Of a DNA stretch of 64,000 nt, positions 1-64,000 are shown piece by piece (position 1 is the stretch's first letter; every line of letters starts with the position of its first letter). The position numbers and the translations under genes were made by a program. Below the pieces are notes generated by a model. The model was given only the letters and a program-made list of their open reading frames with translations, had not been told where the DNA came from and searched no databases. This DNA comes from Blastococcus mobilis (GTDB taxonomy: Bacteria; Actinomycetota; Actinomycetes; Mycobacteriales; Geodermatophilaceae), in contig NZ_FZNO01000015.1 in assembly GCF_900188025.1 (NCBI RefSeq), positions 62,001 to 126,000 on the forward strand, given 5' to 3'.

Positions 1-1
1 T

Positions 2-778
2 CGAGCGACGAGCACCGGGACGGCGTCCCTGGCGCTGGGGCCGGTCACCGACGTCCGGCTGTCCCGCATCAACCCCGTCGCCCAGCTCATCGCCATCGCC
101 ATCGCCACCCTGGTGCTGCTCACCAGCCTGGACGTCGTCACCCCGGCGGTCGTCGTCGCCGCCGAGCTGTGCCTGCTGCCTGCGGCAGGCCTGACCCGGC
201 CGGGCGACCTCCTCCGGCGCACCTGGCCGGTGCTGCTCGGCGCGACGTCGGTCGGAGTGGTCAACGTGCTGCTCTCCGACGAGGCCGGCGTTCTCACCGG
301 CCTGGGACTGGCGCTCCGGGTGATCGGGCTGGCCCTGCCCGGGGTGCTGCTGGTCGCCTCCACGGATCCCGTCCGGCTGGCCGACGCGCTGACCATCCAC
401 TGGCGGGTCTCCACCCGGTTGGCCTACGGCGCGCTGGCCGCCCTCCGCCTGGCCCCGCTGCTGGTCGCGGAGTTCGAGGCCGCCCGGTTGGCCCGGCGCA
501 CCCGCGGGGTGGAGGCCGGCCGCAACCCGGTGGCGCGGGCCCGGTTGCTGGCCGGGGTGGGGTTCACCCTGCTGGTCGGGGCGGTGCGCCGCGGCTCGCG
601 CCTGGCGACGGCGATGGACGCCCGCGGCTTCGACTCGGGCATCCCGCGCACCAACGCCCGCGGCTCCACACTGCACCCGCGCGACACCTGGTTCGTGGCA
701 GCCACCACCGCCGTCTGCATCGTCGCCGTCACGCTCAGTGTGCTGACCGGTTCGTGGGACCCGGTCTTCGTCGGCTGA
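2..778 (+). CDS. ECF transporter T component (EcfT/CbiQ family), 5'-truncated by window edge
   Basis: This is the membrane coupling subunit of an energy-coupling-factor importer, which links the ATPases to a substrate-binding S component for a vitamin or metal. The frame is open to the left edge. The first in-frame GTG (113) lies inside the first hydrophobic segment, and the residues before it (LSRINPVAQL, then a run of I/A) look like the normal CbiQ/EcfT N-terminus, so the true start is probably outside the window. Several hydrophobic segments are visible. Two Ala/Arg-Gly coupling motifs, LARRTRG and AMDARGF, sit near residues 165 and 205, as expected for the helices that touch the ATPases. 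The ATPase gene is presumably upstream. The substrate cannot be told from this sequence. Confidence 0.85.
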   Translation, partial: RATSTGTASLALGPVTDVRLSRINPVAQLIAIAIATLVLLTSLDVVTPAVVVAAELCLLPAAGLTRPGDLLRRTWPVLLGATSVGVVNVLLSDEAGVLTGLGLALRVIGLALPGVLLVASTDPVRLADALTIHWRVSTRLAYGALAALRLAPLLVAEFEAARLARRTRGVEAGRNPVARARLLAGVGFTLLVGAVRRGSRLATAMDARGFDSGIPRTNARGSTLHPRDTWFVAATTAVCIVAVTLSVLTGSWDPVFVG

Positions 779-936
779 CCCGCCGGCCCTAAGGAGCGGA
801 GGCTCCCCGCAGCACGGCGTCGACAACAGCCTCACCCCGAGTGATACGTGTCGCATCAGGTTTGCGATCGCCCGCTGCTGCCGATATGAGGTTGTTGGCT
901 CAGGACGAGGGCCCACGGACACAAGGGGATCAGCGC

Positions 937-1392
937 GTGACAGGGCAGGCGGCCGGGGTGATCTGGCCGTCGGCGTCACCGCCCCCGGCCGACCCGGCGC
1001 TCGCCTGGGAGCTGCAGGACATCGGTGAGCTGCCGCGGGTCCGGGCCGAGCTCCGCCGGCACGCCATCGCCCGCCCGGCGGATCACGTCCGGCCAGGCGG
1101 CGAAGCGGCCGCCGACCTACGTGATCAATTGATCCTCGCCCTGGACGAGATGGCCTCGAACGCGCTGCGTCATGGGGCTGGGCGGGTGCGGGCCGTGGTG
1201 CGGCTGACCCCCGCTGCCTACCTGATCGAGGTCTCCGACCAGGCCATCACCGCCCCGCCGTCACCGGCCGTCGAGCGGGACCCCAGTGAGGGTGGTCTCG
1301 GCCTCTACCTGATCGCGGAGATGTCGACCGCGCACGGCTGGTACGTCAATGCCGGGTACAAGCACGTCTGGGCGCTCCTGCCCCGCCGCTGA
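937..1392 (+). CDS. RsbW-like anti-sigma / histidine-kinase-fold ATP-binding protein
   Basis: A small single-domain HATPase_c_2 protein of 151 residues. It has the N-box (DEMASNALRHG), a following D (EVSDQ) and the glycine-rich lid segment GGLGLYLIAEMS. Family members phosphorylate STAS anti-sigma antagonists and bind sigma factors. The frame is open back to 841, but I prefer GTG 937 because AAGGGGAT stands about 9 bases upstream and the extra residues look random. It lies 23 bases before the converging end of a PP2C-type phosphatase, the usual opposing enzyme of such kinases. No STAS antagonist or sigma gene is adjacent. It resembles the second copy at 7607-8143. Confidence 0.82.
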   Translation: MTGQAAGVIWPSASPPPADPALAWELQDIGELPRVRAELRRHAIARPADHVRPGGEAAADLRDQLILALDEMASNALRHGAGRVRAVVRLTPAAYLIEVSDQAITAPPSPAVERDPSEGGLGLYLIAEMSTAHGWYVNAGYKHVWALLPRR

Positions 1393-1415
1393 GCGGCACT
1401 GCCCACCGCTGCGCC

Positions 1416-3989
1416 TCACCGCCGGTCGATCACGTCCGGCACCCGTTCCGGCCCTGCCTCGGACGGCCGCGGCCGATCCTCCGGGTGCAGCCGGATCGCG
1501 ACGAGGGCCACGTCGTCCTGCAGGCCCTCCGGCCGCAGCCGTTCGATGACCTGGTCACAGAGGACGGGGAGCGGCTCGCCGGCCAGCTCGGTCACCGCGG
1601 AACACAGCCGGGCGATGCCGTCGTCGAGGGCGAGGTCCCGCCCCTCGACCAGACCGTCGGTGTAGAGCAGCAGGGTCGCCCCACGCTGCACCGTCACCAC
1701 CGAGTCCGTGCGCCGTGCCGACGGGTCGACCCCCAGCATGAGCTCGGCGCGCGGGGTGGTCAGCTCCTCGACACGGCCGTCCTCGTGCAGCAGGAGTGGT
1801 GGCGGGTGGCCGGCATTGGACCAGCGCAGCCGGGCGAGCCCGGCCGCCCGCTCCTCCGGGGTCTGCTCCACGCGGGCGATCGCCGCGGTCGCCATCGTGC
1901 CCATGCCGAGGCCCTGGATGGCGGCGTCGAGCTCGGTGAGGACGGCGGCCGGCCCCGGCCCGTCGCGGTAGGCGATGCCGCGCAGCATGCCCCGCAACTG
2001 ACCCATGGCCGCCGCCGCCTCGGTGTCGTGGCCCACGACGTCACCGATCACCACCACCGTGGCGCCGGAGGGCTGCAGGAAGGCGTCGTACCAGTCACCG
2101 CCGACCTCGGCCACCTCCACGGCCGGCCGGTACCGCACCACGATCTCCGCGTGGTCCGGCTGCGGCGGAGCCGTCAGCAGGCTGCGCTGGAGGCCTTCGG
2201 CCAGCCGGCGTTGCTGCTCGTAGAGCCGGGAGTTGTCCAGGGCCAGGGCGATGCGGTCGGCGAGATCGCGGGCGGTGACGACGTCCTCCTCGTCGGCCCG
2301 TGCGCGGTCGGGCGAGCGGTAGATGCTCAGCGCCCCCAACGTCCGGCCCCGGGCAGACATCGGCAACGTGACCGCCGACTGCGGCGCCAGCTGCCAGAAG
2401 ACGTCACTGACCTCCCCCGGCGGCAGCGTCCGGCCGACCACCGCTCCCACGTCGTCCACCGTGCGCACCTGCCCGGAGGCCATGGCCCGCAGGATGGGCG
2501 CGTCGGGCTGCAGGGCCGCCAGCCGTAGCTCGGCGTACCTCGCGGCGGGTCGGCGCATCCCCGGGTCGCGGTGCCAGCTGCCGACGTCGCGCATGCGGCC
2601 GTCCTCGTCGACGAGGCTCACGATGACCCAGTCCCCGAGCACGGGGACCACCGACTCGGCCACCCGCTGCAGGGCCGCCTCCTCGCCCTGCCCGCTCGTG
2701 AGGGTCTCCGACAGCGCGCTCGTGACCTCCGCGACGAGGGAGAGCCGCGCCGCACTGCGGCGGGACCGCTCATCGGCGACGCGCCGTTCGGTCACGTCCA
2801 GGAAGTAGATCGACAGACCGTCGGGGCTCGGTGAGGCCCGGACCTCGTACCAGCCGTCCAGCGGGGCCGGGTAGTACGCCTCGAAGACCCGCTCACGCCC
2901 CGAGGCCACGGCGCCCCGGTAGTGCTTCTCGAAGTCGTTGCCCACGGCGGCGGGGAACAGCTCCCAGATCGACCCGCCGAGCAACTCCTCGCGCGACCGG
3001 CGCAGGAGCTTCTCGGCCTCGTGGTTGACGTAGGAGAACCGCCAGTTCCGGTCGAGGGCGAAGAACGCGGCGTTCATCGCCTCCAGCACCCGGGCGACCC
3101 GCGCGTCCCCGTGCCGCTGGGAGGTCGTGTCGAAGCCGGCGCCTACCAGCCGGACCGCGACCCCGCGGTCGTCGCTCAGTGCGCGTCCGCGGCCCTGGAC
3201 CCAGCGGGTCTCTCCGGTGGGGAGTACGACCCGGAACTCCGCGTCGTACTCCCCACAGGTGTCGACGGCCGTCCGGAGCGCGTCCAGCACCCGCTCGCGG
3301 TCGTCGGGATGGCACCGGGCGGTGAAGGCGTCGATCGTCTCGTCGAACGTCGCCCGGTCGTAGCCGAAGATCTCCACCAGCCGGTCGTCCCAGACCAGCC
3401 GGCCGGTGACCAGGTCCCAGTCGAAACTGCCGATCTCCGCCGCGTCGATGGCCAGCTCGAAGCGCAACCGGTGCGCCTCGAGCTCCCGACCGAGGGCGGA
3501 CAGCTCGAGCTCGGTGGCGACGGAGTCGGCGAGCTGGCGCACGAGGGCGATCTCGCTGTCGGTCCACGGCCGCGGCTCCCGGGACCAGGCCATGAGCGCT
3601 CCGACGGGCGAGCCGTCGAAGACCACCAGCGGGACGCCGAGGAAGGCGCCGACACGACCGTCGACGATCGGCGGCAGCCCCGCGACGCCGGACTGCCGGC
3701 GGGCGTCGGGCACGGCCAGCGGCTCGGGCCCGTGGTCGAGCACGACCGCACACAGCGACTCGTCGAGGGGGACCTGCCGACCGAGGCTGCCCGAGGGCAG
3801 GCCGTCTCCGCCCACGACGGTCTCGACGTCGCCGAGCAGGGAGACCGAGGCGGCGTCGGCGTCGAGCAGCCGGACGACCAGTCCGGTCAGCCGCTGGAGG
3901 GCCCGCGAGCCGAGCGCGGTGGACTCCAGCCGCCGCACCGCCGCCAACCGCCCCTCGAGGGAGCCTGCGAGCGGCTCGGGGGCGGTCAC
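1416..3989 (-). CDS. GAF-PAS-PAS-GAF-PP2C (SpoIIE/RsbU-type) phosphatase
   Basis: A soluble multi-sensor serine phosphatase of about 857 residues, likely to dephosphorylate STAS anti-anti-sigma proteins. Order: GAF (about 1-170), PAS (about 185-310, with WDDRLVEIFGYD), a second PAS (about 320-420, FSYVNHEAEKLL), GAF (about 440-600), PP2C_SIG (about 615-845). The metal-binding acidic motifs are present: GGDWYDAF, GDVVGHD, LYTDGL and QDDVALV. The start is GTG 3989, preceded on the minus strand by GGAAGGAA at good spacing. The frame continues to an ATG at 4205, but those residues are Cys/Arg-rich and do not look like protein. It converges with the anti-sigma-like gene ending at 1392. Confidence 0.87.
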   Translation of the reverse strand: MTAPEPLAGSLEGRLAAVRRLESTALGSRALQRLTGLVVRLLDADAASVSLLGDVETVVGGDGLPSGSLGRQVPLDESLCAVVLDHGPEPLAVPDARRQSGVAGLPPIVDGRVGAFLGVPLVVFDGSPVGALMAWSREPRPWTDSEIALVRQLADSVATELELSALGRELEAHRLRFELAIDAAEIGSFDWDLVTGRLVWDDRLVEIFGYDRATFDETIDAFTARCHPDDRERVLDALRTAVDTCGEYDAEFRVVLPTGETRWVQGRGRALSDDRGVAVRLVGAGFDTTSQRHGDARVARVLEAMNAAFFALDRNWRFSYVNHEAEKLLRRSREELLGGSIWELFPAAVGNDFEKHYRGAVASGRERVFEAYYPAPLDGWYEVRASPSPDGLSIYFLDVTERRVADERSRRSAARLSLVAEVTSALSETLTSGQGEEAALQRVAESVVPVLGDWVIVSLVDEDGRMRDVGSWHRDPGMRRPAARYAELRLAALQPDAPILRAMASGQVRTVDDVGAVVGRTLPPGEVSDVFWQLAPQSAVTLPMSARGRTLGALSIYRSPDRARADEEDVVTARDLADRIALALDNSRLYEQQRRLAEGLQRSLLTAPPQPDHAEIVVRYRPAVEVAEVGGDWYDAFLQPSGATVVVIGDVVGHDTEAAAAMGQLRGMLRGIAYRDGPGPAAVLTELDAAIQGLGMGTMATAAIARVEQTPEERAAGLARLRWSNAGHPPPLLLHEDGRVEELTTPRAELMLGVDPSARRTDSVVTVQRGATLLLYTDGLVEGRDLALDDGIARLCSAVTELAGEPLPVLCDQVIERLRPEGLQDDVALVAIRLHPEDRPRPSEAGPERVPDVIDRR

Positions 3990-4692
3990 GATCAGGTTCC
4001 TTCCGCAGGGGCGGACCAGGCGCACGCGGGCCCAGCATCCGGTACAGCATTCCGGCCCGGAATTCGCCGGCCAGCAGCGGGTCCTCCTGGCCGGGGCGGG
4101 CGCCTCCAAGACTTCGGAAGGCGCCCGCCCATCGGCGGGAGGGTGGCGGACGAGGAGCTCGTCCACCGGCACGAGGCCCACGGGCCAGGCGACGTCGTCC
4201 AGCATCGCGGACCGGGAGCGGGCCGGACCGTGGACCGGTCACCGCGAGCGTTCGCCCCCTGCGGGCGCGCCGGGCGCCGATGGCCAGGGCCGCACCGGTC
4301 AGAGACCCGGGGACGAGAACGTCGCTTCCGGGTACCGGGAGGACCTGTTGTTCGCCTCGCGGACGTCTCCGGTCGGCCGGGCCGGCGTCGCCGCACACGT
4401 CTGCGCCTCCCTGGAGGGTCCGCGCGCTGCACAGGGCAGTCGGCGGTGGGTCGAGGCGAGAACCGTCGTGCGTCGAAGTCGGTCGGCGGCCGGAGTGCAC
4501 CGTCGGAGGTGAGCCAGGCGCGGCCGATGTCGGCCGGCAGGGGTCGGACGGGCTCGGGGACCGAGTCGTCGGTCGCGGTCACCCGGGGAAGAGGGCGACC
4601 GGTCTCGGCGTGCTCGGGCCGTGCGGAGGACGGCGTCCAGCGGCTGGCTGCCGTGGTCGCGCTCGGAGCATGCGGATGCGTCGATCAGGTCC
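3990..4692. other. 703-base stretch without a confident gene; possible decayed coding fragments
   Basis: I can call no intact gene here. On the minus strand three short stretches with coding-like composition follow each other in different frames: one from GTG 4582 (about 45 residues, beginning VTATDDSVPEPVRPLPAD), one from ATG 4205 (about 38 residues, MLDDVAWPVGLVPVDELLV), and one around 4090-3995 (EDPLLAGEFRAGMLYRMLG). They could be a frameshifted remnant of one gene or chance. The last also overlaps the ribosome-binding site of the phosphatase. Confidence 0.3.
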
Positions 4693-5547
4693 TCACGGGA
4701 ACGAGCTCCACGTGGAACCCGGGGACCTGGATCGTCGCGCCGGCGGGGGAGACCCCCTGACCGGGCAGGACAGCGGGTCTCCCCGCGTCCGGACCAGTCC
4801 GGTCGCCGCCGGCGACGTCCTGGACGGGGTCGGCCAGCCGGTGGCCCGTGAGCGTTCAGGCGGTCCGCCCGGTCTTACGCCGGGGACGGCCACTGCTCCG
4901 CGGGGGACCGGCGGCATTCCCCGCGCGCCGGCCGACGACGCCGGACCGCGGGGAACGAGCGCCACGGCGGGGGAAGACGCCGCGGGCTGGATCGTGGGGG
5001 TGCTGGGCATCTCGCGCAGCACGACGGGACGGTCGTGCTGCGGGCGCGGCTCGGGGAAGGCGGGGCCGCCCCAGGCGAGGTACTTCCCGCCGGGGCCGGA
5101 CCCCCAGAGCGCGAGTCTGCGCACCATGGACCGGAGCCGCACCGACCGCCGGGCTGGGGACGGAGCCTGTGGAGCGGCCACCGGCGGCGTCACCCGCCAG
5201 GCCAGGTACTCGCCGTGCGATCCGCCGCCCCACAGCGCCGCGCGACGGAGCAGGCCGGAGAGGCCGCCGACCGTGGGGCGCTCGGGCTCAGGGACGACGA
5301 AGACCCGGGGCCCGGTGGTCACGCGGGCCATCGGCGCCGGCTGCACGGAGCGCAGCGGAACGGTGCGGACGGCGCCCGACCGCCCACCGGCCGGCCGGTG
5401 CCGGGAGGTCCGGCGGGGCAGCGGGCGACGTGCCGCCCCGGCGGCGTCCGCGCGGTCGAGGACGTCGATCAGCCCGGCCAGGCTGCGACCCTGACCGCCG
5501 GCGCCGGGGTCGACGGCCATGCGCGCTGCGTTCGCTCGCTCGCTCAC
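4693..5547 (-). CDS. Hypothetical proline/arginine-rich protein with a duplicated LWG...YLAW motif
   Basis: I do not recognise this 284-residue protein. GTG 5547 has a strong GAGGAGG six bases upstream and the product begins MSERANAARMAVDPG, which looks like a real start. Two copies of one motif stand about 35 residues apart near the middle: RRAALWGGGSHGEYLAW and RRLALWGSGPGGKYLAW. The rest is Pro/Arg/Ser-rich and looks disordered, and no membrane segment or signal peptide is evident. A near-parS sequence lies inside its 3' end (4705-4718). The reading frame could be shorter than drawn. Confidence 0.5.
   Translation of the reverse strand: MSERANAARMAVDPGAGGQGRSLAGLIDVLDRADAAGAARRPLPRRTSRHRPAGGRSGAVRTVPLRSVQPAPMARVTTGPRVFVVPEPERPTVGGLSGLLRRAALWGGGSHGEYLAWRVTPPVAAPQAPSPARRSVRLRSMVRRLALWGSGPGGKYLAWGGPAFPEPRPQHDRPVVLREMPSTPTIQPAASSPAVALVPRGPASSAGARGMPPVPRGAVAVPGVRPGGPPERSRATGWPTPSRTSPAATGLVRTRGDPLSCPVRGSPPPARRSRSPGSTWSSFP
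4705..4718. other. Near-perfect parS-like site
   Basis: GCTCCACGTGGAAC differs at one of 14 positions from the perfect palindrome GTTCCACGTGGAAC found three times elsewhere in the window. ParB may bind it weakly. Unlike the other three it lies inside a putative gene. Confidence 0.45.
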
Positions 5548-5837
5548 GTCGCCTCCTCAAGTCATGTCCGCAGCCGGGGAAGGTGCCGCGGACAAGGAGA
5601 AAGATAGGGATCGCCGGACCGTTTCCGGGCCATTCCCGACAAGCTCTCGAAGGCGCGTGACCTAACCGTTGTGCAGCATTTCCGAACCGGATGGCGACCC
5701 TTTCTTCACGCCGTGAACTTGTCGACAAGCTGCGCTTTTCGAGCGTGAAATTGCGAGGGATGGCGACCGGTCATTCCCCGCGAGCGCCCGACGCGCCCGG
5801 CGCGTCGGGTGGTGCGGCGGGCTGACAGGATTCCCGG

Positions 5838-6785
5838 GTGCCCACCCCCCTGGCGATCGACACCGACCCCGGCATCGACGACGCGCTGGCGATCCTCCTG
5901 GCCCTGGCCAGCCCGGAGGTCGACCTGAAGCTGGTGACGACGGTGCACGGCAACGTCGACCTGGCCCGGACGACGGAGAACGCCCTGCGCGTCCTGCACC
6001 TCGCCGGCCGATCCGACGTGCCCGTGGCGGCCGGGGCGCACGACTCCCTCGTCCACCCACAGCCCGAACGGGCCGGGCACGTGCACGGCACGGCGGGGCT
6101 GGGCGGGGTCGAGCTGCCGCCCTCCCCGGCCGCGGTGGACCCGCGACCCGCCGTCGTGGCCCTCACCGAACTGCTGACGGCCTCACCGGAGCCGGTCACC
6201 ATTGTCGCCATCGGACCGCTGACCAACATCGCCCTGCTGCTGCGGGTCCACCCTGCGGCCGCCGCCCGGATCGGCCGGCTGGTGATCATGGGGGGCTCGG
6301 CGGCGCGCGGCGGCAACGTCACGGCGGCGGCCGAGTTCAACGTGTGGGCCGACGCGGAGGCCGCGCAGGCGGTGCTGACCTCGACCCTCCCGACGGTCCT
6401 CGTCGGCCTCGACGTCACCCTGCCCACCGTGCTCGACGAGGACGGCATCGCACGGTTCGCCGCCGCGGGACCGATCGGCGCGCGGGCCGCCGCCATCCTC
6501 CAGCAGTACGTGGACCACGCCCGGACGGCCTACGGCACCACCGGCGTCGTCGTGCACGACGCGCTGGCCGTCACCGAGGCGATCCTGCCCGGCACCCTCG
6601 GCACGGTGCGGCGCGACGTCGTCGTCGACACCGGGCTCGGCTTCGGCCGCGGCCAGACGCTGGTGGACCGGCGCACCGTGTCCACCGCCCCGACCGCCGT
6701 CGAGGTGGCCGAGCACGTCGACAGCGCGGCCGCGGTGGAGTTCCTCGTCTCCCGGCTGGCCTCGCTGGACGCCCGGCCGGTCTAG
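5838..6785 (+). CDS. Nucleoside hydrolase (inosine/uridine-preferring family)
   Basis: Hydrolyses the N-glycosidic bond of ribonucleosides for purine/pyrimidine salvage; a cytosolic calcium enzyme. The diagnostic N-terminal metal/ribose motif DTDPGIDDALA is at residues 7-17, and the 315-residue length is normal for the family. GTG 5838 starts directly before the motif with no room for a leader. Further family-like segments are the IGPLTNIAL region and VVHDALAV near residue 240, which carries the late metal-binding Asp. Its stop codon (6783-6785) overlaps the converging stop of the ANTAR gene. Nucleoside specificity cannot be assigned. Confidence 0.88.
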   Translation: MPTPLAIDTDPGIDDALAILLALASPEVDLKLVTTVHGNVDLARTTENALRVLHLAGRSDVPVAAGAHDSLVHPQPERAGHVHGTAGLGGVELPPSPAAVDPRPAVVALTELLTASPEPVTIVAIGPLTNIALLLRVHPAAAARIGRLVIMGGSAARGGNVTAAAEFNVWADAEAAQAVLTSTLPTVLVGLDVTLPTVLDEDGIARFAAAGPIGARAAAILQQYVDHARTAYGTTGVVVHDALAVTEAILPGTLGTVRRDVVVDTGLGFGRGQTLVDRRTVSTAPTAVEVAEHVDSAAAVEFLVSRLASLDARPV

Positions 6786-7480
6786 CGCCCGCGGTTCTCC
6801 TGGGTCCCGTCGACGATTCCCTGGGCGATGTCGCGGAGCTTGCGGTTGTAGCGCTGGGAGGCCTCGCGCAGGACCTCGAAGGCCTGCTCGGCATCGACGT
6901 GCCGCTGCGCCATGAGCACACCCTTGGCCTGCTCGATCACCGCCCGCGAGTCCATCGCCAGCCGCATGTTGCGGGTCTGCTCACCCAGCCGCCAGTGCGC
7001 GTCGGCGTTGGCGACCGCCACGGCGATGGTCTCGGCCACCTCGAGCCCGGCCGCCAAGGATTCCGGCGGGGCGAAGGCGGCGGGCCGGCTGGAGTAGACG
7101 TTCAGTGCGCCGATGGTCGAGCCCTGGTAGGGCAGCGGGACCGACAGCGAGCCGCGCACCGGGGTGTTCGTGCGCACGTGGGACACGTACTCCGGCCAGC
7201 GCTGCTCGGTGTTCATGTCGTCGATGCGGAGGACCACGCCGCCCCGGCCGGCGTCCATGCACGGGCCGTGGCCCCGCTCGTACTGGAGCTCGTCGGCTGC
7301 CAGGGCCATCTCGCCGTCGTACGCGGCGGTGAAGGCCTTGTCGTCGCGCAGCAGGGTGATCGAGGTGGCCTCGGCGCCGGGGATGCCCCGGGAGGCCAGC
7401 GCAGTGATCTCCCCGAGGACCTCCTCGAGCGTGCGGTCGGCCAGTACGACGCGCGCGAGGTCCCGGAGCAGTTGCTGCAT
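6782..7480 (-). CDS. GAF-ANTAR domain regulator
   Basis: Predicted RNA-binding antiterminator under control of a GAF sensor. The GAF domain covers about residues 5-150 and ANTAR about 165-225 (VIEQAKGVLMAQRHVDAEQA, then FEVLREASQRYN). ANTAR domains bind paired hairpins in leader RNAs and suppress termination. ATG 7480 starts just before the first GAF helix (MQQLLRDLARVVL). An upstream ATG at 7540 is possible but adds residues without family character. It sits among anti-sigma-type proteins. Its target leaders are not visible here, and its stop overlaps that of the nucleoside hydrolase. Confidence 0.85.
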   Translation of the reverse strand: MQQLLRDLARVVLADRTLEEVLGEITALASRGIPGAEATSITLLRDDKAFTAAYDGEMALAADELQYERGHGPCMDAGRGGVVLRIDDMNTEQRWPEYVSHVRTNTPVRGSLSVPLPYQGSTIGALNVYSSRPAAFAPPESLAAGLEVAETIAVAVANADAHWRLGEQTRNMRLAMDSRAVIEQAKGVLMAQRHVDAEQAFEVLREASQRYNRKLRDIAQGIVDGTQENRGR

Positions 7481-7606
7481 GGCGACAGTCTGCCCTGCTG
7501 GACGCCCATCTCCCGCCCCCCGTGCGTCAACGATCACCATCGGTCAGGATGGACCCGGCCGGGCAGGTGCGCGGCTCGCCTGCGAAGCGGACGCGAGGGG
7601 GAGGCG

Positions 7607-8143
7607 ATGGCCAGCGACATGGCCCGCGACACGGCCGAGGAGCCGGCCGACGACGCGTGGCCCTGTGCCCCCGTTCCCTCCGTTCCCGGTGACGTCTGGC
7701 ACTGGCAGCTGGAGGCGATGCACGTCGTCTCGCGGGTGCGCAGCGACCTCCGCGCCCGCATCGCCCATCCCTCCGTGTCCTCGGCGTCCACCGAGGACGC
7801 GCGGGACGGTCTCCTCCTGGTCTTCGAGGAGCTGGCCTCCAACGCCCTGCGCCATGGCGGCGGGGATGTCCGCGCCCTGGTGGTCGCGGGGCCCGGCGGC
7901 TGGCTGCTGGACCTGAGCGACGAGGCGCCCGACCGCCCCCCTGTTCCGGCCGTCGACCGCGATCCCGCCCTGGGCGGGATGGGCCTGCACCTGGTCGCCC
8001 AGCTGTCCACGAGCTTCGGTTACGAACGACGCCCCGGCCGCAAGCACGTCTGGGCGCGGCTGCCCTCCGGCCGCAGGGAGGAGCTCGAACGCCGACGCAG
8101 GCAGCTGCCCGAGCCCCGCTCGCCCGAGCTGCGGCGGGACTGA
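7607..8143 (+). CDS. RsbW-like anti-sigma / ATP-binding protein, second copy
   Basis: HATPase_c_2 domain protein (178 residues) with N-box EELASNALRHGGGD, LDLSDE and the lid segment GGMGLHLVAQLS. It is clearly a paralogue of the protein at 937-1392, sharing the ASNALRHG core, the VDRDP/VERDP segment before the lid and the KHVWA ending. ATG 7607 follows GAGGGGGAGG. Unlike the first copy it carries an acidic N-terminal extension of about 35 residues and a basic C-terminal tail (GRREELERRRRQ). No partner STAS or sigma gene is adjacent. It ends into an intergenic inverted-repeat element. Confidence 0.82.
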   Translation: MASDMARDTAEEPADDAWPCAPVPSVPGDVWHWQLEAMHVVSRVRSDLRARIAHPSVSSASTEDARDGLLLVFEELASNALRHGGGDVRALVVAGPGGWLLDLSDEAPDRPPVPAVDRDPALGGMGLHLVAQLSTSFGYERRPGRKHVWARLPSGRREELERRRRQLPEPRSPELRRD

Positions 8144-8145
8144 AG

Positions 8146-8222
8146 AAGGACCCCCTGCCCCCCACCGGCCCGCTCCCGGGTACCGCCCCGAGCCTGCGAG
8201 AGGTGGGGAAGAGCGGGTCCTT
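8146..8222. repeat. Dispersed intergenic inverted-repeat element, copy 1
   Basis: A 77-bp element between two converging genes, bounded by AAGGACCC and GGGTCCTT. Its right half (CGCCCCGAGC, GCGAGAGGTGGGG, GCGGGTCCTT) matches the element at 27359-27466. It can fold into a long imperfect hairpin and could act as a bidirectional terminator. Confidence 0.6.
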
Positions 8223-8225
8223 GAA

Positions 8226-9809
8226 CTAACGGCGGGCGGCGTCCACCGCGGCCCGGAAGCGCGCTGCGTCCTCGCGGACCGCCGTCATCGGTGCCAGCAG
8301 CTCCTGCTCCGCGACCGCCTCGATCGCGGCCCGCAGCCGTCGCTCGGCCGCGCGGGCGCGCCGCCGCGCCCGCATGCGCACCAGTGGCCGGGACACCAGG
8401 GCCAGCAGCGCGCCGGCGAGCAGTCCCCCTCCCACGAGCAGGGTGGGCAGCGGCAGCCCCTCCACCCGGGGCAGCGGGACGACGCCGTCGAGCTGGAAGA
8501 AACCCAGGACCACCAGCGCCAGCAACCACAGCGCCCCGGCCAGCGCGACGAGGGCCAGCAGCCACTGCAGACCACCGACGCCGCGCTGCCAGAGGGGAAC
8601 CCGGTCCGGCCCGAGGTGGGTGCCGGCGACAGCCCGGTCCAGCCGGTCGGCCAGTTCACCCTCCGAGACCTCCACCGTGCGCCGCAGGTCGTCCCGCCAC
8701 GCCTGCGGCAGGCCCTCCCCCACGACGTCCCTGGCCCGCCGCACCGCCGTCGTCACCCCGGCCAGCTCGACCGCTCCCGCCGGCGCGAGCGAGGTGCGGG
8801 CCCGCTCGTCGCCCAGGTGCAGCCGGTCGAGCGGGTCCGGCCGGAACTTCCGGATCCACCGCACGAGGGGCCAGCCGGTGCGGGCGGCACCGGCCCGCAA
8901 CGTCGAGCGCTCCACGGCGGAGGTGACGGTGGGGACCCCGGCGGCCGCGGCCAGCGCGTTCCCGAGGTCCTCGACCAGCTCCGCGCGTTCCCGGCGGCCG
9001 GGCGCTGGCCCGTCGTCGACCGCGTGCTGCCCGAGTGCCGCGGCCGCGGCACGCACGTCGGCGGTGAGCCGGTCGGTGGCCGCGCGCCGGGCCGCCACCC
9101 GGTGGGCGAGTTCGCCGCGCAGCTCGGCGACACCGATCCCGGTCCGGCCGGAGACGGCAAGCAGCGGGACCGCGGCGAGCCCCTCCCGGTCGAGCAGTGC
9201 ACGCAGATCGGTCAGGCACTCCTTCGCCGCGACCGGCTCCAGCCGGTCGATCTGGTTGAGCACGACGAGCAGCACGCCGGCGTGCCCGGCCAACGGCTCC
9301 AGGTAGCGGTCGTGGACGGCGGCGTCGGCGTACTTCTCCGGGTCCAGGACCCACACCAGGACGTCGACCAGGCCGACCAGACGGTCGACCTCGAGACGGT
9401 GCTCGAGCCGGACGCTGTCGTGGTCGGGCAGATCGAGCAGGACGAGCCCGTCCAGAGCCGGCTCGGGCGCGTGCCGGTACCGGCGAGGAACCTCCAGCCA
9501 GTCCAGCAGCCCGTCGGCGCTCTGCTCGCCCCAGGTGGTGGCGTGAGCGACGCCGGTGGTGGGTCGGCGGACGCCGGGAGTGCTGACCTCGCTGCCGGAG
9601 AGAGCGTTGAACAGGGTGGACTTGCCACTGCCGGTGGCACCGGCGAGGGCCACGACGGTCGCGTCGCCCAGCGCAGCGCGGGCGCCGGCCTTGGCCAGCA
9701 GGGAACGGGCCTTCGACACCTCCGGGACCTCGAGCCGCCCCTCGGCCACCTCGACGGCCTCGCGCAACGCGGCCAACCGGTCGGCCAAGGGCGTCTCCCG
9801 GCGGCTCAT
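8226..9809 (-). CDS. Dynamin-like / YfjP-type GTPase with C-terminal membrane hairpin
   Basis: A 527-residue GTPase. The P-loop is GATGSGKSTLFNAL (about 55-68), with a G2-like threonine in the PTTGVAH stretch, G3 as LLDLPDHDSV and G4 as LNQIDRLEP. Two hydrophobic segments (about 400-427 and 440-462) form a membrane hairpin, followed by a basic helix. ATG 9809 overlaps the TGA of the upstream GTPase gene by four bases (ATGA), so the two are translationally coupled. Paired bacterial dynamin-like proteins (DynA/DynB in Streptomyces, IniA/IniC in Mycobacterium) remodel membranes at division or under stress. A similar role is inferred from the architecture and pairing. Confidence 0.78.
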   Translation of the reverse strand: MSRRETPLADRLAALREAVEVAEGRLEVPEVSKARSLLAKAGARAALGDATVVALAGATGSGKSTLFNALSGSEVSTPGVRRPTTGVAHATTWGEQSADGLLDWLEVPRRYRHAPEPALDGLVLLDLPDHDSVRLEHRLEVDRLVGLVDVLVWVLDPEKYADAAVHDRYLEPLAGHAGVLLVVLNQIDRLEPVAAKECLTDLRALLDREGLAAVPLLAVSGRTGIGVAELRGELAHRVAARRAATDRLTADVRAAAAALGQHAVDDGPAPGRRERAELVEDLGNALAAAAGVPTVTSAVERSTLRAGAARTGWPLVRWIRKFRPDPLDRLHLGDERARTSLAPAGAVELAGVTTAVRRARDVVGEGLPQAWRDDLRRTVEVSEGELADRLDRAVAGTHLGPDRVPLWQRGVGGLQWLLALVALAGALWLLALVVLGFFQLDGVVPLPRVEGLPLPTLLVGGGLLAGALLALVSRPLVRMRARRRARAAERRLRAAIEAVAEQELLAPMTAVREDAARFRAAVDAARR

Positions 9810-11509
9810 GCGACTGCCCTGCGGGCTGCAGCCAGCTCGCGCACGGCCGCGCGGAGCGCCTCGGCGGCGTCGGGAGTGGGCGCGGCGGCGTCCACCCGCT
9901 GGTCGAAACGATCCTGCTCGTACCGCAGCAAGGCATCGGCCCGGCGCTGCAGGTCCTCCCGGGCCCGGGCCGCCAGCGACCGCACGGCTGCGTCGCCGAA
10001 CACGGCCTCGAGCACCCGCTGGCCGACGGCGGTCGTTCCGCCGGCCACGGCGATCTCCCCTCCGGTCAGCCCACCGGTGTGGGCGAAGACGGCCACCATG
10101 ACCACCGCCCCGGCTCCGTTGACCCCCCACGAGAGGAGCCGGGCCGTCGACCGCTTGTCCGCGCCCTGGTCCCGGACGAGGTCCAGCACCGTCCCCTGCC
10201 AGTCACGCACCTGGGCGGCCGCGGCCTCCGGGAAGTCGGGGGACACCTGCTCGAGCTCCCGCTCGTCACCGGCCAGGAGCTGGGCGCCCGCCGGCAGGGA
10301 GCGCCAGGCGGTCACCGTGCGCTCGGCGGCACGGTCGGCCTCGGCGCGCAGCAGCCGCTCCACACTGTTCTCCAACGCGTCCTGCAGGTCGTCCACCGGC
10401 GTAGGGCGGCCGGTGACGGCGCTGACCACCCGGTCACGCAACCGGCTGACCTGGCCCTGCAGCGCTCGCATCCACTCGCCGGTGCCGACGAACTCCTGCC
10501 ACCGGGCCAGGACCTCACCGCGCAACAGCGTCCCGCTCCGGACGCCGTCGTCGATGCCCTCGTAGGCGGCGGTGTAGGCGGCGGCCGCCGCGGCGCGGAG
10601 GGCGTCCGCCACGACGATCTGCTCGTCCACGGCGGACGCGACGCCGGCCACGCGCTCCTCGAGGCTGGCCAGCGCGCCGGTCAGCGTCTGACGGACTACG
10701 GCGGCGCGAGCCTCCTGATCGGCGGCGAGATCGTGCAGCCACGTCCGCAGCGGGGCCACCTGGGCCTCGGGCAGCATCCCGTCCGCCAGCGCCCGCTCCT
10801 CGACGACGAAGAGCCGCGCGCCCTCCAGCCGGGCGCGTTGCAGCATCCCCCGCAGGTCGGCGGACACCTCGTCCGCGGCCTCGGGGGGCACCCGGTCCAG
10901 GACCACGGCGAGCGCGGTCCCGCGTTCCTGGGCCGTACGGAGCAGGTCCCAGGGCACCGCATCGGCATAGCGGGCAGCCGTCGTGACGAAGATCCAGAGG
11001 TCGGCCGCCGCCAGCAGCTGACCGGCCAGTTCCCGGTTGGACTCGACCACGGAGTCGACGTCGGGGGCGTCCAGGAGGGCCAGCCCCGCGGGGACGTCGT
11101 CCCGGGCGACCAGCTGCACGGTTCCCGGACCGCCAGCGCCGCCCGTGACGCGGGCCAGCCCGGGCAGGACCCGGTCGCCGGAGAACGCGCCCACGTCCGC
11201 ACGCGCGCAGACCAGCACCGGGGCACGCGTGGTGGGCCGCAGGACGCCGGCGGTCGTCACCGGAGCGCCGATCAGGCTGTTGACCAGCGTCGACTTGCCC
11301 GCGCCGGTCGAGCCGCCGACGACGGTCAGCAGCGGGGCGTCGAGATCACCGAGCCGGGGGAGCAGGTAGTCGTCGATCTGGTCGCGGACGGCGCGGGCCG
11401 CCCGCGCGGCGGCATCGCGCTCCGGCGTGGCCAGCCCGAGCGGCGTCGTCGCCAGCTGGTTCCGGAGCGCCGCAAGGGCGTCGGGCAGCCGGATGGGCGG
11501 GGCGCTCAC
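9806..11509 (-). CDS. Dynamin-like GTPase, partner of the downstream GTPase
   Basis: A 567-residue protein with P-loop GGSTGAGKSTLVNSL (about 62-76), PTTRAPVLV and the G3-like LLDAPDVDSV. The expected NKxD is replaced by VLDRVPPEA, so nucleotide specificity may be relaxed. A long helical region follows, with an apolar stretch near residues 470-520 (WGVNGAGAVVMVAVFA). GTG 11509 has GAGGAGGA just upstream; a longer frame to 11575 lacks such a site. It overlaps the second GTPase gene by four bases. The pair likely works as a heteromer on the membrane. I see no cargo or scaffold gene next to them. Confidence 0.78.
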   Translation of the reverse strand: MSAPPIRLPDALAALRNQLATTPLGLATPERDAAARAARAVRDQIDDYLLPRLGDLDAPLLTVVGGSTGAGKSTLVNSLIGAPVTTAGVLRPTTRAPVLVCARADVGAFSGDRVLPGLARVTGGAGGPGTVQLVARDDVPAGLALLDAPDVDSVVESNRELAGQLLAAADLWIFVTTAARYADAVPWDLLRTAQERGTALAVVLDRVPPEAADEVSADLRGMLQRARLEGARLFVVEERALADGMLPEAQVAPLRTWLHDLAADQEARAAVVRQTLTGALASLEERVAGVASAVDEQIVVADALRAAAAAAYTAAYEGIDDGVRSGTLLRGEVLARWQEFVGTGEWMRALQGQVSRLRDRVVSAVTGRPTPVDDLQDALENSVERLLRAEADRAAERTVTAWRSLPAGAQLLAGDERELEQVSPDFPEAAAAQVRDWQGTVLDLVRDQGADKRSTARLLSWGVNGAGAVVMVAVFAHTGGLTGGEIAVAGGTTAVGQRVLEAVFGDAAVRSLAARAREDLQRRADALLRYEQDRFDQRVDAAAPTPDAAEALRAAVRELAAARRAVA

Positions 11510-11613
11510 ACGTCCTCCTCGCCGATGCTGGCCGGTCGTGCGACCGGGGTGCTGAGCTTCCTCGTGACCTCGCACGCTCGGTCACTCCACTCTCTGCCCC
11601 GAGAGAGGCCGGA

Positions 11614-12276
11614 CTACCCCCGCAGACCGGGAGGGGAGTCGTCGGCCCTCCGGGCGCGCTCCTCACGCAGCGCCTGGAAGACCCGCCGGCGCACGCGGTC
11701 CTGCTCCTTCTCCGGGATGTCGACGAAGCTGATGGAGATGATCCAGCGGGCGCCCCGGGCCTGGGTGCGCACCACCTCGGCCCTGGTCCTGACGGCGGCG
11801 TCCTCGAGGTGGATCGTCAGGGTCAGCTTCGCCCCTGCCTCGGGCGGCGCGCCCAGCCCCTCGAACTCGGCGCGCAGCCCGGCCTCGCTCAGGTCGAGGG
11901 TCGTGCCCTTGAGTCTGATCGACCCGTGCTGGCCCTCTACCGGGACGGCGATCCGCCCACGGACGGCCTTGCGCCGCTGGCTGGTCTCGGCCGGGCCGGT
12001 CATCCGCATGCGCCAGCGGACGACGGCGCCCTGCTCGACCTCGGTGACGTCGGCGGGGACTACCCGCTGGGTGTCCTCGGCCCTCCAGAAGACCTCGACG
12101 GGGTCTCCGACCCGGACCACGACCTGCTCGACGAACTCCCCCGTCGACGGCCGGACGGCGATGAAGCCGTCGTGGACGACCTCGACCCGGGAGCTGACGG
12201 AGATTCCGCGACCGGTCAGCGTCACCTCTGCCTCGGTCTGCTCCACCGGGTGGTCGACACCGGGCACGCTCGTCAT
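11614..12276 (-). CDS. PilZ-domain protein with YcgR-like N-terminal domain (c-di-GMP receptor)
   Basis: A 220-residue cytosolic protein. The N-terminal half is an all-beta YcgR-type domain. The C-terminal half is PilZ, with the arginine motif RRKAVRGR (about residue 100) and the partner motif DLSEAGL (about 128), which together bind cyclic di-GMP. ATG 12276 follows GGAGAGGA. A GGDEF-EAL protein lies 1.2 kb upstream on the same strand, a plausible source of control of its ligand. No flagellar genes are in the window, so the output is more likely cell envelope or motility-independent surface behaviour. Confidence 0.85.
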   Translation of the reverse strand: MTSVPGVDHPVEQTEAEVTLTGRGISVSSRVEVVHDGFIAVRPSTGEFVEQVVVRVGDPVEVFWRAEDTQRVVPADVTEVEQGAVVRWRMRMTGPAETSQRRKAVRGRIAVPVEGQHGSIRLKGTTLDLSEAGLRAEFEGLGAPPEAGAKLTLTIHLEDAAVRTRAEVVRTQARGARWIISISFVDIPEKEQDRVRRRVFQALREERARRADDSPPGLRG

Positions 12277-12599
12277 GGGTCCTCTCCGATGGATACCGCG
12301 CGGAGCACGGGCCCGTGGGACCCGGATCGCCACCCCGCGGTGGGGCACGGTGACCCCCGGCCGGGGGTCGGCCACGCTGCCGGTCCCCGACTCGCCGCAC
12401 GACGCGCGCATCGTGCGTCACGGCAGGTCATCGGCCGCGGACGGACGGTCTGCAAGCGCAGTCCCCTGCATGTCACCCGGAAGGAGCAGGTCGCCGCCGA
12501 CCACAGGGAGGCAGACGGGCACGACGTGGAGACGGCGAGGTCGCGGCCGGGGCGCCGACCACGTTCGCCCGGTGGCGTCGTTCCTGTGTGGACGGCGTC
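12277..12599. other. 323-base intergenic stretch with nothing recognised
   Basis: It lies between the PilZ gene start and the end of the NYN-domain gene, both on the minus strand. I see no convincing gene, RNA or terminator hairpin. Confidence 0.4.
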
Positions 12600-13334
12600 C
12601 TAGCGATCGCGCCGGGCGTTGAAGCTGGTGACGAAGTCCCGCAGGCTGCGCGTGGGCCGCAGCCAGGCGCCGTCCGGCGGGAGGGCGTCCAGGCGCACCC
12701 GGTCCAGCGGCTCCACGAACGCCCCGGGAACGTCCTCGATGTCGATGAACCGGAGCAGTTCGGAACTGATCGCGTACCCCGCGACCTCGCTGAAGGCGAC
12801 CACGACGACCTCGGTGCCTTCGCGCACCAGCTGTTCCAGCGGCTCGGCGAAGTTCCGCCCGTCCCCCGAGAACACGACCAGCCGGCGCAGCCGGTGGCTG
12901 TGCGCCCGCACGGCGATGTGGTCGAGCATGTCCTGGTCGATGTCGTCGTCGGGCTGCGACTTGGGGCGTGCGAACACCGAGTACCCGAAGCCGCGCAGCG
13001 CCTCGACCCAGCGCTGGAGCGTGCCGGGCACCGGAGGGATGTTGGCGAAGACGCAGGCCTCGACCTCGGGCGCTCCCTGCGCTGCCGGATCGCCCGCGCC
13101 CTCGACGAACCAGGCCGCGATGGCGTCGAAGCGGGGGCGGGACGCCGCGGTGGGCCGGGCACCGATGACCGTGGACAGGGTCATGTCGATGTTCGGCGCA
13201 TCCCAGATGAGGAGGTCCAGCGCCGGCCGTTGCCGCCCCTCGACGGTGGCTGCGGCGGGCAGCGTGGTGGCCGCCGCGGTCACCGGTCCCTCCTCGGTCA
13301 AGGTGGCGAGTTCGGCGTCGAGGCTGTCGGGCAC
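12600..13334 (-). CDS. NYN domain (PIN-like) putative RNase
   Basis: A 244-residue protein with the NYN/LabA (DUF88) fold. Acidic clusters typical of the metal-dependent nuclease site are DLLIWDAPNID (about 45-55) and VVFSGDGRNFAEPLEQLV (about 155-172), with DQDMLDHIAV between them. The likely substrate is RNA, by family knowledge. The start is ambiguous: GTG 13334 gives a clean N-terminus (VPDSLDAELATL), while an ATG at 13454 overlaps the stop of the upstream gene in an ATGA arrangement but adds 40 Arg/Pro/Gly-rich residues. I prefer 13334. Confidence 0.75.
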   Translation of the reverse strand: MPDSLDAELATLTEEGPVTAAATTLPAAATVEGRQRPALDLLIWDAPNIDMTLSTVIGARPTAASRPRFDAIAAWFVEGAGDPAAQGAPEVEACVFANIPPVPGTLQRWVEALRGFGYSVFARPKSQPDDDIDQDMLDHIAVRAHSHRLRRLVVFSGDGRNFAEPLEQLVREGTEVVVVAFSEVAGYAISSELLRFIDIEDVPGAFVEPLDRVRLDALPPDGAWLRPTRSLRDFVTSFNARRDR

Positions 13335-13450
13335 GGGAGCAGTCTGCCGCGTCGGGCGGTCGCCGGCGTGCTGCGGTGCCTGCGGAGGCACGCCCGCCGG
13401 GCGTGGCGGGCCGGCCGGCGCCGTCGCCCGGCGGCCGCCGCGGCGGCCGA

Positions 13451-15571
13451 TCATCCGGCCTGCGGGACTGCGCAGCCGGCCATGGCGAGCGCACAGACAT
13501 CGCCGCCGGCGGCCCGGATCCCCCGGACCCAGCCAGGGATCGCCTCGGCCGGCATGGGCTGGCCGAGGAGCCAGCCCTGGGCCAGGTCGCAGCCGGCCGC
13601 CCGCACCATCCGGAGGTGCTCGGGGGTCTCGACCCCCTCCGCCACGGAGCTGATCCCGAGGGTCCGGGTCAGCCCGACGATGGCGGTGAGCACCGCACCG
13701 GTCTCACCGGCGACCGCGCGCTCGGCCGCAGTCAGCAGCGAGCGGTCGATCTTCAGCGTGCCGATCGGCAAGGAGAACAGCTGCGCCAGGGACGACCAGC
13801 CGGTGCCGAAGTCGTCGATGGCGACCCGCACGCCGAAGCTGCGCAGCACGGTCAGCTGGTCCTCGGCGCGGGTGGGATCTTCGGCGACGCTGGTCTCGGT
13901 GAGTTCGAGGACCAGCTGGTCGGCCGGCAGTCCGGAGTCGCGCAGGGCCACCCGTACGTCCCGGACCAGGGTCTCGGCGGAGAAGTGCCGGGCGCTCACG
14001 TTCACCGACATGCGCAACGGAAGGCCGTCGGCGGCCCACTCGGCGGCCTTGCGGGTCGTCTCCCGGAGCAGCCACCGGGTGATCGGGATGACCTGCCCCG
14101 TCTCCTCGGCCACCGACAGAAAGGTGTCGGGAGGCAGCAACCCGCGCTCGGGGTGCTGCCACCGGACGAGCGCCTCCACGCCGTCGACCTCGCCGGTGTC
14201 GAGGCGGATCACCGGCTGGTAATGGACGACGAGCTGGTCGATCGCGTCACCGCGCAGGCGGGTCGCGACCTCCAGCCGCCAGCGGGCGGCCTCGCGCAGC
14301 CCGGGGGAGAACAGGTGGACCCGGTCACGGCCGGAGCTCTTGGCGGCGAACATCGCGGCGTCGGCGTCGCTCAGCAGCTGGTGCGGATCGCGGACGTCGG
14401 ACCGGGACACGGCGACGCCGATGCTCGCCGACAGCGGCACGGATATCCCGGACGCCGTGAACGGAAGGGCCAACGTGGTCTGCAGGCGGAACGCCAGCGC
14501 GGCGGCTTCCGCCTGGTCGCACTCCCGGGCGAGGACGACGAACTGGTCGGCACCGAGCCGGCCCACGGCGTCCCCGGGACGAACCTGCTCGGTGAGCCGC
14601 TCCCCCACCTGGCGCAGCACGCGGTCACCGATCTGGTGGCCGAGCGAGTCGTTGACGGTCTTGAACCCGTCGAGGTCCAGGACCAGCAGTGCGGTGCCGG
14701 GCGCATCCGGGGCACCCACGGCCAGCGCGTTGGCGATCATGTCCAGCAGGGTCGCCCGGTTCGGCAGTCCGGTCAGGTCGTCGTGGCCGGCACGCCAGGC
14801 CAGCGCCTGCTCACCGCGGACCCGCTCGGTGACGTCCGTGTGGGTCACCACGACGCGGCGCGAGGCGGGAACGCGGGCCGCCTGCAGGTGGAACCACGTC
14901 ACGAACGACCCCAGCCGAGTCGAGTACTGGTAATCGAACGAGCCGGGGGGACCGTCCACGGGCTCGGCCTGCAGCCGGCTGAAAGCCGCTGCGATCGCGG
15001 CGGCGTCGGCCGGCCGGAGCCCCCATGAGATGGCGTCGATGTATCCGTCGCCGACCCTGCCGGGCTGGATGCCGCTGCTGCGCAGCAGTTCGCCGTCCGA
15101 GTCCCAGGCACGGTTGGTGACCAGGATCCGGCCACCCTCGTCCACCAGCACCGTGGCCGATCGGAGCGCGGCGAGCACGGCGGTGAGTTCCCCCAGCTCG
15201 GTCTGCCGCCGCTCCTGGGTGCGGTACGAGGCATCGATGTCCCGGAAGAACACGGCCAGTCCGTCGGCGTGCGGGAAGACGCGCACCTCGTACCAGCGGT
15301 CCTGTGGCTCGTGGTAGTACGCGAACTGGCGAGGCTGCCGGTCGGTGTGCACCTCCCGCAGATGGGTCTCCGCGACCGTCCCCCGGGACGTGGGGAAGTT
15401 CTCGAGCGCGTGCCGACCGATGAGCTCGTCGGCGCGGCGCTCGAGGAGTGCTTCGGCTGCGGCGTTGACGTACGTCACGCGACCGTCGCGATCGAGCCGG
15501 TAGACGGCGTCGGGGACGCCGGCCAGCAGGTCGGGATGACCTGTCCGGGACCCGTCGTCGTCGTGCTGCAC
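13451..15571 (-). CDS. PAS-PAS-GGDEF-EAL protein, probable c-di-GMP phosphodiesterase
   Basis: A cytosolic signalling protein of about 706 residues. PAS (about 10-125) and a second PAS-like segment (about 135-245) precede GGDEF (about 255-415) and EAL (about 430-680). The GGDEF signature reads GADQF, with the catalytic Glu replaced by Gln, so cyclase activity is doubtful. The EAL domain keeps EALVRW, the NVSARHF region, ELTET and DDFGTGWSS, so it should hydrolyse c-di-GMP, perhaps activated by the dead GGDEF. GTG 15571 is preferred because the PAS fold begins soon after. A GTG at 15679 would overlap a small hairpin (15677-15690). Confidence 0.83.
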   Translation of the reverse strand: MQHDDDGSRTGHPDLLAGVPDAVYRLDRDGRVTYVNAAAEALLERRADELIGRHALENFPTSRGTVAETHLREVHTDRQPRQFAYYHEPQDRWYEVRVFPHADGLAVFFRDIDASYRTQERRQTELGELTAVLAALRSATVLVDEGGRILVTNRAWDSDGELLRSSGIQPGRVGDGYIDAISWGLRPADAAAIAAAFSRLQAEPVDGPPGSFDYQYSTRLGSFVTWFHLQAARVPASRRVVVTHTDVTERVRGEQALAWRAGHDDLTGLPNRATLLDMIANALAVGAPDAPGTALLVLDLDGFKTVNDSLGHQIGDRVLRQVGERLTEQVRPGDAVGRLGADQFVVLARECDQAEAAALAFRLQTTLALPFTASGISVPLSASIGVAVSRSDVRDPHQLLSDADAAMFAAKSSGRDRVHLFSPGLREAARWRLEVATRLRGDAIDQLVVHYQPVIRLDTGEVDGVEALVRWQHPERGLLPPDTFLSVAEETGQVIPITRWLLRETTRKAAEWAADGLPLRMSVNVSARHFSAETLVRDVRVALRDSGLPADQLVLELTETSVAEDPTRAEDQLTVLRSFGVRVAIDDFGTGWSSLAQLFSLPIGTLKIDRSLLTAAERAVAGETGAVLTAIVGLTRTLGISSVAEGVETPEHLRMVRAAGCDLAQGWLLGQPMPAEAIPGWVRGIRAAGGDVCALAMAGCAVPQAG

Positions 15572-15691
15572 GCTGCCCGCTCTCGTCCACTGGTCGCCGG
15601 TCCGCGCGAGGCGGACAATTACGGTACGGCACCGTCCGACATCGCCGTCGGTGTCCGTGGGTGACACGAGAGTAGCCACCCCGAGGGGTGA

Positions 15692-17320
15692 TCAGACAGT
15701 CACGATCGACGCGCGTTCGACGATCGCCCCGACAGCCGCGGTGGCCGGGAGCATCCCGAGCACGCCACCACCGTGACCGCCCAGGCGGGATGCGCAGAAG
15801 GCGTCGGCGACCGCGGCGGGTGCGTGCCGCAGGAGCAGCGAGCCCTGGAGGCAGAGAGCCAGCTGACCGGCGATCCGCCGCGCCCGGAAGGGCAGCTGGT
15901 CGGGGTCGCCGAGCTCGTCGTGCAGCCGCTTCACCGCGTCGTCGAACCGATGGTCCAGACCCCGCGCGAGCTCGATCTCGGCGCTCACTGCAGCGAGCGT
16001 GTCCGACGAGCGGCCCATGGCCCGCAGCACGTCCAGCGCTATGACGTTCCCCGAGCCCTCCCAGATGGAGTTCAGCGGCGACTGCCGGTAGAGGCGCGGC
16101 AGCCCCGACTCCTCGACGTAGCCGTTGCCGCCCAGCACCTCCATCGCCTCCGCGACGACCCCCGGCGTCCGCTTGCACACCCAGTACTTCGCCGCCGCGC
16201 CGGCCAGCCGCAGGAACGCCGACTCCCCCGCGTCGACGGCCGCGGCCAGCCGGACGACCAGAGCGGTCGCCGCCTCGCTCTCCACGGCGAGGTCCGCCAG
16301 GACGTTCTGCATGAGCGGCTGGTCGACCAGCATCGCCCCGAACGCCCGCCGGTGACGGGCGTGGTGGATCGCCTGGGTCAAGGCGGCGCGCACCGTGGCG
16401 GCCGAGCCGAGGACGCAGTCCAGCCTGGTCATGTTGACCATCTCGATGATCGCCGGAACGCCCCTGCCCGGCTCCCCCACCAGCCAGGCCGCCGTGTCCT
16501 CGAACTCCACCTCGGTGGAGGCGTTGGACCGGTCGCCGAGCTTGTCCTTGAGGCGCTGCAGGCGGAAGACGTTGCGACTGCCGTCCGGCAGCACCCGCGG
16601 GACGGCGAAGCAGGAGACGCCCTCCTCGAGCTGGGCCAGCACGAGGAACAGGTCGCTCATCGGCGCCGAGGTGAACCACTTGTGCCCGGTGAGCCGGTAG
16701 GAGCCGTCGTCCTGCGGAACGGCACGCGTGGTGTTGGCCCGGACGTCGGAGCCGCCCTGCTTCTCCGTCATGCCCATGCCCGCGATCAGCCCCCGCTTGC
16801 CGGTCGGCTCGGCGAGCCCGAACTGGTAGGCGGTCGCGGTGAGCCCCGGTTCGAAGCGTGCGGCGAGCTCGGGGCTGCGGCGCAGCGCCGGGACGGCGGC
16901 ATAGGTCATCGTCGTCGGGCAGCCGTGCCCCATCTCGACCTGTGTCCAGCCGAAGTAGCCGACCGCCCGGCGCACGTGGGCGTGCCGGTCACCGGCCTGT
17001 GCGGCCGCCCACGGGGCGCCGGCCAGGCCGTTCTCCACCGCCGTGCGCATCAGGTCGTGCCAGTAGGGGTGGAACTCGACCTCGTCGACGCGGTGGCCGT
17101 ATCGGTCGTGGGTGCGCAGCTTCGGCGGGTTCTCGTTCGCCAGCCGGCCCCACTCCTGCGCCTGCTCGCTGCCGGCCAGCCGGCCGAGACCGGCCAGGGA
17201 CTCCAGTGTCCGCGCGCCGGCGTGCCGGATGCAGGCCTCGGCGAGGGCAGCATCGCCCGCGATGGGGTCGTGGCCGATCAGGGGCGGAACCTGGTTGGTC
17301 ACCTCGTGCGTCCTGCTCAT
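15692..17320 (-). CDS. AidB-like acyl-CoA dehydrogenase family protein
   Basis: A 542-residue flavoprotein. The N-terminus (MSRTHEVTNQVPPLIGHDP) matches the AidB/ACAD11-type start rather than ordinary 380-residue acyl-CoA dehydrogenases, and the length fits AidB. MTEKQGGSDVRANTT and HKWFTSAPMSDLFLVLA form the FAD/substrate region. The IWEGSGNVIALDVLRAM segment carries the catalytic-position Glu. E. coli AidB belongs to the alkylation response and binds DNA, but no adaptive-response genes are near here, so the role is open. ATG 17320 is set by the N-terminal motif. No strong ribosome-binding site is visible. Confidence 0.82.
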   Translation of the reverse strand: MSRTHEVTNQVPPLIGHDPIAGDAALAEACIRHAGARTLESLAGLGRLAGSEQAQEWGRLANENPPKLRTHDRYGHRVDEVEFHPYWHDLMRTAVENGLAGAPWAAAQAGDRHAHVRRAVGYFGWTQVEMGHGCPTTMTYAAVPALRRSPELAARFEPGLTATAYQFGLAEPTGKRGLIAGMGMTEKQGGSDVRANTTRAVPQDDGSYRLTGHKWFTSAPMSDLFLVLAQLEEGVSCFAVPRVLPDGSRNVFRLQRLKDKLGDRSNASTEVEFEDTAAWLVGEPGRGVPAIIEMVNMTRLDCVLGSAATVRAALTQAIHHARHRRAFGAMLVDQPLMQNVLADLAVESEAATALVVRLAAAVDAGESAFLRLAGAAAKYWVCKRTPGVVAEAMEVLGGNGYVEESGLPRLYRQSPLNSIWEGSGNVIALDVLRAMGRSSDTLAAVSAEIELARGLDHRFDDAVKRLHDELGDPDQLPFRARRIAGQLALCLQGSLLLRHAPAAVADAFCASRLGGHGGGVLGMLPATAAVGAIVERASIVTV

Positions 17321-17363
17321 GGAGGGCACCGTACGAGATCTCCGCACCTCCGGGCGCGCACGG

Positions 17364-17409
17364 CCGAATGCCCGCCCGGGTGCCGTGCGGCGCCCGGGCG
17401 GGCATTCGG
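17364..17409 (-). terminator. Strong 17-bp hairpin terminator
   Basis: Arms 17364-17380 and 17393-17409 pair perfectly over 17 bp (left arm CCGAATGCCCGCCCGGG) around a 12-base loop. It lies 34 bases after the end of the Q/N-rich repeat gene (minus strand) and insulates the acyl-CoA dehydrogenase gene from it. No U-tract follows, which is common in actinobacteria. Confidence 0.75.
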
Positions 17410-17442
17410 GAGCTCACCGGTCAGTTACCCCGGCGATCGGGA

Positions 17443-18582
17443 TCAGTTCTGCGAGATGGACTGGTCAGTCGAGTTGCTGTTCGTCGCGGACGACACCGCG
17501 ACGTTGTTGTTCGACTGCTTGTTGGACTGGTCACCGGAGCTGAGGATCGCCACGTTCGCAGCGGCGTTCACCGGGGCGACCTGGTTGGCCGTCGCCGACG
17601 AGGTGGCCGTCTGCTCGGTCGCGTTGGACTGCTCGGCCTCCTGCTCGCCACTGCTGGAACCACCCGAACCGGCCACCGCCTGCTGCTGGTCGACGGTCTG
17701 GGTGGTCCCGTTCTCGTTGGACGCCTCGGACGCCGCAACGTTGTTGTTCGACTGCTCGTTGGACTGGTCACCGGAGCTGAGGATCGCCACGTTCGCAGCG
17801 GCGTTCACCGGGGCGACCTGGTTGGCCGTCGCCGACGAGGTGGCCGTCTGCTCGGTCGCGTTGGACTGCTCGGCCTCCTGCTGGCCACTGCTGGAACCAC
17901 CGGAACCGGCCACCGCCTGCTGCTGGTCGACGGTCTGGGTGGTCTCGTTCTCGTTGGACGCCTCGGACGCCGCAACGTTGTTGTTCGACTGCTCGTTGGA
18001 CTGGTCACCGGAGCTGAGGATCGCCACGTTCGCAGCGGCGTTCACCGGGGCGACCTGGTTGGCCGTCGCCGACGAGGTGGCCGTCTGCTCGGTCGCGTTG
18101 GACTGCTCGGCCTCCTGCTGGCCACTGGTCCGACCGTGGTGGCCGCCGTCCTGGCTGCCGTAGTGGTCGTGGTGCTTCCCGTAGTCGTCGTGCTTCTTGC
18201 AGTAGTCCCCCTTCTTCTTGTCGTGCTTCTTGGGCGGGGTCACCTTCTGGTGCTGTTCTGCCGACTGCTGGGTGGCGTTGTAGTTGCCTGCCCAGGAGAA
18301 GGCGAGGTTGTTGTTCGACTGCTCGTTGGACTGGTCCCCACCGGAGCCCAGGCTCAGGAACGAGAAGTTGGCGCCGAGGTTCGCCGGGAAGAGCTGCCTG
18401 GCCGTCGCGGTCGACGTGGCGTCCTGCGTCGTCCGGTTGTCCTGGGTCGCCGTCTGGTTCCCGGCGCTCCCGGGCTTGTACGTGCTGTGGTCGCCGCCGG
18501 CGAGGGCGGTGCCGGTGATGCAGGCGCTGATGGCCAGTCCCATGACGGAGGTGGCCAGGGCGCGTGAGCTCGTGCGTGACAT
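17443..18582 (-). CDS. Secreted Q/N-rich repeat protein with three 79-residue repeats
   Basis: A 379-residue exported protein of unknown function. ATG 18582 follows AGGGAGAAC. The first 28 residues are a signal peptide ending ...TGTALA|GG. Residues about 45-105 carry QDNRTTQDAT- and DQSNEQSNNN-like segments, then a Lys/His-rich linker (KKHDKKKGDYCKKHDDYGKH). Three nearly identical 79-residue repeats follow, each with EQSNATEQTATSSATANQ, NAAANVAILSSGDQSN and TVDQQQAVAG. Such Gln/Asn-spaced strand repeats recall functional amyloids (curlin, rodlin), but I cannot assign a family. The composition is far more Asn/Gln-rich than its neighbours. A second repeat protein lies directly upstream. Confidence 0.8.
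   Translation of the reverse strand: MSRTSSRALATSVMGLAISACITGTALAGGDHSTYKPGSAGNQTATQDNRTTQDATSTATARQLFPANLGANFSFLSLGSGGDQSNEQSNNNLAFSWAGNYNATQQSAEQHQKVTPPKKHDKKKGDYCKKHDDYGKHHDHYGSQDGGHHGRTSGQQEAEQSNATEQTATSSATANQVAPVNAAANVAILSSGDQSNEQSNNNVAASEASNENETTQTVDQQQAVAGSGGSSSGQQEAEQSNATEQTATSSATANQVAPVNAAANVAILSSGDQSNEQSNNNVAASEASNENGTTQTVDQQQAVAGSGGSSSGEQEAEQSNATEQTATSSATANQVAPVNAAANVAILSSGDQSNKQSNNNVAVSSATNSNSTDQSISQN
17460..18128. repeat. 237-bp coding tandem repeats, about 2.8 copies
   Basis: Near-identical units shifted by 237 bp, for example the blocks beginning near 17524, 17761 and 17998, within the Q/N-rich gene. Copies differ at very few bases, more alike than protein selection requires, pointing to recent duplication or gene conversion. 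Confidence 0.85.
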
Positions 18583-18746
18583 GAGTTGTTCTCCCTGTGC
18601 TGCAGCAGGCCGATCGGCCTGGACTGCGTGACGTGATGGACAGCGGGCCGCCTGGGCCGGCTGCGGGTGGACGGTTCGTGTGCTCCCATGTGCCGTGCCG
18701 AGGGCGTGAGCACGCCGTGCAGCGGGCTCGCCTCGGGGCAGCGGGG

Positions 18747-20480
18747 CTAGGCCGGACCGACCAGGACAGGGAAGTACAGGCGCGGCGTCATCGACGACGC
18801 TCGATCGGCGAGCGTGCGCAGGAGAAGCGGAACGACGAGGGCCAGCAGGGCCGCGAGGACGGCCACTCCGAGGCCCGCCGACCCGCTGCTGCCGTTCATG
18901 CTGGATGCGGGGCCGGACGCGCCGGAGACAGAGGGGGAAGCAGCCGGCATCGTCGAGTCCGGCCAGGCAAGCGCGGTGCTCGCGGGACTCGACGCTGACC
19001 CGTACTGAAGAGTCCCGACAGCGATGTCGGCGGGCAGGCTGCGAGCGATGGGTCCGACCCGCTCGGCCAGAGCGGCGACGGAGCCGGCGCCCACGACGTT
19101 CACGGTGGCGGCGACGACGGCCGGGTCCGTGACCAGCACGGGGCCGACGCCCGCAACCGAGCTCGCCAGCGGCTCACCGGCGACCAGCTGAGTGTTCCGC
19201 ACCGGAGCGGCGCCGGCCGCCGGCGTGGCCTCGGAGGCGGCACTCGGCGCACCGGCGGGGGTGGCACTCGGCCCACCGGAAGTGCCGGCACTCGGCCCAC
19301 CGGCGGTCGTGGCACTCGGCGCACCGGCGCCGGCAAGCACACCCGGGTCGGCGGTCGCCGGAAGGGCGGTCTCAGGCACCGTGACCCCGGGGGCCGCCGG
19401 GGCGTCGACGAGGACGCTGGAGAAAGTCGGAAGGGGAACGACCGTCCCGGGAACCGGGGCGACGGCAGTGGCAGGAGTCGGAACGACGGGCGCGACGACG
19501 GCGGGGAACGGGCCTTCGACGACGCCGGTCACCACACCGCTGGCGGTGCCGGTGACCGTGCTCGCGGCGGAGGCGACCTGCTGGGTGGTGTTGACCACCG
19601 ACGCCGTCTGCGACGCCGCCGCACTGGCGGTCTGCGCCACCGTCTGGATGGTGCTGCTGCTCGTGCCGGCGACCGCGCTCACCGAGTCGGCGGTGCCGGT
19701 GACGGTGCTCGCGGCGGAGGCGACCTGCTGGGTGGTGTTGACCACCGACGCCGTCTGCGACGCCGCCGCACCGGCGGTCTGCGCCACCGTCTGGATGGTG
19801 CTGCTGCTCGTGCCGGCGACCGCGCTCACCGAGTCGGCGGTGCCGGTGACGGTGCTCGCGGCGGAGGCGACCTGCTGGGTGGTGTTGACCACCGACGCCG
19901 TCTGCGACGCCGCCGCGCCGGCGGTCTGCGCCACCGTCTGGGTGGTGCTGTTGTCCGTGCCGGCGACCGCGCTCGTCCGTGCGGGGGACCCGTCCGCGGG
20001 GCTGCCCGTCGCGAGGGGCGCCGCCGTCGTCGTCGCCGAGGTGTCGGCGGCGGGAACCGGCCGAGCCTCGGCCACGGCGGTCGCGTCCTGCCGGGTGTCG
20101 TTCTCGACGGCGGCCGCCTGCGAGGCGGGAGCCGACGGGGCGGCCTGCTGCTCGACCGACTGCACGGTGCTGTTGCTGTTGCCCGCGACCGCCGAGGCAC
20201 TCGACGTCGCCGTCGGGGCGCTGCTTCCGCCGCCCGGAGGCGCCGGCGCGTCGAGGACCTGTGTGGCGCGGGGCGCCGGGGGGTCGGGGGCCGCGGCCGC
20301 GATCTGCGCGAACGCGAAGAGGAGGGCGGAGAACCCCACCGTCAGGCCGGCGCACACGGCGATCCGCACCAGCCCGAGCGCCACGGCCCAGCCGAGTGCA
20401 GGGCTACCCCCGTCCAGAGCCAGGGAGTCCACGGGACGGCAGGCTGCTGCCTGTCCCAGACGCCTCTGGCTGAGCGACAT
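18747..20480 (-). CDS. Membrane-anchored T/A/Q-rich repeat protein
   Basis: A 577-residue protein. Residues about 28-63 form a long signal/anchor segment (LGLVRIAVCAGLTVGFSALL). A low-complexity extracellular part follows with three 49-residue repeats (TIQTVAQTAGAAASQTASVV, then NTTQQVASAASTVTG), then a Pro/Ala/Thr stalk with PSATTAGGPSAGTSGGPSA. A C-terminal hydrophobic helix (about 540-560, VAVLAALLALVVPLLL) is followed by positive residues. Q-x-V-x-Q spacing links it to the repeat protein just downstream, suggesting a common surface structure. ATG 20480 is the first reasonable start; no clear ribosome-binding site is seen. The function is unknown. Confidence 0.72.
   Translation of the reverse strand: MSLSQRRLGQAAACRPVDSLALDGGSPALGWAVALGLVRIAVCAGLTVGFSALLFAFAQIAAAAPDPPAPRATQVLDAPAPPGGGSSAPTATSSASAVAGNSNSTVQSVEQQAAPSAPASQAAAVENDTRQDATAVAEARPVPAADTSATTTAAPLATGSPADGSPARTSAVAGTDNSTTQTVAQTAGAAASQTASVVNTTQQVASAASTVTGTADSVSAVAGTSSSTIQTVAQTAGAAASQTASVVNTTQQVASAASTVTGTADSVSAVAGTSSSTIQTVAQTASAAASQTASVVNTTQQVASAASTVTGTASGVVTGVVEGPFPAVVAPVVPTPATAVAPVPGTVVPLPTFSSVLVDAPAAPGVTVPETALPATADPGVLAGAGAPSATTAGGPSAGTSGGPSATPAGAPSAASEATPAAGAAPVRNTQLVAGEPLASSVAGVGPVLVTDPAVVAATVNVVGAGSVAALAERVGPIARSLPADIAVGTLQYGSASSPASTALAWPDSTMPAASPSVSGASGPASSMNGSSGSAGLGVAVLAALLALVVPLLLRTLADRASSMTPRLYFPVLVGPA
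19530..19975. repeat. 147-bp coding tandem repeats, three copies
   Basis: Units of 147 bp, with GAGTCGGCGGTGCCGG recurring at about 19684 and 19831, encode the 49-residue T/A/Q repeats. The two inner copies are almost identical at DNA level. Confidence 0.8.
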
Positions 20481-20599
20481 GGGTCGATGGTGGACAAGAC
20501 ACCAAGGTTCCGATACCGGTGCCGCCCTATTTTCGACGTCCGCTCGGAGAGTTGTCACGGTGTGTGCAAGAACACATTCGGGCGTCGCCCCCCGGGCGG

Positions 20600-21883
20600 T
20601 CAGGCGGGAGGACCGCCCACGAGCGAGGCTCGCAGCAGATGCATGGCCATGGTCACGGAGCGTTCCCGGACGGCGGTTCGTGAGCCGGGCAGTCGCAGGG
20701 CCCGCAGCTGCCTGCCGTCCGGACCGGCCACGCAGAGGTGCACCGTCCCCACCGGCTTGTCGGGCGTGCCACCGCCGGGCCCGGCGACCCCGGTGATCCC
20801 CACCCCGATGTCGGCACCGAACCGCGCCCGGGCGCCGTCGGCCAGCGCGACGGCCACCTCCGGGCTGACGGCGCCCTGCTCGGCCAGGACAGTGGGCGGG
20901 ACGTCGAGCAGCTGCTCCTTCGCCGCGTTGGCGTACGCGACCACGCCCCCGAGCACCCACGCCGACGATCCCGGGCGCTCGGTCAGCCGCGCCGCCAGCA
21001 GGCCTCCGGTGCAGGACTCCGCCGTGGCGACGGTCAGGCCCCGGTCGGCGAAGCCGCCGGCGACCAGGTCGTCCAGCGTCGGCCCGGTGGAGAACAGCGT
21101 GTCGGCGTACTCCTCGGCGAGCAGCGCGGACAGCCGGTCCTGGGCCGCCTGCGCCGAGGGCGGGAAACGCGTGACGATCTCGAGCTCGCCGTCCCGCAGG
21201 CAGGTGGTGATCTCGAGGCCGGCCAGCTCGTCGTCGTGCTCCCGCAGCGTGGCGGCCAGCTGCGCCTCGAGCGTGCCCCACAGCCGCACGGTCTGCTGCC
21301 TGACCTCCGCGGCGCCGGCCAGCGCCGCCTGCGTGAGGGGAGCGGCCACTGCCGATGGCCACATGCCCTGCAGCTCCGAGGGCGGACCGGGCAGCACGAG
21401 CACGGCCGGTCCGTCGCGCCCTTCCGCGGGCGGTACGACGAGCCCGGGCGCCGTGCCGATCGGCTCCAGCACCGTCGCGCCCTCGGGCACGCGGGCCTGC
21501 TTGCGGACGCCGGCCGCGAGCGCCGCGGGGTCGGCCCGCCACCCGCGGCGGGCCGTCAGCCGGTCCACGATCGTGGCGATCCGCTGTTCCAGCGCGGGGT
21601 CGACCGCCGACGGCCGGCCCTGGCAGTCGCCCACGGTCTGGGCGGTGAGATCGTCGGCCGTCGGACCGAGGCCGCCCGACGTGATCACCAGGGAGACGTC
21701 CGTGCCGGCGAGGAAGGCCAGCGCTCCCTGCAGGTCCTCCGGCCGGTCCCCCACGACGACGACGTGGCCGACGTCGACGCCCAAGAGCCGGAGCTGCTCG
21801 GCCAGCCAGGGGCCGTTCCGGTCGGTGACCCGGCCGGTGAGCACCTCCGTCCCGGTCACGATGATGCCGGCGCGGGCGCTCAT
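20600..21883 (-). CDS. cinA: CinA family protein (competence/damage-inducible; NMN deamidase domain)
   Basis: A 427-residue cytosolic protein. The N-terminal MoCF domain (about 1-170; [14 protein letters not shown] and [13 protein letters not shown]) has nucleotide-pyrophosphatase-like function in homologues. The C-terminal CinA/PncC domain (about 265-420; [17 protein letters not shown] and [17 protein letters not shown]) deamidates NMN in NAD recycling. ATG 21883 follows GAGGAGGAG. In many actinobacteria cinA lies near recA/pgsA, so its place between repeat proteins and a membrane protein is a local arrangement. Confidence 0.92.
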
Positions 21884-22078
21884 GACTCCTCCTCGCTGGC
21901 GCTCGTCGGCCCCGTTCGCGGCGCTGCTCCGTCCGCGCGCGAGCTGGCACGCTCGCCCACGGACCGACCCTAGGGCGACCATCCCCGGGGCGCCTCGCGG
22001 GCCCGTCGGGTGGGCGCCGATACGGTGCGGGGCGGAGCGGTCCGATCGGCGGACCACCGGAGCGCGCCAGGAGGAGCC

Positions 22079-22840
22079 GTGAGTTCGTCCGACCCCCAGC
22101 CGCCCGTGCAGCCCGGCGGTCCCACGTCGCCGAGCACGCAGGAGATCCCGGTGGTGCAGCCGTCCACCGGGTCCACGGCAGTCCAGCAGTTGCCCCCGCA
22201 CCCGAACGCGACGACCCACCCACCCGTCCAGCCGGTGGACGCGCCCGTGCCGACCGGCCCGGTCGACTTCGTCCCGGGGCTGCCCGGCCTGGGCGCGCCG
22301 CCGCCTCCGCCGCCTCCGCCGGCTGCGCCGCCCGCGGCGGCGCCCGTGCCGGCTCCCACTCCGATCGCGTCCGCGCAGGACTCCGGTGCGTCCACTGCGA
22401 CTGCCACCCGGACGTGGCCGGAGACCCTCGAGTCCGGTTCCGCCAACGATCGCCCGGGAAAGCTGCGGACCCGCCGTCCGTGGGATCGGGCAGCCCTGCT
22501 CGGCCTCGGGCTGGTGGCCCTCTCCGTGCTGCTGCTCCAGGTCGGCCTGACCCTCGACGTCGGCGGGGAGTCCTACTGGTCGGCGGTCCCGCTGTGGTCG
22601 GCGTTCGTCACCGCCTGCGGACTGCTGTCCCTGGTGGCCGTCGCCGCATGCCATCTGGCCGGTGACCGGGTGCGCCCGGGTTCTGCCTGGCGGGTGGCCG
22701 CCGGGGGCCTGGTCGGCCTGGCCGTCTTCTGGCTGCTGGTCGTCCTCCCCGTCGCCGACACCGACCGTGGGTTCGTGCTCACCGCGGCGCTCGCCGTCCT
22801 CGGTGCGGCGCTCTGGGTGGGACCGCACCGCAAGGGCTGA
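22079..22840 (+). CDS. Membrane protein with disordered proline-rich N-terminus
   Basis: A 253-residue protein that I do not recognise by family. Residues 1-130 are Pro/Thr/Ser-rich, including a run of nine prolines, and look disordered. Four hydrophobic helices follow (about 142-162, 172-195, 208-226, 232-248). GTG 22079 has GAGGAG three bases upstream; the longer frame to 22010 is unsupported. It is divergent from cinA and converges with a PASTA kinase gene. Proline-rich cytosolic tails on small membrane proteins are often kinase substrates, but that is only a guess here. Confidence 0.7.
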
Positions 22841-22885
22841 CCGGGCGGGCCGGCGCCGCCACTCGCACCTGGTCCACGTCGGGAC

Positions 22886-24367
22886 TCAGCCCTGGCCGCG
22901 CCCGTTCGCCTTGCCGCGCCCGTTGCCGCCCGCGTTGCCCTTCCCCTTCCCGTTGCCGTTCGACGGCTGCTGGTCGTCCGCGACCGCGTCGTTCCCGGCG
23001 GCCGGAACGGTCACCACCTCTCCTGACACCGCCGGCACGGAGCCGCCCGACGGTGCGGCAGGGGTCTCCGGGACCGGGACCGGAACCGGAACCGGGGCCG
23101 GAACCGGGGCCGGGGGCGGCGCCACCGCGAAGGAGACCGTGACCCGGGTCCCCCGCGGCACGGAGCCCGCGGGACTGACCGCCGTGACCAGGCCGGGGGC
23201 CTGCGCTGCCGTCTCCTGCGGTACGCGCTCCACACCGAGCCCCATGGCCCCCAGGGCGGCCTCCACGTCCCCCACGGGCCGGCCGACGAAGTCGTCCGCG
23301 GCCAGCACGACCGACGACGGCCGGGTCTGCGCGGCGGCTGGCGGCGAGGGCATCGGGGAGTCGAGCAGCTGGGTGCCGGCCACCGCGATGCCGGCACCGG
23401 CCAGCAGCGCGGCGACCGGCGCCAGGAGCCGGGTTCCCCGACGACGTGCCGGCACCACGCGCGCAGCCCCGGCGACGGCCGCGGCGAACTGCCGGGTTCC
23501 TCCGTCGCTCGGGGGCGGGGTCAGCATGCGACCGGCCAGCACGTCGGCCACGGCGTCCCGGAAGGCGGCTCCGTCGGGAAAGCGGGCTGCGGGGTCCTTC
23601 AGCAGGGCACGGGCGATCAGCCGCCGGACGTTCTCGGGGACGTCGTCCGGCAGCGGATCCGGGGCGTCGCGGAGCTGACGGAGCGCGATCTGGACCGAGT
23701 TGTCGCCGTCGAACGCCCGTCGGCCGGCGAGGCATTCGTAGCCGATCATCCCCAGCGCGTAGACGTCACTGGCGGGGCCCGCCTTGGTGCCGGCGGCCTG
23801 CTCGGGGGAGAGATAGTGGGCCGTACCGACGACCTGCCCGGTCTGGGTGAGCGGCACGCTGGAGGCCGACCAGGCGATGCCGAAGTCGGTGATCTTCACG
23901 ACGCCGTCGGTGCCGACGAGGATGTTGGCCGGCTTCACGTCCCGGTGCACGACCCCTGCCGCGTGCGCGGCCGCCAGCGCCGTGGCGGTCTGCTGCAGGA
24001 CGTCCAGCGTCCGGTCGACACCGAGCCGCCGCTCGCGGGCCAGCAGGTCGGACAGGGACTCGCCTTCCACGAGCTCCATCACCAGGTAGGCCAGGTGCTC
24101 GGGACCGGCCTCGCCGGCGGCCACCTCGCCGTAGTCGTGGAGCGCGGCGATGTTGCGGTGGGCCAGGACGGCGGTGTGCCGCGCCTCCGCCCGGAACCGG
24201 GCGAGGAAGGTGGTATCGCCGGTGAACTCACTGCGCAGCACCTTCACCGCGACGGGCCGGTCCAGCAGCGTGTCGCGGGCCCGCCAGACCTGACCCATCC
24301 CGCCGGTGGCCAGCAGGGAGACGAGCTCGTAGCGGTCACCGACGGCGCCGCGCCCCGATCCCCCCAT
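22886..24367 (-). CDS. Ser/Thr protein kinase with one PASTA domain (tandem copy A)
   Basis: A membrane-spanning kinase of about 493 residues. The kinase domain is about 10-270, with GTGGMGQVW-like loop ATGGMGQVWRA, AVKVL, catalytic HRDVKPANILVG and KITDFGIAWSAS, then the APE-like SPEQ segment. A transmembrane helix lies near 320-345. One extracellular PASTA repeat (about 360-425) precedes a Pro/Val linker and a Gly/Asn/Lys-rich tail (NGNGKGKGNAGGNGRGKANG). ATG 24367 has GGAAGGG at ideal spacing. GTG 24454 overlaps the stop of the upstream kinase by four bases and is a real alternative. With the next gene it forms a tandem duplicate sharing the unusual DFGIAWSA motif. Confidence 0.87.
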   Translation of the reverse strand: MGGSGRGAVGDRYELVSLLATGGMGQVWRARDTLLDRPVAVKVLRSEFTGDTTFLARFRAEARHTAVLAHRNIAALHDYGEVAAGEAGPEHLAYLVMELVEGESLSDLLARERRLGVDRTLDVLQQTATALAAAHAAGVVHRDVKPANILVGTDGVVKITDFGIAWSASSVPLTQTGQVVGTAHYLSPEQAAGTKAGPASDVYALGMIGYECLAGRRAFDGDNSVQIALRQLRDAPDPLPDDVPENVRRLIARALLKDPAARFPDGAAFRDAVADVLAGRMLTPPPSDGGTRQFAAAVAGAARVVPARRRGTRLLAPVAALLAGAGIAVAGTQLLDSPMPSPPAAAQTRPSSVVLAADDFVGRPVGDVEAALGAMGLGVERVPQETAAQAPGLVTAVSPAGSVPRGTRVTVSFAVAPPPAPVPAPVPVPVPVPETPAAPSGGSVPAVSGEVVTVPAAGNDAVADDQQPSNGNGKGKGNAGGNGRGKANGRGQG

Positions 24368-24450
24368 CCCGTGCCCTTCCGCCGCCTCCGGTGCCGGACC
24401 TCCCAGCGTGGCACCCGGGAGCGGGCGGCACACGTCCGAGGACGGGGTCG

Positions 24451-26049
24451 TCACTCGACCGAGGCCGTCGTCGGGCTCGTCGCCGTCGGCTGGGTGGTCG
24501 GGGGCGTGCTGCTCGGAGCGCTGGTCGACGGCGACGTCGTCGCTTCCGACGTCGTCGTCTCGGGAGCGGTCGTCGTGGCCGCCGGCAGCGTGGTGACCGG
24601 GGCCGGGGTGCTCGTCGACGTCGGGGACGACGGAGCCGGGGCGCTGCTGACCGGCTGGTCCTCCTGCACGACCGTGCTACCGCCGCCGCCGCCACCGCCC
24701 GCCGCGCCGGTGACGGCCGGTCGGCTGCGCGCCGCGCCGGTGGAGGGGACACCGGTCGCATAGGTGACGACCACGGTCTCGCCCGGCGTGAGCGGCCTGC
24801 CGTCGGGCTCGACGCCGGTGACGTGGTCGGGGACGACGTCGTCGCGGACCTCGCTGCGCGGTTCGACGTGCAGCCCGAGCCGGGTCAGCCGCGCGACGAC
24901 CTCGTCGACCGGCCGGCCGACGTACTGCTCGGCGTCCAGGACGATGCTGCCGCTGTCGCGTTGCTCGGCCGCCACGGCCGGGGAGCCGCCCGAAGCGTCG
25001 GAGAGAGCCTGCAGGAGGGCGATCGCGATGCCCGCGCCGGCCAGGAGTCCGAGCAGCGGGAGGAGGACCATGGCGATCCGCCCCCGCCGGCGGGTGACCG
25101 GGGGGCTGGCGACCGCCCCGGTCAGCAGGGTCTCCGGCCCGGCGGCCCGGGGCGTGGGGACGACACTGGCCGCGGCGGCCCCCGTCGTCACGGGCGCCTC
25201 GGGCACCGGACGGCCGGCCTGGACGTCGTCGATGGCGGCGACGACCGCCGCTCCGTCAGGGAAGCGGCGGCCGGCATCCTTGGCCAGGGCGCGGCCGATC
25301 AGCGCGCGCACCTCCGCCGGCAGATGCTCGGGCAGCGGCTCGGGGTCCTCACGGACCTGCTTGAGGGCGATGGTCACGGGGTTGTCGCCCTCGAAGGCCG
25401 GCTGCCCGGCGAGGCACTCGTAACCGATCAGTCCCAGCGCGTAGACGTCGCTGGCCGGGGTGGCCGGGCGCCCCTCGGCCTGCTCGGGCGAGAGGTACTG
25501 GGGCGTGCCGATGACCTGGCCGGTCCGGGTCAGGGCCACGCTGCGGGCCGACCAGGCGATTCCGAAGTCGGTGATCTTCACACTGCCGTCGGGACGGACC
25601 AGGATGTTCCCGGGCTTGACGTCGCGGTGGACCATCCCGGCGCGGTGCGCCTCGCCGAGGCCGAAGGCGGTCTGCCGGACCAGCGACAGCGTCGTCTCGG
25701 TGCCGAGCGCGCCCTCCCGGGCCAGCAGGCGGGAGAGGGGCTCCCCCTCGACCAGCTCCATCACGAGGTAGGCCAACGTCTCCCCCGTGCCGTCCGCCGC
25801 GACGTCCTCGCCGTAGTCGAAGACCGCGGCGATGTTGGGGTGGCTGAGGGACGCCGCGTGCTGGGCCTCGGCCCGGAAGCGGGCGACGAACGTCGGGTCG
25901 CCGGTGTACTCGCTCCGGAGAACCTTGACGGCCACCGGCCGGTGCAGGGCGATGTCCAGGCCTTGCCAGACCTGCCCCATGCCGCCGGCGGCGATGAGCT
26001 GGTGGAGTTCGTAGCGGTCGCCCAGGCACCGTCGTCCTGGTTCGACCAC
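24451..26049 (-). CDS. Ser/Thr protein kinase with one PASTA domain (tandem copy B)
   Basis: A kinase of about 532 residues, co-directional and probably co-transcribed with copy A. The kinase domain (about 10-275) has AAGGMGQVWQG, AVKVL, HRDVKPGNILVRPDG and DFGIAWSAR. A membrane helix (about 345-370) is followed by one PASTA repeat (about 385-450) and a Thr/Ser-rich C-terminal tail. GTG 26049 follows GAGGAG with an eight-base gap; GTG 26058 is also possible but nearly touches that site. The extracellular PASTA probably binds peptidoglycan fragments. Both copies are distinct from the conserved pknA/pknB pair at 54-58 kb. Confidence 0.87.
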   Translation of the reverse strand: MVEPGRRCLGDRYELHQLIAAGGMGQVWQGLDIALHRPVAVKVLRSEYTGDPTFVARFRAEAQHAASLSHPNIAAVFDYGEDVAADGTGETLAYLVMELVEGEPLSRLLAREGALGTETTLSLVRQTAFGLGEAHRAGMVHRDVKPGNILVRPDGSVKITDFGIAWSARSVALTRTGQVIGTPQYLSPEQAEGRPATPASDVYALGLIGYECLAGQPAFEGDNPVTIALKQVREDPEPLPEHLPAEVRALIGRALAKDAGRRFPDGAAVVAAIDDVQAGRPVPEAPVTTGAAAASVVPTPRAAGPETLLTGAVASPPVTRRRGRIAMVLLPLLGLLAGAGIAIALLQALSDASGGSPAVAAEQRDSGSIVLDAEQYVGRPVDEVVARLTRLGLHVEPRSEVRDDVVPDHVTGVEPDGRPLTPGETVVVTYATGVPSTGAARSRPAVTGAAGGGGGGGSTVVQEDQPVSSAPAPSSPTSTSTPAPVTTLPAATTTAPETTTSEATTSPSTSAPSSTPPTTQPTATSPTTASVE

Positions 26050-26437
26050 GGAGGTCACTCCTCGCCTGTCCGGCCCTGCTGCGTGAAGGCCGCCATGTTG
26101 CCGCCCGTCGGGGTCACGCTGATCGTTCCCCCGGCCCTCCGTGTCCATTTCGGGCGCGGGCTACACATGGTCGCCGCACGTGGCGGGCGCACCGGCCAGT
26201 CCCCGCGTGCGGCACTGGTCGCATGCGGGACCGGTCAGCGCGTCCGCCGCGCTGTGTTCCCACCCCGCCACAGCGGTGTCGGCGGCGGGAACCCCTCTTG
26301 TCGAACGGAAAAGGCCAGCCTTACCTTAACCACGGTTCCACGTGGAACGGTGGGCGACTCCTGCCACATGCGCACCGCTGCTCGGCGTCATGACAGGGTG
26401 ACGGCGAGGAACGACCGACAGAAGAGGCGGGACGACG
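26050..26437. other. 388-base divergent intergenic region with a parS site
   Basis: It holds promoters for the leftward kinase operon and the rightward crotonase gene, plus a perfect parS palindrome at 26335. A DtxR/IdeR-like sequence lies at 26310-26328; read on the minus strand it matches about 13 of 19 bases of the iron box, which is weak. No gene is seen. Confidence 0.45.
26335..26348. other. parS site (ParB-binding palindrome)
   Basis: GTTCCACGTGGAAC is a perfect 14-bp palindrome. It differs at one base from the actinobacterial parS GTTTCACGTGGAAC. It is intergenic, as usual for parS. Confidence 0.8.
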
Positions 26438-27214
26438 ATGTCCGACACCGTGACCAGGGCCGACGACGGCGGCGTGGCCACCCTGACCCTCCAGCGACCC
26501 GGACTGTCGCACGCGCTGCGGACCGAACTGCTGGCCGCGGTCCAGGAGGTCGCCGCCGACGAGTCCGTGCGGGCGGTGCTGCTGACCGGTTCGGGCCGGG
26601 CCTTCTGCGTGGGGCAGGACCTGGCGGAGCACATCGAGTCACTGCGCGGGAACGCCGCGACCTCCCTCTCGGTCGTCGAGGACGAGTACAACCCGCTCAT
26701 CCTGGCGCTCTCGGCGCTGCGCGTGCCGATCGTCGTCGGCATCAACGGGGCGTGCGCCGGTGCGGGCCTCGGGATCGCGCTGGCGGGCGATCTGCGGGTG
26801 GCGGCCGCCGGGTCGAAGTTCACCACCGCGTTCACCGGAGTCGGGCTGTCCAGCGATTCCGCGCTCGCCTGGCGGCTGGTGCACTGCGTCGGGGGGTCCC
26901 GGGCGACCCAGTTGCTGCTGACTCCCGATCCGATCACCGCCGAGACCGCGGAGCAGTGGGGGCTGGTGCACCGGGTCGTTGCCCCCGAGCAGGTGCTGCC
27001 GGAGGCGCAGGCCCTGGCGGCACGGTTGGCGAGCGGTCCGACCGCGGCCTACCGGGCGATGAAGACGGTGCTGGCGACCGCGGCCACCGACTCGCTGGAG
27101 GAGACGCTGGCGCTGGAGGCGCGGCTGCAGACCCGGCTCGGGCAGACCGCCGACCACCGCGAGGCGGTCGAGGCGTTCCTGGGGAAGCGCGCGCCGGAGT
27201 TCACCGGCCGCTGA
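26438..27214 (+). CDS. Enoyl-CoA hydratase/isomerase (PaaG-like crotonase)
   Basis: A 258-residue crotonase-fold enzyme acting on CoA esters. The oxyanion-hole segments are FCVGQDLAEH (about 53-62) and NGACAGAGLGIALAGDL (about 103-119). The region after it, FTGVGLSSDSALAWRL, carries a Ser-Asp where hydratases have Glu, as in PaaG-type isomerases, so double-bond isomerisation in phenylacetate or fatty-acid degradation is more likely than plain hydration. ATG 26438 follows AGAGGCGGGA. It stands alone, 90 bases after a parS site; no other paa genes are in the window. Confidence 0.85.
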   Translation: MSDTVTRADDGGVATLTLQRPGLSHALRTELLAAVQEVAADESVRAVLLTGSGRAFCVGQDLAEHIESLRGNAATSLSVVEDEYNPLILALSALRVPIVVGINGACAGAGLGIALAGDLRVAAAGSKFTTAFTGVGLSSDSALAWRLVHCVGGSRATQLLLTPDPITAETAEQWGLVHRVVAPEQVLPEAQALAARLASGPTAAYRAMKTVLATAATDSLEETLALEARLQTRLGQTADHREAVEAFLGKRAPEFTGR

Positions 27215-27250
27215 CCGGGCCCCGCTGCCCCCACCGGCACGGTGAGGCTG

Positions 27251-27311
27251 GAACGGCCCCCTGCAGGGACCCGCCGCGAGCCCGCGAGCGGTGGGGAGCA
27301 GGGGGTCCTTC
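27251..27311. repeat. Dispersed inverted-repeat element, copy 2
   Basis: A hairpin-forming element after the crotonase gene, with arms CCCCCTGC and GCAGGGGG and the ending GGGGTCCTTC shared with copy 3. A probable terminator-like repeat. Confidence 0.55.
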
Positions 27312-27358
27312 ACCTGCCGTCGGGGCGAACTCCTGCCCGGCGACAGGGCGTCAGTGTG

Positions 27359-27466
27359 GCCCCGCTGCAGGGGCCCGCCGCCGGCCCCGTTCCGAGGCTC
27401 GCCCCGAGCATGCGAGGGGTGAGGAGAACGGGGTCCTTCTCCGGCGGGGGGCAGCGGGGTCCTTCA
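27359..27466. repeat. Dispersed inverted-repeat element, copy 3 (double ending)
   Basis: It contains CGCCCCGAGCATGCGAGGGG, almost as in copy 1, and two copies of CGGGGTCCTTC about 25 bases apart. It abuts the stop of the small minus-strand gene. Confidence 0.6.
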
Positions 27467-27685
27467 ACAGCGGGTCAGCAGGACACACACCGGGCAGACG
27501 TCGCGGGCGGCCACCGGCCACGCCTGCTCCGTCGACACACGGGCCAGCGAGCCGCAGAGGCTGAGCTCGCAAGCGCCGTCGACCTCGGCCGGCGGACGGT
27601 GCACCTCGACGGCGTGCCACAGCGCGGCGGTGGGCCCGTGCGCGCGGCTGCGAGCGGCGGCGTACAGGGTCGTCTGCAGCATCAT
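27464..27685 (-). CDS. Small cysteine-containing protein of unknown function
   Basis: A 73-residue product beginning MMLQTTLYAAARSRAHGPTA. It carries Cys residues in ACELSLCG and again in VCPVCVLL followed by a final Cys. The spaced CxxxxC and CxxC pairs suggest metal binding, as in many small actinobacterial zinc-ribbon proteins. There is no good ribosome-binding site before ATG 27685. The frame stays open far upstream, so the start rests on composition alone. It is divergent from the MBL-fold gene. I cannot name it. Confidence 0.45.
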   Translation of the reverse strand: MMLQTTLYAAARSRAHGPTAALWHAVEVHRPPAEVDGACELSLCGSLARVSTEQAWPVAARDVCPVCVLLTRC

Positions 27686-27793
27686 GCGGTGGAGGTCGGC
27701 AGCAGACGGGGCCAGGGTTACGGCGCGGAGCGGTCTGCTCCCCCCGAGGGGGGAGGCAGCATGCTCCCCCGGGCGCCGGGCAGGATGCGACTC

Positions 27794-28432
27794 ATGGAGC
27801 TGACCAAGCACGGCCACGCGTGCGTCGTCCTCGGCGACGAGGAGCGCCGCCTCGTCATCGACCCCGGCGCGTTCACCGATGCTGCGGCGCTCGAGGGCGC
27901 CGCCGCGGTCCTGATCACCCATGAGCACCCGGACCACTTCGACCCGCAGCGGTTGCGCGCGGCCCTGGACGCCGATCCCGCGCTCGAGGTGTGGACCAAC
28001 AAGTCGGTCGCGGCGAAGCTGGAGGGCCTGGGCGGTCGCGTGCACGTGGTGGGCCACGGGGACGCCGTCACGGTGGCCGGCCTGGAGGTGCACGTCCACG
28101 GGGAGCTGCATGCCGAGATCCACCCCGACATCCCCCGGATCGCCAACATCGGGTTCCTGGTGGGCGGCCGGGTCTTCCATCCCGGTGACGCGCTGACCGT
28201 CCCGGAGGAGCCGGTCGCGACGCTGCTCGTGCCGCTCCACGCTCCCTGGTCGCGGACCGCGGACCTGATCGACTACGTGCGGGCCGTGCAGGCGGATCAG
28301 GCGTTCGCCGTGCACGACGGATTGCTCAACGACACCGGCCTCGGCGTCGTCAGCGGGCTGCTGGGCGAGCGGGGTCCTGGGACGCCGACCCCCGTACGCC
28401 GGCTGGCCCCGGGGGACTCGGCCGAACTCTGA
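27794..28432 (+). CDS. MBL-fold metal-dependent hydrolase (UlaG-like)
   Basis: A 212-residue beta-lactamase-fold protein. The N-terminus MELTKHGHACVVL is typical of the L-ascorbate-6-phosphate-lactonase-like branch. The metal motif THEHPDHFD is at about residues 45-53. Further ligands are likely in VHGELHAEIH (about 100) and FHPGDAL (about 125). ATG 27794 follows AGGA; an ATG three codons upstream is possible. The substrate is unknown. It is a single gene, divergent from the small Cys protein. Confidence 0.82.
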   Translation: MELTKHGHACVVLGDEERRLVIDPGAFTDAAALEGAAAVLITHEHPDHFDPQRLRAALDADPALEVWTNKSVAAKLEGLGGRVHVVGHGDAVTVAGLEVHVHGELHAEIHPDIPRIANIGFLVGGRVFHPGDALTVPEEPVATLLVPLHAPWSRTADLIDYVRAVQADQAFAVHDGLLNDTGLGVVSGLLGERGPGTPTPVRRLAPGDSAEL

Positions 28433-28459
28433 GGTCCGGCCGGGTCCCCCGGAGGTGGA

Positions 28460-28732
28460 TCAGCGGACGGCGCCGCGCGAGCGACCGCCCGAGACGCCCT
28501 CGGCAACGCCGATCAGCAGCACCGCTGCGACGACGGCGACGATGAAGCCGATGACGTTCAGCTCCCAGATGTTGCCGGTGCCGAGCAGGCTGGCGACGAC
28601 GCCACCGATGAGGGCGCCCACGACGCCCAGCAGCAGGGTGGCGACGATGCTCAGCCGCTGCTTTCCAGGCTTGATGAGCCGGGCGAGCGCGCCGATGATG
28701 AGGCCGACCACGATGAGGCCGAGGATCTGCAC
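28460..28732 (-). CDS. GlsB/YeaQ/YmgE family membrane protein
   Basis: A 90-residue integral membrane protein with three hydrophobic helices and glycine-rich turns (LGLIVVGLIIGALARLI, LLLGVVGALIGGVVASLL, VIGFIVAVVAAVLLIGVAEG). It matches the small transglycosylase-associated/general-stress family. GTG 28732 has AAGGAGAAC at good spacing. Homologues are often induced by general stress. It stands alone, with a 124-base gap to the SRPBCC gene. Confidence 0.88.
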   Translation of the reverse strand: MQILGLIVVGLIIGALARLIKPGKQRLSIVATLLLGVVGALIGGVVASLLGTGNIWELNVIGFIVAVVAAVLLIGVAEGVSGGRSRGAVR

Positions 28733-28856
28733 AGCGTTCTCCTTCGTTCGACCGGCGGGCTCTCCCGGCGGAATGCCGGGTGCACCGCCGGTGCACGATG
28801 GGACTCCCTACCCGCCGCGACGGTCGCTGATGCACCGTTCCCTCGATCGGGGGTGG

Positions 28857-29330
28857 TCAGGCGCGTCCGGTGACCCGCTCGACGTGGGCCGGCACCTTGG
28901 CCAGTTCGGCATCCACGGTCCGCTGCACCAGGCGCCGTAGCGCCCCCTGCTGCAGCCGCCGGATGACGCGACTGCCGCCGGTCGGCTCGTGGGTGATCGT
29001 GATGCTCACGCGCGTGCCGCCGTCGCCGGCGCGGGCGAGCTCGATGCGCGTCGTCCAGGTCTCCGGCGTGAGCCGGAGCCGGGTGGCGACCAGCCGGGGC
29101 GGGTCCCACTCGACGATCTCCCCCTGGGGAGCCCCGGCCGCGGGGGTGCCGTCGAGCCGGCCGGGGGCACAGACGAACGTCGTCCCGACGCCGGGGGCGC
29201 CCGGGCCTTCCCCCAGGACGTAGGAGACGTCGCAGACCGAGCAGTAGGGCTCGAGGACGGCGAGGGCGCGCCACACCTGGGCGCGGGTCTGCGGGACGTC
29301 GCAGGAGCCGGTCGCGGTGGTGGTGGCCAT
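28857..29330 (-). CDS. SRPBCC (polyketide cyclase-like) ligand-binding protein
   Basis: A 157-residue START/SRPBCC-fold protein. It begins with a beta strand ending in the helix TRAQVWRALAVLEPYC, has a central GEIVEWDPPRLVATRL strand pair, and ends in a long C-terminal helix (RVIRRLQQGALRRLVQRTVD). The ligand is unknown. Its ATG shares a base with the stop of the GntR gene (TGATG), so the two are translated as a unit and the protein may serve the same pathway as the regulator. Confidence 0.78.
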   Translation of the reverse strand: MATTTATGSCDVPQTRAQVWRALAVLEPYCSVCDVSYVLGEGPGAPGVGTTFVCAPGRLDGTPAAGAPQGEIVEWDPPRLVATRLRLTPETWTTRIELARAGDGGTRVSITITHEPTGGSRVIRRLQQGALRRLVQRTVDAELAKVPAHVERVTGRA

Positions 29331-30070
29331 CAGCGGCCGCTCACAGACACCTCGAACTCGACCTGGCTCACGTCCGGCCGCAGGCGGGAGTAGCTGTGCA
29401 CGAGGGGGTGGCCGGAGCTGTCGCGGACCGTCGTCCGCACGACGAGGAGCGGGGAACCGGCGACGACCCGGAGGAGGTCTGCCTCACCGGGGCCGGCGGT
29501 GCCGACGTCGACGACGATGCGAGCGTGGGCGAGGTCGGCCCCGTACTCCCGCCGCAGGAACTCGTAGAGGGACCCCTGGCTGAAGTCCTCGTCCGCTGCC
29601 CGCGGGTAGAGCGTGGCGGGCAGGAAACTGTGCGCGACGTGGTTGGGCTCGCCGTCGACACTGCGCAGCCGTTCGAGCTCGACGACGTCGGCGGTCCCGT
29701 CGAGGGACAGCTCGACCGCCACCGACGCCGGGACCGGGACCACCCGCTGGGTAAGCACCTTCGTGCCCACCTGGGCACCCTGCTCGCTCATCACCGAGCT
29801 GAACCCGGCGATCCGGTGCACGAAGCTCTCGCGGTACTCGTGGCGGATGGCCGGGCGGGTGACGTAGGTGCCGCGGCCCTGCTCGCGCACGAGGTGCCCG
29901 TCGGCGACCAGCCCGTCCACCGCCCGGCGCAGCGTGATCCGGCTGACCCCGTACTCGGCGCAGAGCACCGGCTCCGGCGGCAACAAGGTCATCTCGGGCA
30001 GGGAGGCCACCCGCCGCCTGAGGTGCTCTCGGACCGAGAGGTACTTCGGTCCGGTGACGGGGCTGACCAC
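29330..30070 (-). CDS. GntR family (HutC/UTRA type) transcriptional regulator
   Basis: A regulator of about 246 residues. The winged helix-turn-helix is about residues 10-75 (LREHLRRRVASLP-like start, then CAEYGVSRITLRRAV and LVREQGRGTYV). The effector-binding UTRA domain is about 85-240. GTG 30070 is preferred: a TACCTT -10-like hexamer ends six bases upstream, fitting a leaderless start, while the alternative ATG 30109 would place palindromic operator-like DNA inside the gene. It is divergent from phosphofructokinase and coupled to the SRPBCC gene. Autoregulation and control of pfkA are inferred. Confidence 0.8.
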   Translation of the reverse strand: MVSPVTGPKYLSVREHLRRRVASLPEMTLLPPEPVLCAEYGVSRITLRRAVDGLVADGHLVREQGRGTYVTRPAIRHEYRESFVHRIAGFSSVMSEQGAQVGTKVLTQRVVPVPASVAVELSLDGTADVVELERLRSVDGEPNHVAHSFLPATLYPRAADEDFSQGSLYEFLRREYGADLAHARIVVDVGTAGPGEADLLRVVAGSPLLVVRTTVRDSSGHPLVHSYSRLRPDVSQVEFEVSVSGR

Positions 30071-30090
30071 GCCGTAAAGGTACGGGACTT

Positions 30091-30195
30091 CCAGACGTCT
30101 GGTCGTCATGTCGTATGGGACGTCACATCACTGTCCATCCCATGGGACGCCGTCGCGGCGCGTCGCGAGACATCAAGACGTCATGACGTATGGTC
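30091..30195. promoter_or_regulatory. Probable operator region between gntR and pfkA
   Basis: A perfect 12-bp palindrome CCAGACGTCTGG lies at 30091-30102 and another, ACGTCATGACGT, at 30178-30189. A 15-base direct repeat CGTCATGwCGTATGG occurs at 30104 and 30180. These flank the start regions of both divergent genes and are good candidates for GntR binding. Confidence 0.6.
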
Positions 30196-30222
30196 GGGGC
30201 TCGACCATCGAGGGAGAGCCCG

Positions 30223-31251
30223 TTGCGCATCGGTGTCCTCACCGGCGGGGGCGACTGCCCCGGCCTCAACGCCGTCATCCGCGCCGTCGTCCGAACCGCG
30301 GCCAACCACTACGACAGCGAGGTGCTCGGCTTCCGCGACGGCTGGCGGGGGCTGCTGGAGGACCGCACCACCCCGCTCGACATCGCCGCCGTCGACGGCC
30401 TGCTGACCCGCGGGGGCACGACGCTCGGCTCGGCCCGGGTCGCTCCCCAGCTGCTCGACGCCGGCGTCGCGCAGATGAAGGGCGTGCTGGCGGAGCACGG
30501 GGTCGACGTGCTCATCCCGATCGGCGGGGAGGGGACGCTCACCGCCGCGCACCTGCTCTCGCAGGCCGGCGTCCCCGTCGTCGGCATCCCCAAGACCATC
30601 GACAACGACATCGACGAGACCGACCTGACGTTCGGCTTCGACACCGCCGTCAGCATCGCCACCGAGATGATCGACCGGCTGCACACCACCGCCGAGTCCC
30701 ACCAGCGGGTGCTGCTCGTCGAGGTCATGGGCCGGCACGCCGGCTGGATCGCGCTGCACGCCGGCCTCGCGTCGGGGGCGCACCTGACCCTCGTGCCCGA
30801 GGAACCCTTCGACATCGAGCAGGTCTGCCGCCTGGTCACCGAGCGCTTCGCGCGCGGCGACTCCCACGTCATCGGCGTGGTCGCCGAAGGAGCGACGCCC
30901 CTGCCGGGCACCATGGGCCTGCGCGACGGCGGCGTGGACGAGTACGGGCACCGCCGGTTCACCGGCGTCGCGCAGCAGCTCGGCGCCGAGCTGGAACGGC
31001 GGACGGGCAAGGAGGTCCGCACGACCGTCCTCGGCCACGTCCAGCGTGGGGGCACCCCCACCTCGTTCGACCGCGTGCTGGCCACCCGGTTCGGACTGCA
31101 CGCCACCGTGGCCGCCCACGAGGGGCACCACGGCCAGATGGTCGCGCTGCGGGGCACCGAGATCGATCTCGTCCCCATGGAGAAGGCCGTGGCCCGCTTG
31201 AAGACGGTCACCCCGTCGCGGCTGGCCGAGACCGCGGCCTTCACGGGCTGA
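30223..31251 (+). CDS. pfkA: 6-phosphofructokinase, ATP-dependent type
   Basis: Phosphorylates fructose 6-phosphate in glycolysis (cytosol, 342 residues). Key motifs: GGGDCPGLNAVIR (about 7-19), GGEGTLTAA (about 103), PKTIDNDIDETD (about 123) and MGRHAGWIA (about 168). The Gly after GGE is the determinant seen in ATP users; pyrophosphate-dependent enzymes have Asp there. The Lys in PKTIDND is common in actinobacterial group III enzymes. The start codon is TTG 30223, chosen because AGGGAGAG stands directly upstream and the family's N-terminal LRIGVLTGGG begins there. Confidence 0.93.
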   Translation: MRIGVLTGGGDCPGLNAVIRAVVRTAANHYDSEVLGFRDGWRGLLEDRTTPLDIAAVDGLLTRGGTTLGSARVAPQLLDAGVAQMKGVLAEHGVDVLIPIGGEGTLTAAHLLSQAGVPVVGIPKTIDNDIDETDLTFGFDTAVSIATEMIDRLHTTAESHQRVLLVEVMGRHAGWIALHAGLASGAHLTLVPEEPFDIEQVCRLVTERFARGDSHVIGVVAEGATPLPGTMGLRDGGVDEYGHRRFTGVAQQLGAELERRTGKEVRTTVLGHVQRGGTPTSFDRVLATRFGLHATVAAHEGHHGQMVALRGTEIDLVPMEKAVARLKTVTPSRLAETAAFTG

Positions 31252-31403
31252 ACGGGGACCTGGCGTCATCGGGGGTCAGGCAGCATCGTGGACGACGTGG
31301 ATCGGGACGCTGCGCCGTGACCAGGCAGAACGTCCGATTTCGGATCGGTGACAGCCGGAGCGTTGACTGGGCAGGGGGCGTGCGGGCAGCGCAAGATCGG
31401 CCG

Positions 31404-31982
31404 GTGAGCGAATCCGGGGACTGGCGCAGCCGTCGGTGGCAGGCCACCCATCAGAAGATCTACGACGCCGCGATGCGGCTGTTCCACGACCACGGGTTCG
31501 AGCAGGCGAGCGTCGCCCAGATCGCGGCCGCGGCGGGGGTGTCGGTGCCGACGTTCTACGCGCACTACCCGTCCAAGGAACACCTCGTCATGCAGCTGCC
31601 GACGGCCGAGGACATGAGAGCACTCGTCGCGGCCTTGCCGACGGGGCTGCCGCTACGAGACTGCGTGAGGCACGCCTCGACGATCTGGTTCTCCACGTGG
31701 AGCCCGGAATTCCGGGCCGCACAGCTCGTCCGGTGGAAGCTCATCGCCGGCAACCCGAGCCTGCGCACGCGCGCCGCCGAGTTCGAGCGCGTCACCGCAG
31801 GCCTGCTCACGGACGCTCTGCGTGCGGAACGGGGCCGGACCCTGTCGCCGGCGGACAGCGTCGTCATCACCGCCTACATGGCCGCCTTCACGTCGGGCGT
31901 GCTCGCCTGGGCGGACAGCAGCGGCGAGCGCAAGCTCGAGGAGCTGATCGACGAGGCGTTCAACGCGCTCCAGCAGCCCTGA
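31404..31982 (+). CDS. TetR family transcriptional regulator
   Basis: A 192-residue regulator. The N-terminal helix-turn-helix is about residues 15-60 (AMRLFHDHGFEQASVAQIAA, then AGVSVPTFYAHYPSKEHL). The all-helical C-terminus binds an unknown ligand. GTG 31404 is chosen as the nearest start to the DNA-binding domain; in-frame GTGs at 31380 and upstream are alternatives and the ribosome-binding site is weak. An imperfect dyad (CCGAT...GGATCGG, 31334-31348) upstream may be its operator. It is not adjacent to an obvious target; the metallophosphoesterase gene converges with it. Confidence 0.82.
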   Translation: MSESGDWRSRRWQATHQKIYDAAMRLFHDHGFEQASVAQIAAAAGVSVPTFYAHYPSKEHLVMQLPTAEDMRALVAALPTGLPLRDCVRHASTIWFSTWSPEFRAAQLVRWKLIAGNPSLRTRAAEFERVTAGLLTDALRAERGRTLSPADSVVITAYMAAFTSGVLAWADSSGERKLEELIDEAFNALQQP

Positions 31983-32006
31983 TCCCGCCGTCCCGGAGCT
32001 CACTGC

Positions 32007-33452
32007 TCAGGCGCGTGGAGAGCGCAACTCCACCACGGTGACCTCGGGCCGGGCCCCGATCCGCATCGGCGGCCCCCAGTATCCGGCGCCCGAGGTGACG
32101 TACAGCTGGGTGTCCCCCTGCCGGGACAGGCCCTCGACCGCCGGCTGGTCGAGCCGGATCGCGTGGTCGAAGGGCCACAGCTGCCCGCCATGGGTGTGCC
32201 CGGACAACTGCAGGTCCACCCCCGCCCGTCGCGCCTGCTCGACCATCACCGGCTGATGAGCCAGCAGGACGACGGGCGTCGCGTCGTCCCGGCCGTCGAG
32301 CGCGGCGTCCAGGTCGGCGGCGTGGCCGGGCACACCCGAGGACGCCGCCGTCCGGTCGTCGATGCCGGCCAGGTCGAAGGTCGCCGTCCCCCGGCGGATG
32401 GCCACCCGCTCGTTGCGCAGCACGTCGATGCCCAACGTGGGCAGGTGCTGCAGCCACGCCTCGGTGTCGACGAAGTACTCGTGGTTGCCGGTCACGAAGA
32501 AGACACCCTGCTCGCTCACCAGCTCGGCGAGGGGTGCCGCCTCCTCGCGGAGCTCGGACACGTCGCCGTCGACCAGGTCGCCGACGATCGCGACGACGTC
32601 CGGCCGCTGCGCGTTGACCAGCTCCACCAGCCGCTCGAACCGCCGTCCGCCGTAGGTGGCCGACAGGTGCGCGTCCGAGAAGGTGACGATGCGCAGCCCG
32701 TCCAGGGCCGGGTCGAGTCCGGCAAGAGTGACCGGCACGCGGCGGACGACGGGCGGCGAGTTGGCGAAGTACGCCCCGGTGCCCCCCGTGGCAAGAGCCA
32801 CCGTGCCCGCGGTGACGGCCAGGCTCCGGGCGAGGAACAGCCGGCGTGAGGGGGCGGTGACATCGCGGTCCTGCCGGACCGCACCGCGATCAGGTGCCGT
32901 TCCCTCGTCACGTGGAGCCGTTGCGTCGTCCCTGCGCGGAGCCCTCCGGGCCCCACTCGGGACGACCACCCCATTGGACTCAGCACCACGACCCCCCGCC
33001 CCACTCGGGACGACCACCCCATTGGGCTCAGCACCACGACCCCCCGCCCCACTCGGGACGACCACCCCATTGGGCTCAGCACCACGACCCCCCGCCCCAC
33101 TCGGGACGACCTCGCGGTCCGTGCGTCGCAGGACCTCGTTCCTGACGAACCGCACCGGTTCGAGGGCCAGCAGGGCGAGGAAGGCGTAGAAGGCGACGCC
33201 GAGCCAGCTGTAGGCCACCCAGTCGAGGGGCGCGGCCGCGTCCAGGGGGAGGGTGCGCCGCAGGGTCAGCGCCAGCGCGGGCAGCAGCGCCAGCACCAGG
33301 GTCAGCACCGTCAGCCGACGCCGCAGCTTTCCGGGGCGGGTGGTGCTGCGGACCAGCCGGAACCACAGGTAGCCGTGCAGCAGCAGCATCGCCGTCAGCA
33401 CCACGGTGCCGAAGCCGAGCAGAAGGATCACCGACACCGGCGCGCCCGCCAC
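32007..33452 (-). CDS. Membrane metallophosphoesterase with a repeat-expanded linker
   Basis: A 481-residue protein. N-terminal membrane helices (about 5-28, 45-65, 75-98) are followed by a charged linker, a further hydrophobic/Tat-like segment (RRLFLARSLAVTAGTVALAT, about 205-224) and a calcineurin-type phosphoesterase domain (about 240-475). Metal ligands are visible in FSDAHL, GDLVDGD, GNHEYFVD, LLAHQP and SGHTHGGQ. The substrate is unknown; relatives act on phospholipid or nucleotide phosphoesters. The linker (about 115-165) holds 16-residue repeats (VVPSGAGGRGAEPNGV) from a 48-bp DNA minisatellite, unusual for this family. Confidence 0.85.
   Translation of the reverse strand: MAGAPVSVILLLGFGTVVLTAMLLLHGYLWFRLVRSTTRPGKLRRRLTVLTLVLALLPALALTLRRTLPLDAAAPLDWVAYSWLGVAFYAFLALLALEPVRFVRNEVLRRTDREVVPSGAGGRGAEPNGVVVPSGAGGRGAEPNGVVVPSGAGGRGAESNGVVVPSGARRAPRRDDATAPRDEGTAPDRGAVRQDRDVTAPSRRLFLARSLAVTAGTVALATGGTGAYFANSPPVVRRVPVTLAGLDPALDGLRIVTFSDAHLSATYGGRRFERLVELVNAQRPDVVAIVGDLVDGDVSELREEAAPLAELVSEQGVFFVTGNHEYFVDTEAWLQHLPTLGIDVLRNERVAIRRGTATFDLAGIDDRTAASSGVPGHAADLDAALDGRDDATPVVLLAHQPVMVEQARRAGVDLQLSGHTHGGQLWPFDHAIRLDQPAVEGLSRQGDTQLYVTSGAGYWGPPMRIGARPEVTVVELRSPRA
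32951..33115. repeat. 48-bp coding minisatellite, about 3.4 copies
   Basis: GGACGACCACCCCATTGG plus 30 further bases repeats every 48 bp, in frame, inside the metallophosphoesterase linker. The units are nearly identical (one A/G difference between the first and the others), so copy number may vary between strains. Confidence 0.85.
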
Positions 33453-33498
33453 TCCGCATCGACCACGGACTCACTGTCCCAGGCGGGGGCGACGGGGC

Positions 33499-35055
33499 TC
33501 AGGACCCCCGCTGACGCGCCGCGCGCTTCAGCACCCGGCGCACCGTCGGCTCGAGCTTCCAGAACTCCCGCACCGCCCGCTCGGCTCGAGCCTGCTCCAG
33601 AGCGTGCAGCCGGCCGAAGGTGAACGCGTTCTCCCCCTGCGCGAAGGCCACGACGCCGAACCGCCGGCACAGTTCCCGGGTGACGACGGTGTCCTGCACG
33701 TCCCCCAGCACCTGCTGGATCTGCTTGGCCGCGTCGACCACGTCCGCCGCGCCGTCCAGGTCGGAGGTGGCGATCTCGGTGGCGTAGCGGACCCGCTTCG
33801 CCGCCTTCCGTACCGCGTGGAGCGCCTCCGGACGGTCCTCCTCGGCTGCGCGCCGCGCACTCCTGACATGCCGGCGAAGCCGGCGGACCGACCGGCGGAC
33901 GGCGTCCCGGAGGACCGGCTCGACCGGACCGGTGGCCTGTTCGGTGAACGGCGGTGCGGTTACCAGGTCGTGCACGGCGTCCAGCAACCTCAGGTAGCGC
34001 GGCTCGGAGACGGTCTGGAGCGCGCGGTCCAGCCCGGCCTGCTCCTCCCGCAGCCGGCTCTGCTGCAGCCGGGCCGCCACCGGGCCCAGGACCAGCTCCT
34101 CCGGCTCGGCGGCCACCAGTTCGGACAGGTGGGCGAGGGCTACCTCGTCGTCCCGTACCTCGGCCAACTGCGCGCCCAGCCACGCCAGTTCCTCCCGCAG
34201 CGACCCGGTGGCCTCCTTGTCCAGCACCGCGCGGAAGGCGGCCAGCGTGCTGCGGAGCCGGCGCGCGGCGACACGGACCTGGTGGACGGCGTCGGGCTGC
34301 TCCGTGCGCAGCAGCACGTCGGCCGCTTCGAGCCTCGCGAGCTGCTCGCGCAGCGCGGCGACGACGAACTCCCCCGCGGACGGCCCCGTGTCGCCGCCCT
34401 TCCGCTTCACCGGAGGCGCGACGTCACCGTTCAGCCGGTCGGCGAGCACCCGGCCGACCTTCGACGGGGACACCGACGGGCGGGCACCGGCCGCGACGAG
34501 CCGCTCCCCCACGGCCGTGGCCAGCGCGGCCCCGTCCTCGGGGCCGCCGTCCCCCAGCTCCACCTCCACCTCGCGCCAGACGTGCACCTCGGCCGGCCGG
34601 CCGGCCTCCACGGCCAGGGCGGTCGCGGTGACCGTGTCGTCGGCCACCTCCGCCAGCAGCCGTCCGTCGTCGTCCCGCAGCGCGGTGACCACCCGCCGGG
34701 TGCGCAGGGTGGCCACGGGTCCCGTGGGGGCGCCCCGCAGGATGCCGGCGACCGGGGCCATGAGTGCCTGCGGGGGCTTCTTCACCGCCCGGCCCAGCGG
34801 CGCGTGCAGCTCGCGGCGGGCCGCCCCGGCGGGGAGCTTGAGATGCCAGCCGGCATCGGGCCCGCCGGTGCGGCGGCGCAGCGTCACGCGGGCGCGCAGC
34901 AGCCGCAGATCCGCCGCGTCGTGGTAGACCGCCTCGAGCGCGTGCTCCACCGGCGGGTCGACGGTCGCGACGCCGTCCAGCCCGTCCAGCGCCGGCAGCT
35001 CGAAGTCCCCGCCGACGTCGTACTTCGTCTCGATCTCGAGGTGCCCGCTGGTCAC
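33499..35055 (-). CDS. CYTH-CHAD domain protein (polyphosphate/triphosphate-related)
   Basis: A 518-residue cytosolic protein. The N-terminal CYTH domain (about 1-200) begins with the diagnostic ExExK motif in LEIETKYDV. The C-terminal CHAD domain (about 225-510) is helical and rich in conserved His/Arg (VHQVRVAARRLRSTLAAF, LHAVRKAAKRVRYATE). CYTH domains bind triphosphates and CHAD domains bind inorganic polyphosphate, so a role in polyphosphate metabolism is likely. GTG 35055 follows GGAGGGAGGA. It is divergent from the PRC-barrel gene. Confidence 0.88.
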   Translation of the reverse strand: MTSGHLEIETKYDVGGDFELPALDGLDGVATVDPPVEHALEAVYHDAADLRLLRARVTLRRRTGGPDAGWHLKLPAGAARRELHAPLGRAVKKPPQALMAPVAGILRGAPTGPVATLRTRRVVTALRDDDGRLLAEVADDTVTATALAVEAGRPAEVHVWREVEVELGDGGPEDGAALATAVGERLVAAGARPSVSPSKVGRVLADRLNGDVAPPVKRKGGDTGPSAGEFVVAALREQLARLEAADVLLRTEQPDAVHQVRVAARRLRSTLAAFRAVLDKEATGSLREELAWLGAQLAEVRDDEVALAHLSELVAAEPEELVLGPVAARLQQSRLREEQAGLDRALQTVSEPRYLRLLDAVHDLVTAPPFTEQATGPVEPVLRDAVRRSVRRLRRHVRSARRAAEEDRPEALHAVRKAAKRVRYATEIATSDLDGAADVVDAAKQIQQVLGDVQDTVVTRELCRRFGVVAFAQGENAFTFGRLHALEQARAERAVREFWKLEPTVRRVLKRAARQRGS

Positions 35056-35191
35056 ACCGGTCCTCCCTCCGCGGACGGCCGCACGCCGCGGCCCCGATCC
35101 GAACCTAGGCGGGCCCATGTTCAGGGGCGACCGCTGCTGGGCACGCCAGACCTGAGCGCGCTCCCCGGGGAGCGCGGAGGGGAGCAGACCC

Positions 35192-36052
35192 ATGCTGAAC
35201 GAGCGAGATGTCTCCGCGGCCATCGGGAGTCCCGCCTACGACGCGAGCGGCGCGAAGATCGGCACGGTCGAGCACTTCTACGTCGACGACCGCACGGGGG
35301 CGCCGTCCTGGGTGGCGGTCACCACGGGGCTGTTCGGTACCCGGCAGTCCGTCGTACCGGCCGTGGACGCGACCTTCGCCGACGGTGGGCTCCGCCTCCC
35401 GGTCACCGTCGATGCGGTGAAGAGCGCGCCGCAGCTCACCGGTGACCATCTGTCTCCCGACGACGAGGCCGAGCTGCGCCGCCACTACGCCACGGGCACG
35501 GACGCCGTCACGGGCACGGGCACGGTGACACCACCAGGACCTGCAGACGCCGGGGCAGGCTCTCCGTCCGACGCCGCCCCGACGGTGCAGATCCCGGCAG
35601 AGCCGCCACGGCCCACGGCGGAGCCGCCACGGCACCCGGCGGCCGACGACCACGGCGGGATGACCCGCAGCGAGGAACAGCTCGTGGTCGGCACCGAGCG
35701 GGTGGCCGCGAAGCGAGCGCGCCTGGTCAAGTACGTGGTCACCGAAGAGGTGCAGATCACCGTGCCGATCCGGCGCGAGGAGATCCGCGTCGAGGAGGTC
35801 GCCATCGACGCCCCCGACGACGGCCCGGACGAGTCGCTGCTCACCGACCAGCCGGCCGGAACCGCGGCGACATCGGGTCTGCCGGGCGAGATCATCCTGC
35901 ACACCGAGCGGCCGGTGGTGACCGTCGAGGTCGTGCCGACCGAACGCGTCCGTCTGCGCACCGAGCTGGTGCACGGGCAGGAGACGGTGACCGAGCAGGT
36001 CCAGCGCGAGCAGATCGTCGTCGACGAGCACCCGGCGCGCCACACCGGCTGA
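35192..36052 (+). CDS. PRC-barrel and DUF2382 domain protein
   Basis: A 286-residue soluble protein. The N-terminal PRC-barrel (about 1-90; SAAIGSPAYDASGAKIGTVE) is followed by a Pro/Ala-rich linker and a C-terminal DUF2382 (YsnF-like) domain (about 155-280; RSEEQLVVGTERVAAKRARL and VPIRREEIRVEEV). Such proteins are general-stress-associated in actinobacteria and some Bacilli; the molecular role is unclear. ATG 35192 follows GGAGGGGAG. It converges within two bases of the NhaA fusion gene. Confidence 0.85.
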   Translation: MLNERDVSAAIGSPAYDASGAKIGTVEHFYVDDRTGAPSWVAVTTGLFGTRQSVVPAVDATFADGGLRLPVTVDAVKSAPQLTGDHLSPDDEAELRRHYATGTDAVTGTGTVTPPGPADAGAGSPSDAAPTVQIPAEPPRPTAEPPRHPAADDHGGMTRSEEQLVVGTERVAAKRARLVKYVVTEEVQITVPIRREEIRVEEVAIDAPDDGPDESLLTDQPAGTAATSGLPGEIILHTERPVVTVEVVPTERVRLRTELVHGQETVTEQVQREQIVVDEHPARHTG

Positions 36053-36054
36053 GT

Positions 36055-38676
36055 TCAGCCCACGCGGTCGGTGCCCGCAGCCCGGAGCAGGTCCTCGGCC
36101 GTCGGATCGATCAGCACCCGCCCGTCGGAGGCGACGACGACGGGACGCGCCTCCTGCAGCGCATCGATCTCGGCGAGCATCGACCGCGCCGTCGCGTCCT
36201 CCGCCGGGTCCAGCCACCGGTGGGCGATGCGGTGCGCGGTGAGCGTCTCCAGGAGCTCGGTGCTCGCCGGCCACCGGGGATCGCCCACCACCCGCAGACC
36301 GGACGCCCGCCCGATGAGCATGGCTCGCCGCAGCAGGAACGCCCGCATGATCACGTCGGCCAGCTCCCGGTCGGCCGCTATCACCTGCCGCAACCGCTGC
36401 ACGGTGAGCGTGACCACCGCTCCGGGCGTGGCCGCGATCACCGACCGGACGGCACGCTGACCGGCGAGCATGTTCAGCCCGCCGAGGAACCGGCCCGGGC
36501 CCACCACGGAGACCACGCGCGGCTGCTCACCGTCGCCCGGCTCCGCGTCTTCGACCACCGCGACGGTGCCTTCCAGCACGACGACGAAGTCCCACTCGCT
36601 GGATCCGCCCTGGACCAGCACCTCACCGGCCGTCGTCGTCCGGCGACGCCCTGCCCGGCGGAGGACGGCGAGCTGCCGGGCGTCCAGGCGTGGCGATGCC
36701 CCGGTCGGGTCCGGGGTCTCGGCCAGGCCCCCGACCGCCGGCAGCCGTACCCAGGGGGACATCGCGACGGGCGACCGACCGCCTGGTTCCCGAGCCGGAG
36801 CAGCGGCGCGCTCCGTCGGCGTGCCGCGGGGATCGGTGCGCAGCAGGGCCGCCGCCAGCTCGTCCGTGCCCGCCCAACCCGCGTGCCTGACCCCGTTGAC
36901 GAAGAACGTGGGAGTGGCCTCGACACCGCTGGCCTCGGCCCCGGCCACGTCATCGCGCACCCGCTGGCCGTAGGTGCCGTCACCGAGCTCGCGCGCGAAC
37001 CGCTCGAGGTCCAGCCCGAGACCGGCGGCGTGGTCGAGCAGGCCCGGGGCGTCGAGCTCGTCCTGGTGGGCGAACAACCGGTCGTGCATCTCCCAGAACC
37101 GCCCCTGCGCTCCGGCCGCCTCGGTCGCCTCCGCGGCGAGCTGGGCGTGCGGGTGCACCTCGACGAGTGGCAGGTGCCGGAAGACGTAGCGCAGGTCGTC
37201 GCCGAACCGGCCGCGCAACTCGCTGACGACACCGGTGGCCCGACCGCAGAAGGGGCACTCCATGTCGCCGTACTCGACGAGCGTCAGCGGGGCGTCGACC
37301 GGCCCGCGGATGTGGTCGACCGCCGGGTCCACCGGGGGGTCGAGCGCGTCCGGCCGCTCCGGTGCGCCCCCTCCCCGGCCCAGCAGCCGGAAGAAGAGCG
37401 CGCCCAGCGCGGCCGAGACGACCGCGGCGGCCAGGATGCCGACCGTGGCCTCCTCCCGCAGCTCCGCGTCGTCGAAGGCCAGGTCGGTGACGAAGAGCGA
37501 GACCGTGAAACCCAGCCCCGTCAGGGCGGCGCCGCTCCACACGCTGCCCAGGCTGACGCCGGGCGGGAGGACGCCGAGCCGCAGCCGGACGGCGAGCGTC
37601 GCGGCGAGCCCGACCCCGAGCAGCTTGCCGACCGCCAGGCCGACGAAGACGCCGATGGTCACCCGGGAGGTGAGCGCCCGCTCCAGCAGTGCGCCGTCGA
37701 TCCGCACGCCGGCGTTGGCCAGCGCGAAGACCGGGACGACGAGGTAGCTGCTCCACGGGACGAGGACCGCGCCGATCCGCTCGTTGGGGGAGACCGCGCG
37801 CTCCACCGAGAGCTTCGCCTCGCGCGCGACGCCCGGCTCCGGCGACTGCCGGAACGCCCGGGCCAGGGAACCGGCGCGCTCGATTTCGGCCCGGCGTGGG
37901 GGATAGGCGCTGACCAGCAACCCCAGGACCACCCCGCCGATGGTGGCGTGCACCCCGGACTCGTACATGGCCACCCACATCACCGCGCCCACGGCGAAGT
38001 AGGCGGGCCCCCGCCACACCTGCATGCGGGACAGCCCGATGAAAGCGAGCACGCACGCCCCCGCGATCCCGAGCGCGACGAGATCGATCTCGTCGGAGTA
38101 GAAGATCGCGATCGCGCTCAGCGCCCCGATGTCGTCGACCACCGACAGCGACAGCAGGAAGACGCGCAGCTGGATGGGGCAGTGCTGGCCGAACAGGGCC
38201 AGCGCGCCGAGCACGAAGGCGGTGTCGGTGGCCATCGGGATGCCCCAGCCCACCGCGCCCTCGCCACCGGCGTTGATCGCCAGGTAGATCAGCGCCGGGA
38301 GGACGAGGCCGGCCACCGCGGCGAGCGCCGGAATCCTCAGCCGGCTGCGCTGCACGAGCTCGCCCATCGAGAGCTCGCGGCGGACCTCCATGCCGATCAG
38401 GAAGAAGAAGAAGACCATCAGGCCGTCGTTGACCCAGTGCTGCAGGTCCATGGCGATCTGGGCGTCGCCGAACCGCAGCGCCACCTCGGTGTGCCACAGC
38501 CGGTCGTAGGAGCTCCCCCAGGGGGAGTTGGCCCAGGCCAGTGCCAGCAGGGTGGCCGCGACCATCAGGCCCGCGCCGGCGACGCCGGAACGGATGAGCC
38601 TCCGGACGGGAGCGGAGAGCTGCGCCGCGAGGTGGGCCGACCCGGTCCGGCTCGAGCCGGCGAGAGTCGTCACCAC
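36055..38676 (-). CDS. NhaA Na+/H+ antiporter fused to DsbA-like, cNMP-binding and glutaredoxin-like domains
   Basis: An 873-residue four-part protein. (1) NhaA antiporter, about 25-440: many helices, with the paired aspartates in SLSVVDDIGALSA essential for ion exchange and FFFFLIGMEVRREL near the N-terminus. (2) DsbA/thioredoxin-like domain, about 455-635, with CPFC at about 473 and the cis-Pro region ATPTFFVNG. (3) Crp-type cyclic-nucleotide-binding domain, about 660-785. (4) Glutaredoxin-like domain, about 789-873 (GLRVVGDPRWPASTELLETL), without a CxxC. NhaA-thioredoxin fusions are known in actinobacteria. The cNMP-glutaredoxin tail is otherwise seen before thioredoxin-reductase domains, so this combination is unusual. 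GTG 38676 or 38673 starts it, possibly leaderless after TACCGT. Confidence 0.87.
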   Translation of the reverse strand: MVTTLAGSSRTGSAHLAAQLSAPVRRLIRSGVAGAGLMVAATLLALAWANSPWGSSYDRLWHTEVALRFGDAQIAMDLQHWVNDGLMVFFFFLIGMEVRRELSMGELVQRSRLRIPALAAVAGLVLPALIYLAINAGGEGAVGWGIPMATDTAFVLGALALFGQHCPIQLRVFLLSLSVVDDIGALSAIAIFYSDEIDLVALGIAGACVLAFIGLSRMQVWRGPAYFAVGAVMWVAMYESGVHATIGGVVLGLLVSAYPPRRAEIERAGSLARAFRQSPEPGVAREAKLSVERAVSPNERIGAVLVPWSSYLVVPVFALANAGVRIDGALLERALTSRVTIGVFVGLAVGKLLGVGLAATLAVRLRLGVLPPGVSLGSVWSGAALTGLGFTVSLFVTDLAFDDAELREEATVGILAAAVVSAALGALFFRLLGRGGGAPERPDALDPPVDPAVDHIRGPVDAPLTLVEYGDMECPFCGRATGVVSELRGRFGDDLRYVFRHLPLVEVHPHAQLAAEATEAAGAQGRFWEMHDRLFAHQDELDAPGLLDHAAGLGLDLERFARELGDGTYGQRVRDDVAGAEASGVEATPTFFVNGVRHAGWAGTDELAAALLRTDPRGTPTERAAAPAREPGGRSPVAMSPWVRLPAVGGLAETPDPTGASPRLDARQLAVLRRAGRRRTTTAGEVLVQGGSSEWDFVVVLEGTVAVVEDAEPGDGEQPRVVSVVGPGRFLGGLNMLAGQRAVRSVIAATPGAVVTLTVQRLRQVIAADRELADVIMRAFLLRRAMLIGRASGLRVVGDPRWPASTELLETLTAHRIAHRWLDPAEDATARSMLAEIDALQEARPVVVASDGRVLIDPTAEDLLRAAGTDRVG

Positions 38677-38716
38677 GAGAACGGTAGGACGCCGACGCGT
38701 CCCCCGGGAACCCCTG

Positions 38717-39478
38717 TCAGGCGCGACGGTCGGCCAGGAACCGGAGCCGGTCGCGGGTGGCCGCCACCTCGGTCGGGTCCACGTCGGCCACGACCAGCGT
38801 CTCCACCCCGGCGGCGGTGGCGAGCAGCTCCCCCATGGGGCTGACGATCCGGCTGTCGCCGGCGTGCTCGGTGCCGTCCCCCGCCGTCCCCACCCGGTTG
38901 CAGCCGACCACGAAGGCCTGGTTCTCGATGGCGCGGGCCTGCAGCAGTGCCTGCCAGTGCAGCCGCCGCGGGCTCGGCCAGTTCGCCGGGACCAGGTAGA
39001 CGTCGGTGTCCGGAGCCGCCTTCCAGAAGACGTCGGCGAAGCGCAGGTCGTAGCAGATGAAGGGGGTGATCCGGAGGTCACCGACCTCGACGGTCACCGG
39101 CTTCTCCCCCGCCCGGAACCGCTCGTGCTCGCCGGCATGGGTGAACGGGTGCAGCTTCCGGTAGCGGTGGACGGCGCCGTCGGGCCCGGCGAGGACGAAG
39201 GAGTTGTAGGGCAGCTCCTCCCCGGCGGCGATCTCCGGGCAGGTGCCGGCCACCCACACGCCGTGCTCGGCCGCCTGGTCGGCGAGGAACCGCGCCGACG
39301 GCCCACCCTCGGGCTCCCCGATTCCCGGCGTCATCGAGAAACCGGTGCTGAAGGTCTCGGTGAGCAGCACCAGCTCGGCCCCCGCGCCCACCGCGCGGGC
39401 GACCAGCGGCGCCAGCCGCCCGAAGTTGGCGTCGCGGTCCTCCCAGACGATGTCGTGCTGCACCGCGGCGATCCTCAT
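38717..39478 (-). CDS. Carbon-nitrogen hydrolase, omega-amidase-like (nitrilase superfamily)
   Basis: A 253-residue cytosolic hydrolase. The Glu-Lys-Cys triad is visible: TETFSTGF (about 41), YRKLHPF (about 108) and FICYDLRF (about 143). A second Glu and the substrate loop follow in NWPSPRRLHWQALLQARAIE. It resembles omega-amidase (YafV/NIT2), which deamidates alpha-ketoglutaramate and alpha-ketosuccinamate. Its ATG overlaps the stop of the aminotransferase gene by four bases. The pair matches the glutaminase II pathway, in which glutamine transamination is followed by omega-amidase. Confidence 0.87.
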   Translation of the reverse strand: MRIAAVQHDIVWEDRDANFGRLAPLVARAVGAGAELVLLTETFSTGFSMTPGIGEPEGGPSARFLADQAAEHGVWVAGTCPEIAAGEELPYNSFVLAGPDGAVHRYRKLHPFTHAGEHERFRAGEKPVTVEVGDLRITPFICYDLRFADVFWKAAPDTDVYLVPANWPSPRRLHWQALLQARAIENQAFVVGCNRVGTAGDGTEHAGDSRIVSPMGELLATAAGVETLVVADVDPTEVAATRDRLRFLADRRA

Positions 39479-40662
39479 CCCAACCTCCTGAGCCGTTCGA
39501 CTGCTTCTCCCAGCACCTCGTCGCTCTTGCAGAACGCGAACCGGACGAGATGCCGACCCAGGTGGGCATGGGCCGGGTCGTAGAACACCACGGTGGGGAC
39601 GGCGACGACACCGGCGCGCGCGGGCAGCGCCCGGCAGAACGTCAGGCCGTCGCCGTCGGGCTGCACCGGGCGGACGTCGACGGTCGCGAAGTAGGTGGCC
39701 TCCGGGCTGATCACCGGCAGGCCGGCCTCGGCGAGCCCGCGGACCAGCACGTCGCGGCGGTACTGCAGGTCCTGGGCCACGGCGGTGAAGTACGCATCGG
39801 GCAGTGCCAGCCCCGCGGCGACGGCGGGCTGCAGCGGACCGCCGTTGACGTAGGTGAGGAACTGCTTGGCGGTGCGGACGGCGGACACCAGCGGGGCCGG
39901 CCCGCAGATCCACCCGATCTTCCAGCCGGTGACGTTGAAGGTCTTCCCGGCGCTGCCGACCACCAGCGTCCGCTCCCGCATCCCGGGGAGGGCTGCCATC
40001 GAGACGTGGTGGGCCCCGTCGAACACGAGGTGCTCGTAGACCTCGTCGGTGAGGACGAGCAGCTCGTGGGAGATGGCCAGAGCGGCGAGCGTGGCCAGCT
40101 CCTCGCGGGTGAAGACCTTCCCGGTGGGGTTGTGCGGGGTGTTGAGCAGCAGCAGCTTCGTCCGCGGGGTGGCCGCCGCCCGCAGTTCCTCCGGGTCGAA
40201 GGTCCACCGCCCCTCCCCCGAGGGCGGCGGGCGCAGCGTGACCGGGCGGACGACTCCCCCGGCCATCGCGACGGCTGCGGCGTAGCTGTCGTACATCGGC
40301 TCGAAGACCACGACCTCGTCGCCGGGGTCCAGCAGCGCCAGCAGCGCGGCCGTGAGGGCCTCGGTGGCACCCGCCGTCACCAGGACCTCGTCGGCCGGGT
40401 CGTAGGCCAGGCCGGTGAAGCGCCCGTGGTGCTCGGCGACCGCGGCACGCAGCTCCGGGATGCCGGGTCCGGGCGGGTACTGGTCGGCGGCGGTGCCGAT
40501 GGCGGCTCGGGCGACGTCGAGCACCTCGGGTGGGCCGGGGTAGTCGGGGAACCCCTGACCGAGGTTGACCGAGCCCGTGGCGACGGCCAGCGCGCTCATC
40601 TCGGCGAAGACCGTCGTCCCGAAGCCCTGCAGCCGGGCCGAGAGGTACGGGACGCGGGTCAT
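39475..40662 (-). CDS. Class I/II PLP aminotransferase (glutamine/methionine aminotransferase type)
   Basis: A 395-residue PLP enzyme. LNTPHNPTGKVFTREEL (about 170), DEVYEHLVFDG (about 200) and the Schiff-base Lys in GSAGKTFNVTGWKIGW (about 236) are present, as in kynurenine/methionine/glutamine aminotransferases (YbdL, KAT). The N-terminus NLGQGFPDYPGPPEVLD is typical of that branch. Both ends overlap neighbours by four bases (ATGA), so it sits in a tight operon with an RNase II-type gene upstream and an omega-amidase downstream. Keto-acid recycling, such as methionine salvage, is the likely role. Confidence 0.88.
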   Translation of the reverse strand: MTRVPYLSARLQGFGTTVFAEMSALAVATGSVNLGQGFPDYPGPPEVLDVARAAIGTAADQYPPGPGIPELRAAVAEHHGRFTGLAYDPADEVLVTAGATEALTAALLALLDPGDEVVVFEPMYDSYAAAVAMAGGVVRPVTLRPPPSGEGRWTFDPEELRAAATPRTKLLLLNTPHNPTGKVFTREELATLAALAISHELLVLTDEVYEHLVFDGAHHVSMAALPGMRERTLVVGSAGKTFNVTGWKIGWICGPAPLVSAVRTAKQFLTYVNGGPLQPAVAAGLALPDAYFTAVAQDLQYRRDVLVRGLAEAGLPVISPEATYFATVDVRPVQPDGDGLTFCRALPARAGVVAVPTVVFYDPAHAHLGRHLVRFAFCKSDEVLGEAVERLRRLG

Positions 40663-42092
40663 GCCGGGCCCGCCAGCGCAAAACGCACGGTTCGCGTGCC
40701 GACGTCGGCCTGCTCGAGCCGGACCCGGACCCGCGTGCCCGGCCGCAGCCCCTCGCCGGTGCAGCGGCCCCGGACGGCGAGGTCGTCGAGGACCACCGTG
40801 CCGCGGCCGTCCTCGGCGTCGGCCACGACCGCGGGGAAGGTCTCGCCCTCGCGGCCGCGCAGCACCCAGGCCTCGGTCGCCTCGACGACGGCGCGCTCGA
40901 CGTCCCGGGTGCGCCGGTCGGATGCGGCCATGAGGGCCGGGAGCTCGGGCAGCGCGGCGCGCAACTCGGGGGACGGCTGTCGCCCGGCAGCCAGGGCCAG
41001 GCACACCTCGGTGCCGAAGCGGTCGACCAGGCGCCGCAGCGGGGCGGTGACGTGCGCGTACGGCGCCCCGACGCCGCCGTGGCCGGGCTGGTCGGGGAGT
41101 GCGCCCTCGAAAGCGGTGTAGGCGGCGCCGCGCAGGAGGGTGACCGCCTCCTCCAGGAACGCCGCGTGCCCCGGACGCCCGGGGTCGAGGCCGGCGATGA
41201 CCGCGCGGGGCGACACGTCGGCGGGCCAGTCCACCCCGAGCGCGGGCGCCAGCAGGCGCAGCCGGGCGACGTCCTCCGGCCGGGCCGGGGGCAGCGTCCG
41301 CAGCACGCCGACCCCGCCGTCGAGCATCAGCGCGGCCGCGCACCGCCCCGTGAGCAGCGAAATCTCCGCGTTCCAGCCCTCCACCGGCAGGTCGCCGCGG
41401 AACACGAGGGCCCAGCCGTCCGGCGTGGCCCGCACCTCCTGGTCCGGGGTGCCGAGCTCGAGGGCGCCGCGCTCGGCGGCCCGTTCTTGGAGCAGCGTGC
41501 CGATCGTGGGCAGCAGGGCAAGCGGATCGGGAAGCGTGCCGGCGTCGGCCTGCGCCTGCACGGAGGCGTAGTCCAGCTGGGCGCGGCTGCGGACCCGGGC
41601 CCGGCGGAGGTCCACACGGACCGGCTCACCGTCCGCGTCGAGGTCGATCGTCCACAGCGCGGCCGCTCGGAGCTGGTCGGGCAGCAGGCTCGCGGCCCCC
41701 TCGCTGAGTACCGTCGGGTGCAGCGGGATCCGCCGGTCGGGGTTGTACAGGGTCTGGCCGCGCCGGCGGGCCTCGGCGTCCAGCGGGCCGCCCGGATCCA
41801 CCGCGGCGCCGACGTCGGCGATGGCGTAGCTGATCCGGTACCCGTACCCCCGGGCGGCCAGGTGAACGGCCTGGTCGAGGTCCCGGCTGCCGACCGGGTC
41901 GACCGTCACCAGGGGGACGTCGGTGGCGTCGAGCTCGGGCAGGCGCGGTTGCGCGGCACGACGCTCGGCCTCAGCGACCACCTCGGCCGGGAACTCCTCC
42001 GGGACGTCGAACTCCGCGCGGATGGCCGCGAAGTCCGGCCCCTCCGGCGCCGCGGCCGGCCAGCGGGGCACGCGGATCGGAGGGCTGCCCAT
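40659..42092 (-). CDS. RNB (RNase II family) domain exoribonuclease
   Basis: A 477-residue protein built mostly of an RNB catalytic domain (about 55-370), with a short N-terminal part and a C-terminal S1-like stretch (about 410-475). The metal-site signature reads VDPVGSRDLDQAV; the second acidic residue of the usual DLDDA is Gln here, common in short actinobacterial members. It lacks full cold-shock domains, unlike RNase II/R, so it may be a reduced 3'-5' exonuclease. ATG 42092 begins just before MGSPPIRVPRW. A parS site lies 35 bases upstream. It shares an operon with metabolic genes. Confidence 0.85.
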   Translation of the reverse strand: MGSPPIRVPRWPAAAPEGPDFAAIRAEFDVPEEFPAEVVAEAERRAAQPRLPELDATDVPLVTVDPVGSRDLDQAVHLAARGYGYRISYAIADVGAAVDPGGPLDAEARRRGQTLYNPDRRIPLHPTVLSEGAASLLPDQLRAAALWTIDLDADGEPVRVDLRRARVRSRAQLDYASVQAQADAGTLPDPLALLPTIGTLLQERAAERGALELGTPDQEVRATPDGWALVFRGDLPVEGWNAEISLLTGRCAAALMLDGGVGVLRTLPPARPEDVARLRLLAPALGVDWPADVSPRAVIAGLDPGRPGHAAFLEEAVTLLRGAAYTAFEGALPDQPGHGGVGAPYAHVTAPLRRLVDRFGTEVCLALAAGRQPSPELRAALPELPALMAASDRRTRDVERAVVEATEAWVLRGREGETFPAVVADAEDGRGTVVLDDLAVRGRCTGEGLRPGTRVRVRLEQADVGTRTVRFALAGPA

Positions 42093-42126
42093 GCCGTCAG
42101 CCTGGCAGAGCCGGGCGGTCAGCGCG

Positions 42127-42140
42127 GTTCCACGTGGAAC
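42127..42140. other. parS site (ParB-binding palindrome)
   Basis: A perfect GTTCCACGTGGAAC palindrome in the 61-base gap between the RNB gene start and the S4 gene end. Confidence 0.8.
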
Positions 42141-42153
42141 GACGACTCCCACC

Positions 42154-42369
42154 TCATCCGATCCGGACGTCCTCCATGCCCTCGACGGCGACCACGTCGC
42201 CGCGGCGCAGCTGGCGGCCGCGGCGCTCCTCCGGCTCTCCGTTGACGAGGACGACGCCGGAGAAGAGCACGTCCTTCACCTGGGCGCCGGTCGGGACGGC
42301 GTCGACCAGCTTGAGCAGTTGGCCCAGTCGGATGCTGTCCTCGCCGGGGCGGATCGTGATGGTGCGCAC
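42154..42369 (-). CDS. Small S4-domain RNA-binding protein (YbcJ-like)
   Basis: A 71-residue protein made of one S4 fold: SIRLGQLLKLVDAVPTGAQV, then the beta loop LVNGEPEERRGRQLRRGDVV. It probably binds structured RNA, such as rRNA or tRNA. GTG 42369 starts 16 bases after the MOSC gene stop; an upstream start at 42408 would overlap that gene. It is last in a three-gene operon with the MOSC and epimerase genes. A parS site follows it. Confidence 0.82.
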   Translation of the reverse strand: MRTITIRPGEDSIRLGQLLKLVDAVPTGAQVKDVLFSGVVLVNGEPEERRGRQLRRGDVVAVEGMEDVRIG

Positions 42370-42385
42370 GCCGACCAGTGTCGCC

Positions 42386-43111
42386 TCAGGCCGGTTCCAG
42401 GACCTCACCGGTGCGCGCGGTGCCCGGCCGCTGTACCAGCGCTGCGACGGCGAGGTCGCCGCCGCGCTCGCGGTGGATCGTCTTCAGCACCGAGGTGTCG
42501 CGGGCGATACCGCCGGGCTGGGGACGGGTGACCATGACGCAGCGGGGGATCGGGGCGCCCACCCGGAGCACCACCTCGCCGATCCGCACCCGGGAGCCGA
42601 TGAGCCCGACCTCGCCGGCGCCCTCCAGGACGACGTTGGACCGGAACCGCCGCCGGTCCCAGTTCCCGAGCGTGTCCGTGGTGACCAGCGAGACGCGGCC
42701 GTCGGCGTTGTCGTGGAAGGCGCCGGGCGCCCCCTGCCAGTCGTGCCACCGTCCGGTCGACCCGGCACCCTCGGCCAGGTCGTCGTCCGGGCTCTCGTAG
42801 CGGCGACGGCTCGGCGCACTGCCCGCGTCCCGGAGCGTCACCCGGCGGCCGAGCCAGGCCGAGATCGCGGTGTCCTCGGTGGTGACCGTGCCGTCGGGCA
42901 GGACCACCTCGACCCCGCCGTCCGCTCGGAGCCGGGCCGCGGCGAAGAGCAGCTCGGGCACCCGGCGGGCGGTCAGCCCGAAGCCGGTGTCGAGGTCGAA
43001 CAGCGCCCACTGCCGGTCCCCGGCGATGCCCTCCGGCCCGAACTCGGCGACCGCCAGCCGCTCGCCCTGCAGCGACTTGACCGGATAGCGCCAGAACTCG
43101 AGAACCCGCAT
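42386..43111 (-). CDS. MOSC domain protein
   Basis: A 241-residue protein. The N-terminal MOSC_N beta barrel has YPVKSLQGERLAVAEFGPEG and GDRQWALFD (about 9-40). The MOSC domain (about 105-235) has SNVVLEGAG and the likely molybdenum/sulfur-binding cysteine in IPRCVMVTRPQPG (about 190). Relatives include YcbX and mARC-type reductases, which transfer or use sulfurated molybdenum cofactor. Its ATG shares a base with the epimerase stop (TGATG), so they are coupled. The substrate is unknown. Confidence 0.85.
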   Translation of the reverse strand: MRVLEFWRYPVKSLQGERLAVAEFGPEGIAGDRQWALFDLDTGFGLTARRVPELLFAAARLRADGGVEVVLPDGTVTTEDTAISAWLGRRVTLRDAGSAPSRRRYESPDDDLAEGAGSTGRWHDWQGAPGAFHDNADGRVSLVTTDTLGNWDRRRFRSNVVLEGAGEVGLIGSRVRIGEVVLRVGAPIPRCVMVTRPQPGGIARDTSVLKTIHRERGGDLAVAALVQRPGTARTGEVLEPA

Positions 43112-44028
43112 CAGGCCGCCGTCCAGGACAGCGTCCAGGTCCCCGACCAGTCGGCGCCGGGCTGGAGGACCAGCAGATCGACACCGTCGGCGAGCGCGTT
43201 CGGCGGGCAGGTCATGGGCTCGACCGCCAGGCTGCGCCGTCGCCGCCCCTCCGGTAGGACGTCACCGCTGAAGACCTGCAGCCACGGCCAGGACTCGTCC
43301 ACGGCGAGCTCCAGCTCCCCCGCCGTCCCGCGGAGGCCGACCCGGGCCCAGCCGTCGTCGTCACGCACCAGATCGGAGAAGGCGTCGTCGAGGGCGCGGT
43401 CGCCGATCCGGCCGATGGCACCGTCGAACGGACCGCGCTCTCCGGTGGGCAGCCCGTTGTCGAGGTCCAGGACGGTGCGGACGGGCAGGTTCAGGTCGGC
43501 GTCGCCGATGCCGCCGTCCCGGGTCGCCCCCACCGACAGGTAGGGGTGCATGCCGACCCCGAACGGCGCGGGGTCCGGGCCGGGGTTGCGCACCCGCACG
43601 GTGACGGCGAGCCGGTCGCCACCCAGCCGGTAGTCCACGGCGCCCGCGATGCGGAACGGGTAGCCGGGGTGCGGCTCGACGACCGTCGCAACCGTGACCG
43701 TGTCGGCCGAGGCATCGATCGCCGTCCAGGGCTGCCAGGCGACGAGGCCGTGGATGGCGTGCGGCTCCTCGGGTGAGCCGACCTCGAGCTGGAGCTCGCG
43801 GCCCTTCCAGGTCCACCGACCGTCGCGGATCCGGTTCGGCCAGGGCAGCAGCACCGCGCCGGGCCAGCCCTCCACGACCGTGCCCGCCGGGTAGCCGGCC
43901 AGCACCTCCCACCCCGCGACGGTCAACGACCGCATCCCCCCGCCGCGCAGATCGACGGCCAGGCGGGCCGCGCCGGCGGAGAGCACGACCTCGGTCGGCT
44001 CGGTGGACGGCCAGGAGTGCTGCGCCAT
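43111..44028 (-). CDS. Aldose 1-epimerase family protein
   Basis: A 305-residue galactose-mutarotase-fold enzyme interconverting alpha and beta anomers of sugars. Active-site positions: PWPNRIRDGRW (about 62), the histidine in HAIHGLVAWQPW (about 90), GMHPYLSVG (about 161) and the catalytic Glu in AVEPMTCPPNAL (about 273). ATG 44028 follows GGAGGGA. It heads an operon with the MOSC and S4 genes. No sugar-catabolic genes are adjacent, so the sugar is not known. Confidence 0.88.
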   Translation of the reverse strand: MAQHSWPSTEPTEVVLSAGAARLAVDLRGGGMRSLTVAGWEVLAGYPAGTVVEGWPGAVLLPWPNRIRDGRWTWKGRELQLEVGSPEEPHAIHGLVAWQPWTAIDASADTVTVATVVEPHPGYPFRIAGAVDYRLGGDRLAVTVRVRNPGPDPAPFGVGMHPYLSVGATRDGGIGDADLNLPVRTVLDLDNGLPTGERGPFDGAIGRIGDRALDDAFSDLVRDDDGWARVGLRGTAGELELAVDESWPWLQVFSGDVLPEGRRRRSLAVEPMTCPPNALADGVDLLVLQPGADWSGTWTLSWTAA

Positions 44029-44073
44029 GGATCCCTCCGGGATGGGGTGGACGCCCAGCTCACCACAGACCCG

Positions 44074-44706
44074 TCAGCCGCCGAGCGGGTCCTGGCCCGC
44101 CGGCAGCCGGGAGATGCGCACGAGCCCCGCCGCGAACCGCGCCAGGTCACCGGACGCGACCAGGCCGGCGAGCTGTGCGGTGTCGTCGGGGAGGCCGATG
44201 CGCCGGGCGCCGGCCCGTGCCCGGTCGTCGAGGTGGGGGCGGACCCAGGGCCAGACCGCCTGCACCTCGCGCAAAAAGACCGCCGCCCCGGTCGCGCCGA
44301 TGCCCTTCACCTCCTGCACGAGGTGCGACGCGCGGTCGGTGTCCGCCCCTGCCGCCGTCGCCAGCCCGCGCAGGTCACCGCCGTACCGGTCCAGGACCAG
44401 CGTCGCCATCTCGCGCAGCTGCGTCGCCGTCCGCTCGTCGTAGCGGCGGTAGCCGCCGCGGCCCAGGGCGGCGATCACGCTGCCCCGCCCGGCGTCGCGC
44501 AGGCGCTGCGGCACCGTCCACCCCGCCGAGAACAGTTCCGCGGCGGTGGCGACGGCGACACCGGCACCGATCCGTGCCGACAGCAGCTGGGCGAGGACGA
44601 GCAACTGGAACAGCGGCACCGGCTCATCGGCGAGCCGGATGCCCGCCTCCTCGGCGAAGGTGGTGCCGTACCGGGCCAGGACGGCGGCGGCGACGTCGTC
44701 GGTCAT
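44074..44706 (-). CDS. HhH-GPD-like DNA glycosylase/endonuclease III-related protein
   Basis: A 210-residue helical protein with a helix-hairpin-helix VQEVKGIGATGAAVFLREVQ (about 132-151), as in endonuclease III/HhH-GPD enzymes. LLVLAQLLSARIGAGVAVAT matches the N-terminal substrate helix. The usual catalytic Lys in the hairpin (GxGxKTA) is not present, and the four-Cys iron-sulfur loop is missing, so it may be a base-binding or monofunctional form. ATG 44706 fits the family start. It lies 45 bases after the epimerase gene start. Confidence 0.7.
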   Translation of the reverse strand: MTDDVAAAVLARYGTTFAEEAGIRLADEPVPLFQLLVLAQLLSARIGAGVAVATAAELFSAGWTVPQRLRDAGRGSVIAALGRGGYRRYDERTATQLREMATLVLDRYGGDLRGLATAAGADTDRASHLVQEVKGIGATGAAVFLREVQAVWPWVRPHLDDRARAGARRIGLPDDTAQLAGLVASGDLARFAAGLVRISRLPAGQDPLGG

Positions 44707-44921
44707 CAGCCCGTCCTACCCTGCGACGACGGACCGGCCCCGGAGGAGCCGGTCCGCCCGAGCGTCAGGGGTGGTAGGTCACCTGCTCGGCCATCGCCAG
44801 ATCACCGTCCGCGCACCTATCGGAGCGCTTCCGGGCGCCCACGACCGCATGCCGGCGCATCCGGATCAGGCGGGGACCTGCCGGCTGGACGTCGCGTCGT
44901 CCCAGGGCACCGGCTCCACCG

Positions 44922-45503
44922 TCACACCGTGATCCCGTGCAGCAGCAGGGCGGCCAGCTCCCGGTAGGCCGTGGCGTCGTCGAGCCCCGTGGCGCGTGCG
45001 GTCTCGCCCCGGCCGATGCGCAACATCAGCGTGGTGACGGTATCGGCGACCAGCGCCGGATGGACCTCGCGGAAGCGCCCCTGGGCCACTCCGTCCGCGA
45101 TCAGCTCCCGGACCCGGTCGGCGGCCAGCGCGGTGTTCCGTTCGTAGGTCTCGCGGCCGGGCCCGAAGGCGTCCAGGTCGCGGTGGAACGCTGCCCCGGC
45201 CGGGGCCAGCGCCCGGGCGACGGCGCTCAGGTAGGCGGTGACCCGCCGCGCCGGGTCGGACTCGGTGACCGTCTGCGCCTCGACCGCCGTCGTCGCCTTC
45301 CGGAAGAAGTGCCTGATGACCCGGTGGGCGAGCTGCTCCTTGGACCCGGCCAGCGCGTAGAGCGTGCTCTTGGAGCAGTGCAGCCGGACGGCGAGGTCCT
45401 CGAGGGTGAAGCCGACGAATCCCTCGGCGAGGAAGAGCTCCTCGAGCTGGTCGAGCAGTTCCGCCTGACGCCTCGTCAGCGCCCCGTCATCGGCAACGGT
45501 CAC
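44922..45503 (-). CDS. TetR family regulator, divergent from acyl-CoA dehydrogenase
   Basis: A 193-residue regulator with the DNA-binding domain at about 10-58 (LEELFLAEGFVGFTLEDLAV and LHCSKSTLYALAGSKEQLAH). GTG 45503 has GGAGGAGGA upstream. It is divergent from an acyl-CoA dehydrogenase gene, and a perfect 8-bp-arm inverted repeat stands between them, so it probably represses both genes and is released by an acyl-CoA. Confidence 0.87.
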   Translation of the reverse strand: MTVADDGALTRRQAELLDQLEELFLAEGFVGFTLEDLAVRLHCSKSTLYALAGSKEQLAHRVIRHFFRKATTAVEAQTVTESDPARRVTAYLSAVARALAPAGAAFHRDLDAFGPGRETYERNTALAADRVRELIADGVAQGRFREVHPALVADTVTTLMLRIGRGETARATGLDDATAYRELAALLLHGITV

Positions 45504-45547
45504 GCGTCCTCCTCCCGGCGGGTGGTCGTGGATCTGGACGATGAACA

Positions 45548-45571
45548 GTACTGCGGTACGGTTCGCAGTAC
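45548..45571. promoter_or_regulatory. Probable TetR operator
   Basis: GTACTGCG and CGCAGTAC form an inverted repeat with an 8-base spacer between the divergent TetR and acyl-CoA dehydrogenase genes. The right arm runs into TACCGT, a possible -10 for the dehydrogenase. Confidence 0.65.
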
Positions 45572-45592
45572 CGTCTGCGACGAGGGAGCACC

Positions 45593-46756
45593 GTGCCGGT
45601 CGACCGCGAACTGCCCACCCCCGAGGCCGCCGATCTGCTGGCGCTCACCCGCGAGCTGGCCGACGCCGAACTGGCGCCGAAGGCCGCCCAGTACGAGCGC
45701 GAAGAGCGGTTCCCGCGCGAGGTCTTCCGGCTGCTCGGCGACGCCGGGCTGCTGGGGCTGCCCTTCGGCGAGGACGTCGGCGGCGGTGGACAGCCCTACG
45801 AGGTCTACCTGCAGGTGGTGGAGGAGCTGGCCGCCCGGTGGGCCAGCGTCGCGCTCGGCGTCAGCGTGCACACGCTCTCCTGCTTTCCCATCGACCGGTT
45901 CGGCACCGAGGCTCAGCGGCGTGAGGTGCTGCCGGACATGGTGGGCGGACAGCTGCTCGGCGCCTACTGCCTCTCGGAGGCCCACGCCGGCTCCGACCCC
46001 GCCGCCATGCGCGCGAGCGCGAAGGCGACCGACGGCGGCTGGCTGGCCAACGGCGAGAAGGCCTGGGTCACCCACGGCGGGCACGCCGACTTCTACTCGA
46101 CCTTCCTGCGCACGCCCGACGACGGTTCCCGGGCCATCTCGTGCTTCCACCTGACCCCCGACCTGGCCGGCTTCGGCGCGGCCAGGCCCGAGGAGAAGAT
46201 GGGCCTCACCGGCTCCACCACGGCGGCCATCCGCCTCGACGACGTCCCCGTGCCCGCCGAGCGGCTGGTCGGCGAGCGCGGTCGTGGGCTGTCGATCGCC
46301 CTCGCCGCCCTCGACTCCGGCCGGCTCGGGGTCAGCGCCGTCGCCGTCGGCCTCGCCCAGTCCGCCCTCGACCTCGCCGTCCGGTACGCCGGTGAGCGGG
46401 AGGCGTTCGGCCGGCCGATCGTCGAGCACCAGGGCGTGGCCTTCCTGCTGGCCGACATGGCGGCCGCGGTGGAGTCCGCCCGCGCCATGTACCTGGTCGC
46501 GGCCCGGCGGAAGGACGCCGGCAAGCCGTACTCCCGGCAGGCCAGCATCGCCAAGCTCGTAGCCACCGACGCCGCCATGAAGGTCACCACCGACGCCGTC
46601 CAGGTGCTCGGCGGCGCCGGCTACACCCGGGACCACCCGGCGGAGCGCTACATGCGCGAGGCGAAGGTCATGCAGATCTTCGAGGGCACCAACCAGATCC
46701 AGCGGATGGTGATCGGCAAGGCGCTGGCCCGGGAGGCGGCGCCGGCGGCCGGCTGA
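45593..46756 (+). CDS. Acyl-CoA dehydrogenase
   Basis: A 387-residue FAD flavoenzyme for alpha-beta oxidation of an acyl-CoA, with electrons going to ETF. Signatures: YCLSEAHAGSDPAAMRASA (about 122), EKAWVTHGG (about 153), GERGRGLSIAL (about 224) and the catalytic Glu in QIFEGTNQIQRMVIGKAL (about 362). The length is normal for short/medium/branched-chain members; chain preference cannot be read. GTG 45593 follows GAGGGAGC. It is probably controlled by the divergent TetR protein. Confidence 0.9.
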   Translation: MPVDRELPTPEAADLLALTRELADAELAPKAAQYEREERFPREVFRLLGDAGLLGLPFGEDVGGGGQPYEVYLQVVEELAARWASVALGVSVHTLSCFPIDRFGTEAQRREVLPDMVGGQLLGAYCLSEAHAGSDPAAMRASAKATDGGWLANGEKAWVTHGGHADFYSTFLRTPDDGSRAISCFHLTPDLAGFGAARPEEKMGLTGSTTAAIRLDDVPVPAERLVGERGRGLSIALAALDSGRLGVSAVAVGLAQSALDLAVRYAGEREAFGRPIVEHQGVAFLLADMAAAVESARAMYLVAARRKDAGKPYSRQASIAKLVATDAAMKVTTDAVQVLGGAGYTRDHPAERYMREAKVMQIFEGTNQIQRMVIGKALAREAAPAAG

Positions 46757-46772
46757 GCACCGGACGGGCGGC

Positions 46773-47384
46773 CTACGCCGACGTCCGCACGGCGCGGCGG
46801 ACGGCCTCGATCACGGCCGTCACCGCCGCGGCCACGAGGATGCCGGCCAGGCCCACCACCAGCGGGATGAGCAGCACAGCGGATGCGACGGCGGTCAGCG
46901 TGCTGGCCGCGGCCACGGCGCAGCCGCAGGCGTAGGCCCACACCGGCGCGCGGTCGAGGACCAGCACCAGCACTCCGGCGGCACCCAGGGCTGCGCCGCC
47001 GACGGTGGCAGCGGAGGAGTACGGGCCCCACACGCCCGCCGCGATGCTCAGCGGCGCCTGCGCGACCAGCAGCGCAGCGCCGAGCCGCCCCAGGTCACGG
47101 TGCACCAGACCACGCCGGGACGGCGGGGTCGTCAGGGACACGTGGACGGCCCCCGCGCAGAAGACCACCACCGCGAAGGCGACCAGGATCGAGAAGGCGG
47201 CGCCGACGTACTCGTCGCCGACCACCCGCACCGCCTCCGGAGGGCCGGTGTTGGCGGCGTCGTACCGCGCCTGGAGGCGGTCCTGCAGCATGCGGACCAC
47301 GGGCACGGCGACGAGGAATCCGACGGTCAGGGTGACTAGCGAAGCGAGGACGGCGGCGACGCACAGCCGGCCCCGGTGTCCCAT
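46773..47384 (-). CDS. Four-helix membrane protein of unknown function
   Basis: A 203-residue protein with hydrophobic helices at about 8-30 (VAAVLASLVTLTVGFLVAV), 60-82, 97-118, 125-145 and 155-185. The loop after helix 1 is charged (RMLQDRLQARYDAAN). I do not recognise the family. ATG 47384 starts just before the first helix; a longer frame to 47498 is Arg/Pro-rich and unlikely. It is divergent from a flavin-type oxidase gene and converges with the acyl-CoA dehydrogenase. Confidence 0.7.
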   Translation of the reverse strand: MGHRGRLCVAAVLASLVTLTVGFLVAVPVVRMLQDRLQARYDAANTGPPEAVRVVGDEYVGAAFSILVAFAVVVFCAGAVHVSLTTPPSRRGLVHRDLGRLGAALLVAQAPLSIAAGVWGPYSSAATVGGAALGAAGVLVLVLDRAPVWAYACGCAVAAASTLTAVASAVLLIPLVVGLAGILVAAAVTAVIEAVRRAVRTSA

Positions 47385-47449
47385 CCGGTCAGTCTCGCGG
47401 GCCGGGACGCACGGGGCGATGTCGTCCGTACCCGGGTGCATCCTGAGCC

Positions 47450-47929
47450 GTGGCCTCCTTCGCGGACGTGGAATCCGAGGAGCCCGGGTTCGCCGCACGA
47501 GTGCGCGCGGCGTTCGACGCGCACGGGCACTCCTTCCTCGCCACGCTGCGCGCCGACGGCTCCCCTCGGATCAGCGGGATCGAGATGCACTTCGTCCTCG
47601 GCGAGCCCTGGCTGGCGGGCATGCCGAACTCGGTCAAGTTCACCGACCTGCGCCGGGACCCCCGCTTCGCACTGCACAGCGGCAGCGACGAACCCGCCGA
47701 CTTCAGCGCCGACGCCAAGGTGTCCGGCCACGCCACGGAGGTCACCGATCCGGACGAGCGCAGCCGGTACGCCGCCGCGGCCGGGGCTCCCACGGAGCGC
47801 ACGGACTTCGAGCTGTTCCGGGTCGACCTGGACCAGGTGGTGCTCGTCGCCCTCGACGACGAGAAGACGGCGCTCGTCATCTCCTCCTGGCAGCCGAGCC
47901 GGGGGCTGACCCGGACCAGCCGGACCTGA
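47450..47929 (+). CDS. Pyridoxamine 5'-phosphate oxidase-like split-barrel flavoprotein
   Basis: A 159-residue member of the PNPOx-like/F420-binding split-barrel family. The core strands are HGHSFLATLRADGSPRISGI (about 25-44), WLAGMPNSVKFTDLRRDPRF and VDLDQVVLVAL. The cofactor may be FMN, F420 or heme; the sequence alone does not decide. GTG 47450 starts with a helix (VASFADVESEE). The ribosome-binding site is weak. It stands alone; a parS site follows its end. Confidence 0.8.
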   Translation: MASFADVESEEPGFAARVRAAFDAHGHSFLATLRADGSPRISGIEMHFVLGEPWLAGMPNSVKFTDLRRDPRFALHSGSDEPADFSADAKVSGHATEVTDPDERSRYAAAAGAPTERTDFELFRVDLDQVVLVALDDEKTALVISSWQPSRGLTRTSRT

Positions 47930-47944
47930 CCGCCACCACCGCGG

Positions 47945-47958
47945 GTTCCACGTGGAAC
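47945..47958. other. parS site (ParB-binding palindrome)
   Basis: A perfect GTTCCACGTGGAAC palindrome between the split-barrel flavoprotein and DUF1707 genes. Confidence 0.8.
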
Positions 47959-48029
47959 GGACTTCACCGGTGGTGGACCGGAGCGTCCCCGCGGACCAGA
48001 CTGAGAGCTCCCTCACCCGGAGAGCCGCA

Positions 48030-48503
48030 ATGCCCGATCCTCACCTGCGCGCGGCCGACGCCGACCGCGCCGCCGTCGCCGCCGTCCTCGGCGAGCACAT
48101 GTCCGCCGGGCGACTGACTCTGGACGAGTACGACGAGCGGTTGGCGCGGGCCTACGCGGCCAAGACCTACGGCGAGCTGGAGCAGCTCACCGCGGACCTG
48201 CCGGCCGCCGTCCCGGCAGCCCGCCCGGCCCCGCAGCCGGCCGCACCGCATGCCACCAGTCATCCGGCGACGGTCGCGGCGCACGGCGGCGGGGGCGGGG
48301 ACCCGCACTCCTGGCGGGCGTGGGCGACCACGTCACTGATCGTGCTCGTCATCTGGGCCGCGACCTCCCTGGCCACCTGGGAGTTCCTGTACTTCTGGCC
48401 GGTCTGGGTCATCGGCCCCTGGGGCGCGGTCCTGCTCGCCCGGACGCTCACCGGCCCTCGCCACGGGGCGGACGTCCGGGAAGAGCCCCGCCGCCTCGAG
48501 TGA
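48030..48503 (+). CDS. DUF1707 (SHOCT-like) membrane protein
   Basis: A 157-residue protein. The N-terminal DUF1707 motif covers about residues 3-55 (LRAADADRAAVAAVLGEHMS, then GRLTLDEYDERLARAYAAKT). A Pro/Ala/His linker follows, then two hydrophobic helices (about 100-120 and 122-142). Such proteins are common in actinobacteria, often near envelope-stress or cell-wall genes; their function is unknown. ATG 48030 follows GGAGAG. It is the last gene before the tRNA-Leu. Confidence 0.83.
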   Translation: MPDPHLRAADADRAAVAAVLGEHMSAGRLTLDEYDERLARAYAAKTYGELEQLTADLPAAVPAARPAPQPAAPHATSHPATVAAHGGGGGDPHSWRAWATTSLIVLVIWAATSLATWEFLYFWPVWVIGPWGAVLLARTLTGPRHGADVREEPRRLE

Positions 48504-48565
48504 CCGGCCCCCCGGAACAGCGAACCCCGCCCCCGGCGGACCGGTGGACGGGGTGCTGATCGAAC

Positions 48566-48651
48566 TGGTGGGCAAGGGGGGAGTTGAACCCCCACGTCCT
48601 TTCGGACACACGGACCTGAACCGTGCGCGTCTGCCATTCCGCCACTTGCCC
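48566..48651 (-). tRNA. tRNA-Leu (anticodon CAG)
   Basis: Class II tRNA with CCA encoded (48566-48568). Acceptor GGGCAAG pairs with CTTGCCC. The anticodon stem CACGG/CCGTG encloses TTCAGGT, giving anticodon CAG (complement at 48616-48618). A long variable arm and the T-arm GGGGGTTCAACTCCCCC are present. The neighbouring gene order (fhaA next) matches leuT of Mycobacterium. Confidence 0.95.
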
Positions 48652-48828
48652 TGGCGAGCGACGACATTAGCAGCCGGACGCCGTAGCCCCGGCGGGGGGT
48701 GGATCGTTGCCCGATCGACGCCGATGCTCGTGCGGGGCGTCGCGGCTCACTGCCGGGGCGGGGGCACGTGACCCGGCTACGATCATCAGAGGGACAGCGG
48801 ACGACCGACCGAGCGTGAAGGAGCGACT

Positions 48829-49665
48829 GTGGGTGTGCTGCAGCGCTTCGAGCGACGCCTCGAGGGCATGGTCGGGCTCGCCTTCGCCCGCATCTTCAAG
48901 GGCAAGGTGCACCCGGCGGAGATCGCGAAGGCCCTCCAGCGCGAGGCCGACGAGCAACGGTCGGTCATGGGCGAGGGCCGCGTGCTCGCCCCGAACGTCT
49001 ACGTCGTGAGCCTCGGGCGCACCGACTTCGACCACCTCGGGCAGTGGTCGGACCAGCTGGCCGAGGAGCTCGCCGACATGGTCGCCGAGCACATCGACGA
49101 CGAGGGCTACACGGTCTTCGACAAGGTCACCGTCCGGCTCGAGCAGGACAGCGACCTCCCGACGGGGATCTTCGAGGTCAGCTCCCAGGTCGCCGACCCG
49201 GCCCGCCCGCCGGCCCGCGACGACCTCGCCGTGGGCGCTCCGCCCCGGGGCGGACCGATGGCCGGTCACCCGCCGCTGCCCCCGCTCCCGCCCCTTCCAC
49301 CGCTGCGCGGCCGGGTCGCCACCGACACCGGCAAGCAGGGTCCCTCCTTCGTCGGTCGCGCGGGCAACCGGCCCGGCGTCACCCATGTCCTGGTCGTCGA
49401 CGGGCCGGGCACCCGGCACGAGCTCTCCACCGGCCGGAACGTGATCGGCCGCGGCACCGAGGCCGACATCCGGCTGCCCGACACCGGGGTCAGCCGCAAG
49501 CACGTGGACGTGGTGCTCGACGGCGGCACCGCGACCGTGGAGGACCTCGGCTCCACCAACGGCACGCTGGTCAACGGCCGCCGGGTCACTCGCCAGGCGC
49601 TCGCCGACGGAGACGTCATCCGGATCGGGCACTCGGTGCTGGTCTACCGGCAGGACGGCCAGTGA
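48829..49665 (+). CDS. fhaA: FhaA: DUF3662 and FHA domain protein
   Basis: A 278-residue cytosolic adaptor that reads phosphothreonine marks set by PknA/PknB and recruits partners in peptidoglycan synthesis (MviN/MurJ in mycobacteria). The N-terminal DUF3662 domain is about 1-120 (FARIFKGKVHPAEIAKALQR). A Pro-rich linker (LPPLPPLPP) follows. The FHA domain is about 190-275 with GRGTEADIRLPDTGVSRKH and LGSTNGTLVNG. GTG 48829 has GAAGGAGCG upstream. First of the co-directional fhaA-fhaB-pstP-rodA-pbpA-pknA run. Confidence 0.95.
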   Translation: MGVLQRFERRLEGMVGLAFARIFKGKVHPAEIAKALQREADEQRSVMGEGRVLAPNVYVVSLGRTDFDHLGQWSDQLAEELADMVAEHIDDEGYTVFDKVTVRLEQDSDLPTGIFEVSSQVADPARPPARDDLAVGAPPRGGPMAGHPPLPPLPPLPPLRGRVATDTGKQGPSFVGRAGNRPGVTHVLVVDGPGTRHELSTGRNVIGRGTEADIRLPDTGVSRKHVDVVLDGGTATVEDLGSTNGTLVNGRRVTRQALADGDVIRIGHSVLVYRQDGQ

Positions 49666-49684
49666 TCGCCGGCGAGGCGGTGCA

Positions 49685-50149
49685 GTGAGCGAAATAGTCC
49701 TTCAGGTCTTTCGCTTCGGCTTCCTGCTGCTGCTGTGGCTGTTCATCTTCGCGGCCTTCCGCGTGGTACGGGCCGACCTCTTCGGCGGCCGTGCCGGACG
49801 GGTCGCGTCGGTGCCGCCGCGCGCCGCGGCCGTCACCGGCAAGAAGCGCGGGAAACGGGGACCGCGCAGCCTGGTGGTCACCGCCGGCCCGCTGACCGGC
49901 ACGAAGATCACCCTGAGCGACCAGCCGATCCTGATCGGCCGGGCCGATGACTCGACGCTCGTCCTCACCGACGACTTCGCCAGCTCCCGCCACGCGCGCC
50001 TGACCAACCGCGGCGGTCAGTGGTACGTGGAGGACCTCGGCTCCACCAACGGCACCTACCTCGACCAGCAGCGCGTGCAGGGTCCGCTCCTGGTGGGTCC
50101 CGGTCAGCCGATCCGCATCGGGCAGACTGCCCTGGAGCTGCGTACGTGA
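49685..50149 (+). CDS. fhaB: FhaB/FipA-type FHA protein
   Basis: A 154-residue membrane-anchored protein. One N-terminal helix (about 6-28, FRFGFLLLLWLFIFAAF) is followed by a basic linker (GKKRGKRGPR) and an FHA domain (about 65-152; GRADDSTLVLTDDFASSRHA, LGSTNGTYLDQQ). Homologues bind phosphorylated FtsZ/FipA and PknB targets at the septum. GTG 49685 lies 19 bases after fhaA; the motif before it is GCGGTGCA. Confidence 0.93.
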   Translation: MSEIVLQVFRFGFLLLLWLFIFAAFRVVRADLFGGRAGRVASVPPRAAAVTGKKRGKRGPRSLVVTAGPLTGTKITLSDQPILIGRADDSTLVLTDDFASSRHARLTNRGGQWYVEDLGSTNGTYLDQQRVQGPLLVGPGQPIRIGQTALELRT

Positions 50150-50222
50150 GCACACGTGCCGGCTCCCCCCTGAGGACAGCAACCGGGCGCATGCGCCCCC
50201 CGAGCGCCAGCGAGGTGGACGC

Positions 50223-51620
50223 GTGAGCCTCGTTCTGCGATATGCGGCGCGCTCGGACCGCGGGCTGATCCGCGGCAACAACCAGGACTCCGTCTACGCC
50301 GGACCGCGGCTGCTCGCCGTCGCCGACGGCATGGGCGGCCATGCCGCGGGTGACGTCGCCAGCAAGGTGGTCATCGCGGCGCTGGAGCACCTGGACGACG
50401 ACACCCCGTCCGGCGACATGCTCCAGTCGCTGCGCCAGGCCGTCTTCGAGGGCAGCGAGCACCTGCGCGAGGTCATCCGCGAGTCACCCCAGCTCGAGGG
50501 CATGGGGACGACGCTGACGGCGATCCTGTTCGCCGGTGGCCGGCTGGCCCTGTGTCACGTCGGGGACTCGCGCGCCTACCTGATGCGCGACGGCCAGCTC
50601 TCCCAGATCACCCACGACGACACGTTCGTCCAGACGCTGATCGACGACGGCCGGATCACCGCCGAGGAAGCCAACAGCCACCCGCAGCGGTCCCTGCTGC
50701 TGCGCGCCCTCAACGGGCAGGACGTCGAGCCCGACCTCTCGATGCGCGAGGCCCGGGACGGGGACCGGTACCTGCTGTGCTCCGACGGGCTGTCGGGCGT
50801 CGTCAGCGAGGAGACCCTCGCCGAGGCTCTCAAGGACCCCGACCCGGAGTCGACCGCCGACCGGTTGATCGAGCTCGCGCTGCGCGGCGGCGGACCGGAC
50901 AACATCACCGTGATCGTGGCCGACGTCGTGGAGGACACCGGCGGTCGCGGCCGGCTCGACCCGGTCATCGACGGCGCGGCCGGGGACAACGTCGGCCAGC
51001 GGGAGGTCGACGCCCGCTCGGCGGCCGGCCGCGCGGCTCTCGCCGATCCGCAGCCGCCCCCCGCTCCACCGCCCACACCGCCGACGGGCGGCGGCCCCTC
51101 CGCCCGCCGCCGCCCGCTTCGACTCCTCCTGGTGGCGGTGGCAGCGCTCGTCGTGGTCGTGGCGGGAGCGGTCGGTACGTACATGTGGGCCCTCGGCCAC
51201 TGGTTCGTCGGCGTGGACGGCGACGGGGAGGACGAGCAGGTGGCCGTCTTCCGGGGTCTGGACGTCTCGATCGTCGGCTTCGACTTCTACGAGCTCGACC
51301 GGGCGACGAACATGGCGCTGACCGATCTCACGCCGGCAGCCCGCAGCCGGGTCCGTGGCGGCATCACGGCCGACGACGCGAGTGACGCCGACCGGATCCT
51401 CGCTGCGCTCCGCCAGCAGCAACTGCCCCCGTGCCGGACGACCGCACCCCAGCCGTCCCCGACGGCATCCCCTGCTCCCGCACCCGACGGCACGGCCTCC
51501 CCGGAGACCACGGCCGCCCCGGAGTCCCCCGCCCCTGACGGCACCAGCTCCGCACCCAGCACGTCGGCCCGGACGACGGCGTCGTCCAGGCCGGGGGCGG
51601 ACTGCCGGGAGGAGGACTGA
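50223..51620 (+). CDS. pstP: PstP: PP2C-family Ser/Thr phosphatase
   Basis: A 465-residue membrane phosphatase that reverses PknA/PknB phosphorylation. The PP2C domain is about 5-235 with RGNNQDSV, ADGMGGHAAGD, HVGDSRAYL, SDGLSGVV and GGGPDNITVIVAD. A Pro-rich segment, one transmembrane helix (about 300-322, LRLLLVAVAALVVVVAGAV) and an extracellular Thr/Pro/Ser-rich tail with a single Cys pair (PPCRTT, DCREED) follow. GTG 50223 fits the family start VSLVLRYAARSDRG. Its TGA shares a base with the rodA ATG. Confidence 0.95.
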   Translation: MSLVLRYAARSDRGLIRGNNQDSVYAGPRLLAVADGMGGHAAGDVASKVVIAALEHLDDDTPSGDMLQSLRQAVFEGSEHLREVIRESPQLEGMGTTLTAILFAGGRLALCHVGDSRAYLMRDGQLSQITHDDTFVQTLIDDGRITAEEANSHPQRSLLLRALNGQDVEPDLSMREARDGDRYLLCSDGLSGVVSEETLAEALKDPDPESTADRLIELALRGGGPDNITVIVADVVEDTGGRGRLDPVIDGAAGDNVGQREVDARSAAGRAALADPQPPPAPPPTPPTGGGPSARRRPLRLLLVAVAALVVVVAGAVGTYMWALGHWFVGVDGDGEDEQVAVFRGLDVSIVGFDFYELDRATNMALTDLTPAARSRVRGGITADDASDADRILAALRQQQLPPCRTTAPQPSPTASPAPAPDGTASPETTAAPESPAPDGTSSAPSTSARTTASSRPGADCREED

Positions 51621-53035
51621 TGTCCGGCCCCGCCACCGATCCTCGCGCCCCCGCCGCCGGCACCACCCCGCCGAAGCGGCGCGGCATCGAGGCCGCGCTG
51701 CTGGGCTTCGCCGTGCTGATCACCGTCGTGGCGCAGTGCATCGTCGACCTCACCATCACCGGAGCCCTGCGGGCCGAGATGGCCGGGTTCAGTGCCTGGA
51801 TCACCGCTCTCTGGGTGGTCGCCCACCTGGTCATCCGGAAGTGGGCGCCCTACGCCGACCCGCTGCTGCTGCCCGCGGTCGCACTGCTGGTGGGCCTGGG
51901 GCTCGCGGTCATCCACCGGTTGGACCTCGCCGCCGAGCAGGTGGAGAGCACGGTGACGCGCGAGGACGCCCCGGTCCAGCTCATCTGGGCCACCCTGGGC
52001 GTCGCCCTGTTCGTGGCGGTCCTGGTGACCGTCCGGGACCACCGCACCCTCTCGCGCTACGCCTACACCCTCGCGCTCGCCGGGCTGGCGCTCCTCGCCC
52101 TCCCGGCCCTGCTCCCCGCCTCGCTGTCGGAGGTCAACGGGGCCAAGATCTGGATTCGGGTGGCCGGCTTCTCCATCCAGCCCGGCGAGTTCGCCAAGAT
52201 CTGCCTGGTCATCTTCTTCGCCGCCTACCTGGTCGACAAGCGCGACGTGCTGGCGCTGGCCAGCCGCCGGGTGGCCGGCATCGAACTGCCGCGCGGCCGC
52301 GACCTCGGACCGGTGCTCGTGGCCTGGGTGCTGTCGATCCTCGTGCTCGTCTTCGAGCGCGACCTGGGCAGCTCGCTGCTGCTGTTCGGGATCTTCGTGG
52401 TGATGCTCTACATCGCCACCGAGCGCTCCAGCTGGCTGCTCATCGGCGTCGCGCTGTTCGCCGGCGGCGCCCTCATCGCCTACCAGATCTTCGGTCACGT
52501 CCGTGCCCGCGTGGACACCTGGCTGAACCCCTTCGCCTACCAGGACGGCGCCGGCTACCAGCTGGTGCAGTCGCTGTTCGGGCTGGGCACCGGCGGACTG
52601 TTCGGCGCCGGCCTGGGCGGCGGCCGTCCCGATCAGGTACCGGTCGCCAAGAGCGACTTCATCGCCTCGGCGGTGGGCGAGGAGCTCGGGCTCTTCGGCC
52701 TGGTCGCCGTGATCATCGTCTACCTGATCCTCGTCGAGCGGGGGTTGCGGACCTCCCTGGTCGTGCGGGACGCCTTCGGCAAACTGCTGGCCGCGGGCCT
52801 GGCCTTCGCCGTCGCGTGGCAGGTGTTCGTCGTCCTCGGGGGCGTCACGGGGCTGCTGCCCCTCACCGGGCTGACCACCCCCTTCCTGGCCTACGGCGGC
52901 TCGTCGCTGGTGGCCAACTTCGTGCTGGTCGCCCTGCTGGTCCGGATCAGCGACGCCGCGCGCCGGCCGGCCACGCCGCAGGCGGGCCCTCCGCAGCGTC
53001 TCGGTGACGCACCCACCGAGGTGGTGCAGCAGTGA
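51620..53035 (+). CDS. rodA: RodA/FtsW-family peptidoglycan glycosyltransferase
   Basis: A 471-residue SEDS protein with about ten membrane helices that polymerises lipid II. Conserved features are the segment QPGEFAKICLVIF (about 190), VFERDLGSSLLLFGIF (about 245), the Asp-bearing loop DTWLNPF (about 297) and the late PFLAYGGSSLVANF motif (about 423). It works with the class B transpeptidase encoded next. ATG 51620 overlaps pstP (TGATG) and its stop overlaps pbpA (GTGA). Confidence 0.95.
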   Translation: MSGPATDPRAPAAGTTPPKRRGIEAALLGFAVLITVVAQCIVDLTITGALRAEMAGFSAWITALWVVAHLVIRKWAPYADPLLLPAVALLVGLGLAVIHRLDLAAEQVESTVTREDAPVQLIWATLGVALFVAVLVTVRDHRTLSRYAYTLALAGLALLALPALLPASLSEVNGAKIWIRVAGFSIQPGEFAKICLVIFFAAYLVDKRDVLALASRRVAGIELPRGRDLGPVLVAWVLSILVLVFERDLGSSLLLFGIFVVMLYIATERSSWLLIGVALFAGGALIAYQIFGHVRARVDTWLNPFAYQDGAGYQLVQSLFGLGTGGLFGAGLGGGRPDQVPVAKSDFIASAVGEELGLFGLVAVIIVYLILVERGLRTSLVVRDAFGKLLAAGLAFAVAWQVFVVLGGVTGLLPLTGLTTPFLAYGGSSLVANFVLVALLVRISDAARRPATPQAGPPQRLGDAPTEVVQQ

Positions 53036-54477
53036 ACGCCCCCCTGCGACGCGTGGCGATCAGCGTCCTGGTGCTGTTCACGCTGCTGATCGTCAACGTC
53101 AACTACATCCAGGTCGTCCGCTCCGACGAGCTGCGCAACAACACCTCCAACACCCGGGTGCTGGCCGCGCAGTACGACCGGGAGCGCGGCGCGATCGTCG
53201 TGGACGGCACCGCGGTCGCCGAATCGGTGCCCACCGACGGCCGCCTGAAGTACCTGCGCCAGTACCCCCAGGGGGAGTTGTACGCGGCGGTCACCGGGTA
53301 CCACTCGCTGATCTACAACAACTCGCGGATCGAGCACACCGAGAACGACCTGCTCTCCGGCTCCGACGGGCGGCTGGCCCTGCGGCGCCTGGCCGACCTG
53401 TTCACCGGGCGCGACCCGGCCGGCGGCGACGTCGTCCTCACCCTGGACCCCGCCGTCCAGGAGGCGGCGATGGCCGGCCTCGAGGGCGTCACCGGCGCGG
53501 TCGTGGCCCTGGACCCCTCCAGCGGCGCGATCCTCGGCATGGCCAGCACTCCCAGCTACGACCCCACCCGGCTGTCCAGCCACGACCCGGCCGCCATCCG
53601 TGAGTACTGGGAGCAGCTCGAGGCCGCCGACCCCGACCCCCGGCTGAACCGGGCGATCGACGACAACTACCCGCCCGGTTCGCTGTTCAAGGTGATCGTC
53701 TCCGCGGCCGCGCTCCAGAACGGGCTCACCCCCGAGACGGTGGTGCCGGCACCCAAGGAGTTCCCGCTCCCCAACAGCACCCGCGTCATCCCCAACTACA
53801 ACGGGTCCAGCTGCAGCCCCAGCGGGGAACAGCCCCTGATCGACGCACTCACGATCTCGTGCAACACGGCCTTCGCCCAGCTGGGGATCGACCTCGGCGA
53901 GGACCGGATCCGTGAGATGGCGGAGGCGTTCGGGCTCGACGGCGAGACGTTCGAGATCCCGCTCCTCGTGCAGGCCAGCGGGATCGGCGAGGTCGAGGAC
54001 GATGCCGCGCTCGCCCAGACCGCGATCGGCCAGCGGGACGTGCGCATGACCCCCCTGCAGGCAGCGCTGGTCGCCGCCACGGTGGCCAACGACGGCGTCC
54101 AGATGAAGCCCTACCTCATCGACCAGGTGCAGGCCCCCGACCTCACGGTCATCGACTCCACCAGCCCCGAGGAGTGGCGGGAGCCCATCTCCGCGGACAT
54201 CGCCGACCAGCTGACCGAGATGATGGTCAGCGTCGTGGCGAACGGCTCCGGCCGTGCCGCGCGGATCCAGGGCGTCGAGGTCGCGGGCAAGACCGGGACC
54301 GCGCAGGTCAGCCAGGACGTCGCCGACCACAACTGGTTCATGGGCTTCGCTCCCGCCGACGACCCGAAGATCGCCGTCGCCGTCTTCGTGGCCAACGGGG
54401 GCGGCACCGGTGGCGACGTCTCGGCACCCATCGCCGGCGACGTGATGCAGGCCTATCTGGACGGGCTGGGGGACTGA
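53032..54477 (+). CDS. pbpA: PbpA: class B penicillin-binding protein (transpeptidase)
   Basis: A 481-residue D,D-transpeptidase. One N-terminal anchor helix (about 7-25), a dimerisation domain (about 40-150) and the transpeptidase domain with SxxK in PPGSLFKVIV (about 217), SxN in TISCNTAF (about 280) and KTG in VAGKTGTAQ (about 420). It pairs with RodA in wall synthesis. GTG 53032 overlaps rodA by four bases. Its TGA shares a base with the pknA ATG. Confidence 0.95.
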   Translation: MNAPLRRVAISVLVLFTLLIVNVNYIQVVRSDELRNNTSNTRVLAAQYDRERGAIVVDGTAVAESVPTDGRLKYLRQYPQGELYAAVTGYHSLIYNNSRIEHTENDLLSGSDGRLALRRLADLFTGRDPAGGDVVLTLDPAVQEAAMAGLEGVTGAVVALDPSSGAILGMASTPSYDPTRLSSHDPAAIREYWEQLEAADPDPRLNRAIDDNYPPGSLFKVIVSAAALQNGLTPETVVPAPKEFPLPNSTRVIPNYNGSSCSPSGEQPLIDALTISCNTAFAQLGIDLGEDRIREMAEAFGLDGETFEIPLLVQASGIGEVEDDAALAQTAIGQRDVRMTPLQAALVAATVANDGVQMKPYLIDQVQAPDLTVIDSTSPEEWREPISADIADQLTEMMVSVVANGSGRAARIQGVEVAGKTGTAQVSQDVADHNWFMGFAPADDPKIAVAVFVANGGGTGGDVSAPIAGDVMQAYLDGLGD

Positions 54478-56168
54478 TGCCGCTGTCCATCGGGAGCCTG
54501 CTCGCCGGCCGCTACGAGATCACCGCACCGATCGCCGTCGGCGGCATGGGCGAGGTCTGGAAGGCCCGCGACCGCGTTCTCGACCGGATCGTGGCAGCCA
54601 AGGTGCTCAAGAGCGAGCTCACCGGCGACCCGAGCTTCCTGGCCCGCTTCCGCAACGAGGCCCGGCACACCGCCGCCCTGACCCACCCGAACATCGCCTC
54701 GGTCTACGACTACGGCGAGACCGTCGACGACACCGGCACCCAGCAGCTGGCGTTCCTCGTGATGGAGTTCGTCGAAGGCCAGCCGCTCGTCACGATCCTC
54801 CACGAGGAGGGCGCCCTCCCCGTCGACTGGACCTTGCACGTGCTGAGCCAGTCCGCCGACGGGCTCTCGGCCGCGCACCGCGCGGGGGTGGTCCACCGCG
54901 ACATCAAGCCGGGCAACCTGATGGTCCGTCCCGACGGCGTGGTGAAGCTGACCGACTTCGGCATCGCCCAGGCCCGGGACGCCACCCCGCTCACCCGCAC
55001 CGGCATGGTCGTCGGCACCGCGCAGTACCTGTCCCCCGAGCAGGCGCAGGGCATGGAGGTCACCGCCGCATCCGACGTCTACTCCCTCGGGGTCGTCGCC
55101 TACGAGTGCCTGACCGGTGCGCGCCCGTTCGACGGGGCGTCACAGGTGGCCATCGCACTGGCCCACATCAACCGCCCGCCGCCACCGCTGCCGGCCCAGG
55201 TCCCGCCCGCCGTCCGGCTGCTGGTGGAGCGGGCCCTCGCCAAGGACCCCGCCGACCGGTTCCCCGACGGGGGCGCCTTCGCCGAGGCGATCCGCCGGGT
55301 CGCCGCGGGCGGCACGCTGGCCCCGGCTGCCGGCCCGGCCACCACGCCCACGAAGATCGTCGCCGGCGGCGCCCTGGCCGACTCCCGGACGCAGGTCATG
55401 GCCGCCACCGGCCCCACCGCGGTGGCCGCCGGGCCGGCAACCGGTTCGGGCCGCCCGATGCCACCGCTGCAGGCGCCTCCGGAGAACCACGACGACTGGT
55501 ACCCCGAGGACCAGCCGGTCGACGGCCGGCGCGGTAGCCGCCGGAAATGGGCCTGGCTGGGTGCTGCTCTCGCGCTCGTTCTGCTGCTGACCGGTGGCGC
55601 CTGGCTCCTGCTCGCCTCCGGCAACCGCGGTCCGGACGACGCGGCCACCCCCGGCACGTCGGCGTCCATCTCGACCGGACCGAGTGCGTTCGTCGTCGAT
55701 CCGGCGGAATACATCGGGAAGCCCGCCGACGAGGTGGCGGCGGCGCTGCGGGAACAGAACCTCGAGGTCGACCGGGAAGCTGCCGACGACGACCAGGTGG
55801 CGAGCACCGGCATGGCGCTGGACGCCGGCGACGTGGCTGCGCTCGCGCCGACCGGTCCGGTGCCCTCCGGCGCCCGCATCACCCTCTACGTGGCCGAGGA
55901 GGCCTACACGCCCGACGACGGCGAGGAGGACGAGGCCCCTCCCCCGTCCCGGACATCCGCAGCACCCACCTCCACGACGCCGACCAGCTCGGCACCGACG
56001 GAGCCCTCGGCGTCGCCCACCACCACCACCGCCCCGACCACGTCGACCGCCACGACGAGTCCCACCCTCGGCGGCACGAGCGAGGCCTCGTCGTCGACGC
56101 CGACGCCGGAAACGACGTCGGAACCGGCGGTGAGTCCCGAGGCCGCCGGGGAAGACGCGACTCAGTGA
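54477..56168 (+). CDS. pknA: PknA: Ser/Thr protein kinase
   Basis: A 563-residue membrane kinase. The kinase domain is about 10-275 (VGGMGEVWKA, AAKVLK, HRDIKPGNLMVRPDG, DFGIAQARD). A Pro/Ala juxtamembrane segment leads to one helix (about 358-380), one PASTA-like domain (about 402-470) and a Thr/Ser-rich tail. PknA of M. tuberculosis lacks a PASTA domain, so the extracellular sensor here is a lineage difference. It regulates cell shape and division in concert with PknB. ATG 54477 overlaps pbpA (TGATG). Confidence 0.93.
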   Translation: MPLSIGSLLAGRYEITAPIAVGGMGEVWKARDRVLDRIVAAKVLKSELTGDPSFLARFRNEARHTAALTHPNIASVYDYGETVDDTGTQQLAFLVMEFVEGQPLVTILHEEGALPVDWTLHVLSQSADGLSAAHRAGVVHRDIKPGNLMVRPDGVVKLTDFGIAQARDATPLTRTGMVVGTAQYLSPEQAQGMEVTAASDVYSLGVVAYECLTGARPFDGASQVAIALAHINRPPPPLPAQVPPAVRLLVERALAKDPADRFPDGGAFAEAIRRVAAGGTLAPAAGPATTPTKIVAGGALADSRTQVMAATGPTAVAAGPATGSGRPMPPLQAPPENHDDWYPEDQPVDGRRGSRRKWAWLGAALALVLLLTGGAWLLLASGNRGPDDAATPGTSASISTGPSAFVVDPAEYIGKPADEVAAALREQNLEVDREAADDDQVASTGMALDAGDVAALAPTGPVPSGARITLYVAEEAYTPDDGEEDEAPPPSRTSAAPTSTTPTSSAPTEPSASPTTTTAPTTSTATTSPTLGGTSEASSSTPTPETTSEPAVSPEAAGEDATQ

Positions 56169-56322
56169 CGGCACGGCCCTGCGTCTCCCGGGAAACGCGG
56201 CCTCCAGCGGATAGGCTCGCGCCCGGCTACCCGCCCGCGGGCCACCCCGACGTGAGGGGCTCCCGCTCGGTCGCCGAGGCCCTCGCCCGGACGACGCAAC
56301 GCTCCGCCCGAGAGGACCTCCG

Positions 56323-58095
56323 ATGACCACGCCGCAGGTGCTCGGCGAGCGCTACGAGATCGGTGGCGTCCTGGGCAGGGGCGGCATGGCGGAGGTCCAC
56401 CGGGGGCGCGACCTCCGCCTGGGCCGCGAGGTCGCCGTCAAGGTGCTGCGCAGCGACCTGGCCCGCGATCCCTCGTTCCAGGTGCGGTTCCGCCGGGAGG
56501 CGCAGGCCTCGGCGTCGCTGAACCACCCGGCGATCGTCGCGGTCTACGACACCGGCGAGGATCGCACCACGACCGGCGCGACGCCCTACATCGTCATGGA
56601 GTACGTCGAGGGCGAGACGCTGCGCGACGTCATCCGCCGTGAGGGCTGGCTCTCCCCCGAGCGCGCGATGAGCCTGTCGGCCGACATCTGCGGCGCGCTG
56701 GACTTCAGCCACCGCAACGGGATCGTCCACCGCGACGTCAAGCCCGGGAACGTGATGATCACGCCACAGGGCACCGTGAAGGTGATGGACTTCGGAATCG
56801 CCCGGGCGGTCTCCGACTCCGCCGCGACGATGACCTCCACCGCGGCCGTCATCGGCACGGCGCAGTACCTGTCGCCGGAGCAGGCCCGGGGCGAGAGCGT
56901 GGACGCCCGCTCCGACGTGTACTCGCTCGGCTGCATGCTCTACGAGCTGGTCACCGGCGCGCCGCCGTTCACGGGGGACTCCCCGGTGGCCGTGGCCTAC
57001 CAGCACGTCCGCGAGGACCCGAAGCTGCCGTCGTCGATCAACCCGGCCATCCCGGCGGAACTCGACGCCATCCTGCTCAAGGCGATGAGCAAGAACCCGG
57101 CCAACCGGTACCAGTCCGCGGCGGAGATGCGCAACGACCTGCTCCGGGCCCTGGCCGGGCAGCGCGTCGAGGCGACACCGGTCATGGGCGATGCGGAGAA
57201 GACCACGATCCTGGCCGCGGCGCGCGGCGGCTACGGCGAGGACGGCCGCTGGGACGACGAGGACGAGCAGGCACGCAAGCGCAAGCGCCGCAATATCGCG
57301 ATCGCCGCGGTTCTGGCGGTGTTGCTGCTGGGCGGCGTCATCGCCGCCGCCATCGCGCTGAACGGTGGCGAGCCGGAACCCCCGGCCGTGCAGCAGGTCC
57401 AGGTGCCACCAGTGGTGAACCAGACCGAGGCCGCCGCCCGGCAGGCGATCACGGACGCGAACCTCGTCGTGGGTCAGGTGAGCCAGCGGACCACCACCGA
57501 CGAGACCCAGCAGGGCAGGGTCCTGGAAAGCTCCCCCGCCGGTGGCGCGCAGGTCGACGAAGGCACCGAGGTGAACCTGGTCGTCGGGGTCGCGCCGGAC
57601 ACCGTCGCCGTGCCCAACGTGGTCGGGCTGGACGAGCAACGCGCACGGGCCACTCTGCAGCAGGCCGGCTTCACCAACGTCACCATCGACCGGGTCGACT
57701 CCGCCGAGCCGGAGGGTCAGGTCATCGACGTCGATCCGGCGGAGTCCACCTCGATCGCACCGGACACGACGATCACGCTGACCGTCTCCGACGGCGACAC
57801 CGCCGTTCCCGACGTCCGCGGTCTGACGCAGGCGGCGGCCCTGGAGGCGCTCCGAGCGGCGGGCTTCACCACCATCACGTCACAGAACGTGGAGAGCGAC
57901 GAGGTCGCCGAGGGCCAGGCTGTCGGTACCGAGCCGGGGGCCACCACCCAGGCCGCAGCGGACGACGAGATCATCCTGCTGATCGCCGTGCCCACCCCAC
58001 CGGTGGAGACGACGCCGACGGAGCCCACCACCCCCACGACGACGCCGCCGCCGACGCCGACGCCGACGCCGACGGAGGCCTCACCGGGCGGCTGA
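56323..58095 (+). CDS. pknB: PknB: Ser/Thr protein kinase with three PASTA domains
   Basis: A 590-residue kinase. Kinase domain about 8-275 (LGRGGMAEVHRG, AVKVLR, HRDVKPGNVMITPQG, DFGIARAVSDSAATMTSTAA with the activation-loop threonines). Transmembrane helix about 325-348. Three PASTA repeats follow (about 360-425, 427-493, 494-560) and a Pro/Thr tail; mycobacterial PknB has four. PASTA domains bind muropeptides and lipid II and localise the kinase to the septum. ATG 56323 follows GAGAGGACC. A 154-base gap from pknA suggests its own promoter as well. Confidence 0.95.
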   Translation: MTTPQVLGERYEIGGVLGRGGMAEVHRGRDLRLGREVAVKVLRSDLARDPSFQVRFRREAQASASLNHPAIVAVYDTGEDRTTTGATPYIVMEYVEGETLRDVIRREGWLSPERAMSLSADICGALDFSHRNGIVHRDVKPGNVMITPQGTVKVMDFGIARAVSDSAATMTSTAAVIGTAQYLSPEQARGESVDARSDVYSLGCMLYELVTGAPPFTGDSPVAVAYQHVREDPKLPSSINPAIPAELDAILLKAMSKNPANRYQSAAEMRNDLLRALAGQRVEATPVMGDAEKTTILAAARGGYGEDGRWDDEDEQARKRKRRNIAIAAVLAVLLLGGVIAAAIALNGGEPEPPAVQQVQVPPVVNQTEAAARQAITDANLVVGQVSQRTTTDETQQGRVLESSPAGGAQVDEGTEVNLVVGVAPDTVAVPNVVGLDEQRARATLQQAGFTNVTIDRVDSAEPEGQVIDVDPAESTSIAPDTTITLTVSDGDTAVPDVRGLTQAAALEALRAAGFTTITSQNVESDEVAEGQAVGTEPGATTQAAADDEIILLIAVPTPPVETTPTEPTTPTTTPPPTPTPTPTEASPGG

Positions 58096-58100
58096 CAGAG

Positions 58101-58120
58101 GGCCACCCTTCGGGGTGGCC
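58101..58120. terminator. Bidirectional hairpin terminator between pknB and trpG
   Basis: GGCCACCC-TTCG-GGGTGGCC: a perfect 8-bp stem with a TTCG tetraloop in the 27-base gap between converging genes. Confidence 0.85.
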
Positions 58121-58122
58121 GT

Positions 58123-58785
58123 TCAGACCGTCGCGACGGCCAGGCGGCGCACGGCCGCCGCGGCGGCCTCGACGACCGCCGGGTCCGGCGCGAGGCCGCA
58201 CGACTCCAGCCAGGTGGCCAGCATGCGGTGGCCGCCCTCGGTGAGCACCGACTCCGGGTGGAACTGCACGCCCTCGATAGGCAGCTCGCGGTGCCGCAGC
58301 GCCATGACGACGCCCGACGGCGTCGCGCCGGTGACCTCGAGCTCGGCGGGCACGGTGGACGGGTCGACCGCCAGGGAGTGGTACCGGGTCGCCGTGAACG
58401 GCGAGGGAAGACCGGCCAGCACGCCCTCTCCGTCGTGCACGACGTCGCTGGTCTTGCCGTGCAGCAGTTCCGGGGCGCGGACGACCTCGGCGCCGAAGGC
58501 CTCGGCGATGGCCTGGTGGCCCAGGCACACCCCGAACACCGGCGTCCCGGCCTCGGCCGCGGCGCGCACCATGGGCACCGTCACGCCGGCACCGGCCGGC
58601 GTCCCCGGTCCCGGTGACAGCAGGACACCGGCGACGTCGAGATCGGTGAGCTCGTCGACATCGACGGCGTCGTTGCGCCGCACGATGCAGCGCACGCCCA
58701 GCTGGCCCAGGTACTGGACGAGGTTGTAGACGAAGCTGTCGAAGTTGTCGACGACGAGGACGGGACGGCCGGCAGCGGTCACCAC
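58123..58785 (-). CDS. trpG: Aminodeoxychorismate/anthranilate synthase glutaminase subunit (TrpG/PabA)
   Basis: A 220-residue class I glutamine amidotransferase. It contains VLVVDNFDSFVYNLVQYLG at the N-terminus, the nucleophile Cys in GVCLGHQAIAE (about 90) and the His-Glu pair in GVQFHPESVLT (about 180). It supplies ammonia to a PabB/TrpE-type partner for folate or tryptophan synthesis. The partner is not in the window, as in M. tuberculosis where trpG sits beside pknB. GTG 58785 follows GGGAG. Confidence 0.92.
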   Translation of the reverse strand: MVTAAGRPVLVVDNFDSFVYNLVQYLGQLGVRCIVRRNDAVDVDELTDLDVAGVLLSPGPGTPAGAGVTVPMVRAAAEAGTPVFGVCLGHQAIAEAFGAEVVRAPELLHGKTSDVVHDGEGVLAGLPSPFTATRYHSLAVDPSTVPAELEVTGATPSGVVMALRHRELPIEGVQFHPESVLTEGGHRMLATWLESCGLAPDPAVVEAAAAAVRRLAVATV

Positions 58786-58854
58786 GCTCGATCTCCCTCC
58801 GACGACGAACGACCGGGCGAGCGGTGGCCCGCCGGGAACACCCGGCCGCGCCCG

Positions 58855-59619
58855 TCAACCGGCGGAGGCGTACTCCAGGTCCAGGGGCCCATCGTAGGCG
58901 GGCAGGTCGACCGAGGGTCGCTCGCGCACCGTGAAGGTCAGCCCGTAGGCCTCCACCGCCTGCTGGAAGACCGCCACCTGGGGTGAGCCGGCCAGCTGCG
59001 CGCGCACCGCGGAGGCGTCGGCGATCGCCGCGACGACGAACGGGGGGGAGTACGTCCGGCCCTGCAGGAGCAGGGTGTTGCCCACGCAGCGCACGGCGCT
59101 GGTCGCGATGAGCCGCTCGTCCATGATGGCGACCCCGTCGGCGGCGGCGGCCCACACAGCGTTCACGACGGCCTGCACGTCGGACTGGTGGATGACCAGG
59201 TCGTCAGGGCTGGCGTTCACCGGCAGGCTGCCGTCCGGACGGGCGGGGGCGTCGTCCAGGGTGATCACCACTCCCGGTCCGGTGAGCGGCACGAGCCCCG
59301 CGGAGAGCTCGCCCGCCTTTCCGGCGCCCTGGGCGGCCGCGACGTCGCCGTCGCGGGAGGCGGCCTGCTCGGTCAGCCGCTCGGTCTGCCGCTGGAGGTC
59401 ACCGAGCTGGTCGGCCTGGTCGGCGATCACGGTGTTGCGCTGGTCGATCAGCTCGGAGAGCTCGGTGATCTCGCCGGCCCGCAGATCGCTGCCCTGCGCC
59501 GTCCGGCCCGACGTGGCGAACAGCAGGCCGGCCAGGAGCGCCACCACGGGCACCAGGGCACCCCAGGCCGAGAGCCGGTGTCCACGGAGGATCGGGCCAC
59601 GGAGCAGAGAGCGGCTCAC
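58855..59619 (-). CDS. DUF881 family membrane-anchored protein
   Basis: A 254-residue protein homologous by position and fold to Rv0012. One N-terminal helix (about 20-42, WGALVPVVALLAGLLFATSG) is followed by a coiled-coil (RAGEITELSELIDQRNTVIA) and the extracellular DUF881 domain (about 90-250; GPGVVITLDDAP, LVIHQSDVQAVVNAVWAAAA). A role in division or envelope is suggested by neighbours only. GTG 59619 has GAGGAGG five bases upstream; ATG 59658 is an alternative. Confidence 0.87.
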   Translation of the reverse strand: MSRSLLRGPILRGHRLSAWGALVPVVALLAGLLFATSGRTAQGSDLRAGEITELSELIDQRNTVIADQADQLGDLQRQTERLTEQAASRDGDVAAAQGAGKAGELSAGLVPLTGPGVVITLDDAPARPDGSLPVNASPDDLVIHQSDVQAVVNAVWAAAADGVAIMDERLIATSAVRCVGNTLLLQGRTYSPPFVVAAIADASAVRAQLAGSPQVAVFQQAVEAYGLTFTVRERPSVDLPAYDGPLDLEYASAG

Positions 59620-59746
59620 CGACACCTCCTCGGGACGACGACGTCGGAACGACGGCATGTGGCGGAGCTCCGTCGTCCCCCGGCAGCTTAGGCTGGAGAC
59701 GGTTCCGGCCGGGGTGACAACCCGGCCCACGGGAGGGAGTTCGCAC

Positions 59747-60019
59747 GTGCCCAAGTCGAAGGTACGCAAGAAGTCGGCCTACACGCCGCCTGAGGGCGTG
59801 CTGCAGTCCCGGTCGTCGCAGGCGCGCGTCGCGCAGCCGAGCCCCCGCTGGTACGCGCCGGTGATGGTCGGGCTGATGCTCATCGGCCTGCTGTGGATCG
59901 TCGTCTACTACGTCGCGGGCGACCGCATCCCGTTCATGGTCTCGCTGTCGGCGTGGAACTTCGCGATCGGTTTCGGTGCCATGGTCGCCGGGCTGGTCAT
60001 GTCGATGCGCTGGCGCTGA
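59747..60019 (+). CDS. crgA: CrgA: cell division protein
   Basis: A 90-residue integral membrane protein of the actinobacterial divisome that bridges FtsZ with septal peptidoglycan enzymes (FtsI, FtsQ). Basic N-terminus (VPKSKVRKKSAYTPPEG) and two helices (about 37-58, 70-88) as in the family. GTG 59747 follows GGGAGGGAG. It is divergent from the DUF881 gene, as in M. tuberculosis. Confidence 0.95.
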   Translation: MPKSKVRKKSAYTPPEGVLQSRSSQARVAQPSPRWYAPVMVGLMLIGLLWIVVYYVAGDRIPFMVSLSAWNFAIGFGAMVAGLVMSMRWR

Positions 60020-60022
60020 TCG

Positions 60023-60082
60023 AGGACCCTCCTGCCGCCCACCCCTTGCACTCTCGCGTGGGCGCCTGCAGGAGGGCTGCCT
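60023..60082. repeat. Dispersed inverted-repeat element, copy 4 (divergent)
   Basis: Arms AGGACCCTCCTGC and GCAGGAGGGC form an imperfect hairpin directly after the crgA stop. It shares the AGGACCC edge with copy 1 but little internal sequence. Confidence 0.45.
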
Positions 60083-60090
60083 CATACCGG

Positions 60091-60124
60091 AGGCCCTCGT
60101 CCCCATCCGGGGGCGGGGGCCTCT
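60091..60124 (+). terminator. Probable crgA terminator hairpin
   Basis: GAGGCCC and GGGCCTC arms enclose an inner CCCC-ATCC-GGGG hairpin, about 75 bases after crgA. Confidence 0.55.
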
Positions 60125-60510
60125 GTCGTCGGTGTCGTGGACGCTGTGCACAGACGAACACTCCGTCCACAGGTCGACATGGCGCTCCACCCCCAGGGTT
60201 GTCCACCGAGTGTGGAGAGACGGAACGGACCCGAACGGCTCTGACCTGCGAAGACACTTCCGATGGGACGGATGTGACGGGAGCACCACGGGAGTAACTA
60301 CACCTGTGTGAGTCTGTCCCCAGCTGTGTATTCGGCTGTGGATGTGTCGACATGGCCCCACCCGGGAGGCGGCGACCTCGCCCTGCGTTCACCCGTGTGA
60401 CCTGCGGCTATTCGCGCGCCGGTGACCGAGCGGAACCATGTCGCGACCCAGTGGTCGGTACCGGTCCGTCCCCATCCGGCGGCGGTGTCCACAGGCAACC
60501 GGGACGACGA

Positions 60511-60540
60511 CAGCCCCCGGCCGGGAGAGGCCGGGGGCTG
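60511..60540 (-). terminator. Strong hairpin terminator downstream of thiolase
   Basis: A perfect 12-bp stem (arm CAGCCCCCGGCC) with a 6-base loop GGGAGA. It lies about 110 bases after the thiolase stop on the minus strand. Confidence 0.75.
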
Positions 60541-60649
60541 TGGCATCGCGGTGCTCCGGACCGCACCGCCGCGGGGTGCCGTCCGCGGGACGTGGGGGCC
60601 GCGTCGTCCTGCCTGCGCGGAGCCTTTCGGGCCCGGCAGGACAGTCTGG

Positions 60650-61813
60650 TCAGCTGTCGATCAGTTCCAGCACGGTCGCGTTGGCCATGCCGCCGCCCTC
60701 GCACATCGTCTGCAGGCCGTAGCGGATCCCCTGCGCCTGCATCTGGTGGATGAGCGTGGTCATGATGCGGGCACCGGAGCCGCCCAGCGGGTGGCCCAGG
60801 GCGATCGCTCCGCCCCGAGGGTTGAGCCGGGCCGGGTCCGCCCCGATGTCGGCCAGCCACGCCATGGGCACCGGCGCGAACGCCTCGTTGACCTCGTAGA
60901 TCCCGATGTCGTCGATCGTGAGCCCGGAGCGGGCCAGCACCTTCTGCGTCGCGGGGATCGGCGCCGTCAGCATGATCACCGGATCGTCGCCGGCCATCAC
61001 CGTGGTGTGGATCCGCACCAGCGGCGTCAGGCCCAGCTCGCGGGCCTTCTGGCTGGTGGTGACCAGGAGGGCGGCGGCGCCGTCGGAGATCTGGCTGGCG
61101 TTGCCCGCGCTGATGACGCCGTCCTCCTTGAACGGGGTCTTCAGCCCGGCCAGCTTCTCCAGGGTGCCGCCGGGCCGGATGCCCTCGTCGGCGGCGACGA
61201 CGGTTCCGTCCGGGAGGGTGACCGGCGTGATCTCCTCCTCGAACGCGCCGTCGGCCTGGGCCTTGACCGCCTTCTCGTGCGAGGCGAGGGAGAACTCGTC
61301 CAGCTGCGTGCGGGAGAAGCCCCAGCGCTCGGCGATCATCTCGGCCCCGACGCCCTGGTTGGGGAAGACCCCGTCGTAGCGCTCGAGGAAGCGCGGGCCC
61401 AGGGGCCGCCCCGCGCCGGCCGCCTCGCTGCTGGCCGAGCCCATCGGGACCCGGCTCATCGACTCGACGCCGCCGGCGACGACGACGTCGGCCTGGCCGC
61501 TGATCACGGTGGCCGCGGCGAAGGCCACCGCCTGCTGGGAGGAACCGCACTGCCGGTCGATGGTCGTGCCGGGCACAGTCTCGGGCCAGCCCGCCGCGAG
61601 GGGCGCGTTCCGGCCGATGTTGAACGTCTGCTCCCCGACCTGGCTCACGCAGCCCCAGAACACGTCCTCGACGACGGCGGGGTCGATGCCGGAGCGCTCG
61701 GCCAGTGCGGTCAGGACATGGGCGGAGAGATCGACGGCGTGCACGCCGGACAGCCCTCCCCCGCGCTTGCCCACCGGGGTGCGCACGGCGGCACAGATGA
61801 CGGCATCACGCAT
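60650..61813 (-). CDS. Acetyl-CoA acetyltransferase (thiolase)
   Basis: A 387-residue cytosolic thiolase making or cleaving 3-ketoacyl-CoA. The nucleophile Cys is in DRQCGSSQQAVAF (about 90), the NEAFAPVPMAWL motif at about 315, the His in GGAIALGHPLGGSGARI (about 345) and the second Cys in CEGGGMANATV (about 375). ATG 61813 follows GAGGGAG. It is not part of the conserved crgA/rhomboid neighbourhood of mycobacteria, so it looks like an insertion into that order. Confidence 0.92.
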   Translation of the reverse strand: MRDAVICAAVRTPVGKRGGGLSGVHAVDLSAHVLTALAERSGIDPAVVEDVFWGCVSQVGEQTFNIGRNAPLAAGWPETVPGTTIDRQCGSSQQAVAFAAATVISGQADVVVAGGVESMSRVPMGSASSEAAGAGRPLGPRFLERYDGVFPNQGVGAEMIAERWGFSRTQLDEFSLASHEKAVKAQADGAFEEEITPVTLPDGTVVAADEGIRPGGTLEKLAGLKTPFKEDGVISAGNASQISDGAAALLVTTSQKARELGLTPLVRIHTTVMAGDDPVIMLTAPIPATQKVLARSGLTIDDIGIYEVNEAFAPVPMAWLADIGADPARLNPRGGAIALGHPLGGSGARIMTTLIHQMQAQGIRYGLQTMCEGGGMANATVLELIDS

Positions 61814-61908
61814 GGACGGACTCCCTCGTCGACGACGGTTCCGGCGCGGCCGTCCGGCCACTCCCGTAGGCGATGGTAGGGCGGGCCCCGGGCTGGCACG
61901 CTGGGGCA

Positions 61909-62322
61909 GTGCAGTGGTCCCCCCGAGCAGATGAGACGGCCGTGCTGGTGGTCCTGGGTCTCGGCCTGGCGCTGGCTGTCCTGTTCCTGGACGCGGCCGG
62001 CCGGGTGCTCGTCGGGTCGGGGGCGGCGCTGCTGCTCGCCCTCGCCGCGCGCGATGTCCTGGCGCGGCCCCGGCTGGCGGCGGGCCCCGACGGGGTCGAC
62101 GTCCGGAAGCTCGTCGGCGGCGCCCATCTACCGTGGTCGCGGTTGCGTGTGCGAGTGCGCGAGACCCGCCGTCTCGGCGTACGGGGGCGGACGCTGGAAC
62201 TGGACACCTCGCCCGGCCCGGACGACGACGGCGTGCTGATCGTCCTGGGCCGCCGGGACCTCGGCGTGGATCCGGGCGAGGTGGCTCGCGCCCTGCTGGC
62301 GCTGGATCCGACCGCCCGTTAG
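61909..62322 (+). CDS. PH-domain membrane protein (Rv0010c-like)
   Basis: A 137-residue protein with two N-terminal helices (about 10-28 and 31-45) and a C-terminal bacterial PH-like domain (RLAAGPDGVDVRKLVGGAHL, WSRLRVRVRETRRLGVRGRT). Its position between crgA and rhomboid/ppiA matches Rv0010c. GTG 61909 begins VQWSPRADE; a GGGG precedes it. Its end overlaps the converging rhomboid stop by four bases. Confidence 0.82.
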   Translation: MQWSPRADETAVLVVLGLGLALAVLFLDAAGRVLVGSGAALLLALAARDVLARPRLAAGPDGVDVRKLVGGAHLPWSRLRVRVRETRRLGVRGRTLELDTSPGPDDDGVLIVLGRRDLGVDPGEVARALLALDPTAR

Positions 62323-63187
62323 AGGTTCAGCACGGCCATCGTCGGGACGGTCAGGGAGACGACCAGCAGGACGACGGCGAACGCCGCGAGCCCTGCGATC
62401 TGCAGCGGCCTCCGGCGACGGGTGAGCACCAGGATCCCTGCGGTGAGAGCCCCGGCGACCAGGCCGCCGAGGTGGCCCAGGAGCGAGACGCCGGGCAGGA
62501 AGCTGATGACCACGTTGATCGCCAGCAGGGTCAGCAGCCCCCGGAGGTCCTGCCGCTGGGCGAGCATGAGCACGCCCAGGCCCCCCAGCAGGCCGTAGAT
62601 GGCGGCGGAGGCGCCTGCCACGGCCACCCGCGGGTCACCGAGCAGCTGGATGGCCACCGCACCGCCGAGGGCGGACAGCAGGTAGAGCGAGAGGTACCGC
62701 CAGCGGCCGAGCTGACGCTCCATCTCCGACCCGAAGAGCAGGAGGGCGAGCATGTTCATCGCGAGGTGCACCGGCCCGATGTGCAGGAACGCGGCGGTGA
62801 ACACGCGCCACCACTCGCCGAAGAGGTTCACGCCGTAGGGCCACTGGGACAGCGCGTCGAAGACCGGGGACCGCCAGTTGTCCAGGGCGGGGTGGCCGGC
62901 GGCGGCGGCCGAGACCGCCGTGACGAGGAACATCGCGACATTGGCCGCGATGAGAGTGAGGGTGACCGCACCCCACCGGCGCCCCGCCGCCTGCAGCCCG
63001 CTGCCGCGCCGGACGGCACGGATCGATGCCTGCCCCTCCCGGACGCACTCGGGGCACTGGAACCCCACCGAGGCGGGGATCATGCACTCGGGACAGATCG
63101 GTCGGCCGCACCGCGTGCAGGAGATGCCGGTCGGCCGGTCCGGGTGCCGGTAGCAGGTGGTGGTGGGGGGCGCCGGCTGGTGCTCGG

Positions 63188-63191
<4 letters not shown>
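62319..63191 (-). CDS. Rhomboid family intramembrane serine protease with zinc-ribbon N-terminus, probable CTG start
   Basis: Cleaves membrane proteins within the bilayer. The catalytic Ser is in VAGASAAIYGLLGG (about 210) and the His in LLGHLGGLVAGAL (about 255); about six helices. The cytosolic N-terminus holds CYRHPDRPTG, CTRCGRPICPEC and CPEC, a double zinc-binding ribbon found in actinobacterial rhomboids. The first ATG (63083) would cut this ribbon. The upstream in-frame sequence has no ATG, GTG or TTG. CTG 63191 gives LTEHQPAPPTTTCYRH, has GAGGTG eight bases upstream and overlaps the ppiA stop (CTGA), so I place the start there. Confidence 0.85.
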
Positions 63192-63721
<530 letters not shown>

Positions 63722-63826
63722 GGGTCCACTCTGCCACCGTTCCGTGGGGCACGACCGACCCGCCCTCTGCCTGCGGGTTCCAGGCGGCCCGATGGCTACC
63801 GGAGCCTCGTGGGCCCGCGATCGGTG

Positions 63827-63872
63827 TGGTGGAGACGAGGGGAATCGAACCCCTAACCCCCGCCTTGCAAAA
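63827..63872 (-). tRNA. 3' half of tRNA-Ala (anticodon TGC), probable att site
   Basis: Read on the minus strand: anticodon loop TTTGCAA, stem half GGCGG, T-arm AGGGGTTCGATTCCCCT, acceptor half CGTCTCC, A and CCA. The 5' half is missing: the bases before the loop (GGTCGA) do not pair with GGCGG, and no D-arm follows to the right. This is what an integrated element leaves when it recombines in the anticodon loop. An intact tRNA-Ala should lie at its far end. Confidence 0.8.
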
Positions 63873-64000
63873 TCGACCGAGGGGTGGTTTGGCGCAGTGG
63901 GCTGTGACTGAAAAACCCACTTGACCAGCACTTTTACCGATGGTCGCTCGCGGCTGTCGTTGGCCGATTTTGGCCGTTTTGCGGACCATCTGCGGACTGT
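63873..64000. mobile_element. Putative left edge of an integrative element (extends beyond the window)
   Basis: The sequence right of the truncated tRNA is more AT-rich than its surroundings and has short direct repeats: TTGGCCGATT/TTGGCCGTTT and TGCGGACCAT/TGCGGACTGT with an 11-base period. Such repeats near att sites are typical integrase arm sites. No gene is complete here. Confidence 0.55.

Follow-up and report, generated by a model that had tools for sequence, protein, structure and literature searches.

A four-part gene joining an NhaA antiporter to DsbA-like, cNMP-type and glutaredoxin-like domains in the Geodermatophilaceae

The window analyzed here, a stretch of 64,000 nucleotides of Blastococcus mobilis DNA, carries a gene (36055..38676, minus strand, 873 amino acids) that joins an NhaA antiporter, a DsbA-like domain, a cNMP-binding-type domain and a glutaredoxin-like domain. 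The presence of the four domains in one frame is confirmed as a real feature. The four parts share one conserved reading frame on which purifying selection acts, and the four-part fusion is real and old. Since many related bacteria keep the join, the fusion probably ties the ion and pH balance of the cell to its redox state.

The four-part frame and its distribution

From position 38676 to position 36055 of the minus strand, the gene is a single open frame of 873 codons followed by a stop. The frame stays open upstream to 39081; GTG start candidates are found at codons 1 and 2 of the fusion, and the relatives begin near there. Counting as four-part those genes whose match runs from residue 12 or earlier to residue 863 or later, we examined 108 Geodermatophilaceae genomes, the window's own included, and found the full join in a single frame in 52 of them. 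By genus group these are 7 genes in g1 (including that of genome G014), 5 in g2, 18 in g9, 21 in g3 and 1 in g12, and the carriers in the family are Blastococcus, Modestobacter and Geodermatophilus. Of the 52 genes, only that of G014 (locus L087) has an internal stop, a TAA. Among the same 108 genomes, G008 and G032 have the fusion gene in broken frames.

An assembly or frame error that merged adjacent genes would produce such a frame artificially, and the linker before the cNMP-type domain (residues 611-679, 36640..36846, minus strand) is where it would be expected to show: it holds the stretch of lowest conservation in the protein, with a mean consensus identity of 0.57 for residues 612-655 among 22 aligned fusions, and it contains an in-frame ATG. 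However, the same join is present in 51 other family genomes, and it is not an artefact of assembly because 50 of them have it uninterrupted. The linker ATG was rejected as an independent start of the tail, since it is not conserved in the relatives compared, and the high GC3 of the gene (0.85-0.99 in 75-codon steps up to codon 825) continues across the linker. We therefore consider an error of this kind extremely improbable. A frameshift or stop between the DsbA-like and cNMP-type parts, the weak point named in the preliminary description, is likewise excluded by the 50 uninterrupted relatives.

Outside the family, the tail (the part behind the DsbA-like domain) was matched at E of 1e-35 or below in 26 of 296 genomes of the class, the window's own genome among them. 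Ten tail loci were checked from 10 of the other 25 genomes; one is a four-part fusion (in genome G510) and nine have a reductase domain. The other 15 genomes were judged by the length of their open frames, each below 700 codons, which is too short for the four parts to fit. The G510 gene, from another order, is a frame of 941 codons with identities of 50% in the NhaA part, 70% in the DsbA-like part and 38% in the tail. Among the 22 genomes of its family the full match is found in G510 only, and an NhaA-DsbA match is found in 11 of the 12 genomes of genus group g115 of that family. A metagenome-assembled genome (MAG) labeled Quadrisphaera also has a four-part gene, truncated at the start of its contig. 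The count across genomes proposed in the preliminary description thus stands at 52 of 108 in the family, plus G510 and the partial Quadrisphaera gene. Among 72,556 plasmid records, 1859 matched the four-part query and none had a single place covering at least 80% of it.

Selection was measured over 13 pairs. The dN/dS values were 0.11-0.22 for the NhaA part, 0.06-0.48 for the DsbA-like part and 0.14-0.42 for the tail, and the ratio of dN in the tail to dN in NhaA ran from 0.9 to 4.4. Mean consensus identity among the 22 fusions was 0.81 for NhaA, 0.87 for the DsbA-like part and 0.69-0.71 for the tail.

The NhaA and DsbA-like domains

Residues 26-428 (37393..38601, minus strand) matched the Pfam family Na_H_antiport_1 (PF06965) with an E-value of 1.6e-131 (439.1 bits against a cut-off of 23.5) and TIGR00773 with 330.8 bits against a cut-off of 254. 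In the alignment with E. coli NhaA (1zcd), the fusion keeps the columns of D133, D163-D164 and K300, which we take to be the key functional residues of the E. coli protein, and D151, D181, D182 and K351 of the fusion are invariant among the 22 aligned fusions. The paired catalytic aspartates of the preliminary description are Asp181-Asp182 (38131..38136, minus strand), which fall in the columns of Asp163-Asp164. Judged by these matches, the NhaA part is a full-length antiporter domain with its key residues intact.

The fusion differs from E. coli NhaA by its three C-terminal domains and by a conserved additional stretch of loop VIII-IX (residues 255-291, 37804..37914, minus strand). Between the aligned blocks this loop has 37 residues in the fusion versus 5 in E. 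coli NhaA, where it is cytosolic and regulatory, and the stretch has a mean consensus identity of 0.82 among the 22 fusions. We compared the loop in 30 chosen loci, of which most were judged by eye and four were caught by a script pattern. It was long in all 25 DsbA-linked NhaA loci (21 are fusions and 4 have their DsbA as a distinct gene nearby) and shorter in 5 plain NhaA loci, which represent 4 genes with one counted twice. Two of these five are the second NhaA of the window's own genome, a protein without any additional Pfam domain. The long loop is also present in unfused NhaA proteins, which counts against the redox control proposed below.

The next domain, at residues 454-610 (36847..37317, minus strand), matched Thioredoxin_4 (454-610, E 8.9e-18) and DSBA (465-607, E 8.7e-13) above the Pfam gathering cut-offs, as well as the solved DsbA relatives 4pwp and 3gyk. 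It contains the CPFC motif seen in the preliminary description at residues 474-477 (37246..37257, minus strand). Of all columns in the alignment of 22 fusions, only those of C474 and C477 are Cys throughout. T588-P589 is invariant in the same alignment, as in thioredoxin cis-Pro loops. With both the CxxC motif and the cis-Pro loop present, the DsbA-like domain is predicted to be redox-competent. In the NhaA part, no cysteine is shared by all 22 fusions; position 208 has one in 19. The domain is therefore unlikely to form a simple mixed disulfide with the antiporter.

The tail and its origin

The cNMP-binding-type domain at residues 680-768 (36373..36639, minus strand) matched PF00027 (E 5e-9, 36.4 bits against a cut-off of 27.5). 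The Arg and Glu of the phosphate-binding cassette are the canonical residues for cyclic-nucleotide binding; in the window protein their columns hold Ala and Gly. We took a census of 52 tails (19 of type A, the window's clade, 13 of type B and 20 of thioredoxin reductases; the partial L133 was left out). The canonical phosphate-binding column is Arg in none of the 52. The Glu column is Gly in 19/19 type A tails, and Glu in 13/13 of type B and 18/20 of the reductases. An Arg stands two residues past the canonical column in 19/19, 2/13 and 0/20, respectively. The displaced Arg of type A speaks against a plain loss, yet the usual binding of cAMP or cGMP by the window's tail is doubtful, because the canonical Arg is absent and Glu is changed to Gly. 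Since the reductase homologues also have no canonical Arg, the module seems to have lost its usual binding before the fusion. The preliminary description had called this part a cyclic-nucleotide sensor; membership in that family is borne out by the Pfam match, and the sensing of cyclic nucleotides is called into question by the missing residues.

The last domain, at residues 791-868 (36073..36306, minus strand), is glutaredoxin-like. The single sequence matched a mycoredoxin weakly, with 14 bits (E 0.051) where the cut-off is 89.5, and a profile of the 22 tails reached mycoredoxin Rv3198.1 (2lqo) with E 2e-5 at profile positions 151-210. The similarity covers the last 60-80 residues of the fusion, and unlike the mycoredoxin the tail has no active-site cysteines: the window's tail contains no Cys at all, in agreement with the preliminary description that the glutaredoxin-like part has no CxxC motif. 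Of the two redox domains claimed there, the DsbA-like domain with its CPFC holds, while the second has no cysteine to act with. The claim that one frame encodes NhaA, DsbA-like, Crp-type cNMP and glutaredoxin-like parts is supported by the Pfam and profile matches and the family count.

Outside the fusions, the tail relatives that we examined are N-terminal modules of pyridine-nucleotide-disulfide reductase proteins. In three of them Pfam recognized the reductase domain; in the others it was recognized through similarity to a single reductase segment. These matches make the tail a homologue of the module with which cNMP-type thioredoxin reductases begin, in line with the preliminary description. 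Such a reductase consists of a cNMP domain, a glutaredoxin-like domain without Cys and an FAD/NAD(P) domain, for example the Red Sea thioredoxin reductase, for which PMC6544261 describes a cyclic-nucleotide-binding domain. The homology extends over about 220 N-terminal residues, and both share the ETPD motif, the missing Arg and the missing CxxC. In 21 chosen rows ETPD precedes the cNMP fold, near the start of the reductases and in the linker of the fusions. The module is N-terminal in the reductases but C-terminal in the fusion, where no reductase domain follows: Pfam gave no reductase match, and the frame ends after the tail. No other tail-like match was found in the window's own genome at E 1e-3; genome G039 carries both the reductase-type and the four-part forms.

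Fusions with the same domain order but without the cNMP-glutaredoxin tail were found in the family in G072 (58%), G034, G004, G009, G045 and G046 and as the second gene of G040. DsbA genes are also found as separate neighbors of NhaA genes. On plasmids, 17 of 637 records that matched an NhaA-DsbA query cover at least 80% of it, in quite different bacterial hosts; the two-domain plasmid proteins have about 620 aa and, among the 15 matches listed, 45-49% identity over 62-70% of the query. Where annotated, the two-domain fusions are labeled NhaA. Tail-less NhaA-DsbA fusions are widespread, and the statement of the preliminary description that NhaA-thioredoxin fusions are known agrees with the genes of the family and the plasmids.

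In the trees the fusions form two clades, A (Blastococcus, Modestobacter and the window) and B (Geodermatophilus and its kin), and the Quadrisphaera MAG is in clade B of the tail tree. The tail tree needs two changes for the fusion tails, with one change in 9% of 200 bootstrap trees, and the NhaA-DsbA tree needs two changes for the four-part rows, with one change in 1% of the bootstrap trees. The starred branches, however, force only one change in each of the two trees, and a single clade of fusion tails is not rejected (p-AU 0.443). The simplest order would be that NhaA and DsbA were joined first and the tail was added later, an order that we can only infer since the trees have no root. For the same reason, a tail once present may have been lost from some two-domain forms, and this is no less possible than that it was gained twice. 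The tail tree holds 47 of 53 tail loci, without the near-duplicates L070, L074, L075, L132 and L152 and the partial L133; the NhaA-DsbA tree holds 36 of 43 loci, without L070, L074, L075, L132, L152, the partial L131 and L148. The G014 gene (L087) and the two loci with broken frames, L065 and L089, are absent from alignments A1-A3 and from the trees. Alignment A4, drawn only from the window and from loci retrieved as related to it, is without L119 and five near-duplicates and includes the in-frame piece of the L065 gene (as L099).

Gene neighborhoods and the proposed function

The window gene is flanked by a DUF2382/PRC-barrel gene and a carbon-nitrogen hydrolase gene. Both were found at 13/13 Blastococcus-type loci, with the hydrolase farther away in L066 and L088, and none of the window's neighbors sought with ten queries was found at 8/8 Modestobacter and 5/5 Geodermatophilus loci. 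(One query, aminoT, is probably a wrong frame, since the stretch there gave no Pfam match.) The fusion thus stays intact from locus to locus, while its neighbors change. Short-chain dehydrogenase genes are neighbors in two Modestobacter loci examined. No clear redox operon was seen among the window or Modestobacter neighbors, which speaks against gating by redox state.

The contexts of some relatives hint at oxidative or electrophile stress. A peroxiredoxin-family gene (AhpC/TSA) lies upstream of the two-domain gene at L090, genes for an FMN reductase, MarR and a luciferase-like protein surround the G510 four-part gene (L169), and a glyoxalase-type gene is near the two-domain gene of G072. Eight plasmid loci were inspected, two of them without annotation. 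The two-domain gene has frmR, formaldehyde dehydrogenase and uvrA nearby in Aeromonas, alcohol dehydrogenase and uvrA in Stutzerimonas and in Rhodococcus, and formaldehyde dehydrogenases in Shinella, where it adjoins an adenylate/guanylate cyclase-domain gene. The Tsukamurella locus has no fitting stress gene, and the Streptomyces locus only an oxidoreductase. The Aeromonas, Stutzerimonas and Shinella genes have nearly identical NhaA parts, and their contexts look like a single mobile-element lineage. Because these three proteobacterial plasmids look related, this amounts to no more than two or three independent hints.

Our best guess for the function, and the reading that we hold most likely, is a thiol- or redox-controlled antiporter, in which the DsbA-like domain senses and contacts the extended loop VIII-IX and the tail tunes the exchange. 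This is a tentative reading, of which the cytosolic location, the gating and the loop contact are the steps that we infer. Going by the topology of E. coli NhaA, all three added domains would lie in the cytosol. The thiol-disulfide state of the CPFC motif, or the binding of a low-molecular-weight thiol or adduct, would alter the contact of the DsbA-like domain with the loop, and the altered contact would raise or lower ion exchange under oxidation or exposure to electrophiles, much as in Kef. The tail would be a non-canonical ligand-binding, dimerizing or docking module that tunes this control. KefB and KefC are glutathione-adduct-gated K+/H+ antiporters with other ligand-binding domains, and the likeness of the fusion to them lies only in the proposed logic that thiol or electrophile status sets ion exchange. 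A full Kef-like safety valve built of unrelated parts, in which the DsbA-like domain reads thiol state at loop VIII-IX and the tail, probably unfit for ordinary cyclic-nucleotide binding, acts as a further sensor or as a dimerizer, is possible but doubtful.

Instead, NhaA could serve mainly as a location tag in the membrane, with the DsbA-like domain oxidizing or reducing other proteins close to the membrane, the tail helping to place or dimerize it, and the exchange not gated by redox. The intact CPFC and the TP that follows it, the lack of an NhaA column with Cys in all 22 rows and the separate DsbA genes that also adjoin NhaA genes are consistent with such an anchor. The good conservation of the NhaA part with its invariant Asp pair would, however, be needless for a mere anchor, and we regard this reading as rather unlikely. 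It is unlikely, too, that the cNMP-type domain senses a nucleotide or another small ligand through non-canonical chemistry and that this ligand controls the exchange, leaving the DsbA-like part a secondary role. The domain is above the Pfam cut-off and under purifying selection, the displaced Arg is constant in type A tails, and the Shinella gene adjoins a cyclase-domain gene. But the canonical Arg is missing from every tail in the census and Glu has become Gly throughout type A, the 20 reductase homologues have Arg neither in the canonical column nor two residues on, and the Shinella protein, at 621 aa, is too short to include a cNMP tail.

The tail might also be a structural remnant of recombination with a thioredoxin reductase gene, with no regulatory role. 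The dN ratio of tail to NhaA, the absence of catalytic Cys and canonical ligand columns and the existence of two-domain relatives that manage without it would fit a remnant. Yet the tail is kept to at least residue 863 in the 52 family genomes, in two diverged clades, and its dN/dS is that of a sequence under constraint, so that this explanation is decidedly unlikely.

In the literature searched, which takes in few of the subscription journals, we found no description of an NhaA-DsbA-cNMP-glutaredoxin fusion, in line with the preliminary description, whose author knew of none; PMC3382624 deals with plain NhaA.

The fusion would offer a test object for the role of the cNMP-type module of thioredoxin reductases when the usual cyclic-nucleotide binding is absent, and for the reason why NhaA and DsbA are so frequently joined. 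Blastococcus, Modestobacter and Geodermatophilus are known from stone and arid soil. If a thiol- or redox-controlled antiporter is indeed what the gene encodes, sodium and pH homeostasis would be linked directly to thiol state in these bacteria.

Acidic and repeated stretches in other genes of the Blastococcus mobilis genome

The second NhaA frame of the window's own genome, which lies in locus L001 (G000, contig C85, 9763-13902), ends in an acidic stretch of the DxDxDG type, which from its sequence looks like a calcium-binding tail; a Pfam search with an E-value threshold of 1e-5 found no domain in this acidic end. Within the window, a calcineurin-like phosphoesterase gene on the minus strand has a linker in which a unit of roughly 18 residues, of the VVVPSGAGGRGAEPNG type, occurs three times in nearly identical form (window about 32930-33100).

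Occurrence and integrity of the fusion genes

One Modestobacter-group genome (G085, locus L150) was found to have both type A (the Blastococcus and Modestobacter type) and type B (that of Geodermatophilus and its kin) of the fusion. The four-part gene is also present in SPQJ01000028.1 (L096), a record marked unverified and titled Bacillus sp. AZ43, and this title is probably wrong. Gene copies at three loci are interrupted by an internal stop or a broken frame (L087 in genome G014, L089 in G008, and L065 in G032), and represent either assembly errors or decaying genes.

Separate and plasmid-borne NhaA and DsbA genes

Three loci (L092, L093, and L094) have no fusion, and the separate NhaA and DsbA genes adjoin each other in convergent orientation. 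At the plasmid loci L184, L185, L187, and L188, two-domain NhaA-DsbA genes have uvrA, genes for aldehyde and alcohol dehydrogenases, or both close by. The plasmid-borne two-domain genes, together with the uvrA and dehydrogenase genes, may constitute a mobile aldehyde-resistance set.
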